The position numbers and the translations under genes were made by a program. Source: Syntrophobacterales bacterium (GTDB lineage: Bacteria > Desulfobacterota > Desulfobaccia > Desulfobaccales > 0-14-0-80-60-11). Taken from it: 34,706 nt of DNA. The notes beneath the pieces are model-generated. The model saw only the letters and a list, made by a program, of their open reading frames with translations. It had not been told where the DNA came from and searched no databases. The stretch spans positions 1 through 34,706 of the forward strand of contig JAGVAH010000020.1 of assembly GCA_020060385.1 (NCBI GenBank), written 5' to 3'. Within the stretch, counting starts at the first letter, position 1; each line of letters opens with the position of its first letter. Positions 1 to 34,706 of this stretch are shown here, piece after piece.

Positions 1-1321
1 GCTGGGCGGAGTAGAGGGAGCGTTGGGCATCCAGCACATTCAGGTAGATGTCGATTCCCTTCTCATACCGGGAATTGGAGAGCTTATAGGTTTTGGCGGT
101 GGCCTCCAGGAGAGATTGTTGCGCGGCGATCTGGTCCCCCAAGGTTCCCCGCCGGGCCAGGGCATCGGCCACCTCCCGGAAGGCCACCTGGATGGCCTTC
201 TCGTATTGGGCCACGGCAATCTCCCGGTCCACCTTGGTTACTCTTAACCCTGACCAGGTGCGGGCGTCGAAAATCGGCAGCACGACCTGGGGGGCGTAAC
301 TCCAGACAAAGGAGCCGGATTTGAAGAGCCCCGACAGATCGCCACTGGCGCTGCCGATGGCGGAGGTGAGGGCAATGCGGGGAAAGAAAGCCGCCCGGGC
401 TGCGCCGATATTAGCATTGGCGGCCTTAAGCTGGTGCTCTGCCTGCAGAATGTCAGGACGACGCAGGAGTACTTCCGAGGACATACCCGGGGAAACGTCC
501 GGCAAAGGTTTAACCGCGCTCAACCCCTCCGGCAACAAGCCGGCCGGCACCGGCATGCCTGCCAGCAGGTTCAGGGCATTTTCATCTTGGGCAGTCAATT
601 CGGTGTACCGGGCCACGTCCACCCGGGCCGCATCCACCCGGGTTTGCACCTGGCGCAGATCCAGTTCCGGCGCCAGCCCCACTTCAAAGCGCCGTTTAAT
701 TATTTTATAGGCGGCCAGCTGGCTTTCCAGGGTGGATTGGGCCAGTTGGAGATTTTCCCGGTCCGCAGCCAGGGTCAGATAAGCATTGGCCACTTCGGAG
801 AGCAGCAAGATCTGGGCGCTGCGGTGGCCTTGTTCCGTGGCGAAGTATTCCTGCAGCGCCTTTTCTGATAGGCTACGGATCCGGCCGAAGAGATCGATCT
901 CCCAGGAAGCGACGCCCAAATTGAGGCCGTACTCCTCCAAGGTCACCAGACCGGTGGTGCCAGAAATCTTGACCCGCTGTTTGGTGGCTTTAAAGCCCGT
1001 TTCCACGGTGGGGAAAAGCTCGGCCCGCTGGACGCGGTATAGAGCCCGGGCCCGTTCCACGTTCAAGGCCGCCAGCCGCAGATCCCGGTTGTTTTTCAAG
1101 GCCCTGTCGATGATCGTCTGCAGTTTGGCATCCACGAAGAATTGCTGCCATTGCAGGTCCGTGGCCGCCGGCGTTCCTTTTACGGATGGCGTGGCTTTAT
1201 AGGCCGCACCACTGGGCCAGGTCGCAGGAACCGGGGCTGGCGGCCGGGTGTATTCCGGGGCCAGAGTGCAGCCGGAAAAACTGAGCCACCCGCCGAGGAT
1301 CAGGACTAAAATCCTTTTCAT
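1..1321 (-). CDS. RND efflux outer-membrane channel lipoprotein (OprM/NodT family), 3' end missing
   Basis: Outer-membrane channel of a tripartite pump, which would carry substrates from the adaptor/pump complex out of the cell. The frame is open from an ATG at 1321 to the window edge, about 440 codons, so the C-terminus is missing. The N-terminus has a lipoprotein signal with lipobox LSFSGC, then the family hallmark APEYTRPPAP. Further on are long helical stretches with QNE-type channel motifs such as NRDLRLAALNVERARA, EIDLFGRIRSLSEKA and LLRRPDILQAEHQLKAANANIGAARAAFFP, all typical of OprM/OEP repeats. The ATG lies one base after the TAA of the pump gene, with GGAGG nine bases upstream, so the genes are translationally linked. 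It is the last visible gene of the tetR-adaptor-pump operon. The family is clear; the substrate is not. Confidence 0.93.
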   Translation of the reverse strand, partial: MKRILVLILGGWLSFSGCTLAPEYTRPPAPVPATWPSGAAYKATPSVKGTPAATDLQWQQFFVDAKLQTIIDRALKNNRDLRLAALNVERARALYRVQRAELFPTVETGFKATKQRVKISGTTGLVTLEEYGLNLGVASWEIDLFGRIRSLSEKALQEYFATEQGHRSAQILLLSEVANAYLTLAADRENLQLAQSTLESQLAAYKIIKRRFEVGLAPELDLRQVQTRVDAARVDVARYTELTAQDENALNLLAGMPVPAGLLPEGLSAVKPLPDVSPGMSSEVLLRRPDILQAEHQLKAANANIGAARAAFFPRIALTSAIGSASGDLSGLFKSGSFVWSYAPQVVLPIFDARTWSGLRVTKVDREIAVAQYEKAIQVAFREVADALARRGTLGDQIAAQQSLLEATAKTYKLSNSRYEKGIDIYLNVLDAQRSLYSAQ

Positions 1322-1322
1322 C

Positions 1323-4300
1323 TTAACGGCCCTCCTGGAAGCTTATGGGGTCACCTTGGGGGCCAGAGGCTGGCACTTTTATCCTGCTCTTAAAAAGGCG
1401 GAAGATGAGGACAAAGAAGAAGGGAATGAAAAAGAGATCGATGAAGGTGGCGGAAAGCATGCCGCCGGTGACCGCGGTGCCGATGGCATTCATGGCCCCG
1501 GCTCCGGCCCCGGAGGCGATGGCCAGGGGCAGGACCCCGAAGAAAAAGGCAAAGGAGGTCATGATCACCGGGCGCAACCGCAACCGGGCCGCTTCCAGGG
1601 TGGCCTCGATGAGACCGGCCCCCTGCATCAGCCGTTCTCTGGCAAACTGGATAATGAGGATGGCGTTTTTCGTGGTCAGCCCCAGGGTGGTGATGAACCC
1701 GATCTGGAAATAGACATCATTGGGCAGGCCTCGCAGCCAGGTGGCCAGGGCTGCGCCGAAGAGCCCCAGGGGCAACATCAACAGGTTGGTGACAGGAATG
1801 GCCCAACTCTCGTACAAGGCCGCGACACACAAGAAAATGACGATAACGGAGAAGGTATACAACAAGGGCGCCTGGGAACCGGCCAGGCGTTCTTGATAGG
1901 AAATCCCGGTCCAGTCATAACCGATACCCCGGGGCAGCTTGTGGACGATCTCAGTCATGGCCTGCATCGCCTCTCCCGAACTCCTCCCTGGTGCCGGTTC
2001 GCCCCAGATATTCAATGCCGGGAAGCTGTTGAAACGTTCCAATAGCGGCGACCCCTGGAACCAGTGGCCGGAGGCGAAGGACGAGAAGGGCGTCATCGTC
2101 CCTTGGGCATTGCGCACATATAAGCGCTCCAGGTCTTTGGGCAGCATGCGGTAGGGGGCGTCGGCCTGGGCGTAGACCCTTTTCACCCGTCCGCCCCGGA
2201 TGAAGTCGTTCACATAAGCGCTGCCGAAGGCCGAGGAAATAGTGTTGTGGATGTTACTTATGGGGACTCCCAGGGCCCCGGCCTTTTCCCAATCCACGTC
2301 AATGCGGTATTGGGTCACATCTTCCAGGCCGCTGGGGCGGACGCGCATCAGCCGGGGGTCCCGGGCGGCCAGGCCCAGCAACTGGTTGCGGGCCGCCATC
2401 AATTTTTCGTGGCCCAGTCCACCCCTGTCCTGCAATTCAAAATCAAACCCGCCGGCCCGTCCCAGCTCCACCACAGCCGGCGGCGGGAAGGCGAAGACCA
2501 TGGCATTGCGAATCCTGGAGAACTTGGCCATGGCCCGTCCCGCCAGGGCGTTTACCTTCAGGTTCGCCCCCCTACGCAGACTCCAGTCTTTGAGCATGAC
2601 GAAGGCCAGCCCGGTATTCTGGCCACTGCCGGCAAAGCCCCGGCCAGCCAACGTGAAACAGGAGGCCACCGCTTCCTTTTCATCCACCAGAAAATGGTGG
2701 CGGACCTGATCCAGGACCTCCTTGGTCTGCTCCAGGGTCGAACCCGCGGGCAGCGACACCTGGGCGAACATGATGCCCTGGTCCTCATTGGGAAGATAAG
2801 AGGTGGGCAGGCGCCAAAAGACGAAGCCCACCGCGGAGATGATCACCAGATAGACCACGAGATAGCGCAGTTTCTGGTTAAAACAGGAAGCCACCGTCTG
2901 CACGTACTTATCCCGCAGCCGGAAAAAGAGACGGTCGAATCTGCGGAAAAAGGGGCGCATAAAATAAATGGCATTATCAGAAGGCAGGTGCCCCGGGGGC
3001 ACCGGTTTGAGCAGGGAGGCGCAGAGAACCGGGGTCAGGATCAGGGCCACCACCACCGAGAGCAGCATGGCGGAGATGATGGTCACCGAAAACTGGCGAT
3101 AAATAACCCCGGTGGAGCCGCCGAAGAAGGCCATGGGGCCGAAGACCGCGGCCAGCACCAGGCCGATGCCGATCAAGGCGCTAGTGATTTGCCCCATGGA
3201 TTTGCGGGTCGCCTCTTTGGGTGGCAACCCCTCTTCCCGCATGATCCGTTCCACGTTTTCCACCACCACGATGGCATCGTCCACCAATAGACCGATGGCC
3301 AGCACCATGGCGAACATGGTCAGCATGTTGATGGAAAACCCCAACCATCCCAGAATGGCGAAAGTTCCCAGGAGGACCACCGGTACCGCCAGGGTGGGAA
3401 CCAGGGTGGCCCGGAGGTTTCCCAGGAACAGGTACATCACCAGGAAGACCAGGAAAATGGCTTCGAACAGGGTCAAGACCACCTCGTTGATGGCCACCCT
3501 GACAAAGGGGGTGGTGTCATAGGGGTAGATGACCTTCATACCGGGGGGGAAGAACCGGGCCAACTCCTTCATCTTCGCCTTGACGGCATCCGCGGTTTTC
3601 AGGGCATTGGCGCCCGCGGCCTGGCGGATGGCCAGGCCGGTGGCCGGGTGGCCGTTGTACAAGGGGTGGCTGCCGTAGCGCTCGGTGCCCAACTCCGTCC
3701 GTCCCACGTCCCGGACCCGGACGATGGAGCCGTCAGGGTTGACCCGCAAGGGTACGGTGCCAAACTCCTCCGGGGTCTTGAGCATATTCTGGACGATGAC
3801 CGAGGCGTTCAGCCGCTGGCCGGGCTCGGCCGGCGCGCCGCCGAACTGGCCCGCGGAAACCTCCACGTTGTAGGCCTGGAGCTTCTGGATGACGTCTTCC
3901 ATGGTCATGCGGTATTCGGTCAGCTTATCCGGATTGAGCCAGATCCGCATGGCATACTGGGAGCCGAATACTTCCACTTCCCCCACTCCCGGTATCCGGG
4001 CCAGCACCTGTTCGATGTTGGACTGGGCATAGTCCGACAGGTCGATATCATCCATGCTGTCGTCTTCCGAGACCAGGCCCACGATGATCAGCCAGTTTCT
4101 GGTGGACTTGCTGACCTTGACCCCCTGGCGCTGCACCACGTCGGGCAGACTGGCCATGGCCAGCTGCAGCTTGTTCTGCACCTGGGCCCAGGCCAGATCC
4201 GGATCAGTGCCCGGCGTGAAGGTGAGCTCGATTCTGCCGCTGCCGGAGGCGTCACTGGTGGCGGACATGTACAGCAGCTTGTCGAAACCGGTCATCTTCT

Positions 4301-4502
4301 GTTCGATGATCTGCACCACGCTGTTTTCCACGGTTTCGGCCGAAGCCCCGGGATAAAAGGCGTCAATGGCGATGGAGGGGGGGGCGATGGGCGGATACTG
4401 GGAGATGGGCAAATTATAAATGGAAAGTCCCCCCGCGATCATCATGATGAGGGCGATGACCCAGGCGAAGACCGGGCGGTCCAGAAAGAAATTCGATAAC
4501 AT
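1323..4502 (-). CDS. RND efflux pump, HAE1 family (AcrB/MexB-like inner-membrane transporter)
   Basis: Proton-driven inner-membrane drug or hydrophobe exporter of about 1059 residues, close to the family's usual 1030-1050. It starts with the standard MLSNFFLDRPVFAWVIAL. The proton-relay aspartates are in GLLVDDAIVVVENVERIM and the matching lysine is in LGLTTKNAILIIQFAR, so it looks functional. Two large periplasmic porter loops follow TM1 and TM7, and the last helices end in a short basic tail. A GTG at 4505 precedes the ATG at 4502. I chose the ATG because GGAGG sits six bases before it, but only three before the GTG. The adaptor gene stops 12 bases upstream and the outer-membrane gene starts one base downstream, giving the usual adaptor-pump-channel order. 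HAE1 rather than the heavy-metal HME branch is inferred from the TM4 motif. Confidence 0.96.
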   Translation of the reverse strand: MLSNFFLDRPVFAWVIALIMMIAGGLSIYNLPISQYPPIAPPSIAIDAFYPGASAETVENSVVQIIEQKMTGFDKLLYMSATSDASGSGRIELTFTPGTDPDLAWAQVQNKLQLAMASLPDVVQRQGVKVSKSTRNWLIIVGLVSEDDSMDDIDLSDYAQSNIEQVLARIPGVGEVEVFGSQYAMRIWLNPDKLTEYRMTMEDVIQKLQAYNVEVSAGQFGGAPAEPGQRLNASVIVQNMLKTPEEFGTVPLRVNPDGSIVRVRDVGRTELGTERYGSHPLYNGHPATGLAIRQAAGANALKTADAVKAKMKELARFFPPGMKVIYPYDTTPFVRVAINEVVLTLFEAIFLVFLVMYLFLGNLRATLVPTLAVPVVLLGTFAILGWLGFSINMLTMFAMVLAIGLLVDDAIVVVENVERIMREEGLPPKEATRKSMGQITSALIGIGLVLAAVFGPMAFFGGSTGVIYRQFSVTIISAMLLSVVVALILTPVLCASLLKPVPPGHLPSDNAIYFMRPFFRRFDRLFFRLRDKYVQTVASCFNQKLRYLVVYLVIISAVGFVFWRLPTSYLPNEDQGIMFAQVSLPAGSTLEQTKEVLDQVRHHFLVDEKEAVASCFTLAGRGFAGSGQNTGLAFVMLKDWSLRRGANLKVNALAGRAMAKFSRIRNAMVFAFPPPAVVELGRAGGFDFELQDRGGLGHEKLMAARNQLLGLAARDPRLMRVRPSGLEDVTQYRIDVDWEKAGALGVPISNIHNTISSAFGSAYVNDFIRGGRVKRVYAQADAPYRMLPKDLERLYVRNAQGTMTPFSSFASGHWFQGSPLLERFNSFPALNIWGEPAPGRSSGEAMQAMTEIVHKLPRGIGYDWTGISYQERLAGSQAPLLYTFSVIVIFLCVAALYESWAIPVTNLLMLPLGLFGAALATWLRGLPNDVYFQIGFITTLGLTTKNAILIIQFARERLMQGAGLIEATLEAARLRLRPVIMTSFAFFFGVLPLAIASGAGAGAMNAIGTAVTGGMLSATFIDLFFIPFFFVLIFRLFKSRIKVPASGPQGDPISFQEGR

Positions 4503-4514
4503 CACGGTCCTCCG

Positions 4515-5723
4515 TCAGCGCGAATCTGCCAGGGGGCGGTTAGCAGGCCCGGCGGCTTTGCCGGCCTGGGGGTTTTTCCAGGGAACGGCTTTGACGGCCG
4601 CGCCGGGACGCACTTTCATCATGCCCTCGACGATCAGGCGCTCCCCCGGCTTCAGACCGGAGGAGACGAGCCATTGGTCGCCGATGGCCCGATTTAAGGT
4701 GAGCGGCCGCAGCTGAACCTTGCCGGCCTCATCCACGATCAGGGCATAGGGTTCTCCCTTGGGGGTGCGGCTCACCCCTTGTTGGGGCACCAGGATGGCC
4801 TGGGGGGCGATACCCTCCTGGACCACGGCCCGGACGAACATGCCCGGCAGGAGCAGATGCTGGGGATTGGGGACCACGATCCGCAGGGTGAAGGAACCGG
4901 TGGCCTGGTCCACGGTGACCTCCCGGAATTGGAGAGTGCCTTCCAGGGGATATTGGGTGCCGTCCTCCAGGAGCAGCCGCACTTTTTTGCCGTTTTTCAC
5001 GGCCGCGCTGAGGCGGCCGGTCTCCAGGTGGCGTTTTAGGCGCAGCAGTTCCGCGGAGGATTGGCTGACATCCACGTAAATGGGGTCGAGTTTCTGAATG
5101 GTGGCCAGAACCGCGGGCTGATACGCGGTCACCAGGGCCCCGTCCGTCACCGTGGACCTGCCGATGCGTCCGGAAATAGGGGCGGTGACCCGGGTGTAGC
5201 CCAAATTGATGCGGGCCGCTTCCACTTGGGCTTTCCAATACTCGACCTCGGCCTGGGCCTGTCCCCTGGCCGCGGCCGCGTCATCGTAGTCCTGCTTGCT
5301 GACAGCCTTTTCGGCCAGCAACTCCTTATGCCGTTCGGCCTTCAGGCGGATGGAGGGCAGATTGGCCTGGGCCTTGCCCAGGGAGGCTTTGGCCGAGTCC
5401 AGGGCCACCTGAAAAGGGGCGGGATCAATCTGGTAAAGGAGTTGGCCGGCTTTGACCTCGGAGCCCTCCTTAAACAGGCGTTTCTTGATGATGCCATTAA
5501 CCTGGGGGCGAATTTCCGCCACCAGATAGGGAGAGGTGCGGCCCGGTAATTCGGTGGTCAGTTCCACCTGTTGGGGTTGAATGGTGACTACCGCCACTTC
5601 CGGCGCGGGCGGCGGCCCGGCTTGCTGCCCCTGCCCGGAGCCGCAACCGCCCAGCAAAATCATCAGGGCCAGCAAAGCCCCGGTCCATTTAATCAATTCA
5701 TAACCGTTCCGGTTGAGTTGCAT
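4515..5723 (-). CDS. RND efflux periplasmic adaptor lipoprotein (membrane fusion protein, AcrA/MexA-like)
   Basis: Links the inner-membrane pump to the outer-membrane channel. The N-terminus is a lipoprotein signal with lipobox LLGGC. After it come the lipoyl half-motif (VELTTELPGRTSPYLVAEIR, then VNGIIKKRLFKEGSEVKAGQ), an alpha-hairpin (SAKASLGKAQANLPSIRLKAERHKEL), the second lipoyl half (YTRVTAPISGRIGRSTVTDG), and the beta-barrel and membrane-proximal regions. About 402 residues, normal for the family. Two in-frame start codons upstream (TTG at 5729, CTG at 5726) are less likely than the ATG at 5723, because GGGAG lies about seven bases before the ATG and almost touches the TTG. It follows tetR by 54 bases and precedes the pump gene by 12, so it is probably the second gene of one transcript. 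Confidence 0.95.
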   Translation of the reverse strand: MQLNRNGYELIKWTGALLALMILLGGCGSGQGQQAGPPPAPEVAVVTIQPQQVELTTELPGRTSPYLVAEIRPQVNGIIKKRLFKEGSEVKAGQLLYQIDPAPFQVALDSAKASLGKAQANLPSIRLKAERHKELLAEKAVSKQDYDDAAAARGQAQAEVEYWKAQVEAARINLGYTRVTAPISGRIGRSTVTDGALVTAYQPAVLATIQKLDPIYVDVSQSSAELLRLKRHLETGRLSAAVKNGKKVRLLLEDGTQYPLEGTLQFREVTVDQATGSFTLRIVVPNPQHLLLPGMFVRAVVQEGIAPQAILVPQQGVSRTPKGEPYALIVDEAGKVQLRPLTLNRAIGDQWLVSSGLKPGERLIVEGMMKVRPGAAVKAVPWKNPQAGKAAGPANRPLADSR

Positions 5724-5777
5724 CAGCAATCTCCCTCATATCTTATGCGCGTATATATTTGGCCCACCAGGGGGAAA

Positions 5778-6401
5778 CTACGGCTCCAGAAGTCCCTTAA
5801 AGAAAAGATCCAGGATGGTGTCGGGATTTTCCGGGTAAGGATGGCGCTCTGGAGCGTCGAGCCAGAGAAGCAAAGTCGCATCTATAACGCTGGCGAGAGC
5901 CACCGCCAGGTAATAGGGGTCGGCGATGTTCTTAAACCGATGGTTTTTGATGCCACTGGCAAAGATGGCAGCAATTTTTTCCAGAGACAGGTAAAAGCGA
6001 TTGCGGATTTCGTCATCCAGGCCGGCTTTAATGTTGAAGCTCGCCCCGCGGCTCTCGGCCAGATACAGGCGAATGACTGGGAGGTTGCGGCGCACTACCT
6101 CGGTTTTGGCCCGGATAAAACTGCGCAGTTTTTCCACTTCGTCCTGGGGCTGTTCAATTGCTTGGGAAATCGAGACCTCAAACTCTTCGCACAGCTCCAA
6201 AAGCAGGGCCTTGTAAAGGTCCTCCTTATTCTGGAAAAACTTGTATAGGGTGCCGATGGCGAACTCGGCCTTCTGGGCGATCTCAGCCATGGAGACGTTG
6301 TGGTATCCCTTCTGGGAGAAGAGGTCCAACGCGGCGGCCAACATCTCTTGACGCTGCCGTAGCTTCTCCCTTTCCCGCCTGGAGAGCTGCTTCACCTCCA
6401 T
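5778..6401 (-). CDS. TetR/AcrR-family transcriptional regulator, likely local repressor of the efflux operon
   Basis: A DNA-binding repressor of 207 residues, typical TetR size. The N-terminal helix-turn-helix is plain: ALDLFSQKGYHNVSMAEIA followed by FAIGTLYKFFQNKEDLYKAL (roughly residues 23-67). The C-terminal ligand-binding part is divergent, as usual in this family, and ends near FFKGLLEP. The ATG at 6401 has GGAGG about eight bases upstream. It is the first gene of the efflux operon, and a strong promoter lies just upstream on the same strand. Autoregulation by an efflux substrate is the usual arrangement for such a layout; this is inferred from position, not shown by the sequence. Confidence 0.93.
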   Translation of the reverse strand: MEVKQLSRREREKLRQRQEMLAAALDLFSQKGYHNVSMAEIAQKAEFAIGTLYKFFQNKEDLYKALLLELCEEFEVSISQAIEQPQDEVEKLRSFIRAKTEVVRRNLPVIRLYLAESRGASFNIKAGLDDEIRNRFYLSLEKIAAIFASGIKNHRFKNIADPYYLAVALASVIDATLLLWLDAPERHPYPENPDTILDLFFKGLLEP

Positions 6402-6418
6402 CGCTCGACCTCCGAATC

Positions 6419-6449
6419 TGAATATTCACTTCAAATAATGAATTGACCG
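6419..6449. promoter_or_regulatory. Candidate TetR operator between the promoter and tetR
   Basis: Between the predicted start site and the tetR start codon lie a perfect 10-base palindrome, TGAATATTCA (6419-6428), and a nearby TTCA-N10-TGAA dyad that partly overlaps it. The AT-rich dyads are where an autoregulating TetR protein would block transcription. Placement is suggestive; binding is inferred. Confidence 0.35.
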
Positions 6450-6453
6450 TCAC

Positions 6454-6481
6454 AATATAGAATGATCCGACAGGTTGTCAA
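6454..6481 (-). promoter_or_regulatory. Strong sigma70-type promoter for the tetR-efflux operon
   Basis: Reading the minus strand, a perfect TTGACA (6476-6481) is followed after 16 bases by TATATT (6454-6459). Transcription would start near 6447, about 45 bases before the tetR ATG. This is one of the best-matching promoters in the window. Confidence 0.75.
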
Positions 6482-6635
6482 GGAAATTCAGAAGGAATTT
6501 CCAGCAGGCGACCGGCATGTCGGCCGGGAAGCCCACCGGCCGCAGGAGTAATCGCTTCCTATGGATGGAGAAAGATGGCGGGATAGGATTATCGTCTTAG
6601 GCCGGATAATGCACCAAGTGGCAAGGAACCCGGTG

Positions 6636-6657
6636 GCGCAGGCTTTCCAGCCTGCGC
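6636..6657. repeat. REP-like hairpin in the 6482-6990 gene-free stretch
   Basis: A perfect 9-base stem (GCGCAGGCT / AGCCTGCGC) with a four-base TTCC loop, followed by a short A-run. It resembles dispersed extragenic palindromes of GC-rich bacteria. No gene is seen in the rest of 6482-6990; the segment is non-coding by eye except for the short repeat at 6946-6988. Confidence 0.5.
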
Positions 6658-6945
6658 AAAAAACACTCTGCTTTTTGGGCTTTTCAATTTAATTAAAAAT
6701 GTTAATGGGTTGTCGTAAATTTTGAAAAGTTCATGAATAATGCGGGTTAGGCCGCTTCTTTGGTGAGACCCTGTACCCCTATTGACCAGTCCCGGGAAAA
6801 ATGAGCGACAAGCGAGGTTAGAGGAGAGGTCAAAGGGGGCGGCGGGAGGAGCAAGGGGGGATTATCAGGTGGGGGAAAACTATCCTTCTGGATTTTTCTA
6901 TCTACTATCTATCTCTTTTTCCAATTAAGCATTACAGGTGGTTCG

Positions 6946-6988
6946 ATTATCTGGAAGTTCTTCAATTAAGCTGACAGGTTTCCCCCCA
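6946..6988. repeat. Short dispersed repeat, copy 1, abutting the 3' end of a gene
   Basis: About 43 bases running from ATTATCTGG through TCAATTAAGCTGACAG to a C-run. A diverged copy in the same orientation lies at 28763-28806, matching at about 28 of the first 32 positions. Both copies end within a few bases of the stop codon of a minus-strand gene (nitrilase here, endonuclease IV there). A half-copy, CAATTAAGC then ACAGG, also occurs at 6922-6938. Confidence 0.6.
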
Positions 6989-6990
6989 TC

Positions 6991-7797
6991 TCACTTTAGC
7001 CGGCGGTGGTGCAAACAGGGCAGTTCCCGGCGGAGGCGGGTCAGGCGCGGATGGTCCAGGCGAGCGTAGATGACGCCTTCCCCGTCCGGGGCCTGGGCCA
7101 GTATCAGGCCCCAGGGGTCGACGATGAGGGAGCGGCCGTAGCTGCGGCGGCCCGGGGAGTGCTGCCCCCATTGGGCCGGGGCCAGGACATAGGCCAGGTT
7201 TTCGATGGCCCGGGCCCTGACCAGCACCTCCCAGTGGTCCCGGCCGGTGGTCAGGGTGAAGGCCGCGGGCAGGAGCAGCAGGTCGGCTTGCTGCGCGGAC
7301 AGGGCCCGGAAAAGCTCCGGGAAGCGCAGGTCGTAGCAGATGCCCAGGCCCGCGGTGAAGGGGGTGCCGGTCAGGGGCGCCACCGTCAGCCCGGTCCCGG
7401 CTTGGATGGTCCGGGATTCCTGATAGCTGGGGCCTTTGGCCAGGTCCACGTCGAAGAGGTGCATCTTGCGGTAGGCGGCGAGAATCTCTCCCTGGGGGGA
7501 AAGGAGCACGCCGGTGTTAAAGGGGCGAGCCCCAGCCGTGGTCAGCTCCGGAAAGGAGCCCAGGAGGAGAAAGACTCCCAAGTTCCGGGCCATCTCCCGG
7601 AACTCGCTCACCAAGGGGCCATCTAAAGGTTGGGCCGAGGGGGGATTTTTGTCCTCCGGACCCAGGTAGGCAAAATGCTCCGGCAGGGCGATGAGCTGTG
7701 CGCCCCGGCCCGCGGCCTCGGTGATCAAGGCCCGGGCCCGGGCCAGGTTATGATCCATATCCGGGGTGGAATTGAGCTGTATGGCCGCGACCCACAT
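6991..7797 (-). CDS. Carbon-nitrogen hydrolase, nitrilase superfamily (Nit1/Nit2-like amidase)
   Basis: A cytosolic amidase that cleaves a carbon-nitrogen bond in a small substrate. The closest recognised group is the Nit1/Nit2 branch, with deaminated-glutathione amidase or omega-amidase activity. The catalytic triad is complete: Glu40 in LIALPEHFAYLG, Lys111 in YRKMHLFDVD and Cys154 in GLGICYDLRFPELFR. The later motif RARAIENLAYVLAPAQWG is also typical. At 268 residues it is family-sized. The ATG at 7797 has GGAGG about eight bases upstream. It follows the ECF ATPase gene on the same strand, but about 200 bases and a palindromic repeat separate them, so cotranscription is uncertain. The exact substrate cannot be read from the sequence. 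Confidence 0.9.
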   Translation of the reverse strand: MWVAAIQLNSTPDMDHNLARARALITEAAGRGAQLIALPEHFAYLGPEDKNPPSAQPLDGPLVSEFREMARNLGVFLLLGSFPELTTAGARPFNTGVLLSPQGEILAAYRKMHLFDVDLAKGPSYQESRTIQAGTGLTVAPLTGTPFTAGLGICYDLRFPELFRALSAQQADLLLLPAAFTLTTGRDHWEVLVRARAIENLAYVLAPAQWGQHSPGRRSYGRSLIVDPWGLILAQAPDGEGVIYARLDHPRLTRLRRELPCLHHRRLK

Positions 7798-7847
7798 AGT
7801 TCCCTCCGTTCAGCAGCAGGAAATGATTATCTCACGCCAAGGCGCAG

Positions 7848-7943
7848 TTTTTATACCCCCTTTGAAAAAGGGGGGGTAGGGGGGATTTTCTAAGCGCTCG
7901 AAATCCCCATAAGTCCCCCTTTTTCAAAGGGGGACTTAAGATA
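7848..7943. repeat. Palindromic interspersed repeat, copy 1 (second copy at 25003-25095)
   Basis: A roughly 95-base element whose ends are CCCCCTTTGAAAAAGGGGG-type and CCCCCTTTTTCAAAGGGGG-type hairpins, with a G-run and C-run core, closing on ACTTAAGATA. The copy at 25003-25095 has the same order and orientation, including the leading TTTTTAT and the closing CTTAAGATA. A fragment of another repeat (CTCACGCCAAGGCGC, 7831-7845) lies just before it. Confidence 0.75.
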
Positions 7944-8000
7944 GCTTTGTTTGTCTATAAGATCTAGCATTGCCCAAGGAAGAATTTTTTTAATAACCTT

Positions 8001-9659
8001 CTAACTATCTGTTCTCCCAGCAATTTTCCCCCGAAACTCCTCCGTGGTCAGGGCCAAAAAACCCAGGCGCCGGCTGAGTTGCACCAGGGCCGGGGGCTTA
8101 AGGCGGCAGGCCGACAAAAAATCCTCCTGGGCCAGGACCTCCCGGGTGGGGCCGTCCAGGATTATCTGGCCGTTTTTTAAGACCACCAGGCGCTGGGCAT
8201 AGTGGGCCGCGGCCCACATGGAGTGGGTGACCATGAGGATGGTATGGCCCTGGCCGTGGAGTTCCCGGATCAGGGCCAGCATGTCCTCCTGCTCCCGGTG
8301 GTCCAGGCCGGTGGTGGGTTCATCCAAAATAATCACCTGGGGGCCCAGGGCCAGGACCCCGGCCACGGCCAGGCGCTGGCGCTGCCCCTTGGTGAGGGAG
8401 AAAGGGTCCTCGCCGGCCCGGTCCCTCAGGTGCACCTGGGTTAGGGCCGTTTCCACCCGGCGGTTGATTTCCTCCGGGGCTAGCCCCAGTTGCCGGGGGC
8501 CGAAGGCCACCTCTTCCCAGACCTGCTCCGCAAAGAGCTGGTAATCAGGATTCTGAAAGACAAAGCCCACCAGCAGGGGTTGGGCCTCCGGGCCGGTCCA
8601 GACTTCCCCGGCCTGGGGTTTGAGCAAGCCCCGGAGCAGCTTCACCAGGGTGGTCTTGCCGCCGCCATTGGGTCCCAGGATGGCGGTCAACTCCCCCTGG
8701 CGCAAGGAATACGAAAAATCCTGGAAGATGGGTCCAGCCCCAGAATAGGCGAAAGTTATCTTGCGCAGGGCCAGAAGTTCCGAAGCCCTGGGCGCGTCAG
8801 CAGGGGCGTCATTCTCCGTTTTTCCCCCGTGGCCCCGCTCCCACCCCAGGCCCCGGGCCTGGGCCGCGGCTGCCTCCAGGGTCAGGGGGAGGGGCGTCTC
8901 CCCCAGATCGTGGAAGAGAGCCGGCAGTTCCGGAGGCCGGAGCCCCAGGCGGCGGAGGACCTCCACCTCCCGCAGCACCTCCTCCCGGGGGCCGTCGGCC
9001 GCCACCTCCCCTTGATGCAGCAAGACGATGCGGGTGCAATTACGGGTCAGGCGCAGGTCCGCGCCCAGGAGGATGAGAGTGAGGTTTTGGTCCTCGCTGA
9101 GGCGGCCCAGGGCCTCCAGGAGTTCCTCCACCCTTAAGGGGTCGAGATCAGTGGTGGGCTCATCCAGGACCAGGACTTGAGGTTCCAGGGCCAGGGCTGC
9201 GGCCAGGGCCAGGAGCTGTTTTTGCCCCCCGGAGAGGGTGCCCGGGTCCCGATATTCCAGGCCCCCCAGGCCCACCCGGGCCAGGGCATTCTGCACCCGC
9301 TGCACCAGTTCTGTCCGCTCCAGCCCCAGGTTCTCCGGGCCGAAGGCCACTTCCTGGTCCACCCGGGTGCAGAAGAGTTGGGCCTCAAAATCCTGGAAGA
9401 GCAGCCCCACCCGGTCGGCCTGTTCCCGGGGGCGGCAGAGGTTGGCAAGGCGGCCCGCGACCTCCACCCGTCCCTGGAATTCCCCCTTGATCATCCGGGG
9501 GATGAGGCCCCCCAGGCAGAGGGCCAGGGTGGATTTGCCGGCCTCGCTGGGGCCCAAAACCGCCACCCGCTCCCCCGGGGCGATTTCCAGGTTCAGGCCG
9601 CAAAATACCGGAGTAGCGGCCCTTTTATACTGAAAATGGAGATCGGTGATTTTGATTAT
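8001..9659 (-). CDS. ECF-type transporter ATPase with two fused ATP-binding domains
   Basis: Energises an energy-coupling-factor vitamin or metal importer. Domain 1 has Walker A GPSEAGKST, Q-loop LLFQDFEAQLF, signature LSGGQKQ and Walker B VLVLDEPTTDLDP. Domain 2 has GPNGGGKTT, FVFQNPDYQLF, LTKGQRQR, VIILDEPTTGLD and switch histidine VTHS. Domain 1 has LLGADLR where a switch histidine is expected. The first conventional start, GTG at 9566, removes the beta strand and aromatic A-loop before Walker A. The frame stays open upstream and encodes a normal beginning (IIKITDLHFQYKRA), with GGAG eight bases before an ATA at 9659. I therefore extend the gene to 9659 and note 9566 as the conventional alternative. 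The S-component gene lies 106 bases upstream on the same strand. Confidence 0.88.
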   Translation of the reverse strand: MIKITDLHFQYKRAATPVFCGLNLEIAPGERVAVLGPSEAGKSTLALCLGGLIPRMIKGEFQGRVEVAGRLANLCRPREQADRVGLLFQDFEAQLFCTRVDQEVAFGPENLGLERTELVQRVQNALARVGLGGLEYRDPGTLSGGQKQLLALAAALALEPQVLVLDEPTTDLDPLRVEELLEALGRLSEDQNLTLILLGADLRLTRNCTRIVLLHQGEVAADGPREEVLREVEVLRRLGLRPPELPALFHDLGETPLPLTLEAAAAQARGLGWERGHGGKTENDAPADAPRASELLALRKITFAYSGAGPIFQDFSYSLRQGELTAILGPNGGGKTTLVKLLRGLLKPQAGEVWTGPEAQPLLVGFVFQNPDYQLFAEQVWEEVAFGPRQLGLAPEEINRRVETALTQVHLRDRAGEDPFSLTKGQRQRLAVAGVLALGPQVIILDEPTTGLDHREQEDMLALIRELHGQGHTILMVTHSMWAAAHYAQRLVVLKNGQIILDGPTREVLAQEDFLSACRLKPPALVQLSRRLGFLALTTEEFRGKIAGRTDS

Positions 9660-9679
9660 GGTTGGTTCTCCGGGTGATT

Positions 9680-9750
9680 CTCACGCCCAGGCGCCAAGGT
9701 GCAACGACGCAAATATAACAATCCTGGCCGTCTTGGCGTCTTTGCGTGAG
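9680..9750. repeat. Imperfect inverted repeat between the ECF genes
   Basis: Two 23-base arms, starting CTCACGC at 9680 and ending GCGTGAG at 9750, match at about 19 positions when one is inverted. Variants of CTCACGCAAAGACGCCAAG are common interspersed palindromes in GC-rich bacteria. It could form a long hairpin in the transcript between the S component and the ATPase. A related fragment is at 7831-7845. Confidence 0.55.
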
Positions 9751-9765
9751 CAAAGTTCTGCATGG

Positions 9766-10506
9766 CTAAAGCAAAAAACAGCCGATGAGCATGAGGGCCA
9801 CCAAGGGGGCCAGAATCACGGCCAGGGCAGGCCACCCCGCGGCGCTGATCAGCCCCAGTCCCAGGCCCAGTCCCAGCAGGAAGCCGCCTCCGGCCCCCAG
9901 CCAGGCCAGAATCAGGCCCAGGCGGGGCGCGGGTCCGGGCTTCCGGTCCTCCGGGTCCAGCAGCTCCGTCCAGTCCAGATCCCAGCGGCTCACCCGGGGC
10001 TCCAGCAGGGCCAGGAGGAAGGGCCCCAGGATCAAGGCGATGATGGCATTATTGACAAAAACCGCGGCGGCGATGACGCTGAAGGGCAGGAGTTTCAAGG
10101 CCTCCACCCCGAAGCCGATCATCAGGGCGCAGCCCATGGCCCCCAGCAATACCGCCAGACAGAAACGGGGGAGATGGCCTTTAATCTCCCCCAAAGGCCG
10201 GTGGCCCCACATCTTGTAAGGCAGGTAGGCGGCCAGGAAGTTGCCCCAAAAGCCGAAAAAACTGGCGACGCTCAAGGTGCCGAAAAAGTCGCCGATGAGG
10301 TTCCCCAAAGCCGCGCCCCAGGCCCCCGCGGGTCCGAAGAGCAAACCGAAGACCACGGGGATGACATTGGCGGGCCGGAGCTCCGTGAGCCCGGGAATCA
10401 AGGGAATGCCTTTAAAAGGAATGAGGATGGCCGCGAAAATACCAGCCGTGAGCACGGTCAAGACCACCATGGTGGAATAATGCCACATGCGCCAAACTTC
10501 CCGCAT
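9766..10506 (-). CDS. ECF transporter S component-like integral membrane protein
   Basis: Predicted substrate-binding membrane subunit of an ECF importer, of unknown substrate. It is very hydrophobic, with about six helices. The segment LRPANVIPVVFGLLFGPAGA followed by WGAALGNLIGDFFGTL resembles QueT-type S components. A charged loop (RVSRWDLDWTELLDPEDRKP) precedes two extra C-terminal glycine- and leucine-rich helices, making it longer (246 residues) than common S components of about 180-200. A GTG at 10557 would add 17 residues, but the ATG at 10506 has GGGAGG just upstream and begins at the first plausible membrane segment. The ATPase gene follows on the same strand. No T component is adjacent, so it must share one encoded elsewhere or be a variant system. 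Confidence 0.75.
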   Translation of the reverse strand: MREVWRMWHYSTMVVLTVLTAGIFAAILIPFKGIPLIPGLTELRPANVIPVVFGLLFGPAGAWGAALGNLIGDFFGTLSVASFFGFWGNFLAAYLPYKMWGHRPLGEIKGHLPRFCLAVLLGAMGCALMIGFGVEALKLLPFSVIAAAVFVNNAIIALILGPFLLALLEPRVSRWDLDWTELLDPEDRKPGPAPRLGLILAWLGAGGGFLLGLGLGLGLISAAGWPALAVILAPLVALMLIGCFLL

Positions 10507-10643
10507 CACCCCTCCCTTAAACAACCGGCCCCATTCTATCAGAAATTTCCGGACCACAAGGTCCGATAATATTTATCCGGGCATTTTCTAGAATAATTTA
10601 AGAAGGTTCAAGTTCTTGACCATCCAGTTTAGCGCTAAAATAG

Positions 10644-10671
10644 TTTTTCTCTAAAAATTTTCGTTTATAAT
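10644..10671 (+). promoter_or_regulatory. Candidate promoter for the NYN-glgA transcript
   Basis: A perfect TATAAT (10666-10671) with a weak, T-rich upstream box (10644-10649) at 16-base spacing. Transcription would begin near 10678 and give a leader of more than 200 bases ahead of the NYN gene. Confidence 0.4.
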
Positions 10672-10677
10672 CTTCAA

Positions 10678-10894
10678 AACTGTCGGGGCCGAACGCCAAA
10701 AAGGCGTGGTTTGCTGTTGCCGCCCCGGCTTCGGCCATTGGGTCATGAATCCGACCTGCCCCTGGACCTGGCGGCCCCCTTTTGAGCCGTGCCCATTTCC
10801 CGGGAGAATTACCCGGAGATGATTGCCTGCTTGCCGGTTTAGAGCAATGCCAGCGGTACTATTTTAGTATTGGTAAAAGGAGCCTAAATATCTT
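10678..10894 (+). other. Long GC-rich leader or non-coding RNA region, not identified
   Basis: No gene is recognised here. The stretch holds several potential stems: ACGCC-AAAAA-GGCGT (10692-10706), CCGGG-AGAATTA-CCCGG (about 10801-10817), and a GCTG..TTGC segment near 10711 that can pair with GCAATGCCAGC near 10845. The size and the pairing of distant ends recall a small structured RNA. I could not match it to 6S, SRP, RNase P or tmRNA hallmarks. It may simply be the leader of the NYN gene. Confidence 0.25.
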
Positions 10895-11710
10895 ATGAAC
10901 AACCGCAAAGTGGGAATCTATGTAGATTCCATGAACATCATGCGCAGTGGCGGCTATGGTATGCGCTACGAGGTCATCCGCCGCTTTGCCGCCCGGGACG
11001 GCGACCAGGTGATGCGCCTTAACGCTTATGTGGCCATTGACGAGGAACGGGCCATTTCCGATCCCAATTATAAAAATACCTTAAACTTCATCCTCACCCT
11101 CCGGGACCTGGGCTTCAAGGTGGTGGAAAAGCCCATCAGATGGTACACTGACGACTCCGGCCGCACCTACGGCAAGGCCAACCTGGACATGGAGATGGCC
11201 CTGGACATCATCTCCCAATCGGATCGCCTGGATTTGATCTACCTGTTCACCGGTGATGGTGATTTTTGCAGCGTGGTGACCATGGTCCAGAACAAAGGCT
11301 GCCGCGTGGAACTGGTGGCCTTTGCCAATGTCTCCGGCCGCCTGCGCCGGGAGGTGGACCTCTTTGTGCCCGGCTACCTGGTGCCGGGGTTGTTGCCCAC
11401 CACCCCTCCTTTTGCCGGGGCTCCCCCTTGGGGGGAATCGGGCAGCCGGGTCCGGGGTGTGTGCACCAAGTATTTCCTGGACCGGTCTTACGGGTTCTTC
11501 CGTTTCATGCACGGCTTCGGCAAGGTGTGGGTCACCGACACCCGCCTGGAAGAATCCCCTTATACCTCCGTATTCTTCATGGAAAAGGACCTGCCTGCGG
11601 GCGTTAACCCGGAGAACCTCCCCAGCCGGGACTATATCTTTGAATTCACCCTGACCGAAGGGGAAAAGGGCTTCGTAGCCGCGGACATCGACTTGGTGTA
11701 TAAGTATTAA
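10895..11710 (+). CDS. NYN-domain (LabA/DUF88-like) protein with C-terminal OB/cold-shock-like domain
   Basis: Probable RNA-processing or RNA-binding protein. Residues 1 to about 160 form a PIN-like NYN fold with the acidic residues expected of this nuclease group: Asp11 and Asn14 in VGIYVDSMNIMRSGG, Asp98 in KANLDMEMALDI, and Asp121/Asp123 in FTGDGDFCSVV. A proline-rich linker follows. The last 85 residues (VRGVCTKYFLDRSYGFFRF, then GKVWVTD and SVFFMEKDL) resemble a cold-shock or OB-type nucleic-acid domain. It is 271 residues long, similar to LabA-like proteins. GGAG lies about 12 bases before the ATG, a little far. glgA starts 41 bases after its stop, so the two are probably cotranscribed, though a functional link to glycogen is not obvious. 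The NYN assignment is firm; nuclease activity is inferred. Confidence 0.87.
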   Translation: MNNRKVGIYVDSMNIMRSGGYGMRYEVIRRFAARDGDQVMRLNAYVAIDEERAISDPNYKNTLNFILTLRDLGFKVVEKPIRWYTDDSGRTYGKANLDMEMALDIISQSDRLDLIYLFTGDGDFCSVVTMVQNKGCRVELVAFANVSGRLRREVDLFVPGYLVPGLLPTTPPFAGAPPWGESGSRVRGVCTKYFLDRSYGFFRFMHGFGKVWVTDTRLEESPYTSVFFMEKDLPAGVNPENLPSRDYIFEFTLTEGEKGFVAADIDLVYKY

Positions 11711-11751
11711 ACGAAAAACGACAAACGGAAAACAGAACTAAGGGAGGGGCT

Positions 11752-13218
11752 ATGGCGCGCAATTTACGGGTGTTGTTTGTGGCCTCGGAAGCGGTGCCTT
11801 TCGCCAAGACCGGGGGGTTGGCCGATGTGGTGGGCACCTTGCCCTATGTCCTGAAGGACCTGGGCGCGGACGTCCGGGTGCTCATGCCCTACTACGGCAT
11901 GGTCAAACAGGGGAAGATTCCCACCACCCTGGTGGCCGAAAACCTGGAGGGGCATTTAGGGGGGACTTCCCTGGCCTTTGATGTCCATACCCCGGCCTCC
12001 GGGGATCATCCCTTCTATTTCGTGGAGCGGGCTGAGTTCTTTGAGCGTTCGCAACTCTATGGCACGCCCCGGGGCGATTATTTCGACAACCTGGAGCGCT
12101 TTTCCTTCTTCTCCTCCACCATCCTGCCGGTCTGCCAGAACCTGGGGTTCCAGCCGGACGTAATCCATTGCCACGACTGGCAGGCCTCCCTGGTGCCGGT
12201 CTATCTGCGCCACCGCTGGCAGGGAGCCGACATCCTCAACCAGGCCAAGACCGTTCTCACCATCCACAACCTGGCCTACCAGGGACTCTTTGCCAAGGAG
12301 AAATTCCCCCTCCTGGGTCTGGATTGGTCCCTGTTCGGCCTGGACGGCCTGGAATATTACGACCAGATCAACCTCCTCAAAGGGGGAATGGTCTTTGCCG
12401 ATGCCATCACCACCGTCAGCGTCCGCTACAGCGAGGAGATCCAGATCCCGGAGTTCGGCTACGGCCTGGATGGGGTATTGCGCAGCCGGGCTTCCTCTCT
12501 GCACGGCATTTTAAACGGCGTGGACTATCAGGACTGGAGCCCGGAGAAGGATAAACTGATCCCCGCCACCTTCAGCGCCAAAAAAATTGCGGGCAAGGCC
12601 AAGAACAAGGCCGCGCTGATGCAGGCCTATAATCTGAACCCCAAATTGGAGAAAGCCCCCATCCTGGCCATGATTTCCCGCCTGGCGGACCAGAAAGGCT
12701 TCGACCTGGTGGCCGCGGTCCTCCCCGAACTCCTGGCCCAGGACCTGATGGTGGTCATCCTGGGCACCGGGGAGGAGACCTACCACCGCTGGCTGGCCCA
12801 GGAAGCCCCCAAATACCCCGGCAAACTGGGGGTGAAGATCGCCTTTGACAATGCCCTGGCCCACCTCATCGAGGCCGGCGCGGACATGTTTCTCATGCCC
12901 TCCCGCTACGAACCCTGCGGCCTCAACCAGATGTATTCCCTGAAGTACGGCACCATCCCCATCGTCCGGGCCACCGGCGGCCTGGCGGACACCGTGGAGC
13001 CCGCGGACCCGGCCACCGGCACCGGCACCGGCTTTTTGTTCACCGATTACACCCCGGAAGCCTTTGCCGGGGCCCTCAACGCGGCCTTGAAGGCCTATAA
13101 AAATCAGAAGCAATGGCGCCGCCTCATGCAAAACGCCATGTCCCAGGACTTCTCCTGGGAAAGGTCCGCGTCCGCCTACCTGAACCTCTACAAGCTGTTG
13201 GTGGAAGGGGAGGAGTGA
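11752..13218 (+). CDS. glgA: Glycogen (starch) synthase GlgA, GT5 family
   Basis: Transfers glucose from ADP-glucose to growing alpha-1,4-glucan in the cytoplasm. The N-terminal ADP-glucose motif is intact: Lys19 in PFAKTGGLADVVGTLP. Also present are DVIHCHDWQASLVPVYLR, LTIHNLAYQGLF, the acceptor-side HGILNGVDYQDWSPEKD, and the C-terminal GT-B donor-site motif SRYEPCGLNQMYSLKYGTIP followed by VRATGGLADTVEP. At 488 residues it is full length. The ATG at 11752 has GGGAGGGG just upstream. It follows the NYN gene by 41 bases. No other glycogen gene is in the window. A large GC-rich hairpin begins ten bases after its stop. Confidence 0.97.
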   Translation: MARNLRVLFVASEAVPFAKTGGLADVVGTLPYVLKDLGADVRVLMPYYGMVKQGKIPTTLVAENLEGHLGGTSLAFDVHTPASGDHPFYFVERAEFFERSQLYGTPRGDYFDNLERFSFFSSTILPVCQNLGFQPDVIHCHDWQASLVPVYLRHRWQGADILNQAKTVLTIHNLAYQGLFAKEKFPLLGLDWSLFGLDGLEYYDQINLLKGGMVFADAITTVSVRYSEEIQIPEFGYGLDGVLRSRASSLHGILNGVDYQDWSPEKDKLIPATFSAKKIAGKAKNKAALMQAYNLNPKLEKAPILAMISRLADQKGFDLVAAVLPELLAQDLMVVILGTGEETYHRWLAQEAPKYPGKLGVKIAFDNALAHLIEAGADMFLMPSRYEPCGLNQMYSLKYGTIPIVRATGGLADTVEPADPATGTGTGFLFTDYTPEAFAGALNAALKAYKNQKQWRRLMQNAMSQDFSWERSASAYLNLYKLLVEGEE

Positions 13219-13227
13219 GAATTCCTT

Positions 13228-13266
13228 GGGGGGAGGGCCAGGGAGCCGGCTCCCGGCCCTCCCCCC
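13228..13266. terminator. Very long GC-rich stem-loop after glgA, REP-like
   Basis: GGGGGGAGGGCC pairs perfectly with GGCCCTCCCCCC, enclosing a further palindrome, GGGAGCCGGCTCCC, with one bulged A. No T-run follows, so it may act as an mRNA-stabilising or rho-assisted end rather than a simple intrinsic terminator. The same left arm (TGGGGGGAGGGCCAGGGA) recurs at 24791-24808 behind the second radical-SAM gene. Confidence 0.6.
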
Positions 13267-13541
13267 CAAGCCCCCCTCCCAACCCGCATAAATGAAGGCG
13301 ACCCGTGGGGGCCGCCCTTGATCGTAAACTTCAGAATCCTGTACCTGGGTAAGCCTTCCCCCAAGTATTTCCGGCAATTTATTTTTTCATCATTCTGCCA
13401 GCGGGTTTGAGGGGAGACAAGATTAGCCCCCGAATTTCAACACCTTTCTTGATCTCCCCGACTTCATCGCCGGGCCCGTAGATGACTGTGGGCCGCCGGG
13501 TGCTGCCTGTGAGCAGGGCGATGGGGGAGATGCAAACCTGC

Positions 13542-13599
13542 AGGTGCGCCGGGGCGGGGGCCAGAGGGCGCCACCGCGGCGGCGCCCCCTGACGCACCT
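13542..13599. repeat. Nested palindromic repeat in the 13219-13609 gap
   Basis: Outer arms AGGTGCG (13542-13548) and CGCACCT (13593-13599) enclose a second inverted repeat, GGGCGCC ... GGCGCCC (13566-13587). The form is that of an extragenic REP/BIME-type element. It sits just past the stop of the SPOR-domain gene. No convincing gene is seen elsewhere in this 390-base gap. Confidence 0.55.
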
Positions 13600-13609
13600 T
13601 GCCCCCGGA

Positions 13610-14221
13610 TCATTTGGGAACTGGGGTCACGAGCGGATGGATTTTTGCAGAAATTCTAATTTTCTTCCTGAGCGCTTTGGCTGCCGCCTTAGCCTCATCG
13701 GGGGTGGAGAAAGGCCCCACCCACACCTGGTATCTCCCCCGGTGGCGGCGAATAAAGGCCTCTTGTCCCTCTTTCTTGATTTTTTCCAGCCTCTTGCTCG
13801 CCCCGCGGTACTGCCGGTAACTACCCGCCAAAAGCCCGAATTCTTTTTGGGGTTTAAGAGGCGGCAACTCAGTTTTGGGGGGCTCCGGCGGGGCAGGCTC
13901 CGGTTTGGTTGAAGGTTTTTCCGGGGGTCCACCCGGCAGAGGGGGAGCAGGCTGGGGTTTCTCCTGGGGCGCGGGGGCGGGCGCGGCCTGGGGCGTCGGG
14001 GCCGGTGCAGCCGTTGGCGGAGGAGCAGGAGCAGGCGCCGGGGCAGGCTTTTCCCCGGGTTTTTCCTGGACTTCCGGGACAGACACGGCTTTTTTGGGAG
14101 GTTCCCCGGGTTTCTTGGGGCCTAATTCCGGGACGCCTGTGGGATAGTAGAGATAAAGAAGCAGGAAAAGGATAATAATTACCGCTACGAGCAGTAGTCC
14201 GACCAAACCTCGGTTAGTCAT
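13610..14221 (-). CDS. Membrane-anchored SPOR-domain protein with Pro/Ala-rich linker
   Basis: Inner-membrane protein expected to bind septal or denuded peptidoglycan. Residues about 5-26 form one transmembrane helix (LVGLLLVAVIIILFLLLYLY). Residues about 30-120 are a low-complexity Pro/Ala/Lys linker that spans the periplasm. Residues about 126-200 are a SPOR domain (GLLAGSYRQYRGASKRLEKI, then YQVWVGPFSTPDEAKAAAKA). At 203 residues it matches the general build of FtsN/DedD-like proteins, though I cannot place it in a named group. The ATG at 14221 has GGAGGG eight bases upstream, and a candidate promoter lies just beyond. Regions of extreme Pro/Ala repeats make long overlapping open frames on the opposite strand, which are not real genes. 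Confidence 0.88.
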   Translation of the reverse strand: MTNRGLVGLLLVAVIIILFLLLYLYYPTGVPELGPKKPGEPPKKAVSVPEVQEKPGEKPAPAPAPAPPPTAAPAPTPQAAPAPAPQEKPQPAPPLPGGPPEKPSTKPEPAPPEPPKTELPPLKPQKEFGLLAGSYRQYRGASKRLEKIKKEGQEAFIRRHRGRYQVWVGPFSTPDEAKAAAKALRKKIRISAKIHPLVTPVPK

Positions 14222-14254
14222 GGTTCCGCCCTCCAGTCATCGCAGCTTGCCTCC

Positions 14255-14283
14255 ATCCTAATGGACAACGCCTTAATCTGCAA
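14255..14283 (-). promoter_or_regulatory. Candidate promoter for the SPOR-domain gene
   Basis: On the minus strand, TTGCAG (14278-14283) and TAGGAT (14255-14260) are separated by 17 bases. The start site would be near 14248, about 27 bases before the ATG. Confidence 0.4.
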
Positions 14284-14417
14284 GCATTCCTTTCCCTTCG
14301 CTAACCAGTATGATTCCGGCAGATATTGATGGGAGAAGGCGCACCCGGCTTTTATGCCCGGGGGAGGACTGGGGGAAATTATTTGATTCTTGCTATGAGG
14401 CTAATCGTTGGCAACGG

Positions 14418-15488
14418 TTATTTGGTAATAACGACACTATCAATGGATTGCAGGCTGTAGCCACCCGCCCCTTTAATAACCGCAAAGGCCTCTTGATGGA
14501 TAGTGCTGCCGTTAACGTCCACCACGGAAAAATTATCATTGAAGAAAATATGCCATACCTCATTCCTCAGGTACTCGCTATCTCGGAGTTCCTTTTTGAG
14601 TTTACTGAGGTCATCCAATTTGGCACCCACGGAGCCGTTGATGATCTGATAGACACCCCGCTGGTTGGGGTCGAGGTTATTTCCCCGGGAATAGAGGTGC
14701 TCATGCGCGCCGAAGAAGATGGCAAAACCGTAGTCTGCCAGGATATTCCACATGCCTCGCTTGACCGAATCATCCACCGTCCAAGGGCCGGTGGAAAACG
14801 CAGGTCCATGGCTAAAGGCGAATTTATGATTATACCTGTATTGGCGGCTCTGCGCCTGGTTTTTCAGCCAGTCCAGTTGGGCCTGATCCAACCCGTTATC
14901 CCAATTAATTACAGTGGCGCCTTTGCTTTTAAAGCCGAAAGCATCCAGGACGATGAAAAAGGACAGCTCCGATCCCTCGCCATATTCAAAATAGTAGGCT
15001 AGCTTGTCGTATCCCGGCGGGCCGTTGCTGGGCATGTCGCTGAAGACCTCCTGGTAAACCTTTTGCAAGGCCGGCTCTGTGGGCCAACCTTGGGGACCGT
15101 AAAATTCGCGATTGCCAGGGACCACATAGAGCTTGATGGGAACGCCGTCAACCTTCAGGGTGTTGCGCATGAAGGTTTTCCAGCTTTGCAGGGTGCTGGT
15201 GCCCTGGGCAGAGCTCCCCTTGGTCACCATATCCCCCAGGAAGAGGACAAAATCGGGTGGGGGTTGCATCTGGGTGATTTGCGCATTGACATATCCCAAG
15301 ACCTCTTTGTTAAAAGGGACATCTTCGGTATAAGCCTTGTTGGGCCACTGGGGGGTGACGCCGGGACTGTCGCCGTAAACCACAAAGCGGTACGCCTCCG
15401 CCTGGGGCGCACCCCACAGCAAGAAGGCCGCCAGGGCCAAAAAACTAAAAAACTTCGTTACCGGAAAGCGACGCCTGTCGGTTCTCAT
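14418..15488 (-). CDS. Secreted calcineurin-like metallophosphoesterase (purple acid phosphatase-like)
   Basis: Probable exported phosphoesterase. The signal peptide ends near GAPQAEA. The metal-binding blocks appear in order: VVYGDSPG, VLFLGDMV, VVPGNREF, FAFSHGP and FFGAHEHLYSR. The last resembles the GHxHxYxR block of purple acid phosphatases. In the third block the usual GNH is GNR, so a catalytic or metal-contact histidine is replaced by arginine; activity may be changed. The frame extends upstream to a TTG at 15521, but I chose the ATG at 15488 because it puts the signal peptide at the N-terminus (357 residues); AGGA lies about ten bases before it. It lies alone between a SPOR gene and a HAF-repeat gene on the same strand. 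Substrate unknown. Confidence 0.85.
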   Translation of the reverse strand: MRTDRRRFPVTKFFSFLALAAFLLWGAPQAEAYRFVVYGDSPGVTPQWPNKAYTEDVPFNKEVLGYVNAQITQMQPPPDFVLFLGDMVTKGSSAQGTSTLQSWKTFMRNTLKVDGVPIKLYVVPGNREFYGPQGWPTEPALQKVYQEVFSDMPSNGPPGYDKLAYYFEYGEGSELSFFIVLDAFGFKSKGATVINWDNGLDQAQLDWLKNQAQSRQYRYNHKFAFSHGPAFSTGPWTVDDSVKRGMWNILADYGFAIFFGAHEHLYSRGNNLDPNQRGVYQIINGSVGAKLDDLSKLKKELRDSEYLRNEVWHIFFNDNFSVVDVNGSTIHQEAFAVIKGAGGYSLQSIDSVVITK

Positions 15489-15617
15489 GGTGTTAGGTCC
15501 TATTGATGCTGCCATTTTCAAATGAAAGGTTACTTTTTGGGAAAATGCAGCCGGTTAGTTGAACTCTCAATAAAACTTCAAGCCATTCGGCCAGAAAGGC
15601 CAGCTGCTGGCGGCAGT

Positions 15618-16754
15618 TCAGTTCATTAGCAATTCCATCAAAGGAGGAACAGGAATAATGGGGGTGAGCAGGAAAGCCCGGCCCAGGGTGGTGATCCCGA
15701 CTATTTGCCCCCGATCGTTGATGGCCCGGGCGTCAAAGAGATACTCCCCCGCCGGCCGGTTGGCCACTAACCGATTCAGGTCCTGCATACCCCCGACCGC
15801 GGTCCATAAAAAGGCGCGTTGATCAGTGCTTCCAGGGGTGGTGAGGGACCAGCCCACCACCTGGCCGCGGCTGTTAATCGCATTGGCCGCGGAGGTGTTG
15901 CCCCCCAAAGAGCCCAAATCCTGCAGGCCGCCCCCCACCGGTCGCAGAAAGGCATGCTGCTGACCGCCGCTGTTATCGGCGAAGCCGGCGATCTGGCCGA
16001 GGTCATTGATCGCCCGGGCCGAGGAATTATCACCCCCCAGGGTGCCCAGGTCCTGCAGGCCGCCGGCGGTCGTCCACAAGAAGGCATGTTGTACTGAGGC
16101 GCCGCCGGGGCTGACGGTGGCCGCCGCCCCCACCACCTGGCCGCTGTTATTAATCCCATAGGCCCAGGAATCTCCTCCCCAGGCGCCCAGATCCTGCATG
16201 CCCCCGGCAGCGGTCCATAAAAAGGCATGCTGGGGGGGGCCTCCAGGGAGGATAATGGAGGACCAGCCTACCACCTGGCCGTTGTTGTTGATCGCGGTGG
16301 CGCCGGCGGTACTGCCGCCTAAAGTGCCCAGGTCCTGCATGGGACCCGAGGCGGTAGTCAAAAAGGCATGTTGGACAAAAGTGCCATCGGGGAGGGTGGC
16401 CGCGGACCAGCCCACTACCTGCCCACTGCTGTTGATACCATTGGCGGTCGAACTGTAAGCATAGGCAATGGAGCTGCCGCCTGCCAGAGTTCCCAGGTCC
16501 TGCATGGGGCCTGAAGCAGCAGTCAAAATGGCATGGGGCTCATAGACTCCAGCGTCAACGCTGGTACCGGAGTAGCCCGCAATCTGGCCGCTCGCGTTAA
16601 TACTGCCGGCCCAGGAAAAAGAATTAGCCGCCAAGACCCCCAGGTCTTGGTAGCGATAGGCTGCCTTGCCCAGGCTGTGGGTCGCCCCGAACAGCAGCAC
16701 CCACAAGGCCAAGCAGGAAACACTAACAAGACGCTTTCCCAATGTTGCGCGCAT
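15618..16754 (-). CDS. Secreted HAF-repeat protein with seven tandem repeats
   Basis: Extracellular repeat protein of the HAF family, function not established. After a signal peptide (LALWVLLFGATHSLG) come seven units of about 44-55 residues. Each has the form QDLGTLGG, then AINNSGQVVGWS, then QHAFLWTAAG; HAF appears in four units, HAI in the first, RAF in the last two. Seven such units could close into a beta-propeller, an inference from number and length. The C-terminus ends at TPIIPVPPLMELLMN. Many HAF proteins end in a PEP-CTERM sorting signal, but none is visible here. AGGAG lies seven bases before the ATG. Conserved Gly-rich repeats create spurious overlapping frames on the other strand. 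It stands between an exported phosphoesterase and a long repeat-bearing gap. Confidence 0.88.
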   Translation of the reverse strand: MRATLGKRLVSVSCLALWVLLFGATHSLGKAAYRYQDLGVLAANSFSWAGSINASGQIAGYSGTSVDAGVYEPHAILTAASGPMQDLGTLAGGSSIAYAYSSTANGINSSGQVVGWSAATLPDGTFVQHAFLTTASGPMQDLGTLGGSTAGATAINNNGQVVGWSSIILPGGPPQHAFLWTAAGGMQDLGAWGGDSWAYGINNSGQVVGAAATVSPGGASVQHAFLWTTAGGLQDLGTLGGDNSSARAINDLGQIAGFADNSGGQQHAFLRPVGGGLQDLGSLGGNTSAANAINSRGQVVGWSLTTPGSTDQRAFLWTAVGGMQDLNRLVANRPAGEYLFDARAINDRGQIVGITTLGRAFLLTPIIPVPPLMELLMN

Positions 16755-16946
16755 GGTCGCTCCTGGTAACGCTTGGGGTCAACCAACTTTCCCTTGCAGG
16801 ACTTTTATTATTTTAAATTTTTACCAGGAATTTGTATATTTTTTCTCAAACCAAACTTTAAAAAAATGGGGACCTGGCGATTTACCGATAAAAAAAGCCC
16901 AAGTGGGCCCCGGCCATTCCCCGCCGGACCACTCAGGCTGCTGCCA

Positions 16947-16967
16947 GCGGGGGAGAACTGCCCCCGC
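16947..16967. repeat. GC hairpin in the 16755-17269 gap
   Basis: GCGGGGG and CCCCCGC form a perfect 7-base stem with a 7-base loop. No T-run follows on either strand. The rest of 16755-17019 is AT-rich upstream sequence of the HAF gene with no recognised gene. Confidence 0.4.
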
Positions 16968-17045
16968 CCACCTGTTAATTTCCCTAAAAGCTAGGGCAAG
17001 GGCTTAATTAGCCATAAAGGTCATTCTGAGGGAAGAATCTAAAAG

Positions 17046-17163
17046 CTATTGCAAAACCTATTTTTCTTGTCACCCTGAGCCGCAGGCGAAGGGTCTAGTC
17101 ATTGAAATTACTAGATTCTTCGCTCAGAATGACAATTTGGCCGATCAGGAGGTTTTGCAATAG
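17046..17163. mobile_element. MITE-like element with 14-base perfect terminal inverted repeats
   Basis: CTATTGCAAAACCT (17046-17059) and its exact complement AGGTTTTGCAATAG (17150-17163) bound a 118-base unit with no coding capacity. Inside, a second imperfect inverted pair, GTCACCCTGAGC...GGGTCTAG (17069-17098) and CTAGATTCTTCGCTCAGAATGAC-like (17111-17133), makes the whole unit palindromic. An extra copy of the inner motif, one mismatch apart, lies outside at 17020-17040. Clear target-site duplications were not seen. Confidence 0.6.
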
Positions 17164-17269
17164 GTTCTATTCTTTCCAATTACCTAAACCCTTTGCCAGG
17201 TTCAGGGTGGCAGTAACCGAGGGCTTGGCACTAGATTCTAATTAGCGAGCCTTTTTGGCGTTAATCTCC

Positions 17270-17767
17270 TCAATACCGCTCCCGTTTCTGCCGGGCCAGC
17301 TCAAAATAATGGTCCCGGGCGGCCTGGATGGTCCGTTCCGGGTTGGCCAGGAACCTGGCCAGGGCCTCCTCGTCCCGGAAGAGAAAAAGTTTGCCGTTAT
17401 AAACGGTAAAGACATGGGGGTTGATGTCCTCCAGGCGGCCGAAGGACATGGAGGTGGCGCAGTAACCCCCGAACTGGGGCTGGTATTTGGGGGCGTTACC
17501 CAGAAACTCGTAACGGCTGCCCCGGGAGCGGAAATAGTAAGTGGCGCTCCCCACCCGTTCGTGAATGCGTTTGTTGCCCTTGACCGCCCGGTTGTCGGTG
17601 AAATAGGCCGTGGGATCGTAGCCGTGCACCGCTACGGTGTTGTCCAGGTTGAGGAGGGCTGTCCCCGAACCTCCGGAGGTGGTGGGGGGCGGATACTTCT
17701 GGGCCGCGGCGGTCAGGCAGAGCGCAGCCAGACCTGCCAAAATCAGTGGAGCCAGCATTTTACGCAT
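17270..17767 (-). CDS. Secreted YHS-domain protein
   Basis: Exported protein of 165 residues with an N-terminal signal peptide (MRKMLAPLILAGLAALCLTA). The mature part has the YHS-type core AVHGYDPTAYFTDNRAVKG, YQPQFGGYCATSMSFGR and FTVYNGKLFLFRDEEALARF. This layout is typical of small periplasmic YHS proteins. YHS domains are linked with metal handling, for instance fused to copper ATPases, so its place on the same strand as, and about 2 kb from, a copper ATPase gene may be meaningful, but that is inference. The ATG at 17767 has GGAGGG eight bases upstream. No partner gene is immediately adjacent. Identification of the family is solid; a function is not assigned. Confidence 0.87.
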   Translation of the reverse strand: MRKMLAPLILAGLAALCLTAAAQKYPPPTTSGGSGTALLNLDNTVAVHGYDPTAYFTDNRAVKGNKRIHERVGSATYYFRSRGSRYEFLGNAPKYQPQFGGYCATSMSFGRLEDINPHVFTVYNGKLFLFRDEEALARFLANPERTIQAARDHYFELARQKRERY

Positions 17768-18121
17768 GTTTTTCCCTCCAGGTCGTATTCGGTTGCTGGG
17801 AATGAAGACCTTTCAGCAAAAAAAATAAGGAATTTTTCAGGCTGTGCAAGGGGCGTTCCCAGTTACCGCAGATTTGTCCCGCCGCTCATCCGGGGCAAAA
17901 CCTGATATAGATAATTTTCACATATACAAATAACCTTTAACGATTTGAATTATGTCAATATATAGCAGCAAGCTGCAATGCGTGCTATACATCAAGAAAT
18001 ATGAATCCTCGAAATTGGAGCCACCGTTAAATCATGATTCCATCCGTAGACCTTTTAGCCTTTAGGGACTGGGCTTCTCTCGGATAAAGGCGGTTTTTTT
18101 TGGAAATTTCCAAAACATATT
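17768..18121. other. Gene-free AT-rich region with a TATAGCA...TGCTATA dyad
   Basis: No gene is seen in these 354 bases. A perfect 7-base inverted repeat, TATAGCA (17961-17967) and TGCTATA (17983-17989), is separated by 15 bases and could be an operator. A TTGACA on the minus strand (17953-17958) lies beside it, without a convincing partner box. It probably contains the upstream control region of the YHS gene. Confidence 0.3.
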
Positions 18122-19492
18122 TTACTGGAATCTTAGGGCACTTTTGGGAATGCCCTCCGGGGCTCGGAGCTCTAAAGCTTTTATTTGGGGATCGTATTTT
18201 TGATTAATCTTCTCCTTTAATTCCCAGTTATCACCTGCATAATCCAATTCCTTAATTTGCTTCTTCAGTAAGGCGTTACGCTCCTCGTACCAGGCGTCTA
18301 TTGCTTTTTGTTTCTCCGTTTTTTTTGCTGAAGCAGACGGTGAGCCGGGAGATATGGAAATCTGGGATGGGGGTTCCGGCCCCGTCTTCTTTTTGTAAAA
18401 TACCTTCCCGGTGTTCATATCCGTAACCATTTCATGCCCATCGGGAACCACATATTTGTAAGTGCCATCCTTTTGTTTTATTTTTTCTTGCGGTTTCGGG
18501 ACTACGTCCACGATCTTGCCATTGTTATATATATAATGGGGACTTCCAGAGTATTCCTGCTCAATCTTTGCTGCCTTGATCTTTGCCTGTTCTGGAGTTA
18601 GGTACATGCCTTTCGGGGGCTTGGCTGCTCCAGGTTTAAAATCGGGCTTAGCTTGGGGTATGGCTCCCTGTCCTGTGCGGGTCGGAGCATCCGAAGAGGT
18701 AGTTGACGGCTTGCCTTGGGCGGCGTCAATCTTCTGTTGGTAAGTACGGGATTCTTTGCCCCACTGCTTTTCTAGCTGCTTACGCTTTTCTGTCAGGGCC
18801 TTGGCCTTTTTGCTATCCCCTGCGATCTCGGCTTGGATTTTCTCATTGGTCAGCTTGCTCCATTGATCCCGGTAGACTTGGGCCTTTTTTTCCTTTTCTT
18901 TCTGCAACTTTATGACCTCGGATGTAGTCGCTTGACTGCGGGGGGGGAAAGCACCCATGGAGGGGGTTTGCTGCTTAATCTTTGGGGTGTTAATAGGCTT
19001 ATCAGAAGCGGGTGCCTTGATACCCCATTTTTTTTCATACTGCTTTATCTTTTGTTCCAGTTCCTTAGCCCCTTTGACATTCCCTTCACGCTCGGCTCGG
19101 ACTTGCGAACTTTTCAAGCGGCGCAAGTAGAGACTTCTTTCAGTGTCCAGATTCTTTTTCTTCATCTCCGGACTTGCCCCTGGGGGTGGGGGTCTGGTTC
19201 TATCGCTGGATGTTTTGGTTATGGGTTTGGTATCGGAAGGGGTCGGTTTCTTCAGCGGCTTGCCTTCCTGCATCGGCGGTTTCACTTTGGGTCTCGTGGA
19301 TTTTTTCGGCTCTATGGCCTTTTTCCGTTGTACCTCTTGCTGCTTAATTCGTTGCTGTTCTTTGGCTTTTCGTTGCTGCTCCTGCTGGGATGATGGTGTC
19401 TGCTTAGTCTGGGCCGACACTATGGAGGAGCCAACAGGCATCATCGCAGTCAGGGCACCCAAAAAAGTAAGTAAAATTTTGCCCTTTAGCAT
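18122..19492 (-). CDS. Exported charged helical protein with three divergent repeats, unknown function
   Basis: I do not recognise this gene. A signal peptide (LLTFLGALTAMMPVGSSIVS, cleaved near SAQ) precedes a very hydrophilic Lys/Gln/Pro-rich protein. Three predicted helical segments look related. Numbering from the upstream ATG at 19507, they are residues 127-162 (ending IKQYEKKWG), 212-250 (ending RKQLEKQWG) and 406-440. The first two share about 14 of 27 aligned residues, with an (E)G(N/D)xKxAKxL turn. Between repeats 2 and 3 lies a more ordered segment, HYIYNNGKIVDVVP then YVVPDGHEMVTDMNTGKVFY. I chose the ATG at 19492 because GGGGAGG sits six bases before it; the ATG at 19507 has poor spacing. 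It may be a periplasmic structural or coiled-coil protein. Confidence 0.75.
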   Translation of the reverse strand: MLKGKILLTFLGALTAMMPVGSSIVSAQTKQTPSSQQEQQRKAKEQQRIKQQEVQRKKAIEPKKSTRPKVKPPMQEGKPLKKPTPSDTKPITKTSSDRTRPPPPGASPEMKKKNLDTERSLYLRRLKSSQVRAEREGNVKGAKELEQKIKQYEKKWGIKAPASDKPINTPKIKQQTPSMGAFPPRSQATTSEVIKLQKEKEKKAQVYRDQWSKLTNEKIQAEIAGDSKKAKALTEKRKQLEKQWGKESRTYQQKIDAAQGKPSTTSSDAPTRTGQGAIPQAKPDFKPGAAKPPKGMYLTPEQAKIKAAKIEQEYSGSPHYIYNNGKIVDVVPKPQEKIKQKDGTYKYVVPDGHEMVTDMNTGKVFYKKKTGPEPPSQISISPGSPSASAKKTEKQKAIDAWYEERNALLKKQIKELDYAGDNWELKEKINQKYDPQIKALELRAPEGIPKSALRFQ

Positions 19493-19712
19493 CTTCAACC
19501 TCCCCATTATCTCCCTGATCCATTAGATTACGTATCTATATAAAAGGCAAAAGATAGGGTATCTTTCTAAAAATCTGGTTATCTCTGGCTAATTAACAAA
19601 CTCGTAATTTTCCGACCTCATATCAATATGGGTTCGGTGTTTATAAGAGATATGATCACGATAGATGAAATTTCCCTGAATAGTCAATTTTTTAAAGATG
19701 ATAATGTCGTAA

Positions 19713-21938
19713 TCAAGAAAGAGGACCCTTCCTCCCAAACCGCCGCAGGCGCAGGCTGTTGGTCACCACGGACACCGAACTCAGGGCCATGGCGGCCGCG
19801 GCGATGGCGGGATTGAGGAGCCCCAGGGAGGCCCCGGGGATAGCCACCACGTTGTAGCAGAAGGCCCAGAAGAGGTTCTGGCGGATGATGCGCATCATCC
19901 GCCGGGACAGAAGGATGGCCTGGGGAATGAGGTTCAGGTCGTCCCGGATGAGGGTCAGGTCCGCGGCTTCCGCGGCCACGTCCGCGCCGGTGCCCAGGGC
20001 GATGCCCACGTCCGCCTGGGCCAGGGCTGGGGCGTCGTTGATGCCGTCCCCCACCATGGCCACGATCTCGCCCATAGCTTGCAGTTCCGCCACCTTCCGG
20101 GCCTTGTCCCCGGGGAGCACTTCCGCCAGCACCTCCGGGATGCCCACACTCCGGGCCACGGCCTCCACGGCCAGGCGATTGTCGCCGCTCAGGAGAAGAA
20201 CTTTCAAACCCATGGCCTGGATGGCGGCTACCGCCGCGGCGGCTCCGGGTTTCAGGGTGTCCGCGGCCGCCAGCAGGCCCACCGCTTTACCCGCGGCCGC
20301 CAGGAAGATGGTGGTTTTTCCTGCCCCGGCCAGGCGTTCCTGGTGGGGACTGAGGTCCCGGCAGGGAATCCCCTCCCGCTCCAGGAAGGTGAGGTTCCCC
20401 AAAAGGACTTCCTGGCCGTTGATCCGGGCCTTGACGCCCATCCCCGGGATGGCCTCAAACGCCGATAAGGGCGGCAGTGGCAGTTGCCGGTGGGCTGCGG
20501 CCTGGATTACCGCCTCAGCCAGGGGATGCTCCGATTTTTCCTCCAGGGCCGCGGCCCAGGCCAGGACCTGGTCCTCCGGCCAGCCTTCCCAGGCCAGGAT
20601 GTCGGTGACCCGGGGATGGCCCGCAGTCAGGGTGCCGGTCTTGTCGAAGACTACCGCGGTGAGGCGGTAGGCCCGCTCCAGGGGTTCGCCCCCCCGGAGC
20701 AGAATCCCCATCTCCGCGCCCCGGCCCGAACCCACCATCACCGCGGTGGGGGTGGCCAGGCCCATGGCGCAGGGGCAGGCGATGATGAGCACCGCCACCA
20801 TGCTCACCAGAGCGGGGGTGAGCGCGGGGGCCGGACTCCAGAGCATCCAGCCCAGGAAGGTGAGGCCCGCCAGGCCAATGACCACGGGCACGAAGATGCC
20901 CGCCACCCGGTCCGCCAGACGTTGAATGGGGGCCTTGCTGTTCTGGGCCTCTTCCACAAGGCGGATGATTTGGGACAGGACCATGTCCCGGCCCACCCGG
21001 GTGGCCTTAAACACCAAAAACCCCCGGTGGTTGAGGGTGGCCCCCCAGACCTCGGCCCCCTCTTCCTTGGCCACGGGCAGGCTCTCCCCGGTGAGCATGG
21101 ATTCATCCACGCTGGACGCGCCTTCCACCACCACCCCGTCCACCGGAATCTTTTCTCCGGGCCGGACCATAATCAGGTCGCCCACTGCCACCTGGTCCAG
21201 GGGCACCTCCACCTCCTGGCCGTCCCGGCGCACCCGGGCGTTGGGGGGGGCCAGGGCGAAGAGGCGGCGGATGGCCTGGGAGGCCCGGCCCCGGGTGCGG
21301 ACCTCCAGCCAGCGGCCCAGGAGGATGAAGGTGATGATCATGGCGGTGGTGTCGAAATAGAGCCCGGGGGCCTGGCCGGCCGGGGCCACGGTCCGGGGCC
21401 AGAAAGTCACCCAGGCGGAATAAAAGTAAGCGGCGCTGGTCCCCAGGGCCACCAGGGTGTCCATATCGGCTGCGCCGTGGCGGGCCGCGCTCAGCGCGCC
21501 CCGGAAGAAAGACGCTCCGGAGTAGAACAATACCGGGGTGGTGAAGATCAGGAGGAGATAGGCCAGGAGTTGGGGGTCAAGCCCCAGCCACCCCGGCAGG
21601 GGCGGCACCATGGCCCCCAGAAAAACGGGGAGGCTTAAAGTTAAAGCCAGGAGAAAGCGGCGTTTGAGGGTTTGGGCCTCGATCTCCGGCGGCGGGGGCG
21701 GAGGGGCCTCCAGGGCCCAGCCCGTGACTTCGTACCCCGCCTCATGCACCGCGGTTTGAAGATTCTCTACCGTGGTCTGGTGGGCGTCATACCTGACTTT
21801 GGCCTGGCGGGTGGCCAGGTTGACCAGGGCCTGCTCCACCCCCGGGGCCGCACTCAGGGCCCTTTCCGCCCGGGCCACGCAAGCGGCGCAGTGCAGGCCC
21901 TCCAGGGTGAGGGTGACTTCGGTGGTTTCCTTGGGCAT
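19713..21938 (-). CDS. copA: Copper-transporting P1B-type ATPase (CopA-like)
   Basis: Exports Cu(I) across the inner membrane using ATP. One N-terminal heavy-metal-associated domain carries the metal pair in [14 protein letters not shown]. Later motifs are the actuator LTGES, the membrane copper site [15 protein letters not shown], the phosphorylation site DKTGTLT, the nucleotide-binding SEHPLAEAV and the hinge [18 protein letters not shown]. The last helices carry YNVVAIP and [14 protein letters not shown], which mark copper rather than zinc or cadmium specificity. At 741 residues it is full length. The ATG at 21938 has only a weak GAG upstream, the best available. No chaperone (CopZ) or MerR-type regulator gene is seen next to it. 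The neighbouring gene on the same strand is the unknown helical-repeat protein, 220 bases away. Confidence 0.95.
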
Positions 21939-22177
21939 CAGCGTTCTCGTTAAAGTTGATTATCCGCAAAAATACCGCTTCTTTCGAATATTAATCATTC
22001 GCCAGTAAAAGCAAAGGTCAAAGGCAGTAATTTTAAGTATAATCAAAAACCAGGATGGTTGGGGGCCAGGCCCAGGGCGGCCGCGGCCCCCCTTCACATG
22101 CCGGCAAAGGTTTGGGAAGGAAGTGCCGGGGGGCGTAGGCCCCTCCTTTCCCCGCAGATTCCCTTCCGGCATTTCCC

Positions 22178-22206
22178 TGGACAAACCGGGGCGTCTTGGT
22201 TAATAT
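22178..22206 (+). promoter_or_regulatory. Candidate promoter for hpnJ
   Basis: TGGACA (22178-22183) and TAATAT (22201-22206) are separated by 17 bases. Transcription would start near 22213, about 36 bases before the hpnJ ATG. The rest of the 310-base copA-hpnJ gap is GC-rich and has no recognised gene; a lone TATAAT occurs at 22038-22043. Confidence 0.5.
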
Positions 22207-22248
22207 CCGCCTAGTATTAAGTTTTTGGGACTATTTAAGAGGTAATTG

Positions 22249-23703
22249 ATGAAGCGTACTTTATTGCTTAACCCGCCGTCTTTTCAAGACTTTGACGGCG
22301 GCGCGGGTTCCCGCTACCAGGCCACCCGGGAGGTGACCTCCTTCTGGTATCCCACCTGGCTCTGTTATCCCGCGGGCCTCATCCCCGAGAGCCGGGTGGT
22401 GGACGCGCCCCCGGAGAATCTGACGGTGGCCCAGGTGGCGGCCATGGCCCGGGATTTCGACCTGGCGGTGCTCTTCACCACCAGCCCTTCCTTCCAGCAC
22501 GATCTGGCCACCATCACCCGCCTGAAAGATGCCAACCCCGGTTTAATTGCTGGCCTGGTGGGCCCCCAGGTGAGCGTCCTGCCCCAGGAATCCCTGGAGA
22601 AGGGCCCCCAGGTGGACTTCGTCGCCCGACGGGAATTCGACTACTCCCTCCTGGAGGTGGCCCAGGGCCGGCCCTGGGGGGAGATTGAGGGCCTCAGCTA
22701 CCGGCAAAACGGCAAGATCAAACATAACCCCGACCGTCCCTGGATCGAGGACCTGGACGCCCTGCCCCTGGTCACCGAGATCTACCACCGGGACCTGGTC
22801 ATGGAACATTACAACATCCCCTATCTCCGCTATCCGTACGTCTCCTTTTACACCGGCCGGGGCTGTCCGGGCCACTGCGTCTATTGCCTCTGGCCCCAGA
22901 CCTTCACCGGCAGGCGCTTCCGGGTGCGCAGTGTGGACAACGTGGTGGCGGAGGTGCGCCGCACCCTGGAACTCTTCCCCCAGGCCGCGGAGATCTTTTT
23001 CGACGACGACACCTTCACCGCCGCGGGGGAGCGGGCCCGGGCCCTGAGCCAGGAGTTTCGCCACCTGCAATTCACCTGGTCCGCCACCGCCCGGGTCACC
23101 ACCTCTTACGAGACCCTGAAGGCCATGAAGGATGGGGGGCTGCGCCTGTTAGTGGTGGGTTTCGAGACCGGCGACCCCCAGGTCTTGCAAAATATCCGCA
23201 AAGGCGCCACCCTGGACCTGGGACGCCGTTTCGTCAAGTGGTGCCGGGAGCTGGGCATCCAGGTGCACGGCACCTTCATGGTGGGCCTCCCGGGAGAGAC
23301 CCCAAAGAGCATCGAAGCCTCCATCCGCTTTGCCTGTGAATTGGACCCGGACACCATCCAGGTCTCCCTGGCCACCCCCTACCCGGGCACCGAGTTCTAC
23401 GATTTTTGCCGGGAGAAGGGGTATTTTAAGGAGGACAGCCTGGTCAACGGCCAGACCGGCTACCAGCAATGCGTGGTGGATTACCCCGGCCTGGCCGCGG
23501 CCGAGATCTTTCAGGCCGTGCCCAAGTTTTACCGCCGCTTTTATTTCCGGCCCCGCTACATGGCCCGGGCCGCGAAGGTGATGCTGAAGGACCCGGAAGA
23601 AAGGCGGCGGTTGCTGAAGGAGGGCCGGGAATTTTTGCAGTTCATTTTCCGGCGGCGCCAGACGCCCGAGGCTCAAAAGGAAACGTGCCGCAGTTGTCCA
23701 TGA
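22249..23703 (+). CDS. hpnJ: Hopanoid biosynthesis radical-SAM protein HpnJ
   Basis: B12-binding-type radical-SAM enzyme, associated with formation of the cyclitol head group of bacteriohopanepolyols. The very conserved start LLLNPPSFQDFDGGAGSRYQ followed by SFWYPTWLCYPAGLIP is diagnostic for this family. The cluster cysteines are Cys206, Cys210 and Cys213 in YTGRGCPGHCVYCLWPQTF. The rest of the barrel (EIFFDDDTFT, VVGFETGDPQVLQNIRKG, GTFMVGLPGET) is complete; 484 residues is normal. I chose the ATG at 22249 over the adjacent TTG at 22246 because AAGAGG lies six bases before it. Its TGA overlaps the next gene's ATG (ATGA). The chemistry is family knowledge, the protein identity is read from the sequence. 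Confidence 0.93.
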   Translation: MKRTLLLNPPSFQDFDGGAGSRYQATREVTSFWYPTWLCYPAGLIPESRVVDAPPENLTVAQVAAMARDFDLAVLFTTSPSFQHDLATITRLKDANPGLIAGLVGPQVSVLPQESLEKGPQVDFVARREFDYSLLEVAQGRPWGEIEGLSYRQNGKIKHNPDRPWIEDLDALPLVTEIYHRDLVMEHYNIPYLRYPYVSFYTGRGCPGHCVYCLWPQTFTGRRFRVRSVDNVVAEVRRTLELFPQAAEIFFDDDTFTAAGERARALSQEFRHLQFTWSATARVTTSYETLKAMKDGGLRLLVVGFETGDPQVLQNIRKGATLDLGRRFVKWCRELGIQVHGTFMVGLPGETPKSIEASIRFACELDPDTIQVSLATPYPGTEFYDFCREKGYFKEDSLVNGQTGYQQCVVDYPGLAAAEIFQAVPKFYRRFYFRPRYMARAAKVMLKDPEERRRLLKEGREFLQFIFRRRQTPEAQKETCRSCP

Positions 23704-24773
23704 CCCTGAAAGAAATAGTGCACCTTACCCTGCAGGGCGGCCCCGGATTCTGCCAGATCGCGGTGACCAATGCCTGCAATGCCCGCTGCCGATTCTGCAG
23801 TTTCCCCCAGGTGGCCCCCAAAGACCGGGTCTACGCTGCCCCGGAACGCTTATCCCGGGGGCTTCAGGCCCTAAAAAAGGCCGGAGTCCAATACCTGTCC
23901 CTCACCGGGGGCGAACCCCTGCTTTATCCGGAGTTGTTGCCAACCCTGGCCTGGGGCCGGCAATTGGGCCTGGAAATGATCCTGTGCACCAACGGCTCTC
24001 TGCTGACCCCGGACTTCATCCGCAAGCTTAAGGCCCTGGACCTCCATACCTTTATCATTTCCCTGGACGCGGCCTCTGCCCAGGCCCACGATGAGCACCG
24101 GGGCCTGCCGGGCCTGACTTCCCATATCCGGGAGATGCTTCCCCTCCTGCGGCAAATCGGCCTAGACCCGGTGGCCTCCGTGACCTTGAGCCGCATGCTG
24201 GGCGATCTCCGGGTGATGATGGATTTCTTAAAGGACCTGGGCTTTCGCCGGGTCACCTTTTCCTATCCCTTAAACCGGCTCAATTCTTCCTACCTGGGGT
24301 TTGCCAACCATTATTCCGTGGATTTCACCCCCCAGGAATTGGACCAGTGGTTCACCCAGATTAAAGAGTTGAAAGAGAGCTCCCCTCTGAACATCCTTAA
24401 TCCCAGCCTGGGCCTCACCGAACTGCAGCGCCAGCTGAGGGGCCAACCCACCCGCTTCCCCTGCCTGGCGGGCTATAAATACTTCTTCGTGGATTGGCAC
24501 CTCCAGGTTTCCCGCTGCCATTTCGTGGGGGAGATCCTGGGATATCTGGAAGAAATCGATAAAATACCCCCGGTCCGGGACAACTGCACCGCCTGCGCCA
24601 TTGACTGCTACCGGGACCCCAGCGTCTTTCAATACGTGGCCGTGTCCCTGGCGGATACCCTCAAGGCCTGGCAACAGGGGAGATGGCTCAAAGGCCTGGG
24701 CACCCTGCTCCACCCCTATAACTTCCTCTCCCTGGCCGCGCTCCTGGAAGGTCGCCATTGGCTGCGGGGGTGA
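23700..24773 (+). CDS. Radical-SAM enzyme with SPASM-like C-terminal cysteines, in the hopanoid operon; unassigned
   Basis: A radical-SAM enzyme of 357 residues. The iron-sulfur cluster motif is Cys26, Cys30, Cys33 in NACNARCRFCSF, followed by YLSLTGGEPLLYPEL. The C-terminal third has further cysteines at 255, 273, 296, 299 and 303 (CX17C then CX2CX3C), in the pattern of a SPASM or twitch auxiliary cluster. It is not HpnH by sequence. The ATG at 23700 overlaps the hpnJ stop by four bases (ATGA), a strong sign of translational coupling, and hpnK lies about 365 bases downstream. The likely job is a modification of the hopanoid side chain or its cyclitol. That role is inferred from position only; a peptide-modifying role is the main alternative. 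A longer frame upstream only overlaps hpnJ and lacks a good start. Confidence 0.85.
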   Translation: MTLKEIVHLTLQGGPGFCQIAVTNACNARCRFCSFPQVAPKDRVYAAPERLSRGLQALKKAGVQYLSLTGGEPLLYPELLPTLAWGRQLGLEMILCTNGSLLTPDFIRKLKALDLHTFIISLDAASAQAHDEHRGLPGLTSHIREMLPLLRQIGLDPVASVTLSRMLGDLRVMMDFLKDLGFRRVTFSYPLNRLNSSYLGFANHYSVDFTPQELDQWFTQIKELKESSPLNILNPSLGLTELQRQLRGQPTRFPCLAGYKYFFVDWHLQVSRCHFVGEILGYLEEIDKIPPVRDNCTACAIDCYRDPSVFQYVAVSLADTLKAWQQGRWLKGLGTLLHPYNFLSLAALLEGRHWLRG

Positions 24774-24791
24774 GATCTAGGAAAAGTTTGT

Positions 24792-24849
24792 GGGGGGAGG
24801 GCCAGGGACTAAAGGCGGGCGAGACGCCCGCTACGGGTTCCTGCCCCCC
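24792..24849 (+). terminator. Nested GC hairpin after the radical-SAM pair
   Basis: Outer arms GGGGGG (24792-24797) and CCCCCC (24844-24849) pair, followed inward by CAGGGA with TTCCTG. In the loop sits a separate perfect 7-base hairpin, GCGGGCG-AGA-CGCCCGC (24815-24831). TTTAA follows the outer arm. It begins 18 bases after the stop and could end the hpnJ transcript. The left arm matches the hairpin behind glgA. Confidence 0.5.
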
Positions 24850-24931
24850 TTTAACTCCGGCCCCTTATCTCAATCCCTTGCAAAGGGTTGACAAGGGAAT
24901 TAGTTGGTGAACAGCCCTCTCGAATGTTAAA

Positions 24932-24953
24932 GAGCAGGCGAGGGTGCCTGCTC
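24932..24953. repeat. REP-like hairpin upstream of hpnK
   Basis: GAGCAGGC and GCCTGCTC form a perfect 8-base stem with the loop GAGGGT. It is the second of three palindromic elements packed into the 365-base gap between the second radical-SAM gene and hpnK. Confidence 0.45.
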
Positions 24954-25002
24954 CACACGTATCAAGCTGTTAAAATATAGCTTGTGAGCATGATTGATGA
25001 GG

Positions 25003-25095
25003 TTTTTATCCCCCCTTCGAAAAAGGGGGGCGGGGGGGGTGGTAAGCCCCTGAAATTCCCCTAAATCCCCCTTTTTCAAAGGGGGGCTTAAGATA
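25003..25095. repeat. Palindromic interspersed repeat, copy 2 (first copy at 7848-7943)
   Basis: Same order and orientation as the element at 7848-7943: TTTTTAT, a C-run/GAAAAA/G-run hairpin, a G-rich core, AAAT plus C-runs, then CCCCCTTTTTCAAAGGGGG and CTTAAGATA. The two differ mainly in the lengths of the homopolymer runs and in the core. It lies 44 bases ahead of hpnK, so it may sit in the hpnK leader. Confidence 0.75.
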
Positions 25096-25138
25096 CTTCT
25101 CCTGCAAGGGGTCTCAGTTTCTAGCATATTATTCCTTT

Positions 25139-26026
25139 ATGGAACCTCCTCCCCTCGATCCATCTCGAACCGTCATCTTCACCGCCGATGATTTCGGCCT
25201 GTCCCCGGCCTTGAACGGCGCGGTGGCCCTGGCCCACCGCCAAGGGCTGCTCAGGTGCGCTAGCCTGATGGTCACCGGCCCCGCGGCCCCTCAAGCCCTG
25301 GCTTTGTCCCGGGATCTGCCGGAGCTCTGCCTGGGGGTGCACCTTACTTTGATCCAGGGCCGGTCCGTGCTGCCGCGTCTGGCCGTCCTCCATCTGGTGG
25401 ACTCCCAGAGACGGTTTGCCGATAATCCGGTGCAGGTGGGCTGGCGCTATTATTGGCAGCCCGGCTTGTATCCGGAAATCAGGCGGGAGCTGGCGGCCCA
25501 GATCGAGGCGGCCCTGGCCCCGGGTTTGAAAGTCTGGTTTTTAAACGGCCATGTCAACCTGCATTTGCATCCCCGCATCTTCCCCATCGTGGTGGAGTTG
25601 GCCCGGGAATACGGCATTCCCGCCGTGCGCCTGGCCCGGGAGGATTGGCGCACCGCCTTATCCCTGGATTTCCGGAATCCAACCTCCAAGATAGCCCAGG
25701 GCCTGATTTTCGCCTGGCTCAGCCGCCGGGCCCGGCGGCTGGCCCGGGCCGCAAGCCTGATCTATAACGACCACCTCTTCGGCCTGTTGAACGACGGACG
25801 GATGACCGAGGACTACCTCCTGGGCCTGGTACCCCATCTCCAACCCGGAGTCACGGAAATCTACCTCCATCCCGCGCTTTACCCGGACCAGGAATTATAC
25901 CGCTGGGCCCCGCAATACCAGCGCCAGGAGGAACTGGGGGCGCTCTTAAGCCCCAGATTGCCAGAGGCGTTGGCCGCCTCGGGGGTGGGAGTGACTGATT
26001 TCCGGGAGATGTCATGGAGAGGGTAA
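25139..26026 (+). CDS. hpnK: Hopanoid biosynthesis protein HpnK (ChbG/YdjC-like deacetylase)
   Basis: Carbohydrate deacetylase-fold protein of the hopanoid HpnK group, expected to deacetylate the amino-sugar side chain of bacteriohopanepolyols. The YdjC metal site is visible: TADDFGLSPALNGAVALAHR with the Asp-Asp pair, the histidine-containing LGVHLTLIQGRSVLP, and FLNGHVNLHLHPRIFPIVVE. The end is ITEIYLHPALYP-like (VTEIYLHPALYPDQE). At 295 residues it is complete. There is no clear ribosome-binding site before the ATG at 25139, and a palindromic repeat lies 44 bases upstream. hpnJ and hpnK are commonly neighbours; here they are split by an extra radical-SAM gene and repeats, and the usual glycosyltransferase hpnI is absent from the window. 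Assignment to HpnK rests on sequence and neighbourhood. Confidence 0.88.
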   Translation: MEPPPLDPSRTVIFTADDFGLSPALNGAVALAHRQGLLRCASLMVTGPAAPQALALSRDLPELCLGVHLTLIQGRSVLPRLAVLHLVDSQRRFADNPVQVGWRYYWQPGLYPEIRRELAAQIEAALAPGLKVWFLNGHVNLHLHPRIFPIVVELAREYGIPAVRLAREDWRTALSLDFRNPTSKIAQGLIFAWLSRRARRLARAASLIYNDHLFGLLNDGRMTEDYLLGLVPHLQPGVTEIYLHPALYPDQELYRWAPQYQRQEELGALLSPRLPEALAASGVGVTDFREMSWRG

Positions 26027-26181
26027 GAATCGTTAGCCTTGTCATGTCTATATCTTTGCCTAGTAGATGGTAGAAAATTGGCTTTGGCAAGCTGTATGGC
26101 GTCAAGAGAGCCTATAGAATGGAAGGCGCCATGTCCTAAAAACTTTATAAATTTCATCGAAGCAAGGAACTTCGAGAAGAA

Positions 26182-28404
26182 TTAATTCTTGGAATCCAGC
26201 ACCTCGCGAATTTTTTGAAGCAGGGCCACGATGGTGAAGGGTTTTTGAATAAAATGCAATCCCTCCAGGAGGATTCCATGGCGAACAATGGCGTTATCGC
26301 TATAGCCGGAGGTGAACAGCACCTTTAGATGGGGATTGGCTTGGACCAGTCTCTCCGCCAGAGATTGACCGCTCATTTCCGGCATGACCACGTCGGTCAT
26401 CAACAGATCTATGGGATGTTGGTGCTCTTGGTGGAGCACCAAAGCCTCGGCCCCCTTCCTGGCTTCCAGAACTTGATAGCCATAGCGGCGCAGAGCCTCG
26501 GCAATCATGGTCCGCACTAACTCCTCATCTTCCACCACCAAAATAGTCTCCTGTCCCCTCAGCTTTTTCGAGGGGAGGACTCTTCTTTCATCCGCCTCCG
26601 GTAAAGCATCTACCCGCGGCAGGTAGATTTTAAAAGTAGCGCCTTTTCCCACTTCACTGTACACCCAGATATCCCCTCCGCTCTGCTTGACAATCCCATA
26701 CACCGTCGCCAGCCCCATCCCCGTGCCTTCCCCTTTTTCTTTGCTAGTGTAGAAGGGCTCGAAGATATGGGTCAGGGTTTCTCCGTCCATGCCATGGCCC
26801 GTATCGCTCACTGCCAAGAGTATGTAGGAGCCTGGAGCTACCGACAAATGTTGTTTCGCGTAGACTTCATCTAAATCAATGTTGGCAGTTTCTATGGTCA
26901 ATTTGCCCCCCCGGGGCATGGCGTCCCGGGCGTTCACTGCCAGGTTCAAAATGACTTGTTCGATTTGGGTCGGATCGGCCTGCAAATAACCCAACTGGGA
27001 ATCCAGGGCCACCTCTAAATCGATGTGTTCACCGATGAGCCGCTGCAGCATGTTTTCCATGTCCAACACCACTGTATTGAGATTGAGGACGCGCGGTTGG
27101 AGAATCTGCTTGCGACTGAAAGCCAACAATTGTTTGGTCAAGTTGGCCCCCCGCTGGGCCGCCTTCGAAATTTCCTCGGCATAAGACCTCTTAGGGTCAT
27201 CTGGGGCAAGATCCATTTGCAGGAGTTCCCCAAAGCCCATGATGGCCGAAAGCAGATTATTAAAGTCATGGGCGATGCCGCCGGCCAGGCGGCCGATGGA
27301 TTCCAGCTTTTGGGCCGCAGCCAGCTGAGCCTCTAATTTGGCCTTGGTCTCCTCCGCCTGCTTTTGTTCGGTGATATCCACTGCCACCCCGCCAATGAGG
27401 ACCTGATCCTGGGCATTGGGTATGATGGGGAATTTATAGACCGACCAGTAGGTCAGATTTCCCTGAAGAGAAGGAATAGTCATTAGCGAAGCAAGCGGGA
27501 AATTTCTATCCAGAATCTCTTGATCGCTCTCCCGGTGCTGTCTGGCAATATCCTCCGGCCATAGATCATAATCCGTCAATCCCATCCAATCTTCGGTCTT
27601 TTTGTCGGCAAATCTCTCGCAAACCCCATTGACGTAAAGATAATGCCCCTGCCGATCTTTCATGAAAGCGGCGGTGGGGGTGTGGTCCATAAAGGCCCGG
27701 AACCGCTTCTCGCTCTCCCGCAATTTCTCTTCCATTAAACGGTGATCGGTAATGTCAAAGAAGACGCCGCTAATATAATCGACCTCCCCCTCCGGGTTGC
27801 AGATAATCCGGCTCCTCTCCTGAATCCATACCGGTTGTCCTGTCTTGGGCCGGATCTTATATTCCCGGAGGTAGGATTTGTCCGTCTGCATAGCCTCCAG
27901 GAACTCTCTTTTGGCTTCCGGCAAGTCTCGCGGGTCGATGAGGTCGGTCCACTTTATCTGGCGGGCATGGAATTCTTCCTGTGGATAACCAGTCAGTTTC
28001 TCCACTTTATCATCTATGAAGTTGACGGTGCCATCCATGTAGCCGGTAAACACCACCGCCGGAATGTTATTAACCAAAATGCGGTACTTTTCTTCATTTT
28101 CCCGGGCCTTGGCTTCAGACCTCTTGATGGAAAGAAACAGTGGTTCGATGAGGGCCAAACCTAGCGCCATGAGACCGGAAGCGATCAGCGCCACTATTTC
28201 TTCAGATATATCCATGGTGACGATGTGGCCGCTGGCACGCCAGTTAAGTAAAGTAAAACAACGCCTTATGGCAAGAACACTGATGGCCCCGGCAATCACT
28301 ATCCAAGCGGTGTTTCTCCCAGTAATCCTGATTAGACGCAGGGCCAAATAGGCTGCAAGAAACTGAAGGGATAGGGAGGCGAATAAGATAAGGTAAGGAT
28401 TCAT
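26182..28404 (-). CDS. Hybrid PAS histidine kinase with C-terminal receiver domain
   Basis: Membrane-bound sensor kinase. From the ATG at 28404 the order is: two or three transmembrane helices (to about residue 90), PAS domain 1 (YRILVNNIPAVVFTGYMDGT), PAS domain 2 (RFRAFMDHTPTAAFMKDRQG), a HisKA dimerisation helix with the phospho-histidine in GRLAGGIAHDFNNLLS (about His379), an HATPase domain (ILNLAVNARDAMP, SDTGHGMDGETL, GEGTGMGLATVYGIVKQSGG), and a receiver (ILVVEDEELVRTM, with the phospho-Asp in LLMTDVVMPEMSG). About 740 residues. An ATG at 28458 would add 18 residues, but it overlaps the predicted promoter. No partner response regulator or output gene is adjacent, so it is an orphan and its signal is unknown. 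A 14-base palindrome (26177-26190) covers its stop codon. Confidence 0.93.
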   Translation of the reverse strand: MNPYLILFASLSLQFLAAYLALRLIRITGRNTAWIVIAGAISVLAIRRCFTLLNWRASGHIVTMDISEEIVALIASGLMALGLALIEPLFLSIKRSEAKARENEEKYRILVNNIPAVVFTGYMDGTVNFIDDKVEKLTGYPQEEFHARQIKWTDLIDPRDLPEAKREFLEAMQTDKSYLREYKIRPKTGQPVWIQERSRIICNPEGEVDYISGVFFDITDHRLMEEKLRESEKRFRAFMDHTPTAAFMKDRQGHYLYVNGVCERFADKKTEDWMGLTDYDLWPEDIARQHRESDQEILDRNFPLASLMTIPSLQGNLTYWSVYKFPIIPNAQDQVLIGGVAVDITEQKQAEETKAKLEAQLAAAQKLESIGRLAGGIAHDFNNLLSAIMGFGELLQMDLAPDDPKRSYAEEISKAAQRGANLTKQLLAFSRKQILQPRVLNLNTVVLDMENMLQRLIGEHIDLEVALDSQLGYLQADPTQIEQVILNLAVNARDAMPRGGKLTIETANIDLDEVYAKQHLSVAPGSYILLAVSDTGHGMDGETLTHIFEPFYTSKEKGEGTGMGLATVYGIVKQSGGDIWVYSEVGKGATFKIYLPRVDALPEADERRVLPSKKLRGQETILVVEDEELVRTMIAEALRRYGYQVLEARKGAEALVLHQEHQHPIDLLMTDVVMPEMSGQSLAERLVQANPHLKVLFTSGYSDNAIVRHGILLEGLHFIQKPFTIVALLQKIREVLDSKN

Positions 28405-28428
28405 AAGTTTTTCCCTATAAAGCCAAAA

Positions 28429-28458
28429 ATTACAAAATTTATCACCATATATCATCAA
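28429..28458 (-). promoter_or_regulatory. Candidate promoter for the hybrid histidine kinase
   Basis: On the minus strand, TTGATG (28453-28458) and TGTAAT (28429-28434) lie 18 bases apart. The start site would be near 28422, about 18 bases before the ATG at 28404, which argues against the upstream ATG. The remaining 28459-28762 is AT-rich and shows no recognised gene. Confidence 0.35.
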
Positions 28459-28762
28459 GGCCTTTAAATTGTCGCGCCGCGGGTAGAAATTTAAAACAAA
28501 TATTTTGTGTCCTGTTTTCAGCTAGATACCCAACATCATGAGCAACTTTGACCTACCCCCTGAAACATGATCCTTTATTCTAGATTAAGGGCCAAAGGGT
28601 GACAATGAGATGAGCTGGAAGCGGTATACTCCGGGCAGGTCTTCGAAAGTATGCTTTAGGTGAAGGTCCTTAAGACAGAAGCCAAAACAATCCATCCGAA
28701 GAGCGGAGTGCTGATAGATATCAATTATTTCAATAGATTATATAAGTATTCTATATGTTTTT

Positions 28763-28806
28763 ATTATCTGGCAGTACCTCAATTAATCTGACAGCAACTT
28801 TCCCCA
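28763..28806. repeat. Short dispersed repeat, copy 2, abutting the 3' end of a gene
   Basis: Begins ATTATCTGG, continues TCAATTAATCTGACAG and ends in TTTCCCC, five bases before the stop codon of endonuclease IV. It is the diverged partner of 6946-6988, in the same orientation relative to the flanking gene. Confidence 0.6.
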
Positions 28807-28811
28807 CATTC

Positions 28812-29657
28812 TTAACGCGCCACCATTTTGGTGGATATCAAACTCCGGGCAGTGAGCAAGTTGCGCCATTCGTCCGCCTGGTGGCGCTTGGGGGTCTCCA
28901 TGATCGCGGCCTCCGGCTGCAGCCAGGGGTGGGAGAAGAGTTGGCGAAAGCCTTCCAGGCCGATGGCGCCCTGGCCCAGGTGGGCATGGCGGTCCCGGCG
29001 GGAGCCCAAAGGCGCCCTGGAATCATTGAGATGGATGATTTTCAAGCTCTCCAGGCCGGGGCCCCGGGCGATTTCCCCCAATAACCCCGCCACCCCCCCG
29101 GGATGGCGCAGGTCGTAGCCGGCCCCGAACGCGTGAGAGGTGTCCAGGCAGAGGCCCAGGGGCACCCCGGCCAGGCCCATGATCAACCCCAGTTCCTCCG
29201 GCTGCCGCCCCAATTCCTGCCCCTGGCCCGCGGTGTTTTCCAGGAGCACCAGGGGCGGCGGGGGGATTTTTTGCACTGCGGCCGTTAAGGCTTGGGCCAC
29301 CCGCCGGTAACTCTCCATTGCCAAAGGCGCGTGGCCGGGGTGGCAGACGAGGTAATCGGCCTCCAGGGCCTGGGCCAAGGCCAGTTCCTGGCCGAGGCGC
29401 TCCCGGGATTTTTGATATTGGGCCCCATCTACTGAGGCCAGGTTGGGGAGATAGGTGAGGTGCACCACCACCGGACCCAGACCCGCCCGCCTGCGGGCGT
29501 CGGTGAAGGCGTCTATTTCCGGCTGGGAAATCCGGCGCCACTTCCAGGCCCGGGGATTCTGGACAAAGATCTGCAGGGCCTGGCAACCCAGGACCTGAGC
29601 TTGACGAATGGCCCGCAGCAAGGACCCGGCAATGGAGAGGTGAAAGCCCAGTCTCAT
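28812..29657 (-). CDS. nfo: Endonuclease IV (Nfo), AP-site repair
   Basis: Cytosolic DNA-repair enzyme that cuts the backbone 5' of abasic sites and removes damaged 3' ends. The tri-zinc TIM-barrel signatures are present: GFHLSIAGS at the start, VVHLTYLPNLAS, VCHPGHA, VLLENTAGQG with the metal-binding Glu, CLDTSHAFGAGYDL, HLNDSRAPLGSRRDRHAHLG and the terminal metal ligand in METPK. At 281 residues it is normal length. The ATG at 29657 has no evident ribosome-binding site, only an A-rich leader. It is divergent from lptG (about 200 bases between starts). A short dispersed repeat lies against its stop codon. Confidence 0.95.
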   Translation of the reverse strand: MRLGFHLSIAGSLLRAIRQAQVLGCQALQIFVQNPRAWKWRRISQPEIDAFTDARRRAGLGPVVVHLTYLPNLASVDGAQYQKSRERLGQELALAQALEADYLVCHPGHAPLAMESYRRVAQALTAAVQKIPPPPLVLLENTAGQGQELGRQPEELGLIMGLAGVPLGLCLDTSHAFGAGYDLRHPGGVAGLLGEIARGPGLESLKIIHLNDSRAPLGSRRDRHAHLGQGAIGLEGFRQLFSHPWLQPEAAIMETPKRHQADEWRNLLTARSLISTKMVAR

Positions 29658-29661
29658 TATG

Positions 29662-29807
29662 CGGTTTTCTGTTTTCTGTTTCCGGTTTTCTGTTAAAAGA
29701 AATAAAGCTAATTAAGAATTTATATTCTTGGGTTTTGGATCCCTGAAAGAGAAACTGACATATCTCCCGGCATTTTGCCATTACAGAAAACGGAAAACAG
29801 GAAACAG
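29662..29807. repeat. Inverted A-rich GGAAAACAG repeats between nfo and lptG
   Basis: GGTTTTCTGTTTTCTGTTTCC-type sequence (29662-29693) and its inverse (29784-29807) flank a 90-base spacer. A similar purine tract sits at 11711-11738 between the NYN gene and glgA. The region holds the divergent control sequences of nfo and lptG; no clear promoter was found. Confidence 0.45.
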
Positions 29808-29857
29808 ATTTCCAACCCCCTTATCCTCCCGCCCATTTTCTGATATATGTCAGAATA

Positions 29858-30958
29858 ATGAATTCCTCCATCACCATGCGCCCCCGCATTCTCGAAGCCT
29901 ATGTGGCCCGGGAATTCCTCAAACTCACCGGTCTGAGCATGGCCACCTTTGTCTCCATTTTCCTGGTGGTGGATTTTTTCGAGAAGATTGACCGCTTGGT
30001 CCGGGCCCAGTTGGGCGCGGGGGATCTGTTGCACTACTTCCTCCTGAAAGTGCCCCTGTCCCTGGCGGAAGTCCTGCCGCCGGCGGTCCTCCTGGGAGTA
30101 ATGCTGACCTTCGGCCTGATGTCCCGGAGCCACGAAACCATGGCCATCAGGACCTCCGGCCTGGATATTCTCCGCCTCACCAGGCCGGCTGTGGGCATCG
30201 CTATCCTGGCGGGGGTGCTGCTGCTGATGTTGAAGCTGTTCCTGGTGCCCTGGAGCCAGGGCAGACTCAACCTTTTTTGGGAGACCCGGGTGGAGAAAAA
30301 ACCGCTGCCCGGCCTTCTGAACATGCAGCATTTCTGGTATAAGGGGGATCAGGTAATCTACAATATCCTCCTGTTCCGGAAGGATACCCAGACCCTGGAA
30401 GGAGTCAAGATCTATCTCTTTGACAAGAAGTTCAATCTGATTCAGATTATTGCCGCCAACCGGGCCCAATGGGAGGGGGACCACTGGCGTTTTTACCAGG
30501 GCTTCATTCAGACCTTTGACCAGGGGGGCGAGAACTTCGGGGAAAAGTTCCAGGAACGGGATGTGGTCCTCACGGAACGGCCGGAAGATTTCTCGGGACT
30601 GGAGAAAAAGGTCAACGAGATGGATCTGCCCGAACTCTACCGCTTTGTTAAGCGCCTGGAGCGGGACGGATACAAATCCACTCCCTATCGGCTGGATCTT
30701 TACCGGCGCGTCTCCCTGGCCTTCACTCCTCTGATTCTGGTGATTATGGGAATGGCTTTGACTTTAAGGGGAGAGAAAATCAACATCCCCGCGGTAGTTA
30801 CCATGGGCCTGGGATTGATGTTCGGCTACTGGCTCTTTTTCGGGCTTTGTGTCTCTTTTGGGGAGGCAGGACGCTGGCCGATTTTTTGGGCCGTCACCTT
30901 GCCCCACTTAGGTTTCGGACTGGTGGCCATCGCCTTGCTGCGTCAAGTGACCCGCTAG
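29858..30958 (+). CDS. lptG: LptF/LptG-family LPS export permease
   Basis: Inner-membrane permease subunit of the LptBFG complex, which extracts lipopolysaccharide for transport to the outer membrane. The build is typical: helix 1 (LSMATFVSIFLVVDFFEKID), PLSLAEVLPPAVLLGVMLTF with the conserved LP, the coupling element FGLMSRSHETMAIRTSG, a large periplasmic beta-jellyroll (about residues 140-270), and the final helices RVSLAFTPLILVIMGMALTL and FWAVTLPHLGFG. At 366 residues it is full size. LptG is favoured over LptF by the N-terminus, but the two are close. The start is either ATG 29858 or ATG 29876; neither has a clear ribosome-binding site. No second permease gene is in the window. Confidence 0.88.
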   Translation: MNSSITMRPRILEAYVAREFLKLTGLSMATFVSIFLVVDFFEKIDRLVRAQLGAGDLLHYFLLKVPLSLAEVLPPAVLLGVMLTFGLMSRSHETMAIRTSGLDILRLTRPAVGIAILAGVLLLMLKLFLVPWSQGRLNLFWETRVEKKPLPGLLNMQHFWYKGDQVIYNILLFRKDTQTLEGVKIYLFDKKFNLIQIIAANRAQWEGDHWRFYQGFIQTFDQGGENFGEKFQERDVVLTERPEDFSGLEKKVNEMDLPELYRFVKRLERDGYKSTPYRLDLYRRVSLAFTPLILVIMGMALTLRGEKINIPAVVTMGLGLMFGYWLFFGLCVSFGEAGRWPIFWAVTLPHLGFGLVAIALLRQVTR

Positions 30959-30970
30959 GGGGATTGCCGG

Positions 30971-31003
30971 GGCGCCAGACCGAAGGGTGGGGCCAGTTTT
31001 TTT
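30971..31003 (+). terminator. Probable rho-independent terminator of lptG
   Basis: An imperfect GC hairpin (GGCGCCAGACC with GGGTGGGGCC) is followed by a run of seven T residues at 30997-31003, 39-45 bases past the stop. Mismatches weaken the stem. Confidence 0.45.
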
Positions 31004-31134
31004 CTAGGGGGCCAAGAAGCCGGCTCCATTTGTAAATTATTGATAATTTCCCAATAATCCCCTTGTTCCTGGTGGTCGTTCGCCTGCGGTCCCAGGATTT
31101 CCCAGAGTAATGCGAACAATTCGTTAATTTTTTA

Positions 31135-31164
31135 TTGTCATGGCTGGGGAATTTGTGCTATCAA
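31135..31164 (+). promoter_or_regulatory. Candidate promoter for the HU gene
   Basis: TTGTCA (31135-31140) and TATCAA (31159-31164) are separated by 18 bases. It would give a leader of about 175 bases before the HU start. The rest of the 387-base gap has no recognised gene. Confidence 0.4.
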
Positions 31165-31345
31165 AGAACCGCCAACCCGCGGTAATTCGGCAAAGCGGGG
31201 GAGGTGTGGGGAACCATTGCCGTTGAAACAAAATACTCAGGAAAAGGGGGGATGGGCCAAGGGATACCATTTGCTGAGGTTGGTCATGATTGGGTGGAAC
31301 GGGATAAGTAGTTAACCGCAAACCAGGAGAAATGGAGACCAAAGC

Positions 31346-31618
31346 ATGACTAAAGCAGAACTGATTGCGCAAGTGGCGGGTGAGGCCCAACTAAGGAAAG
31401 TTGACGCGGAAAAGGCCATTAATTCTTTAATTCGTACTGTTTCCGATACTTTGAAGAAGCAAGGGCGGTTGGCCCTGGCTGGGTTCGGCACCTTCGTGGT
31501 TTCCCAAAGGAAGGCCCGGGAAGGCCGGAACCCCCAGACCGGCAAACCCATTAAGATCCCCGCCACCCGGGTGGTAAAATTCAAACCGGGTAAGCAGTTG
31601 AAAGATTTAGTAAAGTAG
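31346..31618 (+). CDS. DNA-binding protein HU
   Basis: Histone-like nucleoid protein of 90 residues, the classic HU length. The N-terminal helical dimer region MTKAELIAQVAGEAQLRKVD and the core LAGFGTFVVSQRKAREGRNP plus QTGKPIKIPATRVVKFKPG are complete. The DNA-contact arm with its RNPQTGKPIKIPA motif is intact, so it should bend DNA as a dimer. GGAG lies eight bases before the ATG. HU rather than IHF is chosen because of the standard GRNPQTGK...KFKPGKQLK pattern. A weak hairpin (31659-31676) with a TTT tail follows its stop. Confidence 0.96.
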   Translation: MTKAELIAQVAGEAQLRKVDAEKAINSLIRTVSDTLKKQGRLALAGFGTFVVSQRKAREGRNPQTGKPIKIPATRVVKFKPGKQLKDLVK

Positions 31619-31676
31619 CCATCTGAATAAAAAATTCACCTGCTGCTACTTAGGCACCGCCCCGCCCAGCAGGGGC

Positions 31677-32052
31677 TTTGGAAGGGTGGCCAGACGGCCC
31701 GGCTGGAACCCTGTCACCCGCCTAACTGCGCTCTTTTGAGCCCGGGCCAGTATCGCCTTGCCTCCCCGGTCGCGGTGGCGAATGAGGGGAAAGTTTGGGG
31801 CCCAGGAGCCAAACCTCCTTGGGATTTCCAGGTGGAGCCGGGGTCTGATTGCCGGTGGAAGGGGGAGAACGCGGGGCCAACGGTCTCCGTCTGCCCCCAG
31901 GGTCCAGCCGCTCCCGGAGCGGGCCATTATCCGGCATGGTTGGCGTTGACGCTTTGAAGCAATTAAAGATTTTTCCCCCTGTCGCTGGTTTGACCTAGCT
32001 CCCCCAGGGACACCAGGGATTTGGGGAAACCCCTCAGGGGACTAGAGTCCGG
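31677..32052. other. GC-rich gap between HU and selA, no gene recognised
   Basis: Frames that stay open here are short, overlap each other and show no familiar motifs. There are potential stems, for example GTTTGG...CCAAAC near 31794-31816 and an incomplete CCGCTCC/GGAGCGG palindrome near 31908-31922. A strong T-tailed terminator closes the stretch on the plus strand. It may carry an unannotated RNA, but hallmarks of RNase P, tmRNA, 6S and SRP RNA were not found. Confidence 0.3.
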
Positions 32053-32090
32053 GGGGGGAGGCGGAAGATTCCTCCCCCCTTTTATTTTTG
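32053..32090 (+). terminator. Strong intrinsic terminator on the plus strand
   Basis: GGGGGGAGG (32053-32061) pairs perfectly with CCTCCCCCC (32071-32079) around a 9-base loop, followed by TTTTATTTTT. It lies 435 bases past HU, the nearest plus-strand gene, which hints at a transcript end not explained by a known gene. Confidence 0.75.
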
Positions 32091-32195
32091 TAAGGGATTC
32101 CTCTAGTCAGCCACCCTGCCCTAGGCTTCTTCCCCGGCGTCTGCTTCCTGAATATGAAAAGGCTTTGCTGACTAACCCGGCAAACCCCTTTAGGG

Positions 32196-33635
32196 TTAAC
32201 CAGAGGGAGCGGTGGGGGGAGGCAAGGTTGCCACCACCTCTCCCAAGGCCGACAGCAGCGCGGGATGTTCCTCAGCTTCGAAGGTGCGTAGATCCAGGAG
32301 CAGGGCCCCGTGTTCCAGACGGGCGATAATGGGGGGATGGGTCTGGCGCAGACGGGCCTCCAATTCGTGGGGGGCCAGGGGGGGCAATTCCAGGGTCAGG
32401 GCCCGGCTGGGCAGACTGGCGCTGGGCAAGGAGCCGCCCCCCACCCGGGCCTCGCTGGCCTTCAGGGTCACTTTGATTCTATCACCCCAGCGGCGTTTCA
32501 TGGCCCTGGCCAGGTTGCGGCCCTGGCGCTCCAGCTCCCCCAAGGAGCGGGTGGCCAGGCGCAGGGTGGGGATGGCCGTGAGGGCCCGGGGCTCCTCCAG
32601 ATAGAGACGAAGAGTGGCTTCCAGACCGGCCAGGGTCAGCTTATCCGGGCGCAGGGCCCTGGTGAGGGGGTTTTGCCGCAACCTGGCCACCACCTCCCGG
32701 GAGCCCAGGGCCAGGCCGGCCTGGGGGCCGCCCAGGAGTTTGTCACCGCTGAAAAGCACCAGGTCAAGCCCTGCGGCCAGGCTCTCCTGCACCGTGGGCT
32801 CCTTTTCCAATCCATAGGGGCTGAGGTCCAGGAGGCAGCCGCTGCCCAAATCCTCCAGGGCCAGGAGATCATAACGCCGGGCCAGGGCCACCAGGTCCGG
32901 GGTGTCCACCTCCCGGGTGAAGCCGACGATGCGGAAATTGCTGGGGTGGACCTTGAGAAGGGCCGCAGTCTCGGAGGTGATGGCCTTTTCGTAATCCCGG
33001 AGGTGGGTCTTGTTGGTGGTGCCCACTTCCTTCATCAGGGCGCCGCTGGCGGCCATGATCTCCGGCATGCGGAAGGAGCCGCCGATCTCGATCAATTGCC
33101 CCCGGGAGATGATCACCTCCCGGCCCTGGGCCAGGGTGTTCAGGGCCAGGAGCACCGCGCCGGCATTGTTATTCACCACCAGGGCGGCCTCGCAGCCGGT
33201 GAGCTCTTTGAGCAGACCTTCCAGGTGGTCATGGCGGGAGCCCCGTTCCCCCCGGGCCAGGTCGTATTCCAGATTGCTGTAATGGGAGGCCACTTCCAGG
33301 ATCTGCGAAAGGGCATTCTCGGCCAGGAGGGAGCGCCCCAGGTTGGTATGAATAATCACCCCGGTGGCGTTGATCACCCGGCGCAGGGAAGGGAGGGCCG
33401 CGGCTTCCAGGGCCTGGGCCACTTCCGCCAGGAAGCCTGCCAGATCAAACTCCGGGGGCCGGGCCTGCGGCGGGGCCGCCACCAGGCGCCGCCGTTGCTC
33501 CCCCAGGCGGTCCCGAATCACCGCCACGGCCAGGGGCCGGGGTAAGGCAGCCAGGGGGGCGGCCAGACGGGGGTGCCGCAACAGTTCATCCACTGCCGGC
33601 AATTGCCGTAACAGGCGGGACAGGGCAGGGTCCAT
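32196..33635 (-). CDS. selA: L-seryl-tRNA(Sec) selenium transferase SelA
   Basis: PLP enzyme that turns seryl-tRNA(Sec) into selenocysteyl-tRNA(Sec). The N-terminal tRNA-binding part begins MDPALSRLLRQLPAVDELL. Conserved catalytic blocks are INATGVIIHTNLGRSLLAE, YSNLEYDLARGERGSRHDH, VVNNNAGAVLLALNTLAQGR, the GTTNKTHLRDYEKAI loop and the PLP lysine Lys299 in LVLFSGDKLLGGPQAG. At 479 residues it is complete. AAAGGAGAG lies just before the ATG. It is predicted to have its own promoter, and selB does not follow it as it often does: HU on the other strand comes next. Its presence implies selenoproteins in this organism, though I saw none here. Confidence 0.97.
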   Translation of the reverse strand: MDPALSRLLRQLPAVDELLRHPRLAAPLAALPRPLAVAVIRDRLGEQRRRLVAAPPQARPPEFDLAGFLAEVAQALEAAALPSLRRVINATGVIIHTNLGRSLLAENALSQILEVASHYSNLEYDLARGERGSRHDHLEGLLKELTGCEAALVVNNNAGAVLLALNTLAQGREVIISRGQLIEIGGSFRMPEIMAASGALMKEVGTTNKTHLRDYEKAITSETAALLKVHPSNFRIVGFTREVDTPDLVALARRYDLLALEDLGSGCLLDLSPYGLEKEPTVQESLAAGLDLVLFSGDKLLGGPQAGLALGSREVVARLRQNPLTRALRPDKLTLAGLEATLRLYLEEPRALTAIPTLRLATRSLGELERQGRNLARAMKRRWGDRIKVTLKASEARVGGGSLPSASLPSRALTLELPPLAPHELEARLRQTHPPIIARLEHGALLLDLRTFEAEEHPALLSALGEVVATLPPPTAPSG

Positions 33636-33655
33636 GGAGCTCTCCTTTGCTAACG

Positions 33656-33684
33656 ACTATGCCAAGAAGGGGGGATTCTGTCAA
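33656..33684 (-). promoter_or_regulatory. Promoter for selA
   Basis: On the minus strand, a perfect TTGACA (33679-33684) and CATAGT (33656-33661) are separated by 17 bases. The start would be near 33649, giving a leader of about 15 bases that holds the ribosome-binding site. No gene is seen in 33685-33996; it has a perfect 14-base palindrome, ATCTTATATAAGAT (33908-33921). Confidence 0.6.
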
Positions 33685-33996
33685 ATTGAAACCTGGGAGG
33701 CCGCGGCCCGGGGCGAAGTTGCTTTGAAAAGTCGGCGGCCCAGACTTTTTATCCTGGCTGGATTGCCGAGGCGTGGATGGGCGCCCGCTCCCGGAACCTT
33801 GCAGGTATTGGCGGGGGCTGCAAGCCCGGGCATGACTAGCCTGGAGAAGATCATCATTATCTCGGATGAAAAGCAAAGGGACCTTGCGTCAGCTGGGTTA
33901 AAGCGCTATCTTATATAAGATTTGCCTAAGACTTACTCCCATACTCCTCGCTATGGAACTCCGGGAAATTCCCTGCGAGAATTTTTCGAAAAAATA

Positions 33997-34025
33997 TTGA
34001 CAATGGTTTCACAGTCTAATAAATT
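33997..34025 (+). promoter_or_regulatory. Promoter for the tRNA-tuf operon
   Basis: A perfect TTGACA (33997-34002) and TAAATT (34020-34025) with 17-base spacing. Transcription would start near 34033, about 43 bases before the first tRNA, a normal layout for tRNA operons. Confidence 0.65.
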
Positions 34026-34075
34026 TATAAAGTTAAAATTTGGTCATTTGCGGCCTGATGGATGGGCGTGCCGAG

Positions 34076-34150
34076 GCTGGCGTAGCTCAATGGTAGAGCG
34101 GCTGATTTGTAATCAGCAGGTTGCGGGTTCGAGTCCCATCGCCAGCTCCA
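34076..34150 (+). tRNA. tRNA-Thr (anticodon UGU)
   Basis: Full cloverleaf with CCA encoded: acceptor GCTGGCG/CGCCAGC, D-arm GCTC...GAGC, anticodon stem GCTGA/TCAGC around TTTGTAA, and T-loop TTCGAGT. It is the first of four tRNAs, as thrU is in the E. coli thrU-tyrU-glyT-thrT-tufB operon. Confidence 0.97.
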
Positions 34151-34173
34151 GCGGGGATTTATGTCTTCAGTCT

Positions 34174-34258
34174 GGAGAGGTTCCCGAGCGGCCAAAGGGG
34201 ACGGGCTGTAAACCCGTTGGCTCAGCCTTCGGAGGTTCGAATCCTCCCCTCTCCACCA
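34174..34258 (+). tRNA. tRNA-Tyr (anticodon GUA)
   Basis: Class II tRNA with a long variable arm, CCA encoded. Acceptor GGAGAGG/CCTCTCC, anticodon stem ACGGG/CCCGT around CTGTAAA, extra arm near TTGGCTCAGCCTTCGG. Second position in the cluster, matching tyrU. Confidence 0.97.
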
Positions 34259-34282
34259 TTTTCCCAAGTCAGGCGGGAAACG

Positions 34283-34358
34283 GCGGGAATAGCTCAATGG
34301 CTAGAGCATCAGCCTTACAAGCTGAGGGTTGCGGGTTCGAGTCCCGTTTCCCGCTCCA
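34283..34358 (+). tRNA. tRNA with glycine-type body but valine anticodon (UAC)
   Basis: Complete cloverleaf: acceptor GCGGGAA/TTCCCGC, D-arm GCTC...GAGC with loop AATGGCTA, anticodon stem TCAGC/GCTGA around CTTACAA, T-loop TTCGAGT, CCA encoded. The anticodon is UAC, so it would read GUA (Val) codons. Yet the body looks like tRNA-Gly: U73, G1-C72, C2-G71, G3-C70, an AATGGCTA D-loop as in E. coli glyT, and the third slot of a Thr-Tyr-Gly-Thr-tuf cluster. E. coli glyT has CTTCCAA here, so one base (C to A at position 35) separates the two. The tRNA gene call is firm; its amino acid is open. Confidence 0.93.
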
Positions 34359-34365
34359 GCAACGG

Positions 34366-34442
34366 GCCCACGTAGCTCAGTAGGTAGAGCACTTCCTTGG
34401 TAAGGAAGAGGTTCACCGGTTCGATCCCGGTCGTGGGCTCCA
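34366..34442 (+). tRNA. tRNA-Thr (anticodon GGU)
   Basis: Full cloverleaf with CCA encoded: acceptor GCCCACG/CGTGGGC, anticodon stem CTTCC/GGAAG around TTGGTAA, T-loop TTCGATC. Fourth in the cluster, the position of thrT before tuf. Confidence 0.97.
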
Positions 34443-34607
34443 GATTTTGGGTGCGGTAAAATTTTTGGCAGCAGGCGTGAGTCTGCGGTTAACAGGCAAG
34501 CTGACAAACCAAAATTTCCCAACCTTAAGGTTGTGGCAATAACAGGAGAGTTACCCAGCCCCGGGGCGGAGCCGGGTTAAAGGTCAACTTGAGGCGGAGA
34601 AAGAGAG

Positions 34608-34706
34608 ATGGCCAAGAAGAAGTTTGAGCGTAAGAAGCCGCATGTGAACGTAGGCACCATTGGGCATATCGACCACGGGAAGACCACCTTGACCGCGGCC
34701 ATTACC
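34608..34706 (+). CDS. tuf: Elongation factor Tu, N-terminal fragment (window edge)
   Basis: First 33 codons of EF-Tu, the GTPase that brings aminoacyl-tRNA to the ribosome. [20 protein letters not shown] followed by [13 protein letters not shown] contains the complete P-loop (GHIDHGKT; most EF-Tu have GHVDHGKT). GGAG lies eight bases before the ATG. The 165-base spacer after the last tRNA contains a CAACCTTAAGGTTG palindrome (about 34521-34534). The gene runs off the right edge; cotranscription with the tRNAs is likely by analogy with tufB. Confidence 0.97.

Follow-up and report, generated by a model that had tools for sequence, protein, structure and literature searches.

The window (one whole contig of 34,706 bp, G000:C146, from an assembly of 4.15 Mb in 175 contigs) carries a glycine-bodied tRNA gene with a UAC anticodon in the glyT position, the third slot of a Thr-Tyr-Gly-Thr-tuf cluster. 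We consider it probable that this locus is an ordinary, single-copy tRNA-Gly(UCC) gene, and that the A at tRNA position 35, instead of being fixed in the species, came from an error in the consensus or assembly, or from a minor strain variant that the consensus captured. A glycine tRNA with a valine anticodon is most likely not a genuine biological feature here. Cells of the living population presumably carry a gene with UCC that decodes GGA (and GGG) as glycine, and sequencing reads would be expected to show C at the site, alone or mixed with A.

Features of the tRNA-tuf cluster in the window
Feature	Position	Strand	Basis
tRNA-Thr(UGU), cluster gene 1	34076..34150	+	ARAGORN (TGT) and relatives' loci
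tRNA-Tyr(GUA), cluster gene 2	34174..34258	+	ARAGORN (GTA) and relatives' loci
Leader repeat GGCGGGAAAC	34272..34281	+	genus-specific near-copy of the tRNA start
tRNA-Gly(UCC) body with anticodon UAC, cluster gene 3	34283..34358	+	ARAGORN call tRNA-Val(TAC); sequence, covariance model, relatives, alignment
tRNA position 35	34317..34317	+	A in this assembly; C in every relative examined
tRNA-Thr(GGU), cluster gene 4	34366..34442	+	ARAGORN (GGT) and relatives' loci
tuf, first 99 nt	34608..34706	+	sequence; identical to the end of contig C153

The gene reads GCGGGAA TA GCTC AATGGCTA GAGC A TCAGC CTTACAA GCTGA GGGTT GCGGG TTCGAGT CCCGT TTCCCGC T CCA, with every stem pair present and an Rfam tRNA covariance model score of 74.3 bits; its anticodon is U34 (34316), A35, and C36 (34318). 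Glycine identity in bacteria depends on U73, G1-C72, C2-G71, C35, and C36, and valine identity on A35, C36, and A73, with G20 and G45 as minor elements (PMC9976931). Sequence and alignment both show the full glycine acceptor set (U73, G1-C72, and C2-G71), and the departure from the glycine identity elements, seen in this assembly only, is A35. The gene has the A35 and C36 of a tRNA-Val(UAC), but U73, C20, and a glycine acceptor stem rather than A73, G20, and a valine-type acceptor stem, features in which the genome's regular Val-UAC differs from it in the alignment. The first-pass annotation, which had described a glycine body with a valine anticodon in the glyT position, is borne out by the sequence, by ARAGORN, by the covariance model, and by the cluster annotation here and in relatives; it was also right that the change touches glycine and valine identity elements, with C35 lost and U73 kept.

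We searched 59 relatives with this gene, fetched the loci of 29, and re-annotated the returned loci with ARAGORN. A tRNA-Gly(TCC) occupies the orthologous slot ahead of tuf in all 29, with the same neighboring tRNAs, save that ARAGORN does not report the first Thr gene in one locus. (The window's tRNA-Thr(UGU) has a T-stem mismatch, C50-A64, that is kept in nearly all of the relatives read.) The genes of four same-genus genomes share 75 of the 76 bases and are identical to this one except for C at position 35, as the first-pass annotation had surmised in proposing a single C35-to-A change, and alignment of the cluster shows this to be the sole base of the tRNA at which the assembly departs from all four. 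A pattern built on the glyT body, validated on the window and relatives and then run on the order, on species genomes, and on viral contigs, finds C35 in all 24 of the relatives in the order that match with any base allowed there; A occurs only in this assembly. Relatives with a regular Gly-UCC in the slot, and this assembly as the lone exception, is the very pattern that the first-pass annotation had named as telling against its own reading.

The same pattern, which is strict, returned two non-C35 matches from 84,980 species genomes; this is the number scanned, and an upper bound on the number that the pattern could test. One match, from Geodermatophilus, gets no tRNA call from ARAGORN, resembles a 3' fragment, and was rejected. 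The other, in a Chloroflexi metagenome-assembled genome (MAG; JAPOPA010000368.1, positions 188-262 of the fetched locus), has a Gly-GCC-type body with a GCA (Cys) anticodon created by one C-to-A change, and no further Gly-GCC or Cys-GCA is present among the 30 tRNA loci read from that MAG. No second C35 variant of the glyT body was found among the species genomes as sampled by this strict pattern. A phage or viral origin was likewise rejected, as the pattern found no C35 variant in viral contigs, and the full-length phage matches listed are at most 81.6% identical.

The leader upstream of the gene is peculiar to the genus. The tandem near-duplication noted in the first-pass annotation, GGCGGGAAAC and GGCGGGAATA, is real and is present in all five genus genomes read (this assembly and four others), and is absent from the other genera that were read. 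GGCGGGAAAC is predicted to pair with GTTTCCCGC on the 3' side of the tRNA, with predicted fold energies of -36.9 kcal/mol for leader plus tRNA and -29.3 kcal/mol for the tRNA alone; in such a model, pairing with the 3' acceptor strand could compete with the mature tRNA fold. The repeat has no visible bearing on the anticodon.

The assembly contains Gly-GCC and Gly-CCC together with regular Val-UAC (contig C110) and Val-CAC genes, and its tRNA inventory holds no other Gly-UCC; the relatives each have one Gly-UCC pattern match. Gly-CCC is identical to that of two same-genus genomes, and Gly-GCC is identical to that of one and differs from the other at one D-loop base, so that, relative to these two genomes, neither has a compensating anticodon change. 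Seven tRNAs present in at least one of two relatives are missing from the assembly (Ile-GAU, Ala-UGC, Arg-UCU, Val-GAC, Thr-CGU, Pro-CGG, and Ser-CGA); the inventory is thus incomplete, and a second Gly-UCC could strictly lie unassembled, which would ease tolerance of a real change and weighs against the error reading. In an elongator-type tRNA-Met (G000:C56:4115-4187), the encoded CCA end found in two same-genus genomes is missing (ACTTGG), which may reflect an insertion or an assembly junction at the end of the tRNA.

Codon usage was compared between about 107,000 codons of this assembly and two relatives. GGA, used at about 11 per 1000 codons, makes up 12.5% of glycine codons here, versus 12.3% and 13.4% in the relatives. 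At sites where both relatives have GGA, 12 are kept and 12 are changed here (11 of them to other glycine codons), and GGA has been gained at 12 sites at which the two relatives agree on a different glycine codon. Reading of GGA as glycine has thus been maintained until the recent past. Glycine positions of the relatives match GUA here at only 1 of 1894 and 0 of 1700 sites, and there is no trace of glycine at GUA codons. GGA use is unchanged and glycine positions have almost never turned to GUA, which makes an old, fixed switch very unlikely; no lineage shares the change, and it has left no mark in codon use. What remains is either a very recent change or an artefact.

A second anomaly in the assembly bears on this choice. 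When all of its tRNAs were compared with those of two relatives, only one other change at an invariant site was seen, a C56A in tRNA-Gln(UUG) (G000:C134:25686-25759), which reads TTAGAAT for TTCGAAT; all other Gln tRNAs matched in the order carry TTCGA there. This tRNA is the only reader of CAA in the assembly. Both A35 and C56A are therefore C-to-A changes in single-copy sole readers, and they lie 389 nt and 201 nt from contig ends, respectively. A healthy cell could hardly be expected to carry both lesions at once.

The properties of the assembly itself are mixed in what they suggest. The contig stops inside tuf, and its last 99 nt, from the exact tuf start codon, are identical to the beginning of C153 read on the opposite strand. 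Such a 99-nt identity at a duplicated tuf is the expected result of a cut in a k=99 de Bruijn graph, and from it we infer that this is most likely a short-read, k=99 assembly. In vitro oxidative damage is known to produce G>T/C>A artefacts (PMC12390751), and may have played a role in A35. Against the error reading, C>A is not in excess on the assembly's lineage (10.4% versus 10.7% and 11.9%), private differences are no more frequent near contig ends than elsewhere, and internal stops are few in a gene comparison that was filtered because the unfiltered version was dominated by shadow ORFs; several of the stops still listed resemble leftover shadow ORFs or gapped starts. These comparisons give no sign of a high general error rate in the assembly, and do not support a general loss of accuracy at contig ends. 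The absence of a C>A increase also led us to reject a mutator strain of the mutY/mutM type.

Nonetheless, several considerations together favor an error or minor variant. First, the body, the synteny, the C35 of all relatives, the unchanged codon use, and the lack of a compensating tRNA-Gly all point to a glycine gene. Second, a lone C-to-A change also affects the sole-reader tRNA-Gln(UUG) of the same assembly, and the altered base lies close to the end of a contig in what is most likely a short-read, k=99 assembly. Third, the strict-pattern scan of species genomes yielded no other C35 variant of this body, and the only similar C-to-A oddity is in a MAG. Among the three options offered by the first-pass annotation, sequencing error is favored, whereas a remoulded tRNA-Val and a missense tRNA did not gain support.

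The strongest competing explanation is that A35 is a real, recent, non-adaptive mutation in the sequenced strain, making the gene a predicted missense tRNA. In E. coli, glyT mutants whose anticodon has been altered survive but read GGA poorly, and mutA and mutC are altered tRNA-Gly genes, present in multiple copies, with an Asp anticodon. The intact state of the gene save for one base and the lack of a general error load are consistent with such a mutation, and selection in yeast yields single anticodon changes that alter tRNA identity, which sequenced genomes are also reported to contain (PMC8092322). If real, the tRNA would probably be a poor substrate for both synthetases, judging from its identity elements: charging by GlyRS would be weakened by loss of C35, and charging by ValRS would be weak with U73 and C20 in place of A73 and G20. 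Whichever amino acid was loaded, Gly or Val, would enter at GUA and GUG codons, and GGA would be poorly read and left to near-cognate tRNAs. The GGA reader of E. coli is glyT (PMC7461829). Given a special body, other glycine tRNAs can wobble more widely (PMC10853795). A real mutation, however, would leave a codon in regular use without its sole cognate reader, with no compensation seen in the other tRNA-Gly genes, and would have to coincide with the lesion in the tRNA that alone reads CAA; we therefore regard it as unlikely, if still a serious candidate. That the bacterium has truly lost its only GGA-cognate tRNA, with a near-cognate tRNA-Gly reading GGA and Gly/Val ambiguity tolerated at GUA, seems to us highly improbable. 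Least credible is a fixed remoulding in which the glycine tRNA was functionally recruited to valine and other glycine tRNAs read GGA, since, although the main valine determinants A35 and C36 are present (PMC9976931), a Mycoplasma mycoides tRNA-Gly body carrying GCC can support the decoding of glycine codons in vitro (PMC10853795), and Val-GAC is absent from the assembly, a regular Val-UAC already exists, U73 and C20 are retained with no shift toward valine identity, codon use is unchanged, and the pattern scans find the change in no other species.

If the UAC anticodon were true, a wild cell would be living with no cognate GGA reader and with Gly/Val ambiguity built in. The error or minor-variant explanation that we prefer instead carries a caution, as one odd base in a single-copy tRNA gene of a draft assembly can pass for a change in the code; inspection of the same slot in relatives, of codon use, and of the other sole-reader tRNAs offers a quick check. 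Comparison with known systems places the gene in context. Like the missense and mutator tRNA-Gly genes of E. coli (altered glyT; mutA and mutC), it has a glycine body in which one anticodon base is changed to that of another amino acid; those cases are genetically proven, and mutA/mutC multi-copy, whereas the change here is a putative one, is in a single-copy sole reader, and is to valine. In anticodon switching and tRNA remoulding during genome evolution, one anticodon base similarly alters the predicted amino acid (PMC8092322, PMC7661048), but here the switch is absent from every relative examined, the assembly shows no second, normal copy, and the identity elements have not moved. The closest likeness is to the bacterial tRNA-Gly(UCC) encoded by glyT of thrU-tyrU-glyT-thrT-tufB, with which it shares the body, U73, the acceptor pairs, the order of the cluster, and its place before tuf, and from which it differs, in this one assembly, in having UAC rather than UCC as its anticodon.
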